This document shows, one piece after another, positions 1-64,000 of a stretch of 64,000 nt of DNA. This stretch comes from Alishewanella agri BL06. GTDB taxonomy: Bacteria; Pseudomonadota; Gammaproteobacteria; Enterobacterales; Alteromonadaceae. A model generated the notes under the pieces. It saw only the letters and a program-made list of their open reading frames with translations, did not search any database and was not told where the DNA came from. Location of the stretch: the NCBI RefSeq assembly GCF_000272005.1, contig NZ_AKKU01000012.1:124001-188000 (forward strand), given 5' to 3'. A program made the position numbers and the translations under genes. Every line of letters begins with the position of its first letter. Position 1 is the stretch's first letter.

Positions 1-70
1 AATGCCGGTATCCAGCTTTTCGTCCAGGCCGCCGACGCGTACCAGTTCGCCGCTATGCGTTATCGGGCGT

Positions 71-1786
71 TTAATCGCTTTCCAGCCGGGTATCCAGTTG
101 TACTGTGGTAATGCGGTTACCGACAATTTCATCCACAGTTAATTTTATCGCGCCGATAATCACCTCAGCTCCAGCCACAACCTCAGTGCTCAGTTTTTCC
201 CGGCAATACTCATCCAATGTTAGCTCAGCATCCTGCCCGGTAAAATCCAGGTTATAACACCAAGCCAGATCACTAAACCGACTCGCCCCTTTTAACCTTA
301 GCGTAGTGGGTAATTCAGGGTTAATAAAACCTGGCTCAGAAAAAATTTGCTCCAGCATCGGTTTATAATCTTTTTTCAGCACCACAAACAGATGATCACC
401 AGCCTCTAGCACCGTTGAACCTCGCGGCGGAATAATTTGCTCCTGCCGGGTAATCATGGCAACCACCACCCCCTCAGGTAAGGCCATCCGGGACAAGCGG
501 CGATTGATCGCTCTCGATCCTGCTGCCAGGGTGTACTCGACAATTTCGGCGTCAACATCCCCTAAGGCGGTAATTTCCAGTGTTGCCGCTGGCTTGGCTG
601 TTACCGGTTCAATCAAATCCAACTTTTTAGCAACCCAAGCCAGAGTGGAGCCTTGTAAGGTTGCGGAAATTAACACCACAAAAAACACCGCGTTGAAAAT
701 AAGTTCCGCACCCGGCAAGCCATACATTAGTGGAAAAATCGCCAGGATAATCGGTACTGAGCCACGCAGCCCAACCCAGGACACCAGAGTCATCTGCCGT
801 AGTGAAAAGCCAAACCATTTCAGCACCGGCAATACCGCCAATGGTCGGGCCACGAAGATTAATACAGCGGCGATCAGTAACCCTTGCCACCAAACTTCCA
901 GCAGTGAGCTGGGGTTAATCAGTAACCCTAACATCACGAACATCATAATCTGGCTTAGCCAGGCCAAACCATCATGGAACAGAAAGGTCGTTTTCTGAAA
1001 CGCAAATTTGTTATTTCCAATCATCACACCACAGATAAAGATGGCCAGGAAGCCACTGCCACCGAGATTAGCCGCCAGACCAAAGGATAGTAAACCGGCA
1101 GCCGCTACCAACACCGGATATAAGCCGGTTGCCTGCAGTTGGATCCGGTGCAGCAGTTGCAGCGTCAGATAACCAATCAATAAGCCGACTAAGGCGCCGC
1201 CACCCATCTGTAAAAAGAACAGCTGCAATACGCCAACACCGGGTTTTAAGCCATTTACCAGCACTTCCAGCAATGTGACTGTTAGGAAAATTGCCATCGG
1301 GTCGTTCGAGGCACTCTCAATTTCCAGAGTCGACTTCAAGCGTTCGTTCAGATTAATACCGGCATTACGTAACAGTGAGAATACCGCTGCGGCATCAGTT
1401 GAACCGACGATAGCGCCGATCAGCAAACCTTCCATTAAGCTGATTGACAGAATATAACTGGCCGCGACGCCGGTGAGCAGCGCTGTCACCATAACCCCCA
1501 AGGTTGCCAGAATCGACGCGGGTTTCCACACCTTTTTCACCGCACTGAGGGGAGTTTGTAAACCACCGTCGAACAGAATAAAAGCCAGTGCTATGGTACC
1601 GACCGCATGCGCGAACTGCGGGTTGTTAAAGGCTAAACGACCAAACCCTTCCTCTCCGGCTAACATCCCGACTAATAAAAACAGCACCAGCATCGGTAAA
1701 CCCAACCGGGCTGACAGCTTACTGGACAGAATACCCAGTAGAATCAGCACAGAGGCAACGAGAATAAGCTGGTCAATCAAAAACAT
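71..1786 (-). CDS. nhaP2: K+/H+ antiporter, NhaP2/CvrA type
   Basis: Inner-membrane cation/proton antiporter of the CPA1 family; the family exchanges K+ (or Na+) for H+ and helps with osmotic and pH balance. The first 390 or so residues are a run of about 12 hydrophobic segments, including the conserved stretch with STDAAAVFSLL near residue 130 and the ESASNDPMA motif near 155-165, which carries the ion-binding acidic residues. The cytoplasmic tail (about residues 400-490) looks like a TrkA-C/RCK_C regulatory domain, followed by a short C-terminal domain. The 571 aa length is normal for NhaP2. It lies 11 bases downstream of the serine hydrolase gene on the same strand, so the two are probably cotranscribed. 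Family assignment is firm; the ion preference is not readable from sequence. Confidence 0.9.
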   Translation of the reverse strand: MFLIDQLILVASVLILLGILSSKLSARLGLPMLVLFLLVGMLAGEEGFGRLAFNNPQFAHAVGTIALAFILFDGGLQTPLSAVKKVWKPASILATLGVMVTALLTGVAASYILSISLMEGLLIGAIVGSTDAAAVFSLLRNAGINLNERLKSTLEIESASNDPMAIFLTVTLLEVLVNGLKPGVGVLQLFFLQMGGGALVGLLIGYLTLQLLHRIQLQATGLYPVLVAAAGLLSFGLAANLGGSGFLAIFICGVMIGNNKFAFQKTTFLFHDGLAWLSQIMMFVMLGLLINPSSLLEVWWQGLLIAAVLIFVARPLAVLPVLKWFGFSLRQMTLVSWVGLRGSVPIILAIFPLMYGLPGAELIFNAVFFVVLISATLQGSTLAWVAKKLDLIEPVTAKPAATLEITALGDVDAEIVEYTLAAGSRAINRRLSRMALPEGVVVAMITRQEQIIPPRGSTVLEAGDHLFVVLKKDYKPMLEQIFSEPGFINPELPTTLRLKGASRFSDLAWCYNLDFTGQDAELTLDEYCREKLSTEVVAGAEVIIGAIKLTVDEIVGNRITTVQLDTRLESD

Positions 1787-1797
1787 AGTCGGTCCTT

Positions 1798-3411
1798 TTA
1801 CGGTAAAGCCTGATAAATAAGGGTTAATATGGAGCCATAACGTCCGGTTTCAAAGCTATCTCCGCTAAAACGGTAGCTGTCACCCTCGGCAACGATTGGG
1901 CTGTGCTTTTTATTGGTAAGTAGTACCACCAATAATTGCTGTTCCGGATCGATCACTGTCGCAGTGCCGGTCCAACCGGTATGACCATAGGCACTGTCAC
2001 TGGCATAGGCACCAAAGTGCCAGTTTAAGTCGCCCTGCACTGCGGTGCGCCAGCCCAGTCCAAAGCGATGGTCATAGGGTGACGGCGCCACAAACTGTGC
2101 CAGGGTTGCCGGTGTAAAAAACTGCTGCCAGCCATAACCACCACCTTGTAAACTTAACGCCATCAACACGGCCAGCTCTTCAGCGGTGCTAAACAAACCG
2201 GCATGGCCTGCCACGCCCTGAAACGAATAAAAGGCTTTTTCGTCATGCACCTCGCCGACAATCACGCCGCTACGATTGGCCGGAAAACTAACCCGGCCGC
2301 CACGGCTGTTACCATCGAGCTCTGTTGCGGCAATCTGCTCGCGGCTAAAGCCATGTTGCAGCGGATTAAACAGGGTGTGGGATAACCCCAGCGGTAAATA
2401 AAACTGCTGACGCAGATACTGATCCAGTGACAGGCCACTGAGTCGCTCAATTAGCATCCCCAGCAGCATATAGTCGACATCACTGTAGACTACGGCCGTG
2501 CCACGCTCAGTCGCAAACGGGACCTGAGTCAGAATAAGCTGCTCGGTATCGGCTTTATTTAACGAATAGAACTGCGGGCCATGCCGGTTATCCGGGCGGA
2601 AAAAATGCACCTCGGGCGCATAGCCGGCAGTGTGGTACAGCAGGTCACTGACCGTGCGCTGCTCGCGGCCATCGCCCTGATACTCAGGCAGATAGTGCTG
2701 TACCGGCTTAGTCACATCCAGCTTACCCTCACTGACTAAGCGCATCAGCGCATAGTTAGTGGCATACATTTTACTGTTAGAGGCGATATCAAACAGCGTA
2801 TCGGTTTGCATCAGCCGCGGCTGGCTCAGCAGGGTTCCGTCCGCCTGGTAACGCTCGGCATAGCCATAGGCACTGTGTTTAATAATGACGCCGTCTTTTA
2901 CCACCACTAGCACGGCACCGGGAAAGCCTTGCCTGATCTCCTGCTCTATTAACTGGTCAACGGCACTAAAGGCGGTGGCATAAGAGGTCAGATCGCTGCG
3001 TAATGTCGGATAAGGGATGCTAATTTGTACCTGTGCATTGGCCGGCTTGATACTGACCAACTCCAGCCGGTTCTCGCCATTACGGGTTAGCTTCGAAATA
3101 TCAATCCGTTGCTGTTGCGCTGTGGCTGTAAGCGTCAGCAGCTGTTGATTCAGCCTCAGTTGTAACTCCTGTGTCTGTTGCAGATCGATCAATAACTCGC
3201 CCTGACCGGCATAAGCCAGAAAACGCCGTTTATTATTTACCGCAACACGCTCACTGCGCTGCTCCGGCCAATGCAACACCAACTGGCCACGCTGCTCGGC
3301 CAGTACCAGTTGCTCAGCTGCGCTAACAGTGCGACTGGGAGCTTGCTGCGACAAACTACAAGCCACCAGACTAAGCAACAGGCAACCGCTAAATAATAAA
3401 CGTCCTAACAT
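1798..3411 (-). CDS. Serine hydrolase / beta-lactamase-fold lipoprotein (YfeW-like)
   Basis: Serine hydrolase of the class C beta-lactamase/penicillin-binding-protein fold, probably acting on peptidoglycan or small esters/peptides in the periplasm. The SxxK nucleophile motif is SNSK in a DIASNSKMYATNYALMRL segment, the YxN-like motif is the YSDVDYML region, and the third motif is GHTGWTGT near the C terminus. About 130 residues without clear similarity precede the catalytic domain. The frame is open further upstream, but the start chosen (ATG at 3411) gives a lipoprotein signal MLGRLLFSGCLLLSLVAC with a VAC lipobox; the longer form would bury it. The layout resembles E. coli YfeW (PBP4B), but the assignment stops at family level. 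Confidence 0.82.
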   Translation of the reverse strand: MLGRLLFSGCLLLSLVACSLSQQAPSRTVSAAEQLVLAEQRGQLVLHWPEQRSERVAVNNKRRFLAYAGQGELLIDLQQTQELQLRLNQQLLTLTATAQQQRIDISKLTRNGENRLELVSIKPANAQVQISIPYPTLRSDLTSYATAFSAVDQLIEQEIRQGFPGAVLVVVKDGVIIKHSAYGYAERYQADGTLLSQPRLMQTDTLFDIASNSKMYATNYALMRLVSEGKLDVTKPVQHYLPEYQGDGREQRTVSDLLYHTAGYAPEVHFFRPDNRHGPQFYSLNKADTEQLILTQVPFATERGTAVVYSDVDYMLLGMLIERLSGLSLDQYLRQQFYLPLGLSHTLFNPLQHGFSREQIAATELDGNSRGGRVSFPANRSGVIVGEVHDEKAFYSFQGVAGHAGLFSTAEELAVLMALSLQGGGYGWQQFFTPATLAQFVAPSPYDHRFGLGWRTAVQGDLNWHFGAYASDSAYGHTGWTGTATVIDPEQQLLVVLLTNKKHSPIVAEGDSYRFSGDSFETGRYGSILTLIYQALP

Positions 3412-3455
3412 ACAGTTCCACCGCTTCTTTTTTCGGACCTCGCCCAGTGCTGCCG

Positions 3456-3494
3456 CCAAAAATGACACAGCCGGCGTTAAACAACCGGCTGTGT
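3456..3494 (-). terminator. Rho-independent terminator of tyrS
   Basis: On the minus strand a 10-bp perfect stem (ACACAGCCGG / CCGGCTGTGT) is followed by CATTTTTG. It sits about 50 bases past the tyrS stop and ends tyrS transcription before the serine hydrolase gene. Confidence 0.8.
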
Positions 3495-3540
3495 TGAAAA
3501 GACTACGTTTGGCAGCAGGCATTCGCTGCCAGGCCGGTCA

Positions 3541-4743
3541 TTACTGCAAGGTGACTTTGGCAAACTTACGTTTACCGACCTGATAAATTTGGCTGCTGCC
3601 TTTCGCGACATCCAGTTTGCTATCTTCAATCTTTTGCTCACCGTTTAATTTCACCGCGCCTTGCTTAATCATCCGGATTGCTTCTGAAGTGCTGTCAACC
3701 AAACCCGCTTCTTTTAGTAAGTTAGCAATCGGCATTGCCTGTCCCTCACAGCTTAGCAGCACTTCCGGAATATCATCTGGTAAAGCATTTTTGCTAAAAC
3801 GCTGAGTAAAATCCTGATGCGCCGCTTCAGCAGCTGTCTCATCATGGAAACGGGCAATAATCTCTTTTGCCAGTAAAATCTTCACATCGCGCGGGTTGGC
3901 ACCGGCTAACACATCCTGCTTTAACTGCTGGATTTCCGCTAACGGCCGGAAGCTTAACAAATCGTAGTAGCGCCACATCAGATCGTCAGAAATCGACATG
4001 ATTTTGCCAAACATCTCGCTCGGTGCATCAGTAATGCCGACATAGTTGCCCAGCGACTTGGACATCTTCTGCACGCCGTCCAGACCTTCCAGCAACGGCA
4101 CCATCATCACGGTTTGCGGCCGCATACCTTCTTCTTTTTGCAGCTCACGGCCCATTAGCAGGTTAAAGCGCTGATCGGTACCGCCCATCTCGACATCGGC
4201 TTCTAATGCTACGGAGTCCCAGCCCTGTACCAGCGGATAGAGGAACTCGTGGATCGAGATCGACTGGTTGTTAGCAAAGCGCTTTTTAAAATCGTCGCGC
4301 TCCAGCATCCGCGCGACCGTCTGACGCGACGCCAGCTTAATCATGCCAGCTGCACCCAACTCGCCCATCCATTGCGAGTTAAAGGCTACCCGGGTTTTCG
4401 CCGGATCAAGAATTTTAAACACTTGTTCTTTGTAGGTTTCGGCGTTTGCCAGCACATCCTCGCGGCTTAGCGGCTTGCGGGTCACGTTTTTACCGCTTGG
4501 ATCACCAATCATGCCGGTAAAGTCACCGATCAGGAAAATCACCTCATGGCCCAGCTGCTGGAAAGTCCGCAATTTATTAATCAGTACCGTATGGCCTAAA
4601 TGCAAATCAGGAGCGGTGGGATCAAAGCCGGCCTTGATCTTTAGCGGCTTACCTTCTTTTAATTTGGCAATTAGCTCTTCTTCCAGCAGAATTTCTTCGC
4701 AACCGCGTTTCAGCTCTGCTAATGCCTGTGCCCAATCGGCCAT
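3541..4743 (-). CDS. tyrS: Tyrosyl-tRNA synthetase
   Basis: Class I aminoacyl-tRNA synthetase that charges tRNA-Tyr in the cytoplasm. The HIGH-type motif HLGH is near residue 48 and the KMSKS loop ([11 protein letters not shown]) near 225. The C-terminal 65 residues form an S4-like RNA-binding domain ([19 protein letters not shown]). The start at 4743 (MADWAQ) is preferred because AGGAG stands at a good distance upstream (GCAGGAGTATAAAATG); the ATG at 4776 has no such site. At 400 aa it belongs to the longer TyrZ-like bacterial group. It is divergent from the M23 peptidase gene and has its own terminator. Confidence 0.96.
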
Positions 4744-4892
4744 TTTATACTCCTGCAATCTTGCTTTTTCGCTCATAGAACAGCCATTCTAGCTGATGTT
4801 CCGCCATGACGAAACGCAGAAAAGTCTGGTATCACCGAAAAAAAGGGTTTATGCTCGGTTTTTGTGCATTTTCAACTCGATGGTATTTCCCG

Positions 4893-6311
4893 ATGCAACA
4901 ACTGGTCTCGCAATTACCTTCCCGCCACCGTCTGTTGATTCTGTTGGTTTCCGTGCTGCTAGCCATTTTACTACTGATGCCGTCCGAACACGCCTCGGCA
5001 TCGCGCAATACTGAGCGCCCGGCAGATGAGATTGCTACCGGATTAGACCTTGCCGCCATCGATAATCTTGTCAGTGACGAATTACGTGACGCTGTTGCCG
5101 CAGAACTGTCAAACACCGCAACGGATAGCGACCTAACCAATACAACAGCCGATATGCCAGAACCCACATCACAACAACCAGGCGCTGAACCGGGGTTAAA
5201 CTGGGTAACCGTCTCTGTGCAATCCGGCGATATTTTATCGGGTCTGTTCCGCAAGGCCGGAGTAAGCCAGCAAACCATGCAACAGATCCTGGATCTGGGC
5301 CGGCCAACCCGCACCCTAACCCGGTTATTTCCTGGCGAGCAAATTGAGTTTGGTCTGGATCAGCAAGGCGAGCTGCAGCAATTACGCTATGCCATTAACC
5401 GCCTGGAAACCTTGGAAGTCTCACGTCAGAGCGATGGCGGTTTTAGTGCCGCTACCAGTAAAAAAACGGTTGAGTTGCAGCAACAATTCGCCGCCGGTGA
5501 AATCCGCAGTAGTTTCTGGCATGCCGGTCTGGCTGCCGGCTTAACGGAGAGCCAGATCATGCAACTGGCCGGTGTCTTTGGCTGGGATATCGATTTTGCG
5601 CTGGATTTACGCGCCGGTGATAGCTTCGCCGTATTATTTAATGCCGAATATCTGGAAGGCGAGCCATTGGGTAACGGTACTATTCTGGCGGCAGAATTTA
5701 CCAATCAGGGCGAGGTATATCAAGCCATCCTGCACTCTGACGGCAACTACTATAAACCGAATGGTCAGAGCATGCGTCAGGCTTTTTTGCGCGCCCCGGT
5801 AAGTTTTCAGTACGTCAGTTCTAATTTTAATCCAAGGCGCCTGCACCCGGTATTAGGTACAGTGCGGGCCCATAATGGCACTGACTATGTGGCACCTGTT
5901 GGTACCCCTATTATGGCAGCCGGTGATGGTCGGGTAACACATTCCGCTTTTAATAATCTGAATGGTCATTATGTCTTTATTCAGCATGCGAATAATGTCA
6001 CTACCAAGTACCTGCATTTATCCCGCCGCGACGTTAAAGTCGGGCAAAGGGTAAAGCAAGGCCAAACTATAGGCCGGTTGGGAGCTACGGGCCGGGTTAC
6101 CGGTGCCCATTTGCATTATGAATTTATCGTGGCTGGCGTACATCGTAATCCACGTACCGTGAAACTGCCGCAGGCAACACCACTAACCGGCCAGCAAAAA
6201 CAGCAGTTTAGTGTCACTGCCAGCACCCTACTCAGAGAATTACAGCAACAACAGCAGCAGTATCTGGCGGCCCGCCAAAACCCAACTGATTCTGAACAGG
6301 CGGCGCCCTGA
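4893..6311 (+). CDS. M23 peptidoglycan DD-metalloendopeptidase (MepM/OapA-like)
   Basis: Membrane-anchored zinc endopeptidase, likely cutting peptide crosslinks in the cell wall to allow growth. An N-terminal membrane segment (HRLLILLVSVLLAILLLMP) is followed by an acidic linker, an OapA/LysM-like region with VSVQSGDILSGLFRKAGVSQ, and an M23 domain near the C terminus with the zinc motifs HNGTDYVAP and HLHYEF and the turn VGTPIMAAGDG. Both ligand motifs are intact, so it should be active. The frame is open to an ATG at 4806, but the start at 4893 (MQQLVSQLPS) matches relatives better; neither has a strong ribosome site. It is divergent from tyrS, an arrangement common in this group. Confidence 0.85.
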   Translation: MQQLVSQLPSRHRLLILLVSVLLAILLLMPSEHASASRNTERPADEIATGLDLAAIDNLVSDELRDAVAAELSNTATDSDLTNTTADMPEPTSQQPGAEPGLNWVTVSVQSGDILSGLFRKAGVSQQTMQQILDLGRPTRTLTRLFPGEQIEFGLDQQGELQQLRYAINRLETLEVSRQSDGGFSAATSKKTVELQQQFAAGEIRSSFWHAGLAAGLTESQIMQLAGVFGWDIDFALDLRAGDSFAVLFNAEYLEGEPLGNGTILAAEFTNQGEVYQAILHSDGNYYKPNGQSMRQAFLRAPVSFQYVSSNFNPRRLHPVLGTVRAHNGTDYVAPVGTPIMAAGDGRVTHSAFNNLNGHYVFIQHANNVTTKYLHLSRRDVKVGQRVKQGQTIGRLGATGRVTGAHLHYEFIVAGVHRNPRTVKLPQATPLTGQQKQQFSVTASTLLRELQQQQQQYLAARQNPTDSEQAAP

Positions 6312-6343
6312 GCTAAGTGAGTTTATTCTGAGCTAACCCCTGC

Positions 6344-6371
6344 AAAAACGCCCACCTAAGTGGGCGTTTTT
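6344..6371. terminator. Bidirectional terminator between the M23 gene and oadB
   Basis: A symmetric hairpin AAAAACGCCCA-CCTAAG-TGGGCGTTTTT gives a GC stem flanked by A and T runs on both sides. It can end both converging transcripts. Confidence 0.9.
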
Positions 6372-6389
6372 GCTAAGCTTAGAATTTCT

Positions 6390-7520
6390 CTAACCAACCA
6401 GAGCCAGCAAAATCCCTGCTGCGACTGCCGAGCCTATGACCCCTGCGACATTTGGCCCCATCGCATGCATCAACAGGAAGTTATGTGGGTCAGCTTCCAG
6501 GCCCAATTTATTCGATACCCTGGCCGCCATCGGCACCGCCGACACACCGGCCGAACCGATTAGTGGGTTAATCGGTTGCTTCGAAACCTTATTCATCAGC
6601 TTAGCCATTAACACACCGGCGGCAGTACCAATGGCAAAGGCGACCATGCCCAACAGCAGAATTCCTAAGGTTTGGGTGGTGAGAAACTTATCCGCACTCA
6701 ACCGCGAACCCACTGCTAAGCCGAGGAAAATAGTGACGATATTAATCAGCTCGTTCTGGGCCGTTTTACTCAGGCGGTCAACAACCCCGCACTCTTTCAT
6801 CAGATTACCTAAACAGAACATTCCGATCAGTGGTGCTGCTGTTGGTAACAGTAAGATGGTTAGCAGCAGTAGCAATAACGGAAACACAATTTTCTCACGC
6901 TTACTGACCACCCTAAGCTGTGTCATCTGAATTTTGCGTTCTGCTTCGGTAGTCAGGGCCCGCATAATCGGCGGTTGGATCAAGGGCACCAAAGCCATAT
7001 AGGAGTATGCCGCCACGGCTATCGCACCGAGCAGATCCGGCGCTAACCGCGATGCCAGGAAAATGGCAGTCGGACCATCAGCACCACCGATAATCGCAAT
7101 GGCAGACGCCTCTTTGAGCGTAAAACTTAAGCCTGGCACCCAATTCAACGCGATAGCGCCAAATAAGGTCGCAAAGATCCCGAACTGGGCAGCCGCACCC
7201 AAGAACATGGTCCTTGGGTTGGCGATTAGCGCGCCAAAATCGGTCATCGCGCCCACGCCAAGGAAGATCAGTAATGGAAAAAGTCCGGAGGTAATCCCCA
7301 TTTCATAAAACAAATACAGAATACCACCCGGCTCCCCCATCCCTGCTAGTGGGATATTAGTCAGGATGGCGCCAAAACCAATCGGCACCAGTAGCAAGGG
7401 TTCAAAACCTCTGGCAATCGCCAGATACAGCAAAACGACCCCAACCAACATCATCACGATCTGACCAGGCGTGAAGTTGACTAGACCGGTCGAGGCAATC
7501 AGCGTTTGTAATGCTTCCAT
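6390..7520 (-). CDS. oadB: Sodium-translocating decarboxylase, beta subunit
   Basis: Integral membrane subunit that decarboxylates carboxybiotin and uses the released energy to pump Na+ out. It has about nine or more hydrophobic segments. The family's conserved acidic site is in the [19 protein letters not shown] stretch near residue 147, and a second conserved membrane region ([19 protein letters not shown]) lies near the C terminus. The 376 aa length is typical for OadB. It is the last gene of oadG-oadA-oadB, 25 bases after oadA, and ends at the bidirectional terminator. The oadA neighbour points to oxaloacetate as substrate; related methylmalonyl-CoA pumps share this subunit. Confidence 0.92.
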
Positions 7521-7545
7521 TTCTAATCCTTAACGACGACCGGGT

Positions 7546-9333
7546 TTATTCAAAGCTGATTAACACGTCGCCATTGGCAACGGCATCGCCGGCGGCAACG
7601 TGAATTTTTGCCACAACACCATCGGCCACGGCACGCACCTCGGTTTCCATCTTCATCGCTTCCATAATGATCACCACGTCACCGCGCTTAACACTGGCAC
7701 CGGCCTTAGTGACGACTTTCCAGATATTGCCGGCCAGCGGTGAATTTAACGTGGTGCTACCGGTAACAGAGGCACTGCCCGGGATATTTTCTGACACCAC
7801 AGGCTTAACGCTGCTGAGCTCACCACTGGGTGCGACTTCAACTTCATAAACCTTCCCATCAACCCGTACGCTATAACTGGCAGGGCCAGCAGTGTTTATC
7901 GGCTTAGACTGACTGGATGACGTTGTTTTTACCGGTTCATCGACCAAATCTGGCGCCGGCTCGAAGGCGGCAGGGTTATTGCGGTTTTTCAGGAATTTTA
8001 AACCAACTTGCGGGAACAGCGCATAGGTCAGCACATCATCGACCAGCTCTGACGCTAAATCGATGTTTTCAGTTTTCGCCAGCTCGGATAATTCTGTAGT
8101 GAGCTTTTCAAGTTCAGGCGTCAGCACATCGGCTGGCCGACAGGTAAGCGCTTTGCCGCCGGCCAGCACTTTTTGTTGCAGCTCAGTATTAACCGGTGCA
8201 GGTGTAGCACCATACTCGCCTTTTAACACGCCTGCGGTTTCTTTGGTGATACTCTTATAGCGTTCACCGGTTAACACATTAAGTACCGCCTGAGTGCCGA
8301 CAATTTGTGAAGTTGGCGTCACCAGTGGGATATAGCCCAGATCTTCACGCACACGGGGAATTTCTTTTAATACCTCGTCCAGTTTTTCCAGTGCGCCCTG
8401 CTCTTTTAGCTGGCTTTCCATATTGGTCAGCATACCACCGGGCACCTGTGCTAACAAAATACGGGCATCAATACCTTTTAACGAACCTTCAAACTTGGCG
8501 TACTTCTTCCGGACGTCGCGGAAATAGGCAGCAATTTCTGCCAGCAATTCCATATTCAGGCCGGTATCACGTTCGGTGTTTTCGGTAATAGCTACCAAGG
8601 TTTCGGTTGCACTATGGCCATAGGTCATACTCATCGAGGAAATGGCAGTATCTAACATATCGATACCGGCATCCACCGCTTTCTGATAAGTCGCAGTACT
8701 CAAACCGGTGGTGGCATGGCATTGCATCGCCAATGGGATCTTCACCGACTCCTTAATGCGGGTAACCAGCTCTTCGCAATCATAAGGCTTCAGCAAGCCG
8801 GCCATATCTTTAATACAAATTGAGTCGCAGCCCATATCTTCCAGCTGTCGTGCCATATCCACCCAGCTATCTATGGTATGTACCGGGCTAACGGTGTAAG
8901 AAATCGTGCCCTGGGCATGCGCCCCCACTTTAATCGCGGCCTGAACTGCCGTTTGCAGGTTGCGGATATCGTTCATTGCATCGAAAATCCGGAACACATC
9001 GACGCCGTTTTCATGCGCGCGCTCAACAAATCGGGTCACCACATCATCGGCGTAGTGGCGGTAACCGAGTAAATTCTGACCACGCAGCAACATTTGCTGC
9101 TTGGTATTTGGCATCGCTTTCTTTAATTCCCGGATCCGATGCCAGGGGTCTTCGCCCAGATAACGGATACAGGCGTCAAAGGTCGCACCACCCCAGGATT
9201 CGACCGACCAGTAACCTACCTGGTCTAATTTACTGGCGATCGGTAACATGTCCTCTAACCGCAGTCGGGTCGCCAGTAATGATTGATGCGCATCACGCAG
9301 CACCAGTTCGGTTAATAACAAAGGCTTAGACAT
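7546..9333 (-). CDS. oadA: Oxaloacetate decarboxylase, alpha subunit
   Basis: Cytoplasmic carboxyltransferase plus biotin carrier of the Na+ pump: it moves CO2 from oxaloacetate to biotin, leaving pyruvate. The N-terminal TIM-barrel begins [19 protein letters not shown], with metal-site residues further on in the AMQCHATTG region. A conserved carboxylase C-terminal region follows, then a low-complexity Thr/Ser/Pro linker near residue 475. A biotinyl domain ends the protein, with the biotin lysine in [10 protein letters not shown]. The 595 aa length is normal. Within the operon it is 20 bases downstream of oadG. Confidence 0.95.
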
Positions 9334-9353
9334 GCCAGTATCCTCTTTATCGA

Positions 9354-9596
9354 TTATTGTTTTTGGCGGTATTGATGCACAGCTGCTCCGATGGCAGCGA
9401 CAACCGCAGGCGAGACAGTTTGACTGGAGGCAGTTTCCAGTTTGGTAGATTTTTCGGCTTGCTTAACCGGAAAGTAACGCTGCACGGTGTGACTCATCAG
9501 TCTTAACAGCACTACCAGCAAGAACAGGAACGTAAACACTGCGACCATGCCAATAAACATCAGCGCCGCTGCTTCTAAAAGGAGATCTGCAACCAT
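9354..9596 (-). CDS. oadG: Oxaloacetate decarboxylase, gamma subunit
   Basis: Small membrane subunit that holds the alpha and beta subunits together. It has one N-terminal membrane helix ([20 protein letters not shown]) and a cytoplasmic tail ending [16 protein letters not shown], as usual for OadG. The frame is open to 9662, but the start at 9596 ([14 protein letters not shown]) is chosen because an AGGG lies about 10 bases upstream and the resulting 80 aa fits the family. It is the first gene of the oadGAB operon; a MetJ-like site lies about 130 bases upstream. Confidence 0.88.
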
Positions 9597-9725
9597 CAGT
9601 AAACCCTGTGTTAATTGCAATTTATTATTAACAGTATGGCCCAGATTTCGGCCTGCGAACAATAAATTAGCCTTATAGCTACTATTGGTATTTCTATACG
9701 ATCATGCCACAACAATCAAGAGTCA

Positions 9726-9757
9726 AGACGTTTATATTTCCAGACATCTAAACGCTT
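9726..9757. promoter_or_regulatory. MetJ-box-like site upstream of oadGAB
   Basis: Four 8-base units in register: AGACGTTT, ATATTTCC, AGACATCT, AAACGCTT. Units 1 and 3 each match the met-box consensus AGACGTCT at 7 of 8 positions; units 2 and 4 match weakly. It lies in the only promoter space for oadG. MetJ binding is inferred from the resemblance; the better site ahead of metA in this window shows the regulon exists here. Confidence 0.4.
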
Positions 9758-9785
9758 AATGGCTATTCAGCACCGTTATCAGGGC

Positions 9786-9809
9786 AAAAAAATGCCGGCT
9801 TAGCCGGCA
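9786..9809 (-). terminator. Terminator of pqiABC enclosing the pqiC stop codon
   Basis: On the minus strand: TGCCGGC-TAA-GCCGGCA followed by a run of T. The TAA in the loop is the pqiC stop codon, so the last sense codons form the 5' arm of the stem. Confidence 0.85.
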
Positions 9810-10351
9810 GAAAGTCTTGTTGTAATATCGGCAAGTAACTGCTGCCAGGCGCGACTCAGGGCTGACACCATGGCCGGATAACCGTCAGCCTCTAACGCTA
9901 CCTGATAGCTAAACGGCTGGTTAATTTCCGTCTGTTGTTGTGCTAATCGATAGCGGCCACTTAGGATCGCCTGACCGGAGGGATCGGCATGAAAACGGTC
10001 AATCTCAAGCCATAACTGTCGCTGCGCCTGAGCCTGCACACTGCGTAATGGCTGAGCCGGCAGCGCCTGCAGCAAATGCTGTTGTAACTGCCGTTGCAAC
10101 TGCTGCTCCAGGGCATCAGCCCATAAATGCTGCCGGGTAATGACATACTCGACCTCGGACTGCTGCATCACCAGCCCTGTGCCATTCAGATAGGCGGCAA
10201 CCCGGATCGGTGCGACATAGAGTGCCGGCAAGCTGGCGGTATCCGCTGTAGGTGTCGCTGGCACAGCTAACTGATAATAGTAGACTGCGGTTGGCTTGCT
10301 GCTACAGGCAACCAACGTCAGTAAACTTAAACTGATGATAAGGGCTTTCAT
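9800..10351 (-). CDS. pqiC: PqiC-family outer-membrane lipoprotein
   Basis: Lipoprotein of the ABC-type transport auxiliary family (PqiC/YmbA), thought to sit at the outer membrane and receive the PqiB tunnel. The signal MKALIISLSLLTLVAC gives a lipobox with Cys16. The mature protein continues SSKPTAVYYYQLAVP, the usual short start of this family, and its middle is Gln-rich. The 183 aa length is typical. Its ATG overlaps the pqiB stop by four bases (ATGA), so translation is coupled. The stop codon lies inside the terminator loop. Confidence 0.87.
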   Translation of the reverse strand: MKALIISLSLLTLVACSSKPTAVYYYQLAVPATPTADTASLPALYVAPIRVAAYLNGTGLVMQQSEVEYVITRQHLWADALEQQLQRQLQQHLLQALPAQPLRSVQAQAQRQLWLEIDRFHADPSGQAILSGRYRLAQQQTEINQPFSYQVALEADGYPAMVSALSRAWQQLLADITTRLSAG

Positions 10352-12018
10352 GGCTTGGCTTTCCTTGGTTGGGGGTCGGCTTGTTCACTGGCATTAATCA
10401 GTAACGCATTGCTTTGCTGATTTAGCATTTTCAGCACCGGTTGCAGTTCGCGCAGCGTTTGCTCCAGCACCTGCAGATTGCTACCGGCCCGTTCGTACGC
10501 CACTGACCCCGGGCTCACGCCTGCCAGAGCCCGCTGCAGTTCAGTCAGGCTTTGCTGTAAATTCGTCGGTAACTGCTGTAGCTCAGGCTGAGCCAAAAAG
10601 GCCTGCAAGCTCGCCAGTAACTGTTCGCTGCTGCCAAGCAATTGCTCGGTAGCCGCCAGTGTTTGTTGACCTTGCGTTAAGAACTCTTCCAACTGCAAAT
10701 TATTGATTTTATCCAGTGCCAACAACACCTTTTGCTCGATATTGCTTAAACCGCTGCGCGCCGAAGGTAAACTGGGGTACCCCGCTTGCTGACTTAATGC
10801 CAGTTGCTCCTGATACTGCTGTTGTTGTTTCAGATCGGCCAGTAATTCACTATTAATATCCAAATCGACATAGAGCGCGCCGGTAAGCAGATTGCCGGTT
10901 TTTAACATTGCATGTAAACCCCGGCTGACCGCCTGCTCTAACTCTACTCCCAACTGCTGTAAGGTCAGATTTTCATACAAGCGCCCGGCCTCGATCCGGA
11001 TCAGTACCGGCACGCCTTGATTCAACGACACTTCAAAGGGTTTTTCCATCGCAAAAAAGAACGGCACGCTGGCAACCGTGCCGACCCGCACTCCCCGATA
11101 TTCAACCGGGGCACCAGCTTTCAAACCACGGACCGACTCATCGAAAAACACGATATACTCAACAAACTGGTTATACATCCCTTCCTGAATACTTTGCCGA
11201 TCCGGGAACAGCTGGAACTCGCTACCGTTAGCGGCCGGATTACCCGCCGGCCAACCATCCATTAAATCAAAGCTCACACCACCACTGAGTAAGGTAGCGG
11301 CGGAGCCGACATCTACCGATAACCCCTCGGCTGATAAGTCGAATGAGACGCCACTGCTAATCCAAAACCGGATGTTTTCCGTGACCAGTGCATCATAGGG
11401 CTGACGGATATATAGCTGATAGCGGGTGCGCCGCTCCGCCAATTCAAACTGACTGCTTTCAACAGTACCGACTTCATAACCGCGATACAGCACCGGATCA
11501 CCTACCGCCAGCGTGCTTGGGTCACTGGTTTGCAGGGTTACCCGGATCCCAGGCGCATCGGCTGGTGCAACCGGCGGCGTATTTAACAGCGGATGCGTTA
11601 GTACCACACGGGGAGAATCGCCGGGCTGTAATTCAATATAGGCACCCGACAACAAGGTATTCAGACCAGTAACCCCACCGCGACCGATTTGCGGCTTCAC
11701 TACCCAAAACTGCGAACCTTCGTTTAGCAGCGGCGTAACATTAGGTTTCATCCGCGCTTTAATCATAACTTGCTTCAAATCGGTACTGAGCTCAACAGAA
11801 ACCACCTGACCAACATCGACACTGCGATTTTTAATCTGCGTTTTGCCCGCGACAATCCCCTCAGCATCTTCGGCAATCAGTAACAACATTGCCCCCTGTT
11901 GCTGCTGATGGTTATATAGCATCCACAAGCCAATCAATACCGCGGCGATGGGTACCACCCAAATCGGTGACCACTGCCGGATCGGTTTTACTTTTGCAGT
12001 ATTTTGCGTTTCGGTCAC
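10348..12018 (-). CDS. pqiB: MCE-domain intermembrane transport protein PqiB
   Basis: Periplasm-spanning MCE protein that forms a tunnel for lipids between inner and outer membranes. It has one N-terminal membrane helix (WSPIWVVPIAAVLIGLWML) and three MCE repeats, visible from repeated cores such as GDPVLYRGYEVGTV and GAPVEYRGVRVGTV. A long Gln/Leu-rich helical C-terminal segment (about residues 430-530) would build the needle. The start is GTG at 12018, overlapping the pqiA stop (GTGA), with AGGAGA six bases upstream; the longer ATG frame from 12051 lacks this. Its 556 aa length matches E. coli PqiB. Confidence 0.92.
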   Translation of the reverse strand: MTETQNTAKVKPIRQWSPIWVVPIAAVLIGLWMLYNHQQQQGAMLLLIAEDAEGIVAGKTQIKNRSVDVGQVVSVELSTDLKQVMIKARMKPNVTPLLNEGSQFWVVKPQIGRGGVTGLNTLLSGAYIELQPGDSPRVVLTHPLLNTPPVAPADAPGIRVTLQTSDPSTLAVGDPVLYRGYEVGTVESSQFELAERRTRYQLYIRQPYDALVTENIRFWISSGVSFDLSAEGLSVDVGSAATLLSGGVSFDLMDGWPAGNPAANGSEFQLFPDRQSIQEGMYNQFVEYIVFFDESVRGLKAGAPVEYRGVRVGTVASVPFFFAMEKPFEVSLNQGVPVLIRIEAGRLYENLTLQQLGVELEQAVSRGLHAMLKTGNLLTGALYVDLDINSELLADLKQQQQYQEQLALSQQAGYPSLPSARSGLSNIEQKVLLALDKINNLQLEEFLTQGQQTLAATEQLLGSSEQLLASLQAFLAQPELQQLPTNLQQSLTELQRALAGVSPGSVAYERAGSNLQVLEQTLRELQPVLKMLNQQSNALLINASEQADPQPRKAKP

Positions 12019-13307
12019 ACCTGCTCTCCTGTTTGCGATGGCTGGTCCCACAGCAATCGCGGATCAAAACTGATGGCTGCCAGCATGGTAATAATGACCA
12101 CTGCAGCAAATACTAAGGCGCCAACGCCCGGATAAACACTCATTAACAGGCCAAAACGCACCAGTGCCGCCAGGATCGCCACGACCAGCACATCGACCAT
12201 CGACCAACGGCCAACCCAATCTACCAGCAGGTAAATTTTGGTGGTCAGCTTGCTACGCACCTCTACCGGCGCCATCACCAGATAACAAAGCCAGAACATA
12301 ATCAGAATTTTCGCAATAGGTACCACCACGCTCGCCAGTAGAATAACCAGCGCCACCGGATACTCACCATCCTGCCACATTAAAATAAAGCCACTGATAA
12401 TAGTGGAATCCGTAACATTGCCAAAGGAGACGGTGCGCATAATCGGCAGCAAATTGGCTGGAATATACAGAATGGCCGCTGTCACTAATAACGCCAGTGT
12501 TCTTTGCAGGCTGGCTGGTATCCGCGGATAGACTTTGGTTTGACAGCGCGGGCAATGCGCCTGCGCCAGTGGTACTATCGCTGTGCAACAAGGGCAAAGT
12601 TTTAACTGTTGCGACAAACCGGTTTTACCGGCTGCAGCCGTTACCGGCACAGCAGGCGCCACGGCTAACCGCGACCACATTTCGTGGCGGTCAATCACCT
12701 GAAAGGTGCGCAGGTGCAATAAACAGAAGATGCAAAATGCCCAGAAACTTAACCCCAGTGAAATATCGGCATTAGCGACCAGTTTGACAAAGCTAATCAG
12801 CAACCCCATCAAAAAGATATCGACCATACTCCAGGGCTTGAGCATAAAGAGTACCCGCGCCACCCAGATCCGCGCCGGTAGCCGGTACAGCATACCCAGT
12901 TTCAAATAAATAACCGCCGCCATGCAGAAGGCTGGCACAGCCTGAATAAATAACCAGACCAGAATGGCCAGGCTTTGATGGTATTCGGTAAAGAGTACAG
13001 CGGAGGTGTCAAAGAAATGCATTTCACTGCGATTACCGGCCACGCCCATACTGATAAACGGGAACAGGTTGGCCAGCAGTAGCATAAAGAGCGCTGAACC
13101 GGCATAGAGTACAGGCCGCAGAATGGGCTGCACCTGGCGCACGTCCAGTTGATGGTCACAGCGTTGGCAATGTGCCTCTTCCCCCTCCTGCAGCTCAGGT
13201 AACCACTGCAATAAGTCACAATGCCGGCATAGCACCAGTTCGTGCTGTTGCTCTGTTGCCGCTAAGGTGTCGACACCGCTGATGGTCAGGCTTTGGCTGA
13301 AAGACAC
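12015..13307 (-). CDS. pqiA: Inner-membrane protein PqiA
   Basis: Inner-membrane partner of PqiB in the paraquat-inducible MCE system, involved in envelope integrity. It contains two similar halves, each with a cysteine pair motif and about four membrane helices. The first half has CRHC...CQRC near residues 27-50; the second has CPCC...CPRC near 215-235, which look like zinc- or iron-binding knuckles. The 430 aa length is normal. It is first in the pqiABC operon; the 150 bases upstream hold its promoter region, and beyond that lies structured repeat copy A, oriented toward this gene. Confidence 0.92.
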   Translation of the reverse strand: MSFSQSLTISGVDTLAATEQQHELVLCRHCDLLQWLPELQEGEEAHCQRCDHQLDVRQVQPILRPVLYAGSALFMLLLANLFPFISMGVAGNRSEMHFFDTSAVLFTEYHQSLAILVWLFIQAVPAFCMAAVIYLKLGMLYRLPARIWVARVLFMLKPWSMVDIFLMGLLISFVKLVANADISLGLSFWAFCIFCLLHLRTFQVIDRHEMWSRLAVAPAVPVTAAAGKTGLSQQLKLCPCCTAIVPLAQAHCPRCQTKVYPRIPASLQRTLALLVTAAILYIPANLLPIMRTVSFGNVTDSTIISGFILMWQDGEYPVALVILLASVVVPIAKILIMFWLCYLVMAPVEVRSKLTTKIYLLVDWVGRWSMVDVLVVAILAALVRFGLLMSVYPGVGALVFAAVVIITMLAAISFDPRLLWDQPSQTGEQV

Positions 13308-13456
13308 GGGGTTTCCGGGTTAGAAAGTCGCGCTAAGTAATGCATTTATAGCATATTTCAGCAGAGCGGAGGAATAGGTGGTGATGTTGAAGCTAATCTT
13401 AGTACTCTTACTAAATATTAAGCTCCAGTTTTGGCAGAGACAGGATTTGAGCATCC

Positions 13457-13575
13457 GGCGGCTAAACGCGCCGTACAACTTTGCCGGGGCACGCCGTGAA
13501 CCCATCCATGGGGGCTCCTCTTTCGCATCCATGCGAAAGACGTCCCCGGACAAAGTGTACTATGCATTTACCGCC
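13457..13575 (-). repeat. Structured repeat, copy A (two inner hairpins)
   Basis: A 119-base element, read on the minus strand. Its outer ends pair: GGCGGTAAATGC with GCGTTTAGCCGCC (one bulge, G-T pairs). Just inside, GTACACTTTGTCCGGGGACG pairs with CGTGCCCCGGCAAAGTTGTAC apart from single-base bulges. Between them are two hairpins with GGA in the loop: 13520-13539 (CTTTCGC-ATGGAT-GCGAAAG) and 13498-13517 (GAGCCC...GGGTTC around CCATGGAT). The element is followed by CCGGATGC, as copy B is. It lies upstream of pqiA, reading toward it. No protein is plausible here. I do not recognise a named family. Confidence 0.8.
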
Positions 13576-13671
13576 TAGTTCGACAAATGCTGCAACCGCA
13601 ATCTTCAACCTAAGCGCGCTGAATATCATACATAACGTATAAAAAACTATTGGTGGCATGATCGTGAACGA

Positions 13672-13860
13672 GGTGGTAAGCATTCCGTGCACTTTGTAAG
13701 GGAATGTATTTTTCAGGGATGAAAAATGACACAAATTTGCCGGGAGCAAATTTGAACAGCTTTAGCTGGCCCGTAGGGCAAACTTCAGGATGAAGTTTGT
13801 AACCGTACAGGGAGGTATTCACAGCGTGTCCCGTCAAAGTTGTACGGAATGATTACCGCC
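13672..13860 (+). repeat. Structured repeat, copy B (enlarged set of inner hairpins)
   Basis: A 189-base element on the plus strand with the same ends as copy A. GGTGGTAAGCATTCC pairs with GGAATGATTACCGCC (13 standard pairs, one G-T, one mismatch in 15), and inside it GTGCACTTTGTAAGGGA pairs with TCCCGTCAAAGTTGTAC. The interior holds more hairpins than copy A: 13708-13727 (8-bp stem, GGGA loop), 13732-13754 (9-bp stem, CGGGA loop), 13757-13768 (CAGC-TTTA-GCTG), 13769-13779 (GCCC-GTA-GGGC) and 13779-13799 (9-bp stem, GGA loop), then an ACAGGGAGG segment. The two copies differ in stem sequence while keeping pairing, so the structure appears to be under selection, probably as RNA. Confidence 0.8.
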
Positions 13861-13959
13861 GGATGCACAAATCTAGATATGTCACGGAGATCGGAGCAAA
13901 TTGGTCGAACCTAACGGAGGTTCTCACCTCCCGCTGGTTTAGCATGTCGTTTAAACGCA

Positions 13960-13990
13960 AAAACCCGCTGAGGTTTTCACCTTAGCGGGT
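13960..13990 (-). terminator. Terminator after the tRNA operon
   Basis: On the minus strand: ACCCGCTAAGG-TGAAAA-CCTCAGCGGGT followed by TTTTGCG. It lies just past the second tRNA-Arg and would end the tRNA-Ser/Arg/Arg transcript. Confidence 0.85.
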
Positions 13991-14001
13991 CATTACGAAT
14001 A

Positions 14002-14078
14002 TGGCGGACGCGGGAGGATTCGAACCTCCGACCGCTCGGTTCGTAGCCGAGTACTCTATCCAGCTGAGCTACGCGTCC
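14002..14078 (-). tRNA. tRNA-Arg (anticodon ACG), copy 2
   Basis: Cloverleaf of 77 bases with acceptor GGACGCG/CGCGTCC, discriminator G and encoded CCA. The anticodon loop CTACGAA gives ACG, read as ICG for CGU/CGC/CGA codons; the T loop is GGTTCGAATCC. It is identical to the copy at 14121-14197 and is the last RNA of the operon. Confidence 0.97.
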
Positions 14079-14120
14079 ATAAACTTTGCATCTTACAATA
14101 ACAGCGCTTCTTCTCTCGGA

Positions 14121-14197
14121 TGGCGGACGCGGGAGGATTCGAACCTCCGACCGCTCGGTTCGTAGCCGAGTACTCTATCCAGCTGAGCTACGCGTCC
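14121..14197 (-). tRNA. tRNA-Arg (anticodon ACG), copy 1
   Basis: Same 77-base sequence as the tRNA at 14002-14078, with ACG anticodon and encoded CCA. It lies 11 bases after tRNA-Ser and 42 bases before the second copy, consistent with tandem duplication inside one transcript. Confidence 0.97.
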
Positions 14198-14208
14198 ATT
14201 CCGAGAAA

Positions 14209-14298
14209 TGGCGGAGATGGAGGGATTCGAACCCTCGATAGAGTTTCCCCTATACACCCTTAGCAGGGGTGCGCCTTCAGCCACTCGGCCACATCTCC
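14209..14298 (-). tRNA. tRNA-Ser (anticodon GCT)
   Basis: A 90-base class II tRNA: acceptor GGAGATG/CATCTCC, anticodon loop CTGCTAA giving GCT (AGC/AGU codons), a long variable arm, T loop GGTTCGAATCC, and encoded CCA. It is the first RNA of a Ser-Arg-Arg cluster about 160 bases after csrA, a gene order common in gammaproteobacteria. Confidence 0.97.
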
Positions 14299-14459
14299 GC
14301 GCTGTGTTGCGGCGTGTATATTAATGTCTCAGGAAAATAAGTCAAACTATTTTTAGAACCGAAAAGTCTGTTTGCCGAGCTTTTAAGCAAATCGTTGCTT
14401 ATTTGACTTAAAAGCGGCAAAAGTGCTGCTTTACGGGAAAAACCGGGAGGAGGCGAAGG

Positions 14460-14660
14460 TTACTCACCCTCGCTGAAATTACCGCCGTTAGTATCTTTTT
14501 CGGCCTGGATCCGCATATAAATTTCTTCGCGGTGTACAGAAATGTCTTTGGGTGCGTTGACACCGATTCGTACCTGATTACCTTTAACACCCAAAACGGT
14601 TACGGTAACTTCATCACCGATCATCAGGGTTTCACCCACTCGACGCGTCAGAATAAGCAT
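14460..14660 (-). CDS. csrA: Carbon storage regulator CsrA
   Basis: Small dimeric RNA-binding protein that represses or stabilises mRNAs by binding GGA motifs in loops and near ribosome sites. It governs carbon flux, motility and biofilm switching. The sequence [18 protein letters not shown] with Arg44-containing VHREEIY near the C-terminal helix is textbook CsrA; both RNA-contact regions (residues 2-7 and 40-47) are intact. It is 66 aa, slightly longer than E. coli CsrA (61) because of a tail (NGGNFSEGE). It follows alaS by 124 bases and precedes tRNA-Ser, as in many relatives. The GGA-hairpin repeats lie less than 1 kb away. Confidence 0.97.
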
Positions 14661-14784
14661 GCGATTGCTCCTTTGCCTGTCACCACAGAGCTCTGTCTCT
14701 GTGCTGTTATTAGATTAGCGCTGAATGATACTCCAGCGCCAGCGTATTTTAAACTTTTCTTCTTTACATTATACCTGCCAGGGC

Positions 14785-17406
14785 TTAAAGGCGCTCTGTA
14801 ATGTAGGCCAATGCCGCATTCAACACGTTAGGTAGCGCAGCTACATCAGTACCGCCAGCTTGTGCCATATCTGGCCTGCCACCGCCTTTACCGCCAAGCT
14901 GGCCTGCTGCCCAGCCAACCAATTGACCGGCATGTACCTTGGCAGTTAAATCACTGCTGACGCCAGCAATTAAACTGACTTTGTCATCATTCACAGTGGC
15001 CAGTAACACCACTGAGGAACCCAATTTGTTCTTCAGCTCATCCAGCAGAGTCCGCAGTGCTTTGGGATCGGTTTGTTCCAGCTGTTGCACCAGCACCTTA
15101 ACCTCACCCACTTGCTGCACATTCGCCGTTAATGAAGCTCCGGCATAGCTGGCCAACTTGGCCTTTAACTGCTCGATTTCTTTTTCCAGCTGTTTGCTGC
15201 GGTCCAGCGTTTGCTGTACCCGCTCGGCCAGACTAAAGGCATCACCTTTTAACAAGCTGGCGGCCTGGCTGATTTGCAGATCTAACTGCTGCAAGTACTG
15301 AATGGCGGCCGGGCCACTGACGGCTTCAATCCGCCGCACGCCCGAGGCGATACCGCCTTCGCTGACAATTTTAAAGAAACCAATGTCACCTGTGCGTTCG
15401 ACGTGTGTACCACCACAGAGTTCAATTGAGAACTCGCCCATGCTCAGTACCCGCACTTCGTCGTCATACTTCTCGCCAAACAGCGCCATGGCGCCGGCTG
15501 CTTTCGCCGCTTCAATAGGCATTACGCGCGTCAGCAGTGGCAGGTTCAGTTGGATTTGTTCGTTAACCATTTGCTCCAATTGCTGTAGCTCAGCGGGTTT
15601 TACCGCTTCAAAATGCGAGAAGTCAAAGCGCAGCCGCTCCGGGCCAACCAGCGAGCCCTTTTGGGTAACATGCTCACCCAGTACTTTACGCAAGGCAGCA
15701 TGTAATAAGTGGGTTGCCGAGTGATTTTTACGAATGGCATTGCGCCGCGCCAGATCAATAGTCGCTTCAACCTGATCACCGACCTTTAGCTCGCTACTCG
15801 CTTCAACCTTATGGGCAAAGGCTTTGGCAATCTTTTGCGTATCCAGCACCGCTGACACAGCACCGTTCTGCAGCTTAAAGCTACCGGTGTCGCCAATCTG
15901 ACCACCTGATTCGGCATAGAACGGCGTGCTATCCAGGATCACCAGGCCGGTTTCTCCTGCTGCTAAATGGCTAACCTGCTGACCGTCTTTGATAATTTCC
16001 TGTACTCTGGCATTACCAAAATGCTCGGTGTAACCGGTAAAGCCGGTCTGTACCGCTGATGTCAGTTGCTGATTATAGTCCAGACCAAAGTTACTGGCTT
16101 GCTGCGCCCGCTTGCGCTGCTCTGCCATGGCGGCATCAAAACCCGCCTGGTCAATGCTCAGGCCACGCTCACGCGCCACGTCATTGGTCAGGTCTACCGG
16201 GAAGCCGTAGGTATCGTACAGTTTAAATACCAGTGTGCCGGGAACTTCTGTGCCGGCAAGACCCGACAGCTCTTCATCCAGAATTTGTAAGCCCCGCTCC
16301 AGCGTTTTGCCAAACTGTTCCTCTTCCTGTTGCAGCGCTTTTTCAATAATCGCCTGTTTCGCCCGCAGTTCAGGGTATGCATCACCCATTTCAGCAGCCA
16401 AAGCAGCGACTAACTTATAGAAAAAGGCGCCCTTGGCCCCCAGCTTATTACCGTGACGCACAGCGCGGCGGATAATCCGGCGTAGTACATAACCACGACC
16501 TTCATTCGATGGCATCACACCATCGACAATTAAAAAGGCGCAGCTGCGAATATGGTCAGCCACCACGCGCAGCGATTTGTCTGTCAGATCGGTAGCACCG
16601 GTGGCTGCAGCCGCGGCTTTAATCAGCGCAACAAAGGTATCAATCTCGTAGTTGCTGTGTACGTGCTGCAAAATGGCGGCGATCCGCTCCAGCCCCATAC
16701 CGGTGTCGACACTGGGTTTTGGCAAGGGTTGCATTTCACCGCTGGCCAGGCGGTTAAACTGCATAAAGACGATATTCCAAATCTCGATAAAACGATCGCC
16801 ATCTTCTTCCGCAGAGCCCGGCGGGCCACCCCAGATATGGTCGCCGTGGTCATAGAAAATTTCAGTACAAGGACCACAAGGGCCGGTATCACCCATCGCC
16901 CAGAAGTTATCTGACGCATAAGGTGCGCCCTTATTGTCGCCAATGCGGATAATCCGATCGGCAGGCACGCCGATGTCGTTTTGCCAGATCGCGAAGGCTT
17001 CATCATCGGTGGCATAAACCGTAACCAGTAACCGCTCTCTCGGTAATTTCACCACTTCGGTCAGGAATTCCCAGGCATACCGAATCGCATCCTGTTTAAA
17101 ATAATCACCAAAGCTGAAGTTGCCTAACATTTCAAAAAAGGTATGGTGACGGGCGGTATAACCGACGTTCTCTAAATCATTATGCTTACCACCGGCGCGC
17201 ACGCAGCGCTGTGCGGAGACAGCACGACTGTAACTGCGCTGATCCTGGCCCAGAAACACGTCTTTAAACTGCACCATGCCAGCATTAGTAAATAACAGGG
17301 TGGCATCGTTGCCAGGGATTAACGAACTGCTCGGTACCACAGCGTGGCCTTTACCGGCGAAGAAATCAAGGAAGGCTTGCCTGATAGCGGCGGATGTCAT
17401 GCTCAT
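14785..17406 (-). CDS. alaS: Alanyl-tRNA synthetase
   Basis: Class II synthetase that charges tRNA-Ala and edits mischarged serine/glycine. The catalytic domain begins [20 protein letters not shown], and class II motif 2 lies near [18 protein letters not shown]. The editing domain has the zinc motif HSATHLLH near residue 565 with CGGTH near 668, and the C-Ala domain ends with the [15 protein letters not shown] signature. The 873 aa length is normal. The first of two close ATGs is chosen because AGGA is well spaced before it. It sits between recX and csrA. Confidence 0.97.
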
Positions 17407-17422
17407 GAAAAATCCTGTTAAG

Positions 17423-17875
17423 TTAATCGGTTACATTAGTATCACTAAACACGGCCCGAATTTGCTCACTGCTAAAGCCGCGACGTTGCAAATAGGCCAT
17501 ACGCTTCATTTTTTCCTGATAATCACCAGGCGCCTTAGCGGCAAATTTCTTTTGGTAGCTTTGCCTGGCTAACTCCCACCAATCTATTTCAAGTTGTTCC
17601 GCCATGGCCGACACCTGTTCAGCGCTAAACTGATGTTGCCGGCATTCACGCAGAATAAACTGATAACCATAGCCTTGCTGGCTGCGATGGCGCAGTATCA
17701 TCTCTAAAAACCGCAGCTCGTCCAGGTATCCTTGCTCTTGACACCATGCTAAGACGGCACTTTGCTCTGCTGCACTGGCACCCTTTTGTTGCAGTTTTCG
17801 GCTCAGTTCTGCCTTGCTGTGCTCGCGTCGGCTTAGCCAGTTTACCGCCGCTTTTTTAAACTCTGTCAACGCCAT
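17423..17875 (-). CDS. recX: RecA regulator RecX
   Basis: Small helical protein that binds RecA filaments and limits recombinase activity. Repeated three-helix motifs are visible ([56 protein letters not shown]). The 150 aa length is typical. Usually recX follows recA directly; here about 6 kb holding metA, the metH pair and a membrane protein gene stand between them. Its ATG overlaps the stop of the upstream membrane protein gene by one base (TGATG), so it is probably translated with that gene. Confidence 0.92.
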
Positions 17876-18621
17876 CAGACTTCCAGAACACCGTCCTGTT
17901 GCGGATTTAGCTTTAACGCAAATACTTCATTAAAGGATAAAAACCAGCTAATCATCAACAGTGGGATCACCACCACCAGAGCTAACAGCATCGTAGGTAT
18001 ACTAAGGATGATTAGGGCCACTGACAACAGCATAAAAATCAGCAGCGCGCTGATATTACGCCAGCACGCCAGCAGGGCGGCGCCCAGAATTATCAATAAG
18101 CGCTGCTCTTTCAGGAAAAACGCTATGGCAATAGCGTAACAGATCCACAGTTTAATAAAAAACACCGTTAGCAACAGCGCCATCACTTGCAAGGATAAAC
18201 TACTATCCAGTTCGCGGGTTTCTTGTAATCGAATTACCGCTTCTGCGGTTTGGGATTGGAAAATCATCACCACCAGCGTAGTGACGACAAACTCACTAAT
18301 CGAAATCAGGATCAGACTGCGCCGGCAGCTCGCATCTTTAAAGGCATGAAATAACCAACTCAGGTCAATTTTTTGCTGTTGTTGTACACCCGCGATGGCA
18401 TGATAAAAACCAGCAGTAAAAAATGCACTGACCAGCACACCAATAATTAGGGTTATGCTGCTTAGCGCTGCCAGATACGTCACCACATAAGTCAGTAACA
18501 GCATTTGAATAAATAGCAGTGGGTACTGTTTGAAAATATCCCAGGCCATTTTCAGCCAGTTGATAGCAGCCAGTGCCGGTACCCGGCGAATAATCAGTTT
18601 TATCTGAAACGGCTTTTCCAC
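17875..18621 (-). CDS. Multi-pass membrane protein (BPSS1780-like)
   Basis: Inner-membrane protein of unknown function with about six hydrophobic segments. The opening INWLKMAWDIFKQYPLLF followed by a long hydrophobic pair resembles the BPSS1780/DUF2189-type membrane proteins, but this is from general appearance only. The start is GTG at 18621, supported by GGAG five bases upstream. It overlaps recX by one base. No catalytic motif is visible. Confidence that it is a real gene is high; for the family it is low. Confidence 0.75.
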   Translation of the reverse strand: MEKPFQIKLIIRRVPALAAINWLKMAWDIFKQYPLLFIQMLLLTYVVTYLAALSSITLIIGVLVSAFFTAGFYHAIAGVQQQQKIDLSWLFHAFKDASCRRSLILISISEFVVTTLVVMIFQSQTAEAVIRLQETRELDSSLSLQVMALLLTVFFIKLWICYAIAIAFFLKEQRLLIILGAALLACWRNISALLIFMLLSVALIILSIPTMLLALVVVIPLLMISWFLSFNEVFALKLNPQQDGVLEV

Positions 18622-18708
18622 GCGAACTCCACTAAGGCCAACGGCTTCACGCCGGTAAAAAGGCCCCTATCATACTGCAAAGCCAGTATAAAACGGAGCC
18701 TTTCTGCG

Positions 18709-18734
18709 TAAAAAATGCCTGTTGCAGCGGCATT
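18709..18734 (-). terminator. Terminator of the metA-metH operon
   Basis: On the minus strand: AATGCC-GCTGCAACA-GGCATT followed by TTTTTTA, 14 bases past the stop of the metH C-terminal gene. The stem is short (6 bp), so strength is uncertain. Confidence 0.6.
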
Positions 18735-18747
18735 AACGCTGCTGAAT

Positions 18748-21369
18748 TTAGCGCAGATTCGGCGCCAGCCAGCTTTCGGCCTGTTGCTCGCTCCAGCCTT
18801 TGCGCTGTGCATAGTCCGCCAGCTGATCGCGGTCGATTTTACTGACGGCAAAATATTTGCTGTCGGGATGGGCAAAGTACCAGCCACTGACCGCGGCGCC
18901 GGGCCACATGGCATAGCTTTCGGTAAGCTGCATCTGGATTTGTGCCGGCACGTCCAATAACTGAAATAAGGTGCCTTTCTCAGTATGTTCCGGACAGGCC
19001 GGATAGCCGGGCGCGGGTCGGATCCCCTGATACAGCTCGCGGATCAGTTGTTCATTATCCAGCTGTTCATTGGCAGCATAACCCCAATATTCGCGCCGTA
19101 CTTTTAAATGCAGATACTCCGCCAGCGCTTCGGCCAGACGATCGGCCAGCGCCTTGACCATAATACTATTGTAATCATCATGCGCTGCCGCATACTGTGC
19201 CGCCAGCTCATCAGCACCAAAGCCTGTCGTCACCGCAAAGGCACCGACATAATCAGCAATACCAGAGCCAACAGGGGCAACAAAATCTGCCAGACTGCAG
19301 TTCGGTGCGTTATTGCGCAGTGCCAGTTGCTGTCGCAGATTATGCAGGCGGCAGCGCTCAGTGGTGCGGCTGTCATCCTGGTAGATGATAATATCATCGC
19401 CATCACTGTTGGCAGGGAAAAAACCAAAGGCTGCTTTACCACTAATCAGGTTATCTTTGATCATCTGATCCAGTAGCGCATTGGCATCCTGATACAGCTT
19501 CCGTGCTTCCAGCCCAACTTCAGCATGTTGCAAAATCGCCGGAAACTTGCCGGACAGCTGCCAGGTCAGGAAAAACGGTGTCCAGTCGATGTAGTCGCGC
19601 AGTACCTGTAAATCAACCTGCTGCCAGTAATGCACACCAGGCTGTTTCGGCGCCGGCGCGACTTTCGTTAAATCCAGCTGGAATTTATTCTGCCGTGCCT
19701 CGGCCAGACTTAGCATCCGCTCACCGGGCCGACTGCGCTGATGCTGCTCCACCGCAATACGGTATTCTTCTGCCACCCGGGCCAGATAGGCCGGTTTTTG
19801 TTCGGCACTGATCAGCGCCTGCACCACAGAGACGCTCCGCGAGGCATTGGGTACGTAGACCACGCCATGCGCATAATGCGGCGCGATCTTGACTGCGGTG
19901 TGCGCCTTGGATGTGGTCGCGCCGCCGATTAACAACGGAATGGTAAAACCGAGCCGGGTCATTTCTTTGGCAACATGCACCATTTCATCCAGCGACGGCG
20001 TAATGAGGCCAGATAAACCAATCACATCAACCTGTTGCTCTTTGGCTACGCGCAGGATCTCAGCGCAGGACACCATCACACCCAGATCGATAACCTCAAA
20101 GTTATTACACTGCAGCACCACGCCGACGATATTTTTGCCGATATCGTGCACATCGCCTTTTACCGTTGCCAGCAGGATTTTACCCTGCGCCCGGCCCCCG
20201 GCTTTTTCCTGCTCAATGTAAGGTTGCAGGTAAGCAACAGCTTTTTTCATCACCCGTGCTGACTTGACCACCTGCGGCAGAAACATCTTGCCTTCACCAA
20301 ACAGATCACCGACCACGTTCATGCCATCCATTAGCGGGCCTTCAATTACATGCAGTGGCCGCTCTGCCTGCTGCCGGGCATCTTCGGTGTCCTGCTCGAT
20401 AAAATCGGTAATGCCTTTTACCAGCGCATGCTCCAGCCGTTTATTTACCGGCAGGCTGCGCCAGGCATCATCGACTTTTTCTGCGACACTGCCATCACCT
20501 TTAAATTGCGCGGCAATCTCTAACAAGCGTTCGGTGGCATCCGGACGGCGATTTAGAATCACATCCTCTACCCGCTCCCTGAGCAAGGGCGGGATATCGT
20601 CATACACCGCCAGCTGACCCGCATTAACGATGCCCATATCCATACCGGCCGCAATAGCATGGTATAGAAATACTGAGTGGATGGCTTCGCGCACCGGATC
20701 GTTACCACGAAACGAGAACGACACATTGGATACACCGCCGGAAATCTTGGCATAAGGGCAAAGGCGCTTGATTTCTCGGGTCGCCTCAATAAAGTCCACC
20801 GCATAGTTGTTGTGCTCTTCAATACCGGTAGCCACCGCGAAAATATTGGGGTCAAAAATGATATCTTCCGGCGGAAAACCAATTTGCTCAGTCAGGATCT
20901 GATAAGCGCGCTGACAGATTTCAACTTTGCGGGCCTTGGTATCAGCTTGCCCCACCTCGTCAAACGCCATCACCACCACGGCCGCGCCATAGCGGCGCAA
21001 CAACTTTGCCTGCTGTAAAAAGCTCGCTTCGCCTTCTTTGAGCGAAATCGAGTTCACTACCGCCTTACCCTGAATACACTTTAGCGCCGCTTCAATCACG
21101 TCCCACTTCGAGGAGTCGACCATAATCGGCACCCGGGCGATATCCGGCTCTGCTGCCAGCAGCGTTAAATAGCGCACCATGGCGGCCTTGCTGTCCAGCA
21201 TCCCCTCATCCATATTGATGTCGATGATCTGGGCGCCGTTTTCAACCTGTTGCCGTGCCACATCCAGCGCCGCTTCGAAATCGCCTTTTAATATCAGTTT
21301 TTTAAATTTCGCCGAGCCGGTAACGTTAGTCCGCTCGCCGATATTGATAAATCGTGCCTGCTGTTGCAT
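18748..21369 (-). CDS. metH: Methionine synthase, folate/cobalamin/reactivation part (split MetH)
   Basis: Carries the methyl-transfer half of B12-dependent methionine synthase. In order: the folate-binding barrel ([27 protein letters not shown]), the cobalamin cap and B12 domain ([12 protein letters not shown] with the Co-ligand His, near residue 410), and the SAM-dependent reactivation domain ([29 protein letters not shown]). Only the homocysteine-binding domain is missing; it is encoded by the gene just upstream, whose TAA overlaps this ATG (TAATG). The start at 21369 gives [12 protein letters not shown]; a GTG two codons earlier is possible. At 873 aa plus 355 aa the pair equals a full MetH of about 1230. 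Confidence 0.93.
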
Positions 21370-22436
21370 TACCACTCCACCGCAAAGGCTTCTAAGCCGG
21401 CCAGATGAAAACTATGATCGGCCGCTTTTGGTTGCCGCGGCGGCGCATCTTTTACCGCTTCGGCAATGGCTTTAATATGCTCTGGCGTAGTACCACAGCA
21501 GCCACCGACGATATTTAAAAAGCCCTGTTTGGCCCAATCAGCAATTTCTGCTGCCATCGCCTCAGCGCCTAAATCATATTCGCCAAACTCATTCGGCAAA
21601 CCGGCATTGGGATGCACCGAGACATAGGCTTCGGAAATGGTGGCCAGGGTTTCGACATAAGGACGCAGCAAATCCGGCCCCAGCGCACAATTCAGGCCAA
21701 AGGTCACTGGCTTGACATGCGCCAGCGAATAATAAAACGCTTCGGTCGTTTGGCCGGACAACGTGCGGCCCGAGGCATCGGTGATGGTACCCGAGATCAT
21801 CACCGGTAACTCCAGCTGCAGCTCTTCAAACACCTCCAAAACGGCAAAAGCTGCTGCCTTGGCATTCAGCGTATCGAAAATGGTTTCCAGCATAATAATA
21901 TCGGCGCCACCTGCAATCAGCGCCCGGGTCGATTCCTTGTAAGCCAGCACTAACTCATCAAAGCTGACATTGCGAAATCCCGGATCGTTAACGTCTGGCG
22001 AAATCGAGGCAGTACGGTTAGTGGGTCCTAACACACCGGCGACAAAACGGGGTTTGTCGGGTTGCTGAGCTGTGACTTCGTCACAAACCCGCCGCGCCAG
22101 TGCCGCCGCCTCACGATTGATCCGCTCTGACAGGTGCGCCATCTGATAATCATGCATCGCAATGGTAGTGGCGTTAAAGGTATTGGTCTCAATAATGTCC
22201 GCCCCGGCCAACAAGTATTGCCGGTGAATATCGGCAATGAGTTCCGGTTGAGTAAGCACTAACAAATCGTTGTTACCTTTGAGATCGCACGGCCAATCGG
22301 CGAATTCCGCGCCGCGATAACCGGCTTCATCCAGGCGGTGTTGTTGGATCATGGTGCCCATAGCGCCATCCAGCACCAAAATACGTGAGGCCAGCAGCTG
22401 GCGTAGTTGCTGTGGCGTTAAACGAAGCTTTGTCAT
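21369..22436 (-). CDS. metH: Methionine synthase, homocysteine-binding part (split MetH)
   Basis: The homocysteine-binding domain of MetH, here a separate 355 aa protein. It starts with the conserved [17 protein letters not shown] and carries the zinc cysteines: one in FGLNCALG near residue 246 and the pair in [11 protein letters not shown] near 310. It ends [11 protein letters not shown] where other MetH proteins run on into the folate barrel. Its ATG overlaps the metA stop and its stop overlaps the next start, both as TAATG. The domain must act in trans with the second protein, presumably as a complex. All metal ligands are present, so it does not look decayed. Confidence 0.93.
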
Positions 22437-23359
22437 TAACTGTTGCCTATCTGATTCAGGTCAAAGGGCGTAGCCTGGTAAACGTAATAGTTTAACCAGT
22501 TACTGAATAATAAAAAGGCGTGCGCCTGCCATAATTTTAGCGGCCCCTGGGCCGGATCATTATTCCGGTAGTAGTTCTCTGGCAAACGCGGCGCCAAACC
22601 GGCCGCCAGGTCACGTTGATACTCATCATCCAGCGTGGTCAGATCATATTCCGGATGCCCGGTAACAAAGATCCGGCTACCACTGCTGTTTTGCAGCAAA
22701 TAGGCACCGGTGACATCGGCTTCAGCCAGGATATGCAAATCATCATGCTGTTGGTATTTTTGTTTTGACACCTGCGCATAACGTGAATGTGGTACCAGAA
22801 ATTGCTGGTCAAAGCCGCGTAGCAGCGGGCTAAACGGCTGTACTACGTCCTGCCAGTAAACTCCGGATAACTTTTCGCCGCGAATTTCCCGCTGTAAGCC
22901 GTAGTAATGATACAGCGCAGCATGGGCGGCCCAACATAAAAACAGCGTCGAGGTAACATGGGTATCCGCCCAGCGCAGGATCTCACCAAACTGCTGCCAG
23001 TAGGTGACATCTTCGTAATCGACCAGCCCCAGCGGCGCTCCGGTAATAATCAAACCATCATATTTCTGCCCCTGCACATCAGAAAAGTAACGATAGAAGC
23101 AGTTTAAATGGCTCTCCGGTGTATGTTTACTGACATGATCATCGATGCGGATCAGCTCAATATCCAGCTGCAGCGGGCTATTCGCTAATAAACGTAATAA
23201 CTGAATTTCAGTCACAATTTTATTGGGCATTAAATTCAGAATCGCGATCCGCAACGGCCGGATATCCTGGGCTGCCGCCCGGCTCTCGGTCATTACAAAG
23301 ACATTCTCTGCTGATAAGGCTTCTACTGCAGGTAACTGGTCAATCACTTTAATAGGCAT
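22436..23359 (-). CDS. metA: Homoserine O-succinyltransferase
   Basis: First committed step of methionine synthesis: acylates homoserine. The catalytic Cys is in [17 protein letters not shown] near residue 142; the His and Glu of the triad lie in FVTGHPEYD near 235 and further on. The opening [15 protein letters not shown] and 307 aa length match MetA. Succinyl rather than acetyl donor is assumed from the gammaproteobacterial setting and not proven by sequence. It leads an operon with the two metH genes and has MetJ boxes about 75-100 bases upstream. Confidence 0.95.
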
Positions 23360-23433
23360 AGCTGGCTCCGCCTGTGGCTAGCACCATGCTGAACCTGAGT
23401 CTGGTTAGTCAGCTGGCACCATTGATAACTTCT

Positions 23434-23462
23434 ATACGTTTAGACGTCTAAATAAGACGTAT
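23434..23462. promoter_or_regulatory. MetJ operator (met boxes) of the metA-metH operon
   Basis: Contains a perfect met box AGACGTCT at 23442-23449, preceded in register by ATACGTTT (6 of 8) and followed by AGACGTAT (7 of 8) five bases out of register. The site lies in the metA promoter region. MetJ with SAM represses met genes through such tandem boxes. Confidence 0.85.
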
Positions 23463-23586
23463 TATGCCGTACTATGCCAGAAAAGCAACAGCCGTCTGTC
23501 GCAGCGGTGATGACTGCGGCCGGTAAGGGCCAGCGGCAACTGACCATTCCACTACCGAAACTTGAGGTATCAAAGTCGTGTTGTCA

Positions 23587-23674
23587 GAGTGTTGAGTGTT
23601 GAGTGTTGAGTGTTGAGTGTTGAGTGTTGAGTGTTGAGTGTTGAGTGTTGAGTGTTGAGTGTTGAGTGTTGAGT
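23587..23674. repeat. 7-bp tandem repeat, GAGTGTT x 12.6
   Basis: Twelve perfect copies of GAGTGTT plus a partial GAGT, between the metA promoter and the recA terminator. Each frame meets TGA stops, so it is not coding. Perfect units of this length usually vary in copy number between strains. The rest of the 440-base gap (23360-23800) holds the MetJ site and the recA terminator, with nothing else recognised. Confidence 0.97.
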
Positions 23675-23741
23675 AGGAGATGGGAACTTATCTGTCGCGG
23701 GCGTAAAATCATTTTTGTTAATATTTGCGAATCACTTATAA

Positions 23742-23773
23742 AAAACTCCGGAGCTTTTCAGGTCCGGAGTTTT
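23742..23773 (-). terminator. Rho-independent terminator of recA
   Basis: On the minus strand: AAAACTCCGGA, a 10-base loop, TCCGGAGTTTT and one more T. The 11-bp perfect stem is 28 bases beyond the recA stop. Confidence 0.9.
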
Positions 23774-23800
23774 GTTGTTTTAAATCAGATGCTGCAGAAC

Positions 23801-24847
23801 TTATAGCTCTTCCGGCTCTGGTATATCCATCACATCGTCAGTAGCAACGGCTTCACCTGGCTTTAATAACAGCCGCGCCCGCAGCTCTTTTTCAATTTCA
23901 TCTGCTACCGCCGGGTTATCCTGCAAGAACTTCATCGCATTGGCTTTACCCTGACCAATCTTATTGCCCTGATAAGCGTACCAGGCGCCAGACTTATCGA
24001 CTAAGCCTTGCTGTACGCCCAGGTCAATCAGCTCACCCAGTTTGTTGATACCGGCGCCATATTGAATAATAAATTCAGCTTGTTTGAATGGCGGAGCCAC
24101 TTTGTTTTTTACTACCTTAACCCGGGTTTCGTTACCGGTAATTTCATCGCCTTCTTTTACCGAGCCAATACGACGGATATCTAAACGTACTGAGGCATAG
24201 AATTTCAGCGCATTACCACCGGTGGTGGTTTCCGGGTTACCAAACATTACACCGATCTTCATCCGGATCTGGTTGATAAAGATACACAGGGTATTGGAGC
24301 GTTTGATATTAGCAGTCAGTTTACGCAGTGCCTGTGACATTAAACGGGCCTGTAAACCCATATGGCTGTCACCCATGTCACCTTCAATTTCTGCTTTCGG
24401 CGTTAAGGCAGCGACCGAGTCCACAATCACCACGTCTACGGCGGCAGAGCGTACCAGCATGTCGCAGATTTCCAGCGCCTGCTCACCGGTATCTGGCTGA
24501 GAAACTAACAGCTTATCGACATCCACGCCTAATTTCTTCGCATACACCGGATCCAACGCATGTTCGGCATCAATAAAGGCACAGGTTTTACCGCTACGCT
24601 GTGCTTCGGCAATGACCTGCAGCGTTAAGGTGGTTTTACCGGAGGACTCAGGACCATAAATTTCCACAATCCGGCCATAAGGTAAGCCGCCAATGCCCAG
24701 TGCAATATCCAGCCCCAGTGAGCCGGTGGATACCGCTTCAATATCCAGGGCAGTGCTGTCGCCCAGCCGCATAATAGAACCCTTGCCGAACTGGCGTTCG
24801 ATCTGGCTTAGTGCCGCACTTAATGCCTTTTGTTTGTTGTCGTCCAT
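23801..24847 (-). CDS. recA: Recombinase RecA
   Basis: ATP-dependent strand-exchange protein and SOS co-protease. Walker A is GPESSGKTT near residue 66, Walker B is in the [12 protein letters not shown] region near 140, the L2 loop is around [15 protein letters not shown], and the acidic C-terminal tail ends MDIPEPEEL. The 348 aa length is standard. GGAG lies seven bases before the ATG. Transcription is controlled by the LexA box at 24885-24900. RecX is not next to it here. Confidence 0.98.
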
Positions 24848-24884
24848 TGGTCGCTCCGGAGAAATTAGGTTAAGCCTTTAACAA

Positions 24885-24900
24885 CTGTATGAGCATACAG
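24885..24900. promoter_or_regulatory. LexA (SOS) box of recA
   Basis: CTGTATGAGCATACAG: the inverted ends CTGT...ACAG separated by 8 bases match the gammaproteobacterial SOS consensus. It lies 38 bases upstream of the recA ATG, where LexA would block the promoter. Confidence 0.95.
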
Positions 24901-24904
24901 TAGT

Positions 24905-25405
24905 CTAGTTTATTGGGGCTGTCAATAACAAGATGCATTGTCTGAGCGCATGTTCAATCGCCTGCTGGCGGATCTGCTGCCGGTCGCCAGCAAAATGCAA
25001 TTGCTGAGTGCTGACAGTCCCGTCGATACTAAAACCGAAACAGACGGTACCGACCGGCTTCTTTGCCGTGCCACCGGTAGGACCGGCAATGCCGGAGATG
25101 GCAAGCGCTATGCTGGCACCCGCCGCCTGGGCCGCGCCACTGGCCATCTCGGCTACCGTTTGCTCACTGACAGCGCCATATTGTAATAGCGTTGCGCTGC
25201 GCACCCCTAACAATTGCTGCTTGGCTTTATTGCTATAGGTAACAAAGCTACGGTCAACATAGGCCGAGCTGCCGGCTACGGCGGTTAGCCAGTAGGCAAC
25301 CCCACCACCGGTGCAGGATTCTGCAGTGGTGATACTGGCTTTTTTCCGTAATAATAGCTGCCCTAGTTCAGTGGCAAGCGCTAAGCTTGTTGTTTCCGCT
25401 GTCAT
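24905..25405 (-). CDS. pncC: Nicotinamide-nucleotide amidohydrolase (PncC/CinA C-terminal family)
   Basis: Converts nicotinamide mononucleotide to nicotinate mononucleotide in NAD salvage. The conserved motif [17 protein letters not shown] is at the N terminus, and the [20 protein letters not shown] region, the family signature, near residue 110. It is a stand-alone CinA C-terminal domain (166 aa), without the N-terminal MoCF-like domain of full CinA. The frame is open to 25474, but the start at 25405 (MTAETTS) fits the family length. Its ATG is only 31 bases from the divergent mutS ATG. Confidence 0.9.
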
Positions 25406-25436
25406 ATTTGATCCAACAGGAAGTGTTAGCACCATT

Positions 25437-27998
25437 ATGCCGTCAGACCAGAAACCGGAGCAAGCGTTAAGCAATCATACCCCGATGATGCAGCAATATC
25501 TGGCACTGAAAAGCCAGCATCCGCAGATCTTATTGTTTTACCGGATGGGTGATTTTTACGAACTTTTTTATGAAGATGCGAAAAAAGCTGCCGCCCTGTT
25601 AGATATTTCGCTGACCAAACGCGGTCAAAGCGCCGGTGAACCAATCCCGATGGCCGGTGTGCCCTATCATGCCGTTGAGGGTTACCTGGCGCGTCTGGTG
25701 CAATTGGGTGAGTCCGTCGCCATTTGCGAACAGATTGGCGATCCGGCGACTAGTAAGGGGCCGGTAGAGCGCAAGGTGGTGCGGATTGTTACCCCGGGCA
25801 CCGTGACCGACGAAGCGTTACTGAATGAGCGGCAGGATAATTTACTCTGTGCCATCAGTGAGAGTCGCAGCCACTTTGGTCTGGCGCAACTGGATCTGAC
25901 CAGCGGCCGTTTTTTGCTGAATCAGGTCAGTCATGCCGATGATTTGGCCGCCTTATTGCAACGGCTAAATCCGGCCGAATTGCTCTATCCGGAAAATTTT
26001 AGTCTACCGCACCTGACCGAACGCAAAGGCGCCCGCCGCCGTCCGGTATGGGAGTTTGAACTGGCCAGTGCCGAGCGCTTACTGTGCCAGCAATTTGGTA
26101 CCCGCGATCTACAAAGCTTTGGCGTGATGGAAGCGCCGGTTGCGCTGATGGCCGCCGGCTGTCTGATGCAATATGTCAAAGATACCCAGCGCGCTCAGTT
26201 ACCGCATTTACGCAGTATCGCCCTGGAGCGGCCGGATGATTTTATCGTGCTGGATGCGGCCACCCGCCGCAATCTGGAATTAACCCATACCTTAAGTGGG
26301 CAAACTGAGCATACGCTGGCGGCTGTACTGGATAAAACCCAGACTGCCATGGGCTCCCGCTTACTGAAGCGCTGGATCCATGCGCCGCTGCGTAACCGCA
26401 CTCAGCTTAATCAACGGCTGGATGCAGTACAGGAACTGACAGAAGATTTTCAGGCGCTGCAACCCTCACTGAAGCAAATCGGCGATATCGAACGGATCCT
26501 GGCCCGGTTGGCGCTGCGCAGCGCCCGGCCCCGCGACTTTGCCCGGCTACGTCAGGCGCTAACCGAGCTGCCAGAGCTACAGCAACAGTTACTGCATGCC
26601 AACAGTCAGGTGCTACAGCAGCATCAGCAGGCCACCCTGCCGCTGCCGGAGCTGGCTGAATTATTACAACGCGCTATCGTCGAATCACCGCCGGTGCTGA
26701 TCCGTGATGGCGGCGTCATTGCCCCGGGCTATGATGCCGAGCTTGATGAATGGCGGGCGCTGGCTGAAGGTGCCACCGACTACTTACAGCAACTGGAGTT
26801 GCGTGAGCGTGAGCGTACCGGTATTAGTTCGCTAAAAGTCGGCTTTAACAAGATCCATGGTTTTTATATCGAAACCGGTCGCAGCGCTGATACCAGGGTG
26901 CCGCCGGAGTATGTGCGCCGGCAAACGCTGAAAAATAATGAACGCTATATTATTCCGGAGCTAAAAGAATACGAAGATAAGGTACTGGGTAGCCAGAGTA
27001 AGGCGCTGGCGCTGGAAAAACAGCTCTATGATGCGCTGTTTGACGCCGTGAGCCCCTATCTGGCGCAGCTGCAACAGCTGGCACAAGCCTTGTCTGAACT
27101 GGATGTGCTATGCAGCTTTGCCGAGTGTGCGGTGCTGTATCAGTATTGCCGGCCGCTGTTAACTGAGCAGATCGGTATTCAACTGACCCAGGCACGGCAT
27201 CCGGTGGTGGAGCGGGTGCTAAAGGCGCCCTTTATTGCCAATCCGTTGCAATTAGACGCCTCACGGCGGATGCTGATGATCACCGGCCCCAATATGGGCG
27301 GTAAATCAACCTATATGCGGCAAACCGCCCTGATTGCTCTAATGGCCGCCATCGGCAGCTTTGTGCCGGCAGAGCAGGCGGTGATAGGCCCAATCGACCG
27401 TATTTTTACCCGCATTGGCGCCTCTGATGATCTGGCGTCCGGCCGCTCGACCTTTATGGTGGAGATGACGGAAACCGCAACCATTCTGCATCATGCCACC
27501 GCACAAAGTCTGGTATTGATGGATGAAATTGGCCGTGGCACCAGTACCTATGATGGCCTGAGTTTGGCCTGGGCCTGTGCCGACTATCTGGCCAATAAAC
27601 TGCAGGCGTTAACCCTGTTTGCAACCCATTATTTTGAACTGACCAGTCTGGCGCAGCAATTACCTGCGGTCGCCAATGTGCATCTGGATGCGGTTGAACA
27701 CGGTGATGGCATCGTATTTATGCATCATGTGCAGGAAGGCGCCGCCAGCAAGAGTTTTGGCCTGCAGGTCGCCCAGCTGGCCGGGGTGCCAAGACCGGTG
27801 ATTCAACTGGCACGACAGAAACTGCGGCAGTTAGAACAAAACGGGCCAACGACGACGCCTGAACCTGTGACCCAACTGGAATTACTGGCGCCGGAGCATC
27901 CGCTGCTGGCTCAGCTGCGTCAACTTAATCCGGATGAACTGAGTGCCCGCCAGGCGTTGGATTATCTGTATCAACTGAAACAACAGCTGGACATTTGA
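25437..27998 (+). CDS. mutS: DNA mismatch repair protein MutS
   Basis: Recognises mismatches and recruits MutL. The mismatch-reading Phe-x-Glu is in [14 protein letters not shown] near residue 36; connector, lever and clamp domains follow. The ATPase has Walker [10 protein letters not shown] near 617 and [14 protein letters not shown] near 695. The C-terminal dimer/tetramer segment ends [16 protein letters not shown]. The frame extends upstream to 25311, but the ATG at 25437 (MPSDQKPEQ) gives the normal 853 aa and leaves room for the divergent pncC start; AGGAAG lies upstream. Its TGA overlaps the next ATG (TGATG). Confidence 0.96.
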
Positions 27999-29185
27999 TG
28001 AGCAGCAGAATGCGTCTTAACGATTGGAGCCTGTCGGCCGTGGTGGCCGGTTTTGTTGCGGTGCTGGTTGGCTTTGCCAGTTCAGTGGCGATTGTGTTTC
28101 AGGCCGCCGCCGCCGCCGGTGCCGACAACGCCGTAATGGCGTCCTGGCTGTTGGCACTGGGTATTGGGATGGCGCTGACCTGTATCGGTCTGTCCTGGTA
28201 TTACAAGGCCCCGGTGATTACCGCCTGGTCAACGCCGGGCGCCGCGCTGCTGGCCACCAGCCTGCAGGGCTTAACGCTGGCGGAAGCGACCGGCGTTTTT
28301 ATCTTTACCGCAGGCCTTGGTTTATTAATCGGCTTAAGCGGCATGTTTGAACGTTTGACCCGGCTGATCCCACTGCCACTGGCCAGCGCCATGCTGGCCG
28401 GCATTCTGCTGCAATTTGGCTTTGCCATCTTTAGCAGTCTGCAACAGCAAATGTTGTTGGTCGGCGCCATGTGTTTAACCTACCTGCTTGCCAAAGCCCT
28501 GCTGCCACGGTACGTCATCCTGGCAGTATTAGTCTGTGGTTTACTGCTGGTTTGGCTGGGTGGTGAGCTCGACCTCTCCGCCGTCAAGCTGACACTGGCA
28601 ACACCGGTGTGGGTTATGCCGGCGTTTTCGCTATCGGCGTTACTTGGCGTTGGCTTACCGCTGCTGCTGGTAACTATGGCGTCACAAAATATTCCCGGTG
28701 TCGCAGTGTTACGTGCCAGTGGTTATCAAACACCGGTCTCACCACTGATTAGCAGTACGGCGCTAAGCACGCTGCTGCTGGCGCCGCTGGGCGCGTTTTC
28801 GATTAACCTGGCGGCCATAACTGCAGCGATCTGTAGTGGTAATGAAGCGCATCCCGACAGCAGCAAACGCTATATTGCCGGCATCGCTGCCGGGATCTTT
28901 TATCTGCTGTTTGGCCTGGCCGGCGCCACTGTGGTCGCGCTGTTTGCAGCCTTCCCTACTGAGATGGTGGCCGCGCTGGCCGGGCTGGCACTGCTGGGTA
29001 CCATAGCCGCTAACCTGCAAAGCTGTACTGCCGATGCTGAGTATCGGGAAGCCGCCGTAATTACGCTGCTGGTCACCGCATCCGGCGCCAGTTTGTTTGG
29101 CATTGCCTCAGCGTTCTGGGGCTTAGTGGCCGGGGCCGTCACGGTCTTAATCCAACGCCTGACACGGCGAACGGACGGTGGCTAA
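27998..29185 (+). CDS. BenE-family benzoate/H+ symporter-like transporter
   Basis: Membrane transporter of the BenE family (benzoate:H+ symport in described members). It has about 11-12 hydrophobic segments; the N-terminal pattern FVAVLVGFASSVAIVFQAA and the later TPGAALLATSLQG and MASQNIPGVAVLRASGY stretches are typical of BenE. The 395 aa length is normal. The ATG overlaps the mutS TGA by one base, so it is probably read through from mutS. No aromatic catabolism genes are nearby, so the true substrate is open. Confidence 0.85.
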   Translation: MSSRMRLNDWSLSAVVAGFVAVLVGFASSVAIVFQAAAAAGADNAVMASWLLALGIGMALTCIGLSWYYKAPVITAWSTPGAALLATSLQGLTLAEATGVFIFTAGLGLLIGLSGMFERLTRLIPLPLASAMLAGILLQFGFAIFSSLQQQMLLVGAMCLTYLLAKALLPRYVILAVLVCGLLLVWLGGELDLSAVKLTLATPVWVMPAFSLSALLGVGLPLLLVTMASQNIPGVAVLRASGYQTPVSPLISSTALSTLLLAPLGAFSINLAAITAAICSGNEAHPDSSKRYIAGIAAGIFYLLFGLAGATVVALFAAFPTEMVAALAGLALLGTIAANLQSCTADAEYREAAVITLLVTASGASLFGIASAFWGLVAGAVTVLIQRLTRRTDGG

Positions 29186-29261
29186 GGCTTGCTGTCAGAG
29201 CGGATTCCGCGCTAAGCTCCTGCTTCTCTGATCTTATCAATAACAACAAAAAGGATGCAGC

Positions 29262-30497
29262 ATGCGCTTAGCGAAACTGGCCTCTCTGGTCTCCGCCCTC
29301 TTGCTCAGTGGTACTCTCAGTGGTACTGCCCTGGCACAAAGCAAAGTCGTGACCGAAGCGGAAGCCCGGGCTTTACATCAGCAAATTCTGACTATTGATA
29401 CCCATGTCGATATCGGCCGTGGCTATGCGACGCACCTGCTCGATCCGGGTGGCTTTACCAAAGCCCAGGTCGATCTGCCCAAGATGCGTGCCGGCGGCCT
29501 TGATGCCGTGTTTCTGATCGTTTATGTGGGTCAGGGAGCCCTGACCCCGGAGGCTTATCAGCAAGCTGCCGCCACCGCCGAGAATAGCTATCAGGCCATA
29601 ATGCGGATGATCCGTGCTTATCCGGAGCAGGTTGGGCTGGCGAAAACGGCAGCCGAAGTTGAAGCCCTGCATGCAGTCGGCAAACGCATTGTGCTGCTGG
29701 GGATGGAGAATGCTTATCCGCTCGGCGACAGTGTCAAAGAGGTCGCGAAATGGGCTGAGCGTGGCATTCGTTATGTGAGTTTTACCCATATCGGTCATAA
29801 CCAATTTTCGGGCAGTTCAAATCCGCGTAGCGACCTAAATGACGCTGAGCAGGATCCGGGGTTATCGGCGCTGGGCCGGCAACTCGTCGCCGAACTAAAC
29901 CGCTATGGCATTCTGATTGATGTGTCGCATATGGGTAAAAAGTCGATGCTCGAAGCCATTAAGCTGTCAAAGGCACCCGTTATCGCGTCGCATTCCGGCG
30001 CCATGTCGGTGCACGCTAACCTACGTAATCTTGATGACGAACAGCTTGATGCGATTAAAGCCAATGGCGGTGTTGCGCAGATGGTTGCCTTTCGCAGCTA
30101 TGTAGCCGAGCTCGATCCGGGGCTCAATGCTGAAATTAGCAAATTGCGTGAAAAATACCTGCCAAACGGCTGGGCTAATGCCAACGAACAGGACCGCAAT
30201 AGCTACGATACCGAACTGGCCAGCCTGCGTAAGCAGTTCCCGGATGTCACTGTCGCGCAGTTTGTCGATCATATTGACTATAGTGTGCAGCGCCTCGGCA
30301 TCGAACATGTTGGCATTGCCTCGGATTTTGATGGCGGTGGCGGTGTCCAGGGCTGGGAAGATGCCAGCGAAACGCTGAATGTGACCTGGGAGCTGATGCG
30401 CCGTGGCTATACCAAAGCACAAATCGAAGCGCTCTGGGGTGGCAATGTGTTGCGGATCTTACGTCAGGCCGAGCAGGTTGCCGCAAAACGTCAATAG
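29262..30497 (+). CDS. Secreted dipeptidase, peptidase family M19
   Basis: Zinc dipeptidase of the membrane/renal dipeptidase family. A signal peptide MRLAKLASLVSALLLSGTLSG ending ALA-QS points to export. Metal-site motifs: TIDTHVDI near residue 47 (HxD), GMENAYPL near 148 (Glu), DVSHMG near 225 and ASHSG near 245; SDFDGGGG near 350 holds a conserved Asp. The 411 aa length is standard. It is a single gene between BenE and the terminator shared with rpoS. Confidence 0.92.
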   Translation: MRLAKLASLVSALLLSGTLSGTALAQSKVVTEAEARALHQQILTIDTHVDIGRGYATHLLDPGGFTKAQVDLPKMRAGGLDAVFLIVYVGQGALTPEAYQQAAATAENSYQAIMRMIRAYPEQVGLAKTAAEVEALHAVGKRIVLLGMENAYPLGDSVKEVAKWAERGIRYVSFTHIGHNQFSGSSNPRSDLNDAEQDPGLSALGRQLVAELNRYGILIDVSHMGKKSMLEAIKLSKAPVIASHSGAMSVHANLRNLDDEQLDAIKANGGVAQMVAFRSYVAELDPGLNAEISKLREKYLPNGWANANEQDRNSYDTELASLRKQFPDVTVAQFVDHIDYSVQRLGIEHVGIASDFDGGGGVQGWEDASETLNVTWELMRRGYTKAQIEALWGGNVLRILRQAEQVAAKRQ

Positions 30498-30530
30498 TAG
30501 CGCGGTCCTGCGGGATGTGTTAATAAACGG

Positions 30531-30553
30531 AAACGCCCCTACCAGGGGCGTTT
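30531..30553. terminator. Bidirectional terminator between the dipeptidase gene and rpoS
   Basis: AAACGCCCCT-ACC-AGGGGCGTTT: a 10-bp stem flanked by A and T, able to work on both strands. Confidence 0.88.
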
Positions 30554-30574
30554 TGTTATTCGTGGAATAAGTGC

Positions 30575-31564
30575 TTATTCCTGAAACAGCGTCTCGATAT
30601 TTAACCCCTGGTGGGTGACGATTTCCCGCAACCGACGCAGCGCCTCAACCTGAATTTGCCGCACCCGCTCCCGGGTCAGGCCAATTTCATGCCCCACATC
30701 TTCCAAAGTCGAGGGTTCATAGCCCAGCAAGCCAAAGCGTCGTGCCAGTACTTCGCGCTGTTTTGGGTTTAACTCCTGCAACCAGATCACCAAATGCTGA
30801 CGGATATCCTGGTCCTGTAATTCCAGCTCGGGCCCCAGTTCCTTTTCATCGGCCAGTACATCCAGCAACTGTTTTTCGGAGGCACCGGCAACCGGCGTAT
30901 CGACTGAAGTGATTTTTTCATTTAACTTCAGCATCTTCCGTACTTCTTCTACCGGCTTATCCAGCGCTGCTGCGATTTCTTCCGGCGTCGGTTCGTGATC
31001 CAGCTTTTGTGATAATTCGCGGGCAGCGCGCAGATAAATATTGAGCTCTTTCACTACATGAATAGGTAAGCGGATGGTACGTGTTTGGTTCATTATCGCG
31101 CGTTCGATGGTCTGGCGGATCCACCAGGTGGCGTAAGTCGAAAACCGAAAACCGCGCTCGGGGTCGAATTTTTCTACCGCGCGGATTAAGCCAAGGTTGC
31201 CTTCTTCAATCAGATCCAACAAGGCTAAACCACGGTTGATATAGCGACGGGCAATTTTCACCACCAGCCGCAGGTTGCTTTCAATCATCCGCTTTCTGGC
31301 GGCCTGATCGCCCTTTAAGGCCAAGCGGGCAAAGTAGACTTCTTCTTCGGCACTTAACAGTGGCGAGAAGCCGATTTCACCGAGGTAAATTTGCGTGGCA
31401 TCCAGCGTTTTCTGGCTGTCATCCCGCACGAAGATTTCATCACTTACCGTCTCATCGGCCGAGAGCTCCAGCAATTCCGGGTCCAGATCCTCATCAACCA
31501 GCAGCGCATCGTCTGCTAACTCGTCTTCTTTGAAGTCTGTCAGATCATTGTCTTTTGTCGTCAT
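30575..31564 (-). CDS. rpoS: Stationary-phase sigma factor RpoS
   Basis: Sigma factor for stationary phase and general stress. Region 1.2 is [21 protein letters not shown]; region 2 is [30 protein letters not shown] with [17 protein letters not shown]; region 3 is VDTPV onward; region 4 is [30 protein letters not shown]. The acidic N terminus is usual. The start at 31564 (MTTKDND) is preferred since GGGGAGA stands six bases before it, while it directly abuts the ATG at 31570. It lies downstream of nlpD; in relatives the rpoS promoter lies within nlpD. Confidence 0.97.
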
Positions 31565-31655
31565 ATCCATTCTCCCCGTACCTAAGGCGCTCTAACCGAG
31601 CATGGGCGCATCCCAGCCTGCTGTTACCATTATTATTATTTTAATTTTTTGTGTA

Positions 31656-32510
31656 TTATTTAGGCAAATAACGTAACGGGTCAACTGATTTTCCACGAAA
31701 ACGAATTTCAAAATGCAAACGGGTAGATGCTGCATCTGTATCGCCCATCTCGGCAATCTGTTGCCCGGCTTTCACTTCCTGGCGCTCTTTGACCAATAAT
31801 CTTTTGTTGTGTGCATAAGCGCTTAAATAATCATCATTATGCTTAATAATGACCAGGTTGCCGTAGCCGCGAAGTGCACTGCCGGCATACACCACCTGGC
31901 CATCTGCCGCCGCGTTCACTCTGGTGCCATCGCGACCGCCGATCTGCACCCCTTTAATGCCATTTTCCGCAGTCGAAAAACGCGCCAGTATTTGCCCTCT
32001 CACCGGCCAGTGCCACCGCACTTTATTCATCGCCGCACTGACAGGGGCGTCAACTTGCTGGTTATTTGCTGATTGACCATAACCCTTTTGCTGATTAGCT
32101 GCAACTGATTTAGCTCGGTTCGGATTGCTGGTGCTCTGACCCGCGATCGCAGTACCTGAACGGGCTACAGGGTTACCTGCCGACGGCTGTAAACGAATAA
32201 TCTGCCCCGGATAAATGGTGTATGGTGGGCGGATATTATTGCGACTGGCCAGAGCCCGATAATCCTGGCCGGCCCGAAATGCGATGGAGTACAGGGTATC
32301 GCCACCTTGTACGATATATTGATTACCGGTAAGTTCAGCTTGTCGCTGCGCAATTTGTTGTTTGCGTAATTCTAAGGTCGTAACCGGCGCTGGCGTCGAC
32401 TTACCGGCACACGCTGTCAACCATAACAGCGATAGCAAAAGCAGCAGCCGGCATGCTGCTGGGCCTGCCTGCTGCCATCCAGATGCGGTTAAAGTCGAGG
32501 CAACGATCAT
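31656..32510 (-). CDS. nlpD: Amidase activator lipoprotein NlpD
   Basis: Outer-membrane lipoprotein that activates septal amidases (AmiC in E. coli). A signal with lipobox LTAC places the lipid Cys near residue 34. A LysM domain follows (YIVQGGDTLYSIAFRAGQDYRALA), then a linker, then an M23-like domain. That domain lacks the first zinc motif (IGGRDGTRV where HxxxD is expected), so it is degenerate, as in known NlpD. The ATG follows the stop of the DUF368 gene directly with AAGGAG just upstream. Confidence 0.93.
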   Translation of the reverse strand: MIVASTLTASGWQQAGPAACRLLLLLSLLWLTACAGKSTPAPVTTLELRKQQIAQRQAELTGNQYIVQGGDTLYSIAFRAGQDYRALASRNNIRPPYTIYPGQIIRLQPSAGNPVARSGTAIAGQSTSNPNRAKSVAANQQKGYGQSANNQQVDAPVSAAMNKVRWHWPVRGQILARFSTAENGIKGVQIGGRDGTRVNAAADGQVVYAGSALRGYGNLVIIKHNDDYLSAYAHNKRLLVKERQEVKAGQQIAEMGDTDAASTRLHFEIRFRGKSVDPLRYLPK

Positions 32511-33425
32511 CTACTCCTTGCGACTGATGGTCGCAGCGGCTTCCGGTGTTGCAGCGGAGCCACCCAGCAGTTTCTCAAGATTTAGTAACGCCAGCATAAC
32601 GAAAATAGCGACCAGAAAACAGCCAATCGCTAGCAGTAAATCGTGTTGGCCAAACTGGGCGGCATAACTGCTCGGCGAATACATGGCACTGCCGGCTTGC
32701 CAGGGCCAGAGTCGGTAGGTTGCACCAACCACCACACCGGTTAGTAGGGCTAAGGTTGCATCATGATAATGTTTTAATAACCAATTCAAAAAACGGGAAA
32801 AGCTGAGCAAGCCAACGACACAGCCGGTCACAAACAACAACAGGATGCCAACTTGCAGTTCCCGTACCGCCAGGATAACCGGCGCATACATACCGCTAAT
32901 CAGCAAAATAAAACTGCCGGAAATCCCTGGCAAAATCATGGCACAAATCGCAATAGCACCGGCAACAAAAAACATCCAGGTTGCCGGAGTAAAACTCACG
33001 GGTGCCAACATCCCGACCAGCAGTGCCAGCACAATGCCAACGCTAAATAACAGTGCGCGTAACGCAGACCAGCGCACTGCCCGCAGCAGTAAGGGCAAAG
33101 CGGCAAGAATCAAGCCATTAAAAAAGGCCCATAAGGGGACAGGACGGTGCTCGAGCAACCAGCTAATCACGGTCGCTAATGAAAAAATACTGACCAGCAC
33201 CCCACCGAATAAGCAAAGTAAAAAAGTGCCATCTATGTGTCGCCAGCATGCCCGCCACTGACCACGCAGTAACAATTGTAATGCTGTCAGGTTTACCGAA
33301 CTGATCGCCCCCAGTAAACGTTCATAGATACCGAGGATAAAGGCCAGAGTGCCGCCGGAAACGCCGGGCACCACATCCGCAGCCCCCATCGCCATCCCTT
33401 TAATAATCCATTGTAAATACTGCAT
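32511..33425 (-). CDS. popT: DUF368 membrane protein, PopT-type undecaprenyl-phosphate translocase
   Basis: Inner-membrane protein with about eight to nine hydrophobic segments. The DUF368 signature GAADVVPGVSGGTLAFILGIYERL is at the N terminus and a related MILPGISGSFILLISGMY is in the middle, consistent with two inverted halves. DUF368 proteins have been identified as undecaprenyl-phosphate recyclers (PopT), which supports wall and envelope synthesis; the function here is by family. It lies between pcm and nlpD, with nlpD starting immediately after its stop, so they are likely cotranscribed. Confidence 0.88.
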   Translation of the reverse strand: MQYLQWIIKGMAMGAADVVPGVSGGTLAFILGIYERLLGAISSVNLTALQLLLRGQWRACWRHIDGTFLLCLFGGVLVSIFSLATVISWLLEHRPVPLWAFFNGLILAALPLLLRAVRWSALRALLFSVGIVLALLVGMLAPVSFTPATWMFFVAGAIAICAMILPGISGSFILLISGMYAPVILAVRELQVGILLLFVTGCVVGLLSFSRFLNWLLKHYHDATLALLTGVVVGATYRLWPWQAGSAMYSPSSYAAQFGQHDLLLAIGCFLVAIFVMLALLNLEKLLGGSAATPEAAATISRKE

Positions 33426-33443
33426 GTTAGCCCTAACCTAGTT

Positions 33444-34082
33444 TTATGCTAATTCGCCTGGTACTAAAGGTACAAAGCGCACTGTTTCAATATCCTGGCT
33501 TTGAAACTCATCACCATGCCGCTGGTAGACTCGCAACACTTGCTGCTCACTACCGACCGGAATCACCAAACGGCCGCCGTCGGTCAGCTGTTGTAGCAAA
33601 GCCTGCGGTACTTCCACCGGTGCCGCGGTAACGATAATACTGTCAAACGGTCCCTTGCTTGGCCAACCTTGCCAGCCATCGCCATGTTTCATCGACACAT
33701 TATGCAAATCAAGTTGCTGTAAACGCCGCTTAGCCTGAAACTGCAGCGCTTTAATACGCTCTACCGAGCAGACATGAGTGAATAATCTGGCCAGAATGGC
33801 AGTTTGATAACCAGAGCCGGTACCAATTTCCAGCACCTTGCCAGAACTGCCGCCTTGCAACAACAACTCCGTCATCCGGGCAACTATATAAGGCTGCGAA
33901 ATCGTTTGCCCCTGGCCGATAGGCAAAGCGGTATTCTCATAGGCTTTATGCGCCAGCACCGGCTCAACAAATAAATGCCGCGGCGTTTGCGCCAGAGCAG
34001 CCAGTACACTGGCATCGCTGATGCCTTCCAGTTGCAGCTTTTGCGCCAGTACCTGAGCGCTACGCATCGTTACCACCGCCAT
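33444..34082 (-). CDS. pcm: Protein-L-isoaspartate O-methyltransferase
   Basis: Repairs isoaspartyl damage in ageing proteins using SAM. The SAM-binding motif is [15 protein letters not shown] near residue 80; TPRHLFVEP, the [19 protein letters not shown] substrate region and the RLVIPVG motif are all present. The frame runs upstream to 34214 inside surE; the start at 34082 ([10 protein letters not shown]), one base past the surE stop, gives the usual 212 aa. An ATG five codons later is also possible. It is grouped with surE, nlpD and rpoS as in E. coli. Confidence 0.94.
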
Positions 34083-34083
34083 C

Positions 34084-34836
34084 TTACAGTCTGATCCCAT
34101 TAAGCCAATTGGCCAGAGTTTCCATGCTCTTATACGCCGACATATCAACATGCAGTGGCGTAATAGAGGCATAACCATTGGCAATGGCATAAAAATCCGT
34201 ACCCTCACCGGCATCCAGCTCCGGGCCCAGGGACCCGTACCAGTATATCTTCCGTCCCCAGGGATCAGTAGTGCTGGTCATGGTCTCAGCTTTATGACGT
34301 CGTCCCAGCCGGGTCACCTGAATACCTTTCAGTTCACTTAACGGAATAGCCGGCACATTAATATTTAAGATCTGATCTGCAGGTAGTGGATGCGACTTTA
34401 GTTTTTGAATCACCTGCACAGTAACATGAGCGGCGGTAGCGAAATGCTGTTCATCGCGTCCGGCCAGTGACACCGCAATCGCAGGTAAGCCCAGGTGCCG
34501 CCCCTCGGTCGCTGCAGCCACCGTACCGGAGTAGAGCACATCATCGCCGAGATTAGCGCCATGGTTAATACCCGCTACCACTAAATCCGGCGTAAAATCC
34601 AGCAGCTGACTGATCGCCAGATGCACGCAATCCGTTGGCGTGCCATTGACTGCGATAAAACCGTTTTCCAACAGCTGGGTTCGCAGTGGATTAAGTAACG
34701 TCAGTGAGTTGGAAGCACCACTGCAATTACGATCCGGCCCCACTGTGGTCACCTCTGCAATCGCCATCAAGGCTTGCTGCAACACCTGGATCCCCTTGGC
34801 ATTAACGCCATCATCATTACTTAACAAAATTCGCAT
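34084..34836 (-). CDS. surE: 5'/3'-nucleotidase SurE
   Basis: Metal-dependent phosphatase for nucleoside monophosphates, linked to stationary-phase survival. The metal-binding start [16 protein letters not shown] is canonical; the [13 protein letters not shown] and [23 protein letters not shown] motifs follow. The 250 aa length is normal. Its ATG directly follows the truD stop (TAGATG), so translation is coupled within the ftsB-to-rpoS block. Confidence 0.97.
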
Positions 34837-35889
34837 CTAACACTCCATTTGCGCGATATCGCGTGCAGCATCCCGATAATTCACCAGCTCCCGCAAAACA
34901 CTGGTCGCAAAGCAACCCGCTGGCAGTGCAAAACTCAGCTGCACGGTATCACCGTCAGTTGCAACGGTCAGTTGTTCTGGCAGCAGTCGCATGCTGCGGC
35001 GCCCGGCTTGCACTCTGAGCAGCTGCAACGCCTGTTGCCAGCTCTGCCACGGCTGCAGCACCCGCTGTTCAAAAGCAGCGGCCTCGGCTTGCACCATCTC
35101 CTTGCCTAAGCCTACCAAAGGCGCCGTTAAATGGATATCCCGCCCGGCGAGACGTTGTTGTAGTTCAGGCGTCACCGTATCCAGCGTAAAGATCGAACCG
35201 GAACCATTCAACTGCACGACATCACCGCTTAGCAGCTGATCAAATAACTGCTCGCTGATCCGGGCCGCTATCACCTGATTAAACAAAAAAGACCGGCTGG
35301 CAGATAACGCCAGACCACGAATCTGTCGATCCGGGATACTTTCACCGCCAAATAAGCGCTCGGCTAATACCAGATTACCGCCGTTGATACCAAAGCGTTG
35401 CTCACCATAATAATTCGGTACCCCCTGCGCCAGCAAAGGCACCCTGTCCAGTAAAGCCGAAAGCTCAGTCACCCGGCGTAGTCTGAGCGTAAAATGATTC
35501 CGCTTTAAGGCCCCTAACCGTAACTTACGGTAATGCCGCACCACCTGTAAAATCTGCGCCCCTTCCAACTGCCAACTTTGCCAGTCCAGGGCTTGTTTAA
35601 TCGGCCATTTAAAGCAAAACCATTGCCGGGTGACGGCATGCCGATCTTTTAAGCCGGCATAGCTGATATCCCGCACTCTTAACCCCGTTAAACGCGCGAG
35701 CTCGCGGGCGATAAACTGGGTATTCTGTCCGGTCTTCTCGATTTGCAGTAACAGGTGTTCACCGCTGCCACTGGGTTCGAAATTCAGCTGTTCATCAACC
35801 TGAAAATCAGCCGCTTGCACCCGGATCTCGGCCGTGGCTAGTGGTTTACCATACAGGTAAGCCAGCTCAGGAACCGTTACTCCCGACAC
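34837..35889 (-). CDS. truD: tRNA pseudouridine(13) synthase
   Basis: Makes pseudouridine at position 13 of tRNA-Glu. The catalytic Asp is in [17 protein letters not shown] near residue 80; the fold's NYYGEQRFG motif is near 157 and the insertion domain follows. The 350 aa length matches the family. It overlaps the ispF 3' end by 13 bases and touches surE. Confidence 0.96.
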
Positions 35890-36356
35890 AGCAACACCAC
35901 GGCTTCAGCAGCGATACCTTCTTTGCGACCGACAAAGCCCAGTTTTTCCGTGGTGGTCGCCTTGACGTTAACCTGGCTCACCTCACATTGTAAGTCGGCA
36001 GCAATCAGTTGTCGCATTGCCAGAATATGCGGTGCCAGCTTCGGCGCCTGCGCCATCACGGTCAAATCCAGGTTACCGATGCGATAACCGCGCTGCTGTA
36101 CCTCAGTAAAGACCCGTCGCAATAGAATTCGGCTATCGATACCTTTAAAGGCGGCATCGGTGTCTGGAAAATGATGGCCAATATCACCCAGCGCCAATGC
36201 ACCGAGTAAGGCATCAGCCAGGGCATGTAATACCACATCACCATCCGAATGCGCGACTAAGCCCTGTGGGTAATCGATTTTTACACCACCCAGGGTCACC
36301 GGGCCATCCCCACCAAACGCATGCACATCAAAACCATGGCCAATTCGGATAGTCAT
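35877..36356 (-). CDS. ispF: 2-C-methyl-D-erythritol 2,4-cyclodiphosphate synthase
   Basis: MEP isoprenoid pathway enzyme acting after IspD and IspE. Zinc ligands lie in [10 protein letters not shown] at the N terminus and [18 protein letters not shown] near residue 42; the Thr-rich [13 protein letters not shown] motif is near 133. The 159 aa length is standard. It joins ispD through a TAATG overlap. Confidence 0.97.
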
Positions 36357-37048
36357 TAACGATTTTGCTCCAGATAAAAAGCGGCCAGTTGCAAATCAGC
36401 TGGCCGGGTAATTTTCAAATTGTCACTGTGGCCTTCAACCAATAACACCGACTGCTGTGCCCACTCCATCGCCGAGGCTTCATCGGTTACGGCGACACCT
36501 GCCGCCAGCGCACCGCCAATCGCAGCAGTTAACAGCGCGGTTGGGAAAAACTGCGGTGTTAGTGCGTGCCAGAGATCCGTGCGATCGACAGTATGTTGTA
36601 CCTGTTGCTGCCCCCGCTTCATCGTGTCCCGTACTGGTGTTGCCAGTATTCCGCCATGGCCGGCAGCCAGGCAGCGCTCAATTAGCAGTTGGATATCGGC
36701 CCGGCGTACCAACGGACGTGCGGCGTCATGCACCAGCACCCAGGGATAACGTACAGCATCGATATGTTGCAGCGCATTAAGTACTGAATGCACCCGCTCA
36801 GCCCCGCCTTCTACCCGGATAATCCGCGGGTCGGTTAAACCTGTTGCAGCGAAATAAGGATCGTCGGCACTCAGTGCCAGATAAAGTTGGCCAACACTTT
36901 CCAGACTTAATAGCGGCTGGACGCTATGTTCCAGTACTGTTTTACCATGTAAGCGTAAGTATTGTTTGGGTTTGTCAGCCTGCATCCGCTGGCCGACACC
37001 TGCGGCGGGGATCACTGCTGCTATCGCCGGGAAAGCCTGTACTGCCAT
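36356..37048 (-). CDS. ispD: 2-C-methyl-D-erythritol 4-phosphate cytidylyltransferase
   Basis: Transfers CMP to methylerythritol phosphate in the MEP pathway. The nucleotide-binding motif [18 protein letters not shown] is at the N terminus; [11 protein letters not shown] near residue 105 and [10 protein letters not shown] near 185 are present. The 230 aa length is normal. It overlaps the ftsB stop (TAATG) and the ispF start (TAATG). Confidence 0.97.
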
Positions 37049-37326
37049 TAAGGGTCCTGTGGAATTATCCGGAAAAACACTTCATCTTCGGCGATCAGAC
37101 CAAGTTCATTGCGCGCCCGTTCTTCAATCGCTTCCAATCCTTGTCGTAAGTCATTGACGTCAGCCAGTAACATCCGGTTGCGCTTAATCAATTCCTGATT
37201 ACTGGCCTGCTGGGTGGCGATTTCATCCTGCTGTCGCAAATAATCGGTAATACTCAGCTGGCCGAACCAGAGCCGGTATTGTAGTGCTGCCAGCAGCAAC
37301 AATAGAAACAGAATAAGTATTCTCAT
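37048..37326 (-). CDS. ftsB: Cell division protein FtsB
   Basis: Bitopic septal protein forming the FtsQLB complex that activates septal wall synthesis. An N-terminal membrane helix (ILILFLLLLLAALQYRLWF) is followed by a periplasmic coiled coil (DEIATQQASNQELIKRNRMLLADVNDL, beyond the membrane) and the conserved EERARNELGLI segment. The 92 aa length is normal. It is first in the long minus-strand block to rpoS. Confidence 0.95.
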   Translation of the reverse strand: MRILILFLLLLLAALQYRLWFGQLSITDYLRQQDEIATQQASNQELIKRNRMLLADVNDLRQGLEAIEERARNELGLIAEDEVFFRIIPQDP

Positions 37327-37386
37327 GCGTCAGTTCTTTGCTTGGTCTGTGGCTATTATGCCGCCTGTCAGGGCGACTGCAAAGCC

Positions 37387-38037
37387 TTATATCTTGTTAC
37401 TGTGTGGTCGGGCGAAGTTACGCCAGTTCAGGCGGCTGGCTAATAATAACTCGCGCAGCGTCAGCAATCGCGGCTCGGTTTTGCGGCGATTCAGCCACTG
37501 GTGGCCACAACAGGCGGCGGTCATCATGGTTTTATCCGGCTTGAGTAAAAAACAGTGGCTATTTTCCGCTTGCAGCGGCATACCACTGTAACTAAACCAA
37601 CCTGACTGATTACAATGCAACCGCTGTTGTTCCGGATCGACTTCATCAACGCTATCCAGCCTAATCTGTTCCAGCGTTTTATCTTCGACATACACCGGCA
37701 CAATTAAGCCGGGCTTGGCGGCTTTATGGTAGAAACGGACTATCGGCTCAGCTTGCTGTTTATTCGCCGGACATTGACTTAACTGCCGGCCATACCAGGA
37801 GGCATTCTGACTATCCAGCTGTAGCTCGTGTTGGTATCGTACTATACTGCTGGCAGCCCGCCTGATATAGAAGGGTAAACTGGCCAGGCGCTTTGGTAAG
37901 CTGGCAAGCTCCGCCGGCGCAATTTGTGACAGCCGCAGCAATTCGCGCTCATATAAAGCGTTACAGAGTTCAGTATAAGTCTGGTTATCCGGACTTACTT
38001 GCCAAAAATGTGGCTGGGCATCGGGTGTCATGGTCAT
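37387..38037 (-). CDS. Uncharacterised cytoplasmic protein
   Basis: I do not recognise this protein. It is about 216 aa, without signal or membrane segments. Visible features are a basic helical stretch (LPKRLASLPFYIRRAASSIVRYQHEL), LHCNQSGWFSYSG near residue 145, a Cys-Cys-Gly-His cluster (TAACCGHQWL) near 180, and a basic tail (LLLASRLNWRNFARPH). The Cys/His spacing might bind metal, but this is a guess. The start at 38037 (MTMTPDAQ) is preferred over an upstream TTG. It follows the MaoC-like gene by 39 bases on the same strand and precedes ftsB by 60. Confidence 0.65.
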   Translation of the reverse strand: MTMTPDAQPHFWQVSPDNQTYTELCNALYERELLRLSQIAPAELASLPKRLASLPFYIRRAASSIVRYQHELQLDSQNASWYGRQLSQCPANKQQAEPIVRFYHKAAKPGLIVPVYVEDKTLEQIRLDSVDEVDPEQQRLHCNQSGWFSYSGMPLQAENSHCFLLKPDKTMMTAACCGHQWLNRRKTEPRLLTLRELLLASRLNWRNFARPHSNKI

Positions 38038-38076
38038 AGCTGCGATGTTAGCCAATCGCTCAATTTTTGTAAAAGC

Positions 38077-38925
38077 CTAAATCGGTAAAATATCGCCGCT
38101 AAGTACGGGTTTTTGCTGAGCGCCTTGCATTAACCGAAACGGCTGCTGACCATTATCCAATAGCGCGCTGGTCAGCTGCGCTTGTCCGGGCAGATAAAAT
38201 GGCCGGCTAAAATTGACATCAACCTGATATGCCTCGATTGTTGGCGCTAAGCGGGCCAGAATCAGCGCTTTCAGGTGCATGCCATGGGATAGTGCCGCTG
38301 GCAGTCCGAAACAGCGCGCACTTAGTGCACTTAGATGGATCGGATTTAAATCTCCCGACAGCCAGCCATAACGCCGGCTCAACGCTGGTGTCAGCCTCAG
38401 TTGCGCCAGCTCTGGTAAACTCAAAATTGGCTCTGCCGGCAATGCTGTCGGAATTGCCGCCGTGGTCGTGATAGGCGAAGTACGATATAAATACTCGGCC
38501 TGCTGTTGCCAGCAAAGTTCATTCTGCAGATAGGCAAGGGTATTAACGGTCAGGAGCACCCCTCTGGCATGGACCTGCGGCGTGTCAAGGGTCGCTTGCA
38601 GCTGCCACTTTGCCGTTGTTGGCAAAGGGCGCCATTGCCGGATCTGATTACGGATGTGTAATAATCCCATCGCCGGCAGAGGAAGTGCCGGATCAGTGAG
38701 TAACGACAGCTGTAGCGGAAAGCTCAGTATACTTAACCAGCACGGTGGTAACTGGTTTGCCGGCGCCAGCTGGCAAAGCTGACGGTAACGCAACAGCCGC
38801 TGTGGATTGCTTGCCAGCTCTGCCTGGCGCTGCAAGGGTGCCAATAGCAGCGCCTGCTCCGGACGCCCCGCCGGCCGCAACAAGGCCCGGCGATAACTTT
38901 GCCATAATGAAAGATTCTCAGACAC
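38077..38925 (-). CDS. MaoC-like hotdog-fold acyl dehydratase family protein
   Basis: The C-terminal half has the MaoC/hydratase pattern: YGWLSGDLNPIHLS (the catalytic Asp and His of the hydratase-2 motif D-x-N-P-x-H) near residue 190, followed by GLPAALSHGMHLKALIL. The N-terminal half looks like a second, degenerate hotdog domain. It is 282 aa, and Leu/Gln/Pro-rich like its neighbours. Such proteins hydrate enoyl-CoA or handle acyl thioesters; the substrate is unknown, and no fatty-acid genes are adjacent. Confidence 0.75.
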   Translation of the reverse strand: MSENLSLWQSYRRALLRPAGRPEQALLLAPLQRQAELASNPQRLLRYRQLCQLAPANQLPPCWLSILSFPLQLSLLTDPALPLPAMGLLHIRNQIRQWRPLPTTAKWQLQATLDTPQVHARGVLLTVNTLAYLQNELCWQQQAEYLYRTSPITTTAAIPTALPAEPILSLPELAQLRLTPALSRRYGWLSGDLNPIHLSALSARCFGLPAALSHGMHLKALILARLAPTIEAYQVDVNFSRPFYLPGQAQLTSALLDNGQQPFRLMQGAQQKPVLSGDILPI

Positions 38926-38990
38926 GATACTGGACGACTCCCACAGAAAAGGCTAGTTTAACGGCCTGAACCCTTTTTGCCAAAAGCTGC

Positions 38991-39503
38991 ATGAATCGAC
39001 GTCAATTTCTTACCGCGGCTGCCTGGACCCCGATCGTGGTGGTACTTGGCGCCAAACTTACCGCGACCATCCGGCCCTATCCGTTACAGCACTTACTGAC
39101 ACAATTACGGGCGCTGAAGCATGACGCCTTGCGAAGTTCGGGCAGTTGGACTGTCAGCGAGATTTTGCAGCACTGCGCGCAAAGTATCCGCTATTCGATC
39201 AGCGGTTACCCGCAAGCCTATTCCGCGTTATTCCAAAATACTGCCGGCAAACTGGCACTCAATTTATTTGCTGCGACCGGCAGTATGCATCACCCACTGG
39301 ATCAACCCATACCTGGCGCGCCGGCGTTAATCCCGGAACTACCGAATGATGTGGCACTGCATGAGCTGACTTTTGAGCTGCAACAATTTATCAACTGGCA
39401 AGGCCCGCTAGCACCGCATTTTGCCTATGGTAGCCTGACTAAGGCACAATATTACAGTGTGCACTATTTGCACTTGCAAAGTCATTTGGCGGAGATTAGT
39501 TAA
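38991..39503 (+). CDS. DUF1569 / DinB-like protein with Tat-type signal
   Basis: A 170 aa protein that opens MNRRQFLTAAAWTPIVVVLGA, an RR-x-F-L twin-arginine-like signal followed by a hydrophobic stretch. The rest (WTVSEILQHCAQSIRYSISGYP, and HFAYGSLTKAQYYSVHYLHLQSHL near the end) resembles the DUF1569 branch of DinB-like four-helix proteins, with His residues that may bind metal. Function is unknown. It stands alone, divergent from the MaoC-like gene, and ends about 40 bases before the riboswitch. Confidence 0.75.
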   Translation: MNRRQFLTAAAWTPIVVVLGAKLTATIRPYPLQHLLTQLRALKHDALRSSGSWTVSEILQHCAQSIRYSISGYPQAYSALFQNTAGKLALNLFAATGSMHHPLDQPIPGAPALIPELPNDVALHELTFELQQFINWQGPLAPHFAYGSLTKAQYYSVHYLHLQSHLAEIS

Positions 39504-39543
39504 ACTTTCACCCGGCTCTGACTTTTGCTAAACTGGCATCTGC

Positions 39544-39586
39544 CTGGGGACGACCCCAGTGCATTCTCTCATCCGGGGACGGCCCC
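39544..39586 (+). promoter_or_regulatory. Guanidine-II riboswitch (mini-ykkC)
   Basis: Two small hairpins with the family's ACGR loops: CTGGGG-ACGA-CCCCAG at 39544-39559 and GGGG-ACGG-CCCC at 39575-39586, 15 bases apart. The second hairpin ends just before the AGAGG ribosome site of the next gene. This two-hairpin ACGR arrangement binds guanidinium in described guanidine-II riboswitches, and the gene that follows is the matching exporter. Confidence 0.93.
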
Positions 39587-39605
39587 ATAACAAGAGGTTA
39601 GTGTT

Positions 39606-39920
39606 ATGGCATGGCTTATTTTATTGCTCGCCGGCTTATTGGAAATCGTCTGGGCTGTAGGCCTGAAATATACGGCTGGTTTTACTAAACCCTGGCCCAG
39701 CATTATTACGCTAAGCGCTATGATCGCCAGTTTTGTATTACTGGGGCACGCCTTGCGTACCCTGCCACTCGGAGTAGCCTACTCAGTCTGGGTTGGTATC
39801 GGGGTTGTCGGTACGGTAGTCTTTGGTGCCTGGCTGTTTGACGAAAGCTTAAGTTTGTTGAAAATTGTCAGTATTCTGCTGATCTTGCTGGGGATTGTCG
39901 GGCTAAAGTTGACTAGCTGA
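39606..39920 (+). CDS. gdx: Guanidinium exporter, SMR family (Gdx/SugE)
   Basis: Small four-helix exporter of the SMR family that moves guanidinium out in exchange for protons; formerly called SugE. The central Glu13 is in LLEIVWAVGLKYTAGF, and the Gdx-type W-x-x-G-L-K-Y context is present. The 104 aa length is typical. The guanidine-II riboswitch 20 bases upstream strongly supports guanidinium over quaternary ammonium as substrate. The gene is single and convergent with the next. Confidence 0.95.
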   Translation: MAWLILLLAGLLEIVWAVGLKYTAGFTKPWPSIITLSAMIASFVLLGHALRTLPLGVAYSVWVGIGVVGTVVFGAWLFDESLSLLKIVSILLILLGIVGLKLTS

Positions 39921-39921
39921 A

Positions 39922-40497
39922 TCACCAGCTGTGGTCGCGCAGTTCAAACTCTGCTTCAGCTGCCCCCTTAGCCAAAGGGTCACATTTGATCTGCGCCCGG
40001 AAGCCATACAAACTGTTCTCAGCCGGTTCCGAATGACCGGCTTTGTTCAGCAGTAAACTGACACTATGCTGACGATAGCGTCGCTGCGCGTTGTCCGGGC
40101 TGTATTGCTGACGTAAGCTATCAATTTGTTGCTCAGCCTGGCTTAAGCATTCCTCCGGTGAACCACCACCTTGATAGCGCCGTTGTAACACCAGCCAGTT
40201 TAATTCACCGCTAGCGTTAAACTGAACCTGTAACAGTTCCTGCAGCTCCGCACCTACCGCAGTGGCCGTGCATTGCTGTTTATCACATTGCACTCCCGCA
40301 CGCAGAAATTGTGAATTCCTTTCTGTATTGTAACGCTGCTGCAGTAGATTGCGGACCAGCTGCTGCGTCATACCCAGTTGCAATCCCTCGATCTTAATCA
40401 GCGTTAGATCAACTTCGGCAATCATTCGCTGCTGCGAGTGGCCGATAACGGGCAGCAGCATCAATAGACAGAGCGAAATACCAAATACGAGTTTCAT
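39922..40497 (-). CDS. Uncharacterised secreted protein
   Basis: I do not recognise this protein. It is 191 aa with a signal peptide (MKLVFGISLCLLMLLPVIGHS-QQ). The mature part has an early LQLGMTQQLVRNLLQQRY stretch, reminiscent of small periplasmic proteins with an L-G-M-x-x-x-x-V motif, and four Cys residues (GVQCDKQQCTA, PEECLSQ, QIKCDPL) that could form two disulfides. It follows eno and its terminator on the same strand and converges on the guanidinium exporter gene with one base between stops. Confidence 0.7.
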   Translation of the reverse strand: MKLVFGISLCLLMLLPVIGHSQQRMIAEVDLTLIKIEGLQLGMTQQLVRNLLQQRYNTERNSQFLRAGVQCDKQQCTATAVGAELQELLQVQFNASGELNWLVLQRRYQGGGSPEECLSQAEQQIDSLRQQYSPDNAQRRYRQHSVSLLLNKAGHSEPAENSLYGFRAQIKCDPLAKGAAEAEFELRDHSW

Positions 40498-40569
40498 GGT
40501 GTGGCCTTAGGCAACAAGCAGAGATTTAGATTATAACAACTCCCTGCCGGCGTCTTGCTGCACTGGATC

Positions 40570-40593
40570 AAAAAGGGCCACCAATGTGGCCCT
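40570..40593 (-). terminator. Rho-independent terminator of eno
   Basis: On the minus strand: AGGGCCAC-ATTG-GTGGCCCT followed by TTTT. The 8-bp stem lies about 12 bases after the eno stop. Confidence 0.88.
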
Positions 40594-40604
40594 GTCACCG
40601 TCAA

Positions 40605-41950
<1,346 letters not shown>

Positions 41951-41957
41951 AGATCCG

Positions 41958-43622
<1,665 letters not shown>

Positions 43623-43794
43623 TTAGACCAAATCACCATGCCAAAAGCGATAATGCCAATACTGGCAACAGTACAGCTAAGGTAAAGAGAGTTTGGTATC
43701 AGGACGGGAGGAAAGTATAGCAAAGGGCAAGGCAGCGCTCAATCAAAAGCGCTGTAGTTTGCGGTTTATTCTAAGCCGGCTGCCAATACCAGTA

Positions 43795-44583
43795 TTAGCG
43801 GGGATCTTGTTTGACCTGTTGCCATAGCGCGTCCATCTCTGCCAGATCACTGTCGGCCGGCGTTTTCCCCACGGCTGCCAGCGCCTGTTCTACCGCGCGA
43901 AAGCGCCGTTCAAATTTGCTATTGGCCGCACGCAATACCGCTTCCGGATCCAGCTTGTGTTTGCGCACCACATTGACCAGCGCAAACATGAGATCACCCA
44001 ACTCTTCTGCCAGTTCGGGGCTGTCACTGGCAGTTTGCTCCACTTCGAGGATCTCCTCTTTAACTTTATCCCAGCAGCCCTGCACGTCCGGCCAGTCAAA
44101 ACCAACATTGGCGCAACGTTTTTGTAGCTTATTGGCCCGGCTTAATGCCGGCAAACTCTGCGGAATATTATCCAGCACACTGTGCTGGCCCTGCTGCTGG
44201 CGCTCGGCACTTTTCAGCGCTTCCCAGTTCTGCAGTACCTGCTCAGCGCTATTGGCATTCACAGCGCCTGCAGCATCAGCAAATACATGCGGATGCCGCC
44301 GCTCCAGCTTAGTGCTGATACTGTCGACTACATCATTAAACTGAAAATGGCCATCTTCTTTGGCCAGCTGGGCATAAAACACCACCTGAAACAGCAAATC
44401 ACCGAGTTCATCTTTTAGCTCAGTAAAGCTTTGCCGGTTAATGGCATCGGCGACTTCGTAGGCCTCTTCCAGAGTGTAGGGCACAATGCTGGCGTAGTTT
44501 TGCTTTAGATCCCACGGACAGCCCCGTTCAGGGTCGCGCAGGGTGCTCATAATATCCAGTAAGCGTTGTATCGGTGCTGCCAC
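43795..44583 (-). CDS. mazG: Nucleoside triphosphate pyrophosphohydrolase MazG
   Basis: Hydrolyses (d)NTPs to monophosphates; in E. coli it also lowers ppGpp under stress. Two MazG all-alpha repeats are seen, with acidic metal motifs in TLEEAYEVADAINRQSFTELKDELGDLLFQV near residue 35 (two ExxE/D motifs) and LAEELGDLMFALVN near 190. The opening CPWDLKQNYASIVPYTLEEA is canonical. The 262 aa length is typical. It lies eight bases after relA, so the ppGpp synthetase and this enzyme are made together. Confidence 0.95.
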   Translation of the reverse strand: MAAPIQRLLDIMSTLRDPERGCPWDLKQNYASIVPYTLEEAYEVADAINRQSFTELKDELGDLLFQVVFYAQLAKEDGHFQFNDVVDSISTKLERRHPHVFADAAGAVNANSAEQVLQNWEALKSAERQQQGQHSVLDNIPQSLPALSRANKLQKRCANVGFDWPDVQGCWDKVKEEILEVEQTASDSPELAEELGDLMFALVNVVRKHKLDPEAVLRAANSKFERRFRAVEQALAAVGKTPADSDLAEMDALWQQVKQDPR

Positions 44584-44591
44584 AAAAATTC

Positions 44592-46787
44592 CTAATGATG
44601 AAAGCGTTTGGCTTCAATAACATCGTCAATCTGACTGATTTTACTCAGCAGTTTGTTCAGCGAGTCCAGATTATACAGCTCCATCGTCATATTGATGACC
44701 GCCGTTTGCTCTTTAATATCCGAACTGCTGCTCATCTTAGTGACGTTAGCTTTTTCATTCGCCAGGATGCTGGTGATGTCTCGCAACAAGCCATTACGGT
44801 CATGCGCGACGATACGGATATCCACCTCATAGCCGGAGGCATACTTATCGCCCCAGGTGGCTTCGACCACCCGCTCAGGCTGGGCGTCCTGCAGCAGTTT
44901 AAACTGTTCACAGTCATCGCGGTGAATGGCGATACCGCGGCCCTGAGTGATATAGCCGATAATGGCATCGCCCGGCAGCGGATGACAGCAACCGGCCATA
45001 TGGCTCAGTAAGTTACCGACGCCTTGCACTATCACATCACTCTTGGCTTTGTTTTGTGACAGTGGCTTGGTTTTCAAGCGTGGGTCAATTTCCGGCAACT
45101 CATGCTTGGGTTGCTGGCTTTGAATAAAGTGCACCACCTGGGTGACCTTAATCTCTCCGCCACCAATGCCGACCAGTAACTCGTCCATGCTATTCACATT
45201 AAAGCGAGCAATAACTTTCGTCGGATGCTCCAGCACCAGATTAAGTCGCGATAATTCAGCATCCAACAACTCGCGGCCGGCTGCCAGATTTTTATCACGA
45301 TCCTGTAACCGGAACCAGTATTGTACCTTCGAGCGGGCGCGGCTCGATTTCAGATAACCCAAATTCGGGTTTAGCCAGTCACGACTCGGGTTAGGTTCGC
45401 GGCCAGTTAAAATTTCAACCTGATCGCCGGTTTTTAGCTGATAAGTAAAGGGTACAATGCGGCCGGAGATTTTGGCGCCAATACAGCGATGCCCGACGTT
45501 AGAATGGATATAGTAAGCAAAATCCAGCGGCGTTGATCCCATTGGCAAATCAACAATGTCACCCTTGGGGGTAAACACATAGACCCGATCTTCAATCACC
45601 TGATTACGTAGTTCTTCTACCAGATCCGTGCCTTCTGCCAGATCTTCCTGCCATTGCAGCAACTTACGTAACCAACCTATTTTTTCATCGTTAGCGGCAG
45701 TACGACCAGCCGTAGCGCCCTCTTTGTAACGCCAGTGTGCTGCCACTCCCAGCTCAGCATCTTCGTGCATCTGCCGGGTGCGGATCTGAATTTCAATCGG
45801 CCGGCCCTGTGGTCCCAATACCACGGTGTGGATCGACTGATAACCATTTTGTTTTGGTGTGGCGATGTAGTCGTCAAATTCTTTTGGCAGATGGCGCCAG
45901 CTAGTATGCACTAACCCGAGTGCAGCATAACAATCCTGAACCCGTTCGGTAACAATCCGCACGGCCCGGATATCGTACAGCTGATCAAAAGACAGCTGCT
46001 TCTTCTGCATCTTTTTCCAGATACTGAAAATATGCTTTGGCCGGCCATACACTTCGGCTTGTAAATTGGCATCCTGCATTTTTTGCCGTACGCTGGCAAC
46101 GAACTCCTGCATATACTGCTCGCGATCCAGGCGCCGCTCTTCCAGCAGGCTGGCGATTTGCTTATAGGTTTGCGGATGCAGATAACGGAACGCCAGATCT
46201 TCCAACTCCCACTTTAACTGACCAATTCCCAGCCGGTTGGCCAGCGGCGCGAAGATGGCATTGGTCTCTTTCGCCGCCAATACCCGGGTTTCTTCATCCG
46301 CATTTTTGACATCACGTAAATAACAGATTTGCGCAGCCAGTTTAATCACCACGGCCCGCACGTCTTCGACCATCGCCAACAACATCCGGCGTAGCGTATC
46401 CGCTTGCTGACCATCGTTATTCTGACGCACACTCAACGGAATGGTGCGGATCGCAGCCATCTGCTGCACGGACGTTAACAAACCTGATACTGCAGGGTTA
46501 ACCTGATCTTCAATCGTCGGTAAGCTCAGTAAATTGGCTTCAAAAACCGGAAATAATAAGGCCGCAACCAGAGAGTCCTGATCCATACGCAACTCTGCCA
46601 GGATCTCAACCATATCCCAACCGGTACGCACTTGCGGATTATCATCATCCAGCTGTAATTGTTTCAACCAGGTCGCAGTGTCGAGCAGCGATTCAATCTT
46701 TTTTTCCGTCAAGCCCAGCGAGCACAACCATTCAAAGGTTTCGCCACCGTGATAACCATGACTGTGTGACTGACGTACCCTGACCAT
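44592..46787 (-). CDS. relA: (p)ppGpp synthetase RelA
   Basis: Ribosome-associated alarmone synthetase of the stringent response. The N-terminal hydrolase-like domain is degenerate (no intact HD motif around AALLFPVFEAN). The synthetase domain contains FDQLYDIRAVRIV and GYQSIHTVVLGPQGRPIEIQIRT near residues 290-330. A TGS domain (VFTPKGDIVDLPMGSTPLDFAYYIH, around 400), a zinc-finger-like CCHPLPGDAI segment near 610 and a C-terminal ACT domain follow. The 731 aa length is normal. It lies between rlmD and mazG, as in E. coli. Confidence 0.97.
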   Translation of the reverse strand: MVRVRQSHSHGYHGGETFEWLCSLGLTEKKIESLLDTATWLKQLQLDDDNPQVRTGWDMVEILAELRMDQDSLVAALLFPVFEANLLSLPTIEDQVNPAVSGLLTSVQQMAAIRTIPLSVRQNNDGQQADTLRRMLLAMVEDVRAVVIKLAAQICYLRDVKNADEETRVLAAKETNAIFAPLANRLGIGQLKWELEDLAFRYLHPQTYKQIASLLEERRLDREQYMQEFVASVRQKMQDANLQAEVYGRPKHIFSIWKKMQKKQLSFDQLYDIRAVRIVTERVQDCYAALGLVHTSWRHLPKEFDDYIATPKQNGYQSIHTVVLGPQGRPIEIQIRTRQMHEDAELGVAAHWRYKEGATAGRTAANDEKIGWLRKLLQWQEDLAEGTDLVEELRNQVIEDRVYVFTPKGDIVDLPMGSTPLDFAYYIHSNVGHRCIGAKISGRIVPFTYQLKTGDQVEILTGREPNPSRDWLNPNLGYLKSSRARSKVQYWFRLQDRDKNLAAGRELLDAELSRLNLVLEHPTKVIARFNVNSMDELLVGIGGGEIKVTQVVHFIQSQQPKHELPEIDPRLKTKPLSQNKAKSDVIVQGVGNLLSHMAGCCHPLPGDAIIGYITQGRGIAIHRDDCEQFKLLQDAQPERVVEATWGDKYASGYEVDIRIVAHDRNGLLRDITSILANEKANVTKMSSSSDIKEQTAVINMTMELYNLDSLNKLLSKISQIDDVIEAKRFHH

Positions 46788-46823
46788 GTTTTTTCCTCTG
46801 CTAGTGCCCCGGCGAGTCTCAGG

Positions 46824-48152
46824 CTATTGACGACTGAACAACGCCATAAGTTCCAAATGCGCGGTATGCGGAAACATATCTACCCCAGCCAGTTTTTGCA
46901 ACTGATAGCCGGCTGCCAGCAGCACCTTCGCATCGCGGGCGAAGGTAGCCGGGTTACAGGAGACGTACAATATCTGTGCCGGTTTCAGTACCAACAGCTG
47001 TTTTACTGCCCCCTCAGCACCGGCTCGGGCCGGATCTAACAGCACTTTTTGATAGATTGGCTGGTTCCAGGCGGTTTTGCCCCAGGGACGATGTAAATCA
47101 GCTTGCCAGAAATGCACATTTTGCAGCTGATTTAATTGCGCATTCTCAGTAGCCTGTTGCACCATTTTGGACAAGCCTTCCACGCCATGCACTAATTTAG
47201 CACTTTTCGCCAGCGCCAGACTAAAGTTACCCATGCCGGCATACAGATCGAGAATCGTATCTTCGGCGGTCGGAGCCAGCCAGGCGACAGCCTGACTGAC
47301 CAGTAACTGATTGACGTCAGTGTTAACCTGAATAAAATCATCGGCGGCAAACTCTAAGCTAATTCCCTGCTCTGCCAGGGTATAGCGCAGTGGCTGGTCG
47401 GCATGTTGCCAGCTGGTAAATTTTCCAGGCTCAGCTTCACCATACCAGCTGGCATCTGGCCAAACGCTGACAAAGGCTTGTTGCTCAGCTGCCGTCAAGG
47501 CGGCGACATGGCGGATCACCACAACTGGCTGCTCGTCGGCCAGAATCACTTCAGCGTGCGTCACCGACTCGGGTCGACTTAACCTTGGCACAACCTGTTT
47601 TAAGGTGGCAAAAATAGGCTGTAGCGGCGCTGCCAACACATCACAATGTGTTACCTCAGCCAGTTGCTTACTGCCTGCCTGGCGAAAACCCACGGTAAGC
47701 TGACGTTGCTTTTTGTCATACCACAGCCCGATGCGCGCTTTGCGCCGGTAGTGTCGGTCAGCGGCACTTAGCATTGGCTGCCAGGGTAAAGTCTGCAAGC
47801 CTAACTGATGACAAAGTAGTGCCTGTACTCCTTGCTGCTTATATAAGCGCTGTTGCTCCGCACTCAGGTATTGCAGCTGGCAACCACCACAGCGCGTGAA
47901 ACTCGGACAAAAAGGTTCAACCCGCTCCGCGCTCTGTTGTAGCACTTTAATGGTACGGGCTTTTAAATAATCGGCTTTATCTTCAGTAACACTGGCCAGC
48001 ACCTGCTCACCCGGCAGAGCACCACTGACAAAAGCAATTTTTTGCTGATAACGGCTGATGCCGTTAGCTTCATAGTCCAGGTTGTCAATTTGCAACTTAA
48101 TTTGCTGGCCAAGGCGGCTTGGTTTCGCTTTGGCTTTATACAGGCTTACCAT
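46824..48152 (-). CDS. rlmD: 23S rRNA (uracil-5)-methyltransferase RlmD
   Basis: Methylates U1939 of 23S rRNA with SAM. An N-terminal TRAM domain (QIKLQIDNLDYEANGISRYQ), an iron-sulfur Cys set (FCPSFTRCGGCQLQYL near residue 82), the SAM motif ILDLYAGMGNFSLAL near 300 and the catalytic Cys motif YVSCNPATFARD near 395 are all present. The 442 aa length is standard. It is the first gene of rlmD-relA-mazG, divergent from barA with an 82-base gap for promoters. Confidence 0.95.
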   Translation of the reverse strand: MVSLYKAKAKPSRLGQQIKLQIDNLDYEANGISRYQQKIAFVSGALPGEQVLASVTEDKADYLKARTIKVLQQSAERVEPFCPSFTRCGGCQLQYLSAEQQRLYKQQGVQALLCHQLGLQTLPWQPMLSAADRHYRRKARIGLWYDKKQRQLTVGFRQAGSKQLAEVTHCDVLAAPLQPIFATLKQVVPRLSRPESVTHAEVILADEQPVVVIRHVAALTAAEQQAFVSVWPDASWYGEAEPGKFTSWQHADQPLRYTLAEQGISLEFAADDFIQVNTDVNQLLVSQAVAWLAPTAEDTILDLYAGMGNFSLALAKSAKLVHGVEGLSKMVQQATENAQLNQLQNVHFWQADLHRPWGKTAWNQPIYQKVLLDPARAGAEGAVKQLLVLKPAQILYVSCNPATFARDAKVLLAAGYQLQKLAGVDMFPHTAHLELMALFSRQ

Positions 48153-48234
48153 CTTATGGGGTCTTATAGGTTTTTCGCGTTCGATATGTCATTATGACAC
48201 GGCGGAGCTGAATTGTAATAAATGCGAACTGCCA

Positions 48235-50982
48235 ATGCCGAAAATAGGTTTACGCCTCTGGTTAATTTTATCTGTCGTGCTGCCAACATTACTGGTTGGC
48301 AGTGTGTTGGGTTTCTATTTTAATTACCAACAACAGCAGGAAATGCAGCGTCATTTACGTGAGCATGCGGCCAATATCGCCCTACCGCTGGCGATCAGCA
48401 GCCAACAGTTACTGCCACAACAGCAAAGCCGGGGCGTACAATTACTGCTGGAACACGCTCACCGTCTGAATTCACCTCAGGTTATCAGTATTTCACTGTT
48501 TAACGCTGATGGTCAGCTACTCTATACCAGTAACAGTCAACAAGACTTGAGCAACGAGTCCATACATCAACAGCGTCCGGATAATGTCCAGATCACCTAT
48601 CACAACCTGCCGGATAAACTGCTGGTTTATCAGCCGCTGTTAAAGACCAATCCGTTATTAGACGAAGAGCCGGGCTATTTGTTACTGGCGATGCAACAAG
48701 CGCCGGTAGCGCTGCAACAGCAGATCAATATGCTGCATACCACGCTATTGGTTGGCGGCATTGTGCTATTGGCTATCGTATTAGCGTTACTGATGGTGCA
48801 AAAACAGCTCGGTGCCCAACGTCGCTTAAAGCGTCAGCTCCAACAATTACTGGATGGCGAATACCGGTTGCGGCATTACCCGTTGGGGATTTTAGAGCTG
48901 GAACAATTGCAGCACAGCATGTTGTTATTAGCAAAGCGCCTGAGTACCCTTGAACAGGAGATGCAACAAAATATTGAGCAGGTGACCAGCGATTTACAGC
49001 AGAGTATGGAGCAGCTGGAAATCCAGAATATTCAACTGGAATTTGCCAAGCGCAAGGCGCTGGATGATAACCGCCAAAAGTCAGATTTTCTGGCCAAAAT
49101 GAGTCATGAATTGCGTACGCCACTGAATGCGGTAATCGGCTTTACCCGCCAGCTGTTAAAAACGCCGCTGACGCCCAATCAGGGCGACTACCTGCATACG
49201 ATTCAAAAATCGGCTAACAGCCTGTTGAATCTGGTCAATGATGTACTAGATTTTTCAAGGCTGGAAGAGGGACGAATGGCGATTAACCCGGAGCCGGTGT
49301 CGCTACGAGATCTGTTTAATGATGCAGTCGAGCTGTTAGCGGCTAACGCTTTTGATAAACAACTGGAGTTGGTGTTGCTGTTTGAGCCCGGTTGCCCGGA
49401 TGATGTGGTGGTTGACCCGGCCCGCCTGACTCAGGTGCTAATGAATATTGCGGGTAACGCCATCAAATTTACCGAGCACGGCAGTGTGGTGATCCGCGTC
49501 AGTGCCACCGCCCTGTCGGAAGAGCAGTTCAATTTACATATTTCGGTCAAAGACACCGGTCGGGGTATCAGTGAAGATAAGCAGAGTCGTTTGTTTGACG
49601 GTGTGACTATTACTGAACAACATGATCAACAAAGTGGTTCCGGCCTCGGGTTGTTAATCAGTAAACGGCTGGTGCAAGCGATGCAGGGCAATATCGGCTT
49701 CGACAGTAAACTGGGTGAAGGCTCTACTTTCTGGTTCACCCTGAAATGTCTGAAGCACCCTATTACCGTGGCCGAGGCGCTGCCGCTGGCTCAGCTGGAA
49801 AATAAAACCGTGCTGTACTTTGAACCGCAGCAATATTCGCGTGAAGCCACCTTGCAATTACTGAACAGCTGGGGCATGCAGGTTACGGCTTGTGCGACCA
49901 AAGGGCAGTTACAGCAAGCGGTGAGTCGTGAACAACACTATGATATCGGCCTGATTGGCCGGGCTGTTGCCATCAATCAGGTAAATGAAATTATTGCTCT
50001 GGTGCAGCAGTTACGGCAGCCTTGCCAGTATGTTTACCTGCTGGTCAATACCTTGTCACCAAATCTGCGCGAGGTATTGCTGAGCTCAGGCGCAACAGCC
50101 TGTTTACCCAAACCGGCACATTTGCGTAAACTGGCGCTGGCTTTAGCTCAACCTTATAGCTTGCCAACGCCATCTGGTCCGGCAAAAGAACTGATGCTAC
50201 GTGGCGCCCTGCGGGTGCTGACGGTAGATGACAACGAAGCCAATTTGAAGTTAATTAATACCTTACTGCGCGAACGGGTGCAGGAACTCGACTCGGCACG
50301 TGATGGCGCTGAAGCCTGGCAAAAAACCACCCAGCACGTCTACGACATTATCTTTATGGATATTAATATGCCGGTGATGGACGGGATTACCGCCTGCCAG
50401 CGCATCCGCCAAAGTTCGTTAAACGAACACACACCAATTATCGCGGTAACGGCCCATGCGATGGATGGTGAGCGCGCTCGCTTACTCAGTCTGGGTTTTA
50501 ATGAATTCTTAACCAAGCCACTTGATGAACAAATGCTGCACTTTACGCTCCAGGAGTTCTGTCAGCTGACCCGCAACCAGGCTCCAGCGTTAAAGATTGC
50601 CCCCCAAGCCGTGCCACTTATCGATTGGGAAGCAGCCTTGATGCGTGCAGCAGGCAAAGCCGATTTGGCACAGGAGATGCTTCAGCTGTTAGTACAATCT
50701 CTGCCGCAAGCCGAACAGCAGATTGAACAGGCGCTTACCGATAATGACCAGCAGCTATTGTTGCACGCGCTGCATAAACTACATGGCGCCTGTTGTTATA
50801 CCGGTGTGCCGCGCCTGAAAAATCTATTGGAAGCGTTGGAAACACAGCTGAAAAAAGGTGTGGCTATCAAGTCGTTAGCACCGGAATTATCAGAGCTGGA
50901 GGATGTACTAGGCCTGCTAAAAGCCGCCAATATTACATCGCCCCCCGCTCAGGCCTCCAGTACCACTGTTGCACAGGCATAG
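48235..50982 (+). CDS. barA: Hybrid sensor histidine kinase BarA (GacS type)
   Basis: Membrane sensor kinase of the BarA/UvrY (GacS/GacA) system, which in relatives turns on CsrA-sequestering RNAs. In order: membrane helix 1 (LWLILSVVLPTLLVGSVLGF), periplasmic sensor, helix 2 near residue 180, coiled-coil linker, H box (FLAKMSHELRTPLNAVIGF) near 290, and ATPase boxes NIAGNAIKFTEHG, DTGRGIS and GSGLGLLISKRL. A receiver-like domain without the phospho-Asp is near 530-640; the true receiver has VDDNEAN and MDINMPVMDG near 705. The C-terminal HPt has HALHKLHGACCYTG near 850. The ATG at 48235 fits E. coli BarA; upstream frame lies in rlmD. Confidence 0.94.
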   Translation: MPKIGLRLWLILSVVLPTLLVGSVLGFYFNYQQQQEMQRHLREHAANIALPLAISSQQLLPQQQSRGVQLLLEHAHRLNSPQVISISLFNADGQLLYTSNSQQDLSNESIHQQRPDNVQITYHNLPDKLLVYQPLLKTNPLLDEEPGYLLLAMQQAPVALQQQINMLHTTLLVGGIVLLAIVLALLMVQKQLGAQRRLKRQLQQLLDGEYRLRHYPLGILELEQLQHSMLLLAKRLSTLEQEMQQNIEQVTSDLQQSMEQLEIQNIQLEFAKRKALDDNRQKSDFLAKMSHELRTPLNAVIGFTRQLLKTPLTPNQGDYLHTIQKSANSLLNLVNDVLDFSRLEEGRMAINPEPVSLRDLFNDAVELLAANAFDKQLELVLLFEPGCPDDVVVDPARLTQVLMNIAGNAIKFTEHGSVVIRVSATALSEEQFNLHISVKDTGRGISEDKQSRLFDGVTITEQHDQQSGSGLGLLISKRLVQAMQGNIGFDSKLGEGSTFWFTLKCLKHPITVAEALPLAQLENKTVLYFEPQQYSREATLQLLNSWGMQVTACATKGQLQQAVSREQHYDIGLIGRAVAINQVNEIIALVQQLRQPCQYVYLLVNTLSPNLREVLLSSGATACLPKPAHLRKLALALAQPYSLPTPSGPAKELMLRGALRVLTVDDNEANLKLINTLLRERVQELDSARDGAEAWQKTTQHVYDIIFMDINMPVMDGITACQRIRQSSLNEHTPIIAVTAHAMDGERARLLSLGFNEFLTKPLDEQMLHFTLQEFCQLTRNQAPALKIAPQAVPLIDWEAALMRAAGKADLAQEMLQLLVQSLPQAEQQIEQALTDNDQQLLLHALHKLHGACCYTGVPRLKNLLEALETQLKKGVAIKSLAPELSELEDVLGLLKAANITSPPAQASSTTVAQA

Positions 50983-51326
50983 GCCTGCTCATCACTGATA
51001 CTCAGCCAGAGTGCAGTGACCCCCAGCTCTGCTGCCAATTCGGCAGCGCGGCCACTGAGAAAGAGCTCTGGCTTACCCTGGGCGTCATTGCGCACTTCAA
51101 AGTGCTGGAACGAGATACCACGACCAATGCCAGTACCCAGCGCTTTTGCCGCCGCTTCTTTTGCCGCAAAGCGTTTGGCAAAATAGCGTTCTGGCTGATT
51201 TAACTCAGCAAAGCATTGCTGTTCAAAGGGCGTAAGTACCCGTTCGATCAACCGTGGGCTTTTTTGCAGACTACTGGCAATCCGCTCAATTGCTACGATA
51301 TCCGTTCCCAGGCCGCGGATCGGCAT
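50949..51326 (-). CDS. acpS: Holo-[acyl-carrier-protein] synthase
   Basis: Attaches 4'-phosphopantetheine to acyl carrier protein. The start IRGLGTDIVAIERI holds the metal Asp, and RYFAKRFAAKEAAAKALGTGIGRGISF near residue 47 holds the Glu/Lys motif. The 125 aa length is typical. Its 3' end overlaps the barA 3' end on the other strand by 34 bases. The ATG overlaps the pdxJ stop (TAATG). Confidence 0.96.
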   Translation of the reverse strand: MPIRGLGTDIVAIERIASSLQKSPRLIERVLTPFEQQCFAELNQPERYFAKRFAAKEAAAKALGTGIGRGISFQHFEVRNDAQGKPELFLSGRAAELAAELGVTALWLSISDEQAYACATVVLEA

Positions 51327-52054
51327 TAGCGGCGCGCCTCAACCATCAGCCGCTTCATTTCAGATACGGCTGGCCCTAAGCCACTAAATAGTGCCCGGGC
51401 AATAATTGCATGGCCGATATTCAGCTCGTACATTTGTGGAATAGCGGCGATCGGCTGCACATTGTGGTAGTGCAGGCCATGGCCGGCATTAACGGTAATG
51501 CCGAGTGAGCTGGCATAGGCGGCAGCCTCTGCAATCCGCTTTAATTCAGCTTGCTGTACCGCACCACTGGTTTCGGCATAGTGACCGGTATGTATTTCAA
51601 TAAAGGGTGCCCCGACTTCTGCCGCCGCATCAATTTGTTTTTTATCCGCGTCGATAAATAATGACACCAGAATGTTGTCAGCTTGTAATTGCTGCACGGC
51701 AGCACGGATTTTACTGAGCTGACCAGCCACTTCCAACCCGCCTTCTGTCGTTAACTCTTCCCGCTTCTCCGGTACCAGACAGCTAAAATGGGGTTTTAAT
51801 TTGCCGGCAATACCGAGCATTTCTTCGGTCACCGCCATCTCAAAATTCAGCCGGGTACCGATAGTTTCGCGCAAGATAAACACATCGCGGTCAATAATAT
51901 GCCGCCGATCTTCCCGTAAATGCACCGTGATACCATCAGCACCGGCCTGCTCAGCCATTAAAGCGGCATGTACCGGCTCGGGATAAGCCGTACCACGGGC
52001 GTTACGCACCGTCGCGATATGGTCGATATTTACGCCAAGATAAATTGCAGTCAT
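51326..52054 (-). CDS. pdxJ: Pyridoxine 5'-phosphate synthase
   Basis: Last step of de novo vitamin B6 synthesis, condensing deoxyxylulose phosphate with aminoacetone phosphate. The opening [30 protein letters not shown] near residue 42, and the glycine-rich [16 protein letters not shown] near 188 are all conserved. The 242 aa length is normal. The ATG overlaps the recO stop by four bases; acpS follows with a one-base overlap. Confidence 0.97.
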
Positions 52055-52764
52055 TCTTCACTCCGAGAAGTAGCCACGGGCGTCTTGAACTGTTGAAACA
52101 ACGCCCGGCTGGTTAAAGGTTTGTCGCCAAGCAGCGGCGCTAATAGCTGCCGGCTTAACTGCTTAGCGACTTTCAAAGTTATTGCTTGTTGCCAGTCTGC
52201 AGCGGCAATCGCTAATAAAGCGCTACCCGGCCAACCCTGTTCGCTGGCGACCAAGCCTTGCTCTGACACCAAGCGATAATAAGCGCTGGCGGTTAAGGGT
52301 GCCGCGTGCGCATCCAGCGCCAGCTCGGGCAGTTGCCCTAATTCGGCCAGCAGTGCAAATTCAAATTGCCGCAACACCACTTCCAGGCTGTTATCGGCGT
52401 TATTCCGCGCCAGCTGCTGCAAGGTACGCTGATAGAGCTGAAACAGATTGTCTGAGCCCAGATCTGCGGGCCACAGCCGGCACAGTAGCTCATTCAGGTA
52501 GAGGGCGCTAAACAGGACCCGGCCATTGAAGGGGTAAGCACTGGCCTGTTCCTCCAGTTGCGACACTGTTTTCAGGTTGCTTCGACCGCTCAGGCTGATT
52601 AAATAGGCTTGGAAAGGTTGTAACGCCCGATGTTGTTTACCGCTACGCCGCCGGACAACGGCACTGACCCGCCCCAACTCCGGCAACAATAATTGCAGCA
52701 ATAACTTATTTTCCTGATAAGGACGGCTGTGCAAGATATAAGCAGGCACCAGGCTAGCGTCCAT
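52051..52764 (-). CDS. recO: DNA repair protein RecO
   Basis: RecFOR-pathway mediator that loads RecA on gapped DNA. An N-terminal OB fold is visible ([31 protein letters not shown]) with [17 protein letters not shown]; the helical C-terminal domain lacks the four-Cys zinc set seen in some RecO proteins, as is usual in gammaproteobacteria. The frame reads up to 52812 inside era, but the ATG at 52764 lies just past the era stop and gives the usual length of 237 aa. It is placed between era and pdxJ as in E. coli. Confidence 0.93.
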
Positions 52765-52771
52765 AATTGCA

Positions 52772-53674
52772 TTAATCTTCGCCGTAACCCAGACTACGCA
52801 GGGCGCGCTCATCGTCTGCCCAGCCGGTTTTCACTTTAACCCAAATTTGCAGAAATACCGGAGCCTCTAACATCGCGGCCATATCCAGTCTGGCTTCAGT
52901 GGCAATTTGCTTTAAGCGCTCGCCTTTATTGCCAATCACCATCCGCTTTTGACTCTCCCGCTCGACCAACACCAAGGCGGCGATATGAAAATGCTTTTCT
53001 TCCCACTTAAAGCGTTCAATTTCTACCGTCACCGAGTACGGTAGTTCATCACCGAGAAAGCGCATCAGTTTTTCGCGGACGATTTCGGCCGCCATAAAGC
53101 GTTGTGAACGGTCCGTGACGTAATCGTCCGGAAATAAAAACTCGCAGGGTGGCAGGTGTTGCTGCACGACTTTGCGCAGCGCCGCAACGTTATCGCCGCT
53201 TTCAGCGGACAACGGCACCACATCCAGAAAATCCAGTTGACTGCCCAGCCACTGCAAGTGCGGTAGTAACTCGGCTTTATCTTTATACAGGTCAACTTTA
53301 TTCACTACCAGGATCACTGGCTTCTTGGACGCAATCAGCTTGTTTAACACCATCTGATCATCTTCATGCCAGCGGGTCCCTTCTACCACGAACAATACAA
53401 ACTCGACGTCCAGGATCGAGGTTGCCGCCGCCTTGTTCATCAAACGGTTGATTGCGCGTTTTTCATCGATATGCAAGCCCGGCGTATCAACGAATACCGC
53501 CTGGTACTGTGCTTCGGTATCAATACCCACAATGCGGTGGCGGGTGGTTTGTGGTTTCTTTGAGGTGATACTAACCTTTTGCCCCACCAGCTTATTCAGC
53601 AGCGTCGATTTACCGACATTCGGGCGGCCAACAATGGCCACCAGGCCAGCAAAAGTAGAAGGACTAACGGTCAT
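52772..53674 (-). CDS. era: GTPase Era
   Basis: Essential GTPase for 30S subunit maturation. The G domain has G1 GRPNVGKST near residue 15, G3 DTPGLH near 62 and G4 NKVD near 124. The C-terminal KH domain binds 16S rRNA ([17 protein letters not shown] near 235). The 300 aa length is standard. It overlaps the rnc 3' end by 11 bases. Confidence 0.97.
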
Positions 53675-54341
53675 GTTTTAACTGTTCCAAAGCCAGCGCA
53701 GCAGCATCCTGCTCCGCTTTGCGCCGGGATGACCCGGTCGCGGTAATAGGAGCCTTCCCCGGCACAGTACAGCGCACGGTAAAGGTTTGTTGATGCGCTT
53801 CACCCGCGGTGGCAATCACATCGTAAGCGGGTAACGGCAGGCGCAACCCTTGCAGATATTCCTGCAACTGGGTTTTTGAGTCTTTTTGCTGGCCCGGCGC
53901 TATCTCTTGCAGCCGCGGTCCAAACCATTCCAGGATCCGACTCTTGCAAGCGTCCATGCCACTATCCAGATAGATGGCACCTAAAATGGCTTCCAGGGCA
54001 TCAGCCAGAATCGACTCGCGACGATAGCCACCACTTTTTAACTCACCTGGCCCTAAACGCAAAAAGTCTGACAGACCTAGCTCCTGCGCAATCGAAGCCA
54101 AAGTGACACCTTTTACCAAGGCAGAACGCATCCGGGTCAGATCCCCTTCCCGGGTTTGCGGAAAACGGGCAAACAAAGCTTCTGCAATAATCAAACCGAG
54201 CAGCGCATCGCCCAGAAACTCTAAACGTTCATTGTGCTGGCCTTTGCAACTGCGATGCGTCAGCGCCTGTTCCAGTAAACTGATGTGCTGGAACTGATAG
54301 CCAAGTTTTTTCATCAGTGGGCTTAACGTTTTTTGCATCAT
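53664..54341 (-). CDS. rnc: Ribonuclease III
   Basis: Double-strand RNA endonuclease for rRNA and mRNA processing. The signature [13 protein letters not shown] is near residue 37, a second metal site is in the [17 protein letters not shown] region near 113, and a C-terminal dsRNA-binding domain ends with [19 protein letters not shown]. The 225 aa length fits. The start is one of two adjacent ATGs (54341 or 54338). It follows lepB by five bases. Confidence 0.97.
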
Positions 54342-54346
54342 CAGGC

Positions 54347-55270
54347 TTACCGGATCGGCCCCAGACGTTCAAAGCGCACACCGACCGGAACCCAGCCTGG
54401 CACCCAACTATTCGGATCTTCAGTAAACTCAAAACTCATCCAGATAAAGACGGCCTTACCCACCAGATTATCTGCGGGTACAAAGCCCCAGAACCGGCTA
54501 TCAATGCTGTTATCGCGGTTATCACCGAGGACAAAGTAATGACCTTCCGGCACAATAAATTCTTCAATGTCAGTGCCGCGCTGGCGGAAGTAATTGCGGA
54601 AGTCTTCCGGTTTCATCGGAGTCGTCAGAACCTGATGGCTAATTTCCCCCAGCTGTTCCTGATAACGGCGCTGCGGCATCGGGCCTAAAAAGAACTCACC
54701 TTCGTCCTGAAACGTCATCGGCACGGCAACCAGTTCACCGCAGCCTGGCTGTACTGGTTCAGCACAACCCTGAGCGATAAAGAGCTGTTTATTCTGGTAC
54801 ACAATCCGATCACCCGGCAAACCGACGACACGTTTAATATAGTCAATTTTTGGATTCAGTGGATACTTGAACACCGCAACATCGCCCCGCTCTGGCGTGG
54901 CATTGTGATACAGCGTTTTACGCCAGACCGGGTCTTTAACGTCATAAGCGTACTTTTCTACCAGAATAAAGTCGCCCACTAACAACGTTGGCATCATCGA
55001 ACCGGATGGAATTTGAAATGGCTCATACAAAAAAGATCGCAGCAGGGTAATGGCTGCCACTAGCGGAAACAGCGACTTGGCCGTTTCAATAATTGCCGGC
55101 TCTTTCAGCAATTCTTGTTCCGCTTCCGGTGGCAGGTTGCCTTTGGCAGCTTGCCGCGCCTGCTCTAATAACTGTTTACGCCGTGGTGCCAGATAATATT
55201 TATCCAGCAACCACAACAAACCAAAACTTAGCGTAAGCAGTACTAATAAAATTGCAAAATAGCCAGCCAT
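54347..55270 (-). CDS. lepB: Signal peptidase I
   Basis: Membrane-bound Ser/Lys protease that removes signal peptides. An N-terminal membrane helix (FAILLVLLTLSFGLLWLL) and a second hydrophobic stretch are followed by the catalytic Ser in IPSGSMMPTLLVGDFILV near residue 92, the Lys in YIKRVVGLPGDRI near 148, and box E GDNRDNSIDSRFWG near 250. The 307 aa length is normal. It lies between lepA and rnc. Confidence 0.97.
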   Translation of the reverse strand: MAGYFAILLVLLTLSFGLLWLLDKYYLAPRRKQLLEQARQAAKGNLPPEAEQELLKEPAIIETAKSLFPLVAAITLLRSFLYEPFQIPSGSMMPTLLVGDFILVEKYAYDVKDPVWRKTLYHNATPERGDVAVFKYPLNPKIDYIKRVVGLPGDRIVYQNKQLFIAQGCAEPVQPGCGELVAVPMTFQDEGEFFLGPMPQRRYQEQLGEISHQVLTTPMKPEDFRNYFRQRGTDIEEFIVPEGHYFVLGDNRDNSIDSRFWGFVPADNLVGKAVFIWMSFEFTEDPNSWVPGWVPVGVRFERLGPIR

Positions 55271-55282
55271 TAAAGGTCCTTG

Positions 55283-57082
55283 TTATTTTCCGACTTTAAG
55301 AATCGCCAGGAAGGCCTCTTGCGGTACTTCAACGTTACCAACCTGCTTCATGCGTTTCTTACCTTCTTTCTGCTTTTGCAGCAGCTTTTTCTTCCGGCTG
55401 ACGTCACCGCCATAACACTTCGCCAATACGTTTTTCCGTAACTGCTTCACCGTGGTGCGGGCGATAACGTGGTTACCAATAGCGGCCTGAATCGCAATAT
55501 CGAACATCTGGCGCGGGATCAGCTCTTTCAGTTTTTCAGCCAGCTCGCGGCCACGGCCCTGCGCGAAGTCAATATGGCTGATAATCGCCAGCGCATCGAC
55601 CCGCTCGCCGTTAATCAGGATATCTACCCGCTGCATGTTCGAGGTTTGGAAGCGTTTAAAACTGTAATCCAATGAGGCATAACCACGGCTGGTTGATTTC
55701 AGACGGTCAAAGAAGTCCATCACCACTTCCGCCATTGGCAGTTCATACACCACTGCCACCTGGCGGCCGTGATAACTCATATTGACCTGGGTACCGCGTT
55801 TTTCGATACAAAGCGTAATAACGTTACCAAGATATTCCTGCGGTACCAGAATATGCGCTTCCACGATAGGTTCGCGAATTTCATCGATGTCATTTACCGC
55901 TGGCAAGGCGCTGGGGTTATCCACCATCACCACTTCACCGTTCTTTTTCACCACTTCGTAGACTACCGTCGGCGCAGTGGTAATCAAATCCAGATCGTAT
56001 TCGCGCTCCAGCCGTTCCTGAATGATTTCCATATGCAGCATGCCGAGGAAACCAATACGGAAACCAAAACCCAAAGCACCAGAGTTTTCCGGTTCATAGA
56101 ATAACGATGAGTCATTCAGGCTTAGCTTAGCCAGTGCATCCCGAAAATCTTCGTAATCATCACTGGAAACCGGAAAGACGCCGGCGTATACCTGCGGTTT
56201 AATCCGTTTAAAACCCGGCAGTGGTTTGTCGGCGCTATTTTTGGCCAGCGTCAGGGTGTCACCAACCGGCGCACCTTTAATTTCTTTGATACCGGCAATC
56301 ACGAAGCCTACTTCACCGGTTTTCAGCTCACCAGTATTAGTGGCTTTCGGGCTGAACACACCCACCTTGTCTACCTCATAGGTTTGACCGGTCGACATCA
56401 CTTTGATTTTATCTTTAGCTTTGATACTGCCGTGCTTGACCCGCACCAGAGATACCACACCCTGATAGGAGTCAAACCAGGAGTCAATAATCAAAGCTTG
56501 AGTCGGCGCTTCAGGCTCGCCCTCTGGTGGTGGGATCTTCTTAACGATCGTTTCCAGCACATCCTTGATCCCCAGACCGGTTTTCGCAGAGCACTGCACT
56601 GCTCCTACCGCTTCGATACCGATAATATCTTCAATTTCTTCTGATACCCGATCCGGATCCGCTTGCGGTAAATCGATTTTGTTTAATACCGGCAACACTT
56701 CAAGATTCATCTCCAGCGCGGTATAGCAATTGGCTACGGTTTGCGCTTCTACGCCCTGCCCCGCATCGACTACCAGCAACGCACCTTCACAAGCAGCCAG
56801 CGAGCGGCTGACTTCATAGGTAAAGTCAACGTGGCCCGGTGTATCGATAAAATTCAGCTGGTAGGTGTTACCGTCATCAGCCTGATAATGCAGGGTAACG
56901 CTTTGCGCTTTAATGGTAATACCGCGCTCGCGCTCCAGATCCATCGAATCCAGCACCTGCTGTTGCATCTCGCGATCACTAAGACCACCACAGTATTGAA
57001 TTAACCGATCTGACAGAGTCGATTTACCATGGTCGATATGGGCGATAATAGAAAAGTTTCTGATATGGTCGAGTTTAGGCAT
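55283..57082 (-). CDS. lepA: Elongation factor 4 (LepA)
   Basis: Ribosome-dependent GTPase acting in initiation or back-translocation. The G domain has G1 AHIDHGKST near residue 15, RGITIKAQ (G2), DTPGHVDF (G3) and NKIDLPQAD (G4), followed by EF-G-like domains and the unique C-terminal domain ([22 protein letters not shown], across the last 45 residues). The frame reads up to 57154, but the ATG at 57082 (MPKLDHIRN) gives the canonical 599 aa. The 157 bases before it hold no gene. Confidence 0.97.
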
Positions 57083-57239
57083 CTTATCCGCAAAAAAACT
57101 GAGTGCACGGCCACCGGCTCCGGGCCTCTTGGGCCTGTCGACAATTGGAGACAATGCGGGTTAGTACTGAAATTAGCGCGAATTGTACTCTATCCGGCTG
57201 CCGCTTGCTATGTTTGTTGCTGCAAGCGCTGGATAGTTG

Positions 57240-57689
57240 TTAGTCACTGCGTACCGATAGCTGCGGCAATACCTGCAGGATTTGCACCGACTCCAGGTGC
57301 TGTAACCGTTGGTCGTAGTGTTTGGCCAGGCGAAAACCGCTGTACAGCGCTATTACGGCAGCCAACAGCAACCAGACTTCAGCGAGTTGCCACAGCGTAT
57401 GTAACAGCGTGACACTAGCGATCATTAATAGTAGTGGTAACAAATAGACCAGCAGTGCCGCCGTCACTAATCCCTGTTCTGCTACGCCAATCCTAACCTG
57501 CTCACCGGGCAATAACGGCAAGGCACTTTTCACGAAAAAACGACGCTGGCGCGGCGTCAGGGTCTTGGCAACAATACCTGTTCCACAATCGCCGCTAACC
57601 TGACAGCTATTACAACTACCAGCCGGTGTCGTGGTCAACCAAACGCCATCGCTCTCGGTCGCTATCACTGTCGCAATTTCTTCAACCAT
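57240..57689 (-). CDS. rseC: SigmaE regulatory protein RseC
   Basis: Small inner-membrane protein of the sigma-E locus, also linked to reduction of SoxR. Four N-terminal Cys residues (SCNSCQVSGDCGTG, plus context) near residue 25-36 suggest an iron-sulfur or redox site. Two membrane helices lie around residues 74-120. The 149 aa length is normal. It is fourth in rpoE-rseA-rseB-rseC, seven bases after rseB. Confidence 0.92.
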   Translation of the reverse strand: MVEEIATVIATESDGVWLTTTPAGSCNSCQVSGDCGTGIVAKTLTPRQRRFFVKSALPLLPGEQVRIGVAEQGLVTAALLVYLLPLLLMIASVTLLHTLWQLAEVWLLLAAVIALYSGFRLAKHYDQRLQHLESVQILQVLPQLSVRSD

Positions 57690-57696
57690 AATCGAC

Positions 57697-58644
57697 CTAC
57701 TGTTGGCTGACCGAGGCAGCCAGACGCTGAGCGGTTTCTACCTTTACCGGACCGATGACGGTGACATCCTGAGCCGGGCCGGATTGCACATAAATCGTCA
57801 GGGCACCATCACGGTAAGCTTGCTCTGGCAGGCGATGTCCGGGTTGCACAAAGACTGAAATATGATGTAATCCATCGCTCAGTAACCAATAGCTCTGGAT
57901 CTCCGGCTGCAACTGCGGGATTTGTACCGGATCAGCTACTACCTGATAACCCTCAGGCAGCCAGTTTAACCGGTGCAGGGTATTGACTGCCGGTGGGTAT
58001 TGCGTTGTCGAAGAATCAGGCAATTCAATCTGTAAAAGCTGCAGTAAAGTGTCAGGCATATCAGCCGTCATCCGCAGATGCGTGACCTGCCAGATTTCCA
58101 GCGCCAGATTTTGCGTACCATTTTGTTCAGCGATAGTGTCGATGCGCAGTGGAAAACCGGTTTCAGCATCGACCCACAACCAGTAGTGATAACGTTCTGC
58201 GGAGGTTGCCGACAAGCGCAATAGCTGGGCGCTGCGCCCATCGACCATCGACGCACTGCCCAGCACCGCATTGTAGAGTTGCCGCAAGCGAGACGGCGGC
58301 TGATACAACAATGCAGGGAGTTCTTTTATATTCTGGCTATGAGTAACCAATGAGGGACGTTCGCTAAGCAGATAATATACCTGCTCATTGCGGCGTAGGA
58401 TGTCTACCCCTTCGGCAAACATCGGAATCAAGTGCTCAATTTCAGCATCCTGCTCCCGCCCGTGCAACCAGCGGTATGACTCGACCTGGTTGCCTTTGAG
58501 GATGACAAAAGACGTATCGAAGTTACGTTGACGGACGCTCTGCTGCACCCGCTCTAACAATGCCCAGCCTGCTTCATCGGCCCGAAGTGGCAGGGCAATT
58601 AACAACAAGGCGCTACAACAAAGGCCGACCAGCAGTTTCATCAT
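57697..58644 (-). CDS. rseB: SigmaE regulatory protein RseB
   Basis: Periplasmic protein that guards the RseA anti-sigma factor from proteolysis and senses mislocalised lipoproteins and LPS. A signal peptide (KLLVGLCCSALLLIALPLRA) precedes two domains: an N-terminal LolA-like half (FDTSFVILKGNQVESYRWLHGR) and a C-terminal half with HRLNWLPEGYQVV. The 315 aa length is normal. Its ATG overlaps the rseA stop (TGATG). Confidence 0.95.
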   Translation of the reverse strand: MMKLLVGLCCSALLLIALPLRADEAGWALLERVQQSVRQRNFDTSFVILKGNQVESYRWLHGREQDAEIEHLIPMFAEGVDILRRNEQVYYLLSERPSLVTHSQNIKELPALLYQPPSRLRQLYNAVLGSASMVDGRSAQLLRLSATSAERYHYWLWVDAETGFPLRIDTIAEQNGTQNLALEIWQVTHLRMTADMPDTLLQLLQIELPDSSTTQYPPAVNTLHRLNWLPEGYQVVADPVQIPQLQPEIQSYWLLSDGLHHISVFVQPGHRLPEQAYRDGALTIYVQSGPAQDVTVIGPVKVETAQRLAASVSQQ

Positions 58645-59246
58645 CAGGGCTCGCGTTTTTCCTGTTCTGGTTCAGTGGTCTGCTCTACTAAGCGTACTTG
58701 TTGACGATGTGCCTGTAACAAGGCTTGTAAACGACGTTGCTGTTCCAGCATGGCTTGTTGTTCCTGCTCGGCAAACCGGCTCTCAACTGACGTCTGGCTT
58801 AAGCTAACCGGCGTCGCAAAACCCGCTACCGGCCGGGTTTGCAGCACGGGCGATGGCAGGTTAAATTCCTGCTCCAACGGCTGTTGATACTGCTGCACGC
58901 CAAAGACTGCAACCAGCGCCACACCTGCGGCGATGGCGCCTTGTGCTGCTGGTTTTAACCACTGCGCATTAGCCGCCTGTTGCCAGCTTTGTTTAATACG
59001 ACTGAGTAAGCCGGCCTGCGATTGGAGCTGATAAGTCGTCTCCTGTTCTAACTGCGCGGCAAATTGCGCAGTAAAATCAACAGGCAACACACTGTCTGCT
59101 TCGTTGCGCATCACAGCGCCGATCAACTGATAGCGTTCCAGGGTTTTCTGCTGTTCAGGCTGCTGCAGCAGTGTATCGAGCTGCGCGGCCGTTAACGGCT
59201 GATTATCTGCGGCTTGTGACAGCCACTCCTGCTTTTCTGACAACAT
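58644..59246 (-). CDS. rseA: Anti-sigma-E factor RseA
   Basis: Membrane-spanning anti-sigma factor that holds RpoE until cleaved by DegS and RseP. The cytoplasmic N-terminal domain is MLSEKQEWLSQAADNQPLTA with RYQLIGAVMRNE; a membrane helix near residues 100-118 (GAIAAGVALVAVFGVQ) is followed by a Gln-rich periplasmic tail. The ATG at 59246 is chosen over the one five codons upstream because AGGA lies seven bases before it. At 200 aa it is close to relatives. It lies 34 bases after rpoE. Confidence 0.94.
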   Translation of the reverse strand: MLSEKQEWLSQAADNQPLTAAQLDTLLQQPEQQKTLERYQLIGAVMRNEADSVLPVDFTAQFAAQLEQETTYQLQSQAGLLSRIKQSWQQAANAQWLKPAAQGAIAAGVALVAVFGVQQYQQPLEQEFNLPSPVLQTRPVAGFATPVSLSQTSVESRFAEQEQQAMLEQQRRLQALLQAHRQQVRLVEQTTEPEQEKREP

Positions 59247-59280
59247 AAAGGTTCCTGTCAACTTACGTGCTTGGCTTCGC

Positions 59281-59856
59281 CTAACCCACCAAGGGTTTGA
59301 GCTGGGCGTCTATCGCTTCTCGAGCCCGGAAAATCCGACTGCGTACTGTACCAATCGGACAATCCATCACTTCTGCGATCTCTTCGTAGCTTAACCCTTC
59401 AAGTTCACGCAGCGTAATAGCAGTGCGTAACTCGTCCGGTAATTTTTCAATAGTCCCGAACACCACATGGCGGATTTCTTCCGACAACAACAACCGCTCC
59501 GGAGAATCCTGCTCTTTCAGGGCATCGCTACCCTCAAAATATTCTGCCTCTTCGGCATCCACATCACTGGCCGGCGGCTTACGATTATTTGCCACCAGAT
59601 AGTTTTTGGCGCTATTTACCGCAATACGATACAACCAGGTATAAAATGCACTCTCACCTCGAAAGCCCGGAATAGCACGATAGGCTTTAATAAAGGCTTC
59701 CTGTGCGACATCAGCAACATCTCCGTGATTAGAGACATAACGCGAAATTAAGTTCGCAATCCGGTGCTGATATTTTTTAACCAGCACGTTAAAAGCGGCT
59801 TTATCCCCTTGTTGTACACGCTGGACAATCTGCCAATCTAATTCTTGCTCGCTCAT
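59281..59856 (-). CDS. rpoE: Extracytoplasmic-stress sigma factor RpoE
   Basis: ECF sigma factor for envelope stress. Region 2 is VKKYQHRIANLISRYVSNHGDVADVAQEAFIKAY (beyond 20 residues only by joining 2.1-2.2), with the FYTWLYRIAVNSAKNYL segment; region 4 is GLSYEEIAEVMDCPIGTVRS near residue 155. The 191 aa length is exact for the family. The 207-base gap to nadB is the divergent promoter space; I could not pick a clear sigma-E promoter in it. Confidence 0.97.
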   Translation of the reverse strand: MSEQELDWQIVQRVQQGDKAAFNVLVKKYQHRIANLISRYVSNHGDVADVAQEAFIKAYRAIPGFRGESAFYTWLYRIAVNSAKNYLVANNRKPPASDVDAEEAEYFEGSDALKEQDSPERLLLSEEIRHVVFGTIEKLPDELRTAITLRELEGLSYEEIAEVMDCPIGTVRSRIFRAREAIDAQLKPLVG

Positions 59857-60063
59857 TCTTTGAGCCTGCCCCTATAATGCATTAGGTATTGTTCACGAGT
59901 GGCGCCAGTCAAGCGTACTGATTATGACTGCAAGCTGAATAAATAGTTCTGCTTAATATGACAAAAAGGCTAGAATAACCTGATCCCAAGCCGCTGACTG
60001 CGGGTAGAACCGGCTGTTTCTGCACATTTTTCAAAGCCATCAATAAAGAGTTAAGTGTATCGT

Positions 60064-61674
60064 ATGACACAGGCAAATGAACATCTTTGTGACGTTTTAA
60101 TTATTGGTAGCGGCGCTGCAGGGTTATCGCTGGCCATTCAATTAGCAGAGCACTGTAAAGTGCTGGTATTGAGTAAAGGCCCACTGCGCGAGGGTTCAAC
60201 GCTGTATGCCCAGGGTGGTATTGCCGCGGTGTTTGATGAAAACGACAGTATTGCCTCCCATGTCAATGATACGCTGATTGCCGGTGCCGGCCTGTGCGAG
60301 CAACAAGCCGTGGAATTTACCGCCGCCCATGCTAAAGCGGCGATGGAATGGTTAATTGCTCAGGGGGTGCCGTTCGACCAATATCAGGACAGTGATGGTA
60401 GTATGAAATACCATCTGACGCGCGAGGGCGGTCATAGCCACCGCCGCATTCTGCATGCTGCTGATGCCACCGGGCGAGCCGTGCAGATTACTCTGGTTGA
60501 ACAGGTCAAACAGCATCCTAATATTACCTTACTGGAAAATTTTAACGCTATCGATTTGGTTACCGGTAAAAAACTGGGCTTGGATCCAAACCGCTGCTAC
60601 GGCGCTTATGTCTGGAATAAAACGGCGGCCCGGGTGGAAACGGTACGGGCCCAGGCGGTTGCATTAGCGACCGGCGGTGCCAGCAAGGTTTATCTTTATA
60701 CCAGCAATCCCGACGTTGCCAGTGGTGATGGTATTGCGATGGCCTGGCGTGCCGGTTGTCGTGTTGCCAATATGGAATTTAACCAGTTCCATCCGACCAG
60801 TCTGTACCATCCGGCAGCACCGAATTTTCTGATTACCGAAGCGATGCGCGGCGAAGGTGCCTATTTAAAACGTCCGGATGGCAGCCGCTTTATGCCGGAT
60901 TTTGATCCACGCGCAGAATTGGCACCGCGTGATATTGTGGCCAGAGCTATTGATTTTGAGATGAAGCGCCTCGGTGCCAAATCTGTTTGGCTGGATATTA
61001 GTCACCAGCCAAAAGATTTTATTATCGAACACTTTCCAACGATTTATGCCAAGTGTCTTAGTGTCGGCATCGATATTACCAAAGAGCCAATCCCGGTGGT
61101 GCCGGCCGCGCATTATACCTGCGGCGGAGTGATGACCGATCTGCACGGCCAGACCGATTTAACTGCTTTGTATGCGATTGGCGAAGTGGCTTATACCGGT
61201 TTGCATGGTGCCAACCGCATGGCCTCTAACTCTCTTTTAGAGTGTATCGTCTTTGCGCAAGCCGCCGCCCGGCATATTCTGGCACAGCTCCCTTTCGCCA
61301 ATACGCCACCACCGATCCCGGCCTGGGATGAGAGCCGGGTCAGTAATTCAGACGAAGAGGTCGTGATTACCCACAACTGGCATGAACTCAGACTCTTTAT
61401 GTGGGATTATGTTGGCATAGTCCGCACCAACAAACGGCTGGAGCGGGCGCTGCATCGGGTTGAGTTGTTACAACAGGAAATCCAGGACTACTACAGTCAT
61501 TTCAGAGTCAGCCATAACTTACTGGAATTGCGTAATCTGGTACAGGTTGCAGAACTGATTATCCGCTGTGCCATGCAGCGCAAAGAAAGCCGTGGCTTAC
61601 ATTATAATTTGGACTATCCCGAGCAACTGAGCGACAGCCGCCCCAGTATCCTAACGCCAGTCAGAGCGGGCTGA
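60064..61674 (+). CDS. nadB: L-aspartate oxidase
   Basis: FAD enzyme that oxidises L-aspartate to iminoaspartate in NAD synthesis. The FAD-binding motif [14 protein letters not shown] is at the N terminus; the substrate loop [16 protein letters not shown] near residue 125, the catalytic [11 protein letters not shown] near 240 and the C-terminal [21 protein letters not shown] are conserved. The ATG at 60064 is chosen over a GTG three codons earlier because it aligns in length with E. coli NadB. It is divergent from rpoE; its last 24 bases overlap ygfX on the other strand. Confidence 0.97.
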
Positions 61675-62100
61675 AGTGGGTTGCTGCCATTGCAACATTC
61701 TGATCTGCCGGGCCAGGGCCCGGTAATCTGCGTCACTAACTTGGTCGGCAAACAGCCAGCGCCGCCAACTCTTGCCCTCTTGATCACGCCAGCTAAGCTG
61801 CAGTGCATAGCGACTGAGTAAGCAATCGGGCTGCAATTGCCCAGCCGGTAAATTGCCGGCAAACCAACGTAACTCGCCCTTGGTGTTGAGCTGTAGCATA
61901 GTGGCAGTCAGGGGTTGCTGTGCCAGTTGCCATAGCAAATAAAACCAGGCAGTTAAAACCAGCCAGGCTGGCAGATAGCGCTCTGCCGTTAAGGGGAGCA
62001 GCAAAAATAATAAAGCCAACAGCGCCGCGGCTAATAGCAGAGCCCTGCAGCGCCACTTGGAAGGCTTTAATGCCAGACTAGACCCGGACACGATTAACAA
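61651..62100 (-). CDS. ygfX: YgfX/CptA-like membrane protein
   Basis: Small inner-membrane protein of the YgfX family. Two adjacent hydrophobic helices ([37 protein letters not shown]) are followed by a cytoplasmic domain with [12 protein letters not shown] and [24 protein letters not shown], typical of YgfX. In E. coli it is paired with SdhE and was described as a toxin-like inhibitor of cell-shape proteins (CptA), a view that is disputed. The 149 aa length fits. It overlaps sdhE by 23 bases. Confidence 0.85.
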
Positions 62101-62329
62101 TTAGCTCAATTAACGCCTGAATGGCGCTATCCGTCGAACGGGCATGTCCCATAAACCAGGCGAACAAATCCGGGTCATCACAGGCCAGTAAGCGTTCAAA
62201 ATCTCGCTTTTGCTGCTCGTTCAGCGCGTCATAGCCTTCCTCAACAAAGGGCGCTAATAATACGTCCAGCTCCAGCATGCCACGGCGGCAGGCCCAGCGT
62301 AATTTTGGTTTACTCATTAATGGGGACAT
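62078..62329 (-). CDS. sdhE: FAD assembly factor SdhE
   Basis: Small helical chaperone that promotes covalent FAD attachment to SdhA and FrdA. It contains the conserved LRWACRRGMLELDVLL with the essential RGMxE motif and the acidic FERLLACDDPDLFAWFMG. The ATG at 62329 is chosen because GAGGAG lies five bases upstream; a shorter start MSKPKLRW is four codons in. At 83 aa it matches the family. It is paired with ygfX and divergent from ygfZ, another gene linked to cofactor assembly. Confidence 0.95.
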   Translation of the reverse strand: MSPLMSKPKLRWACRRGMLELDVLLAPFVEEGYDALNEQQKRDFERLLACDDPDLFAWFMGHARSTDSAIQALIELIVNRVRV

Positions 62330-62447
62330 CAGGACTCCTCGCAATTTCGCCTTTTCGGCGGTATCTTAACAAAATTCCGGATCCAGGGTTGAGCTTTTGT
62401 GCCTCGCCCCAATCTACCTTTTATTATCAGCTGAAGCGTTACATATT

Positions 62448-63419
62448 ATGCAGACATCCTGGCTTAGTGCAGACCAATACGCGTCATTATCAACTGAAGT
62501 TCAACCGGCTTTTCTCAGTCCACTGCCCGGCTTTCAGGTACTGAAGATCAGCGGCCCTGATAACCGTAAATATTTGCAGGGACAAACCACCTGTGATTTA
62601 AACCAACTGACCGCAGATAATTTTTTACGCGGCGCTCATTGCGACGCCAAAGGTAAGATGTGGTCGGTCTTTCATTTATTCTCGCAAGGTGAGGATCTGC
62701 TCGTCGTCGCCTTTCGGGATGAACTGCAAGCCTCTTTAGTACAGTGGAAAAAATTTGGCGTCTTTTCTAAAGTCAGCTTTGACCAAACGGAGCAACCCCA
62801 TGCCGTGTTCGGTTTAGCTGGCCCTGAGAGCCAGAGTTTAATCCGCCAGCTCGGTTTTACGGTGCCGCAAGCCGCCGGCCAGTTGGTGCGAAACGGCGAA
62901 CAAAGCTTGCTTTGCCTGGCGGCAGACCACTATTTGCTGGTGCTGCCACAAACGGAATTGGCTAGCCTGCAGCAGGCTCAGCTACCGCTGGCCGCGCCAA
63001 CACTCTGGCTGGAGCAGCATATCCGCCATGGTCTGGCCTATCTGGAGCAACCCCTGATTGGCGAACTAGTACCGCAAATGCTTAACTTACAGGCGGTAGA
63101 GGGTATTAGCTTTACCAAAGGCTGTTATATTGGTCAGGAGACCGTGGCGCGGTTAAAATATCGCGGTGGTAATAAAAGAGCGGCCTATATTCTCAGTGCC
63201 GAAACCGATGAAACGCCGGTTGCCGGTGCCAGCATCGAATTAAAACTGGAAGATAACTGGCGCCGGATTGGCCAGGTGATTAATGCGGTAAATATTAATC
63301 AGCAGCTGTGGCTGTTGGCCTTATTGCCGAATGACATAACACCGGCAGACTCGTTAAGGTTAGCTGGCGAGCAGCCGCTGCTGCTGAGTCAGCATGCCTT
63401 ACCCTATTCTCTCAATTAA
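62448..63419 (+). CDS. ygfZ: tRNA-modifying / Fe-S assembly protein YgfZ
   Basis: Folate-dependent protein of the GcvT fold needed for maturation of some Fe-S enzymes such as MiaB. The signature KGCYIGQE is in ISFTKGCYIGQETVARLKYRG near residue 230; the N terminus has YLQGQTTCDLNQL. The frame is open to 62397, but the ATG at 62448 (MQTSWLSAD) gives the normal 323 aa. It is divergent from sdhE, as in E. coli, and lies nine bases before slyD. Confidence 0.95.
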   Translation: MQTSWLSADQYASLSTEVQPAFLSPLPGFQVLKISGPDNRKYLQGQTTCDLNQLTADNFLRGAHCDAKGKMWSVFHLFSQGEDLLVVAFRDELQASLVQWKKFGVFSKVSFDQTEQPHAVFGLAGPESQSLIRQLGFTVPQAAGQLVRNGEQSLLCLAADHYLLVLPQTELASLQQAQLPLAAPTLWLEQHIRHGLAYLEQPLIGELVPQMLNLQAVEGISFTKGCYIGQETVARLKYRGGNKRAAYILSAETDETPVAGASIELKLEDNWRRIGQVINAVNINQQLWLLALLPNDITPADSLRLAGEQPLLLSQHALPYSLN

Positions 63420-63428
63420 GAGGTTTGC

Positions 63429-63914
63429 ATGACCATTTCTCAAGACAAAGTTGTCGCCATTCATTATACCGTTACCGACACTGCTGGTAATCAGCTTGAT
63501 TCTTCTGCCGGCGGCGAACCGCTGGTATTTATGTTTGGTCAGGGCGCGCTGATCCCGGGTTTGGAACAAGCGTTGGCCGGCAAGGCCGCCGGCGACAAAT
63601 TTAGCAGCACTATTGCAGCCGCAGACGCCTATGGCGAACGCCACGACCAATTGGTACAAGCCGTGCCGCGTTCTATGTTTGAAGGAATGGACGTTGCCGT
63701 CGGTATGCGCTTTCGTGCCTCAGGCCCGGATGGCCGCGAACAGCCGGTCATCATTATTGATGTGTCAGAGGAAGAAGTCGTCGTTGATGGCAACCACCCG
63801 CTGGCTGGCTTTGAGCTGAAATTTGATGTGGAAGTGATCGCAGTACGGGATGCCACTGCCGAAGAGTTGGCGCACGGCCATGCTCATGGTATTGACGGTC
63901 ACGCCGGACATTAA
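63429..63914 (+). CDS. slyD: FKBP-type peptidyl-prolyl isomerase SlyD
   Basis: Cytoplasmic prolyl isomerase and chaperone that also binds nickel. The FKBP domain opens VVAIHYTVTDTAGNQLDSS, with the GQGALIPGLEQAL motif near residue 38; the chaperone flap is the PRSMFEGMDVAVGMRF region, followed by NHPLAGFELKFDVEV. The tail HGHAHGIDGHAGH is a short His-rich metal site, smaller than in E. coli SlyD. The 161 aa length is within range. AAGAGG lies ahead of its ATG; it may share the ygfZ promoter. Confidence 0.93.
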   Translation: MTISQDKVVAIHYTVTDTAGNQLDSSAGGEPLVFMFGQGALIPGLEQALAGKAAGDKFSSTIAAADAYGERHDQLVQAVPRSMFEGMDVAVGMRFRASGPDGREQPVIIIDVSEEEVVVDGNHPLAGFELKFDVEVIAVRDATAEELAHGHAHGIDGHAGH

Positions 63915-63940
63915 GCTTTTCTGATATGTGAAATAAATCA

Positions 63941-63970
63941 AGGCGCCAGCAGTAATCTGCTTTGGCGCCT
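63941..63970 (+). terminator. Inverted repeat after slyD, possible weak terminator
   Basis: AGGCGCCA and TGGCGCCT are 14 bases apart, about 26 bases past the slyD stop. No T run follows, so intrinsic termination is doubtful. Confidence 0.4.
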
Positions 63971-64000
63971 GCTGTTCGCGACTGACAAAGTGCTTGACAG

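Follow-up and report, generated by a model that had tools for sequence, protein, structure and literature searches.

Two inverted repeat units lie at 13457..13860 of the window, the 64,000-nucleotide stretch of the Alishewanella agri BL06 genome analyzed here, and by core and structure they are almost certainly members of a YPAL-like repeat family. Selection acts on one strand of these units, the strand on which their hairpins display GGA loops, and, going by this loop motif and the pairing of the sites, the unit RNA likely binds CsrA. We consider it fairly probable that the units represent a YPAL-like mobile repeat whose RNA would bind a CsrA dimer, with either a titrating or a cis-acting effect. 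What looks like a scattered “junk” repeat may, in other words, be a CsrA-binding RNA.

The composite element and its site

Each unit forms a three-way junction composed of a long, variable outer stem, a first hairpin (H1), a short linker, a second hairpin (H2), and a UUCAC-type bulge. Matches were scored with a model, R1, built from an alignment of 14 core units of the A. agri BL06 genome. The two copies reported in the initial annotation, A on the minus and B on the plus strand, are confirmed in the sequence and as inverted repeats, and they belong to a composite element with the following features and neighboring gene.

13451..13866, no strand: composite element of two divergent units (inverted repeats I1/I2; terminal inverted repeat GCATCCGGCGG/CCGCCGGATGC)
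13457..13575, minus: unit A, two-hairpin form (R1 match 13472-13560, 109.9 bits; one of R1's own seed sequences)
13520..13539, minus: H1 of unit A, loop AUGGAU at 13527-13532 (fold and alignment)
13501..13512, minus: H2 of unit A, loop AUGGAU at 13504-13509 (family alignment; the single-copy MFE fold prefers another pairing here)
13576..13671, no strand: spacer between the divergent units A and B (homologous spacer in locus L012)
13672..13860, plus: unit B, long form, six hairpins in the interior (R1 match 13754-13846, 39 bits; outside the R1 seed; fold)
13708..13727, plus: H1 of unit B, loop AGGGAU (fold)
13732..13754, plus: extra hairpin of unit B, GGGA in the loop (stem differs yet pairs in the long copy of L012)
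13757..13779, plus: two small hairpins of unit B, loops without GGA (sequence)
13779..13799, plus: extra hairpin of unit B, loop CAGGAUG (weak CsrB-model match over it, 10.4 bits)
13806..13817, plus: H2 of unit B, loop AGGGAG (sequence)
14462..14660, minus: csrA, context outside the element (NCBIfam PRK01712, E 3.6e-35)

The terminal inverted repeat of the composite continues imperfectly to 13444 and 13873, and a near-identical segment common to loci L014 and L015 starts and stops at the same end motif. The outer limits are nevertheless provisional, since the flanks beyond them are partly alike in some pairs. The outer stems of A and B pair despite their different sequences, as the annotation had noted, and both units fold as RNA far better than shuffled sequences: the MFE is -66.2 kcal/mol for unit A (13452-13578, minus; z -4.98) and -83.0 kcal/mol for unit B (13670-13866, plus; z -7.82), with 0 of 200 shuffles folding as well in either case. 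The interior is indeed variable: A has two hairpins, whereas B has hairpins at these two positions and a further four, of which two have a GGA loop and two do not. The claim that the region holds no ORF was nearly right: seven ORFs of at least 40 aa overlap it, all of them short, the longest (95 aa, TTG start, 13462-13749, minus) running through unit A on that unit's own strand. We provisionally take all seven for chance.

The element sits between pqiA and a tRNA-Arg/tRNA-Arg/tRNA-Ser cluster, and csrA, which goes unmentioned in the initial annotation, as does the constancy of the ANGGAN loops, lies 0.6 kb away, just beyond the tRNAs. Among 18 genomes with pqiA and the tRNAs in view, our own included, a unit occupies this site in 3 and is absent from 15, so the insertion is lineage specific and its proximity to csrA is not conserved; on these grounds, we rejected a functional link with the neighboring gene. 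Units also occur near pqiA in two more genomes (L223 and L225), with no tRNA in view there. On the minus strand, 3' of the tRNA-Arg genes, a terminator-like hairpin can be seen by eye at 13924-13980; it went unflagged in the consensus scan.

Covariation, loops, and strand of selection

Across the family, outer-stem arms match within a copy and differ between copies (median, 28 aligned positions; 118 units), and the selection on folding proposed from the two window copies is borne out by family-wide covariation in the seed and two larger sets. In the R1 seed, 92.5% of cells are paired, versus 77.5% when shuffled and at most 48.9% when slid, and 16 of the 32 pairs change on both sides; in the larger sets fitted to R1, 88.6% and 89.6% of cells are paired. 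This covariation, the absence of which would have counted against the annotation, is strong. Further pair types, used as a covariation measure, were no more numerous in the seed than in shuffles (291 of 500 shuffles scored as high), and their excess was not clear in A3, one of the larger sets (64 of 500). An additional covarying contact extends H2, being C-G (139), G-A (33), U-A (7), or U-G (3) in 182 of the 185 units scored (of 210) and something else in 3. It explains the R that the annotation had written in its block TTCACRGCGTG, a covarying position. In the R1 structure, support is poor for some closing pairs next to the junction, and the H2 extension fits better.

The H1 stems differ widely while their loops stay ANGGAN. 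Among 210 unique hits, 162 of 169 six-base H1 loops and 207 of 208 six-base H2 loops have this form, the constancy of H2 being partly selected at the many loci for which H2, and not H1, belonged to the pattern used to fetch sequences. T or G predominates at position 2, and T or C at position 6. H1 loops of other length occur in 41 of the 210 units, and GGA is still found in 35 of the 40 printed. A GGA-loop hairpin is present on the sense strand of 207 of the 210 units, compared with 13 on the complementary strand and 18 in shuffled units, and an unguided hairpin scan recovered GGA in 129 of the 152 best six-base-loop hairpins and in 30 of 41 distinct arms. Long units carry additional GGA hairpins.

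Outer-stem mismatches on the GGA strand include 107 G-U versus 24 A-C among the 118 of 210 units that were usable; the 92 units dropped had fewer than two hairpins (46), no H2 (11), or a weak outer stem (20) or were duplicates (15). A smaller test on 96 units gave 71 G-U versus 21 A-C. The outer stems also hold 65 A-G or G-A mismatches, and mismatches in the H1 and H2 stems (G-U to A-C, 8:1 and 1:1) are too few for a strand test. The excess of G-U over A-C in the outer stems is strong evidence that the GGA strand is the one under selection, which is what an RNA would show, and it speaks against a DNA cruciform with symmetric strands. G-T would likewise be favored over A-C if the sense strand formed a hairpin as single-stranded DNA.

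Named relatives and distribution

The initial annotation knew of no named family with this layout. The family does have names, since RU-2 shares its core and Ysr224 matches units from Sodalis and Pectobacterium. In the available text, RU-2 (YPAL, the Yersinia palindromic sequence), printed over 168 nt, has the same core, the outer stem, the H1 loop AAGGAU, GAGCC, the H2 UACAUGGAUGUA, and UUUACGGCGU, and the printed sequence folds alike, with a core of H1, GAGCC, H2, and TT(T/C)ACGGCGT within an outer stem (PMC2759123). Available passages of a review describe YPAL as a MITE-like intergenic repeat that inserts at or close to dyad symmetry and generates target duplications of 3 to 26 bp (PMC2229807). 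As with YPAL/RU-2, our units have many copies per genome and vary in presence at syntenic sites (3 of 18 genomes, above). Repeats abutting the element within its provisional limits measure 0 to 1 nt at four composite pairs, the flanks of some pairs being themselves alike; the annotation likewise saw no target duplication. In contrast to YPAL, the units here are often divergent pairs, with other outer arms (by an unsystematic comparison), and some have up to four extra hairpins. The suggestion of a family of small mobile or regulatory RNAs holds insofar as this is a repeat family with a selected fold, probably mobile and probably regulatory; it is one already described in Yersinia and present in Rfam as Ysr224, which, by the annotation's own reckoning, counts in part against it.

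Rfam searches returned no match for the window copies, including none to Ysr224 (RF02770; gathering score, 70). Their relatives do reach that threshold, with 82.9 bits for Sodalis (L121) and 73.3 bits for Pectobacterium (L138), these being 2 of 18 loci scanned; both units match R1 as well. Units of L009 and L010 match Ysr224 weakly (29.4, 20.8, and 19.0 bits). The Ysr224 model represents the complementary strand, on which the loops appear as UCC, and the expressed RNA that Rfam records comes from the strand opposite to the GGA strand.

Comparable in layout is the TwoAYGGAY RNA (RF01731), likewise a long outer stem with two hairpins and AYGGAY loops, placed by Rfam in clan CL00106 with CsrB and, in available passages, predicted to bind CsrA (PMC4333381). 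Its core sequence differs, and no unit reaches 43 bits (best, 25.4, in L010); a whole-genome search of our own genome gave none at E 0.1. Beside some units, we observe a second repeat with two GGA-loop hairpins that resembles TwoAYGGAY at 30 to 34 bits, below 43, a likeness that is weak given the empty whole-genome search.

L011:415-542 and 736-863 (-), 4980-5107 (-); L012:418-545 (+); L013:1449-1576 (+): TwoAYGGAY-like repeat

GGA-loop hairpins are also found in the CsrB/CsrC/RsmX-Z small RNAs, which are stand-alone genes with a promoter and a terminator. One CsrB-like candidate of our genome, at C25:239596-239888 (minus; locus L211 of G000), scores 25.1 bits, below threshold, contains many repeats of the GCAGGATG kind, and is probably the host's own Csr small RNA. 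RsmU of Xanthomonas, a 3'-UTR, mRNA-borne RNA that binds RsmA/CsrA (PMC7694677), is comparable by its available description, which presents it as one locus conserved in one genus and not as a repeat. A link to integrons or sRNA-Xcc1 was dropped, with none found among the papers listed, no Xcc1 match in Rfam, and attC judged by eye.

Further copies, which the annotation had proposed to look for, are plentiful. R1 has 19 matches in the A. agri BL06 genome and matches all 31 sampled genomes of the genus (10 to 60 per genome), 40 of 60 genomes searched as relatives (our own included), and 46 of 274 sampled gammaproteobacterial genomes. At the phylum level, 17 of 200 genomes match, and all 17 are our own or belong to the same family or class. 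A conserved-block search also gave further copies, many as divergent pairs, and an exact-pattern scan of named genomes yielded at least 118 loci, of which 115 have an R1 match; the pattern loci listed include Microbulbifer, Stenotrophomonas, Xanthomonas, Marinobacter, Shewanella, Halomonas, Arenimonas, and Pectobacterium. Among 36 neighboring unit pairs in named loci, 24 are divergent, 8 tandem, and 4 convergent. Two units of L009 (773-857 and 991-1075, plus) have the usual core, but their outer stem (GATATTGC...GCAATATC) is another one altogether, as though the arms evolved as a module apart from the core.

Carriage by phages was rejected: 18 viral contigs fit a short pattern, matches that look like chance because none of the 18 scored with R1, and phage records gave no match at E 0.01. 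Plasmid carriage was rejected as well. Only 2 of 72,556 plasmid records match, both of them megabase Proteus records, and they do so by the extra-hairpin module of unit B and not by the core; the Proteus locus L244 has no R1 match, and a second plasmid query gave none. This module (13731-13793) matches L244:1501-1565 at 84.6%, occurs at four places in each of the two Proteus records, in L244 interrupts an Rhs-core-like reading frame (by eye), and may itself be a separate mobile piece. In Escherichia coli, 5 of 5,426 genomes have one place each, four of them on plasmids; L245, L246, and L247, from wastewater E. coli plasmids and one chromosome, have their one place close to disrupted IS genes and a gene for an iron-containing alcohol dehydrogenase.

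Proposed CsrA binding and competing explanations

ANGGAN is the loop form of CsrA/RsmE sites, for which the selected CsrA consensus is RUACARGGAUGU and the RsmE consensus is A/UCANGGANGU/A; both are matched by the H2 form UACAGGGAUGUA. The units also have the layout of CsrA sites, with two GGA-loop hairpins each; in available passages, Gardner and Eldai describe such sites as GGA-loop hairpins that usually come in pairs because CsrA is a homodimer (PMC4333381). We envisage that a unit would be transcribed as part of a neighboring transcript and that its RNA would fold into the three-way junction, in which H1 and H2 could present their ANGGAN loops to a CsrA homodimer. CsrA would then be captured, by the units acting as a distributed sponge or by a site acting in cis on the carrier mRNA.

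Copy number favors titration, and conserved operon positions favor a cis role where they occur. When only the best match per genome is counted, one and the same operon accounts for 24 of 29 congeneric loci, all of which fall within two of its intercistronic gaps. This operon has carboxyltransferase-like, enoyl-CoA-hydratase-family, biotin-carboxylase-type, HMG-CoA lyase, and 3-oxoacid CoA-transferase genes, and we take it to be the leucine/isovalerate (liu) operon. A sense unit is present at 19 of these 24 loci, and at 15 of the 19 the core ends 61 to 72 nt before the aligned start of the next gene; all three units at the operon in our own genome are sense.

Several observations count against CsrA binding. 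Only an antisense unit was found at the other 5 operon loci, the Ysr224 RNA is the opposite strand, and elsewhere there is no sense bias toward flanking genes, with 18 sense versus 27 antisense units in same-direction contexts, as judged by crude ORF calls (among 161 units, there was overlap with an ORF call in 54 and an edge position in 19). The antisense unit of a divergent pair can, in addition, pair with the sense unit, in competition with the hairpins. One 98%-complete genome (G254) carries the repeat by R1, and no csrA was found there. Among the genomes listed, csrA was found in 42 of 46 carriers (hand tally), and a renewed search of the four others gave no match over the cutoff; this co-occurrence tests little, because most genomes of the class have csrA (235 of 274). 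In the mostly open-access literature searched, we found no published CsrA link for YPAL or Ysr224, and a printed link elsewhere is possible; the one paper naming both CsrA and Ysr224 has, in its available text, CsrA passages that do not concern Ysr224. Six core strings of the family were absent from the same literature.

The antisense-only operon copies would be better explained by a REP-like stability element of the YPAL type, whose hairpins only protect or terminate mRNAs and whose loops are fixed by descent, CsrA being irrelevant. Such a role would also suit the median distance of 78 nt to the next downstream ORF among the 88 units outside ORF calls, and the review passages report YPAL elements expressed with upstream genes (“co-translated”) that might influence RNA stability (PMC2229807). 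We regard it as unlikely, however, since a stabilizer has no need of GGA in both loops, which keep ANGGAN over varying H1 stems and change mainly at positions 2 and 6.

CsrA requires a loop of this kind, ANGGAN with positions 2 and 6 variable, and the pattern counts against recognition of the hairpins as single-stranded DNA by a transposase, as at REP/RAYT or IS200 ends, with the constant loops as contacts. This second explanation draws on the repeated, palindromic units, the predominance of divergent pairs (24 of 36), and the exact end motifs shared by two composite copies; the extra hairpins of long units carry GGA too, and we judge it improbable.

CsrB-type small RNAs encoded as autonomous genes, each served by a promoter and a terminator as such RNAs are described in available passages (PMC11882849), would account for several GGA hairpins per unit and for the listing of Ysr224 as an expressed small RNA in the available text (PMC9029176), but are very hard to credit, as consensus scans found no promoter-like site in three elements, no sigma-70-like site in the spacer 13576..13671, and only two terminator-like matches in the three elements (both antisense, at about chance frequency), the CsrB model (RF00018) reaches 10.4 bits over part of unit B versus a gathering score of 71, Ysr224 is modeled on the opposite strand, and the genome has the separate, below-threshold CsrB-like candidate.

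If the loops do bind CsrA, some of the repetitive DNA of many Gammaproteobacteria would serve as a dispersed sink for CsrA and would bring new genes under CsrA control. This would give a function to YPAL and Ysr224, tie them to TwoAYGGAY, and provide a case, open to testing, in which a mobile element spreads the sites of a global RNA-binding protein. We only tentatively entertain the broader version of the CsrA-binding repeat, a class-wide mobile element living by its RNA, in which each insertion would give the receiving transcript a two-site dock, transposition would rewire or titrate the global carbon regulator, and the catabolic-operon copies would be kept genus-wide as regulatory parts.

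Elsewhere in the window, a Guanidine-II riboswitch is found at 39544-39587 (plus; 39.5 bits), just upstream of an ATG near 39606.
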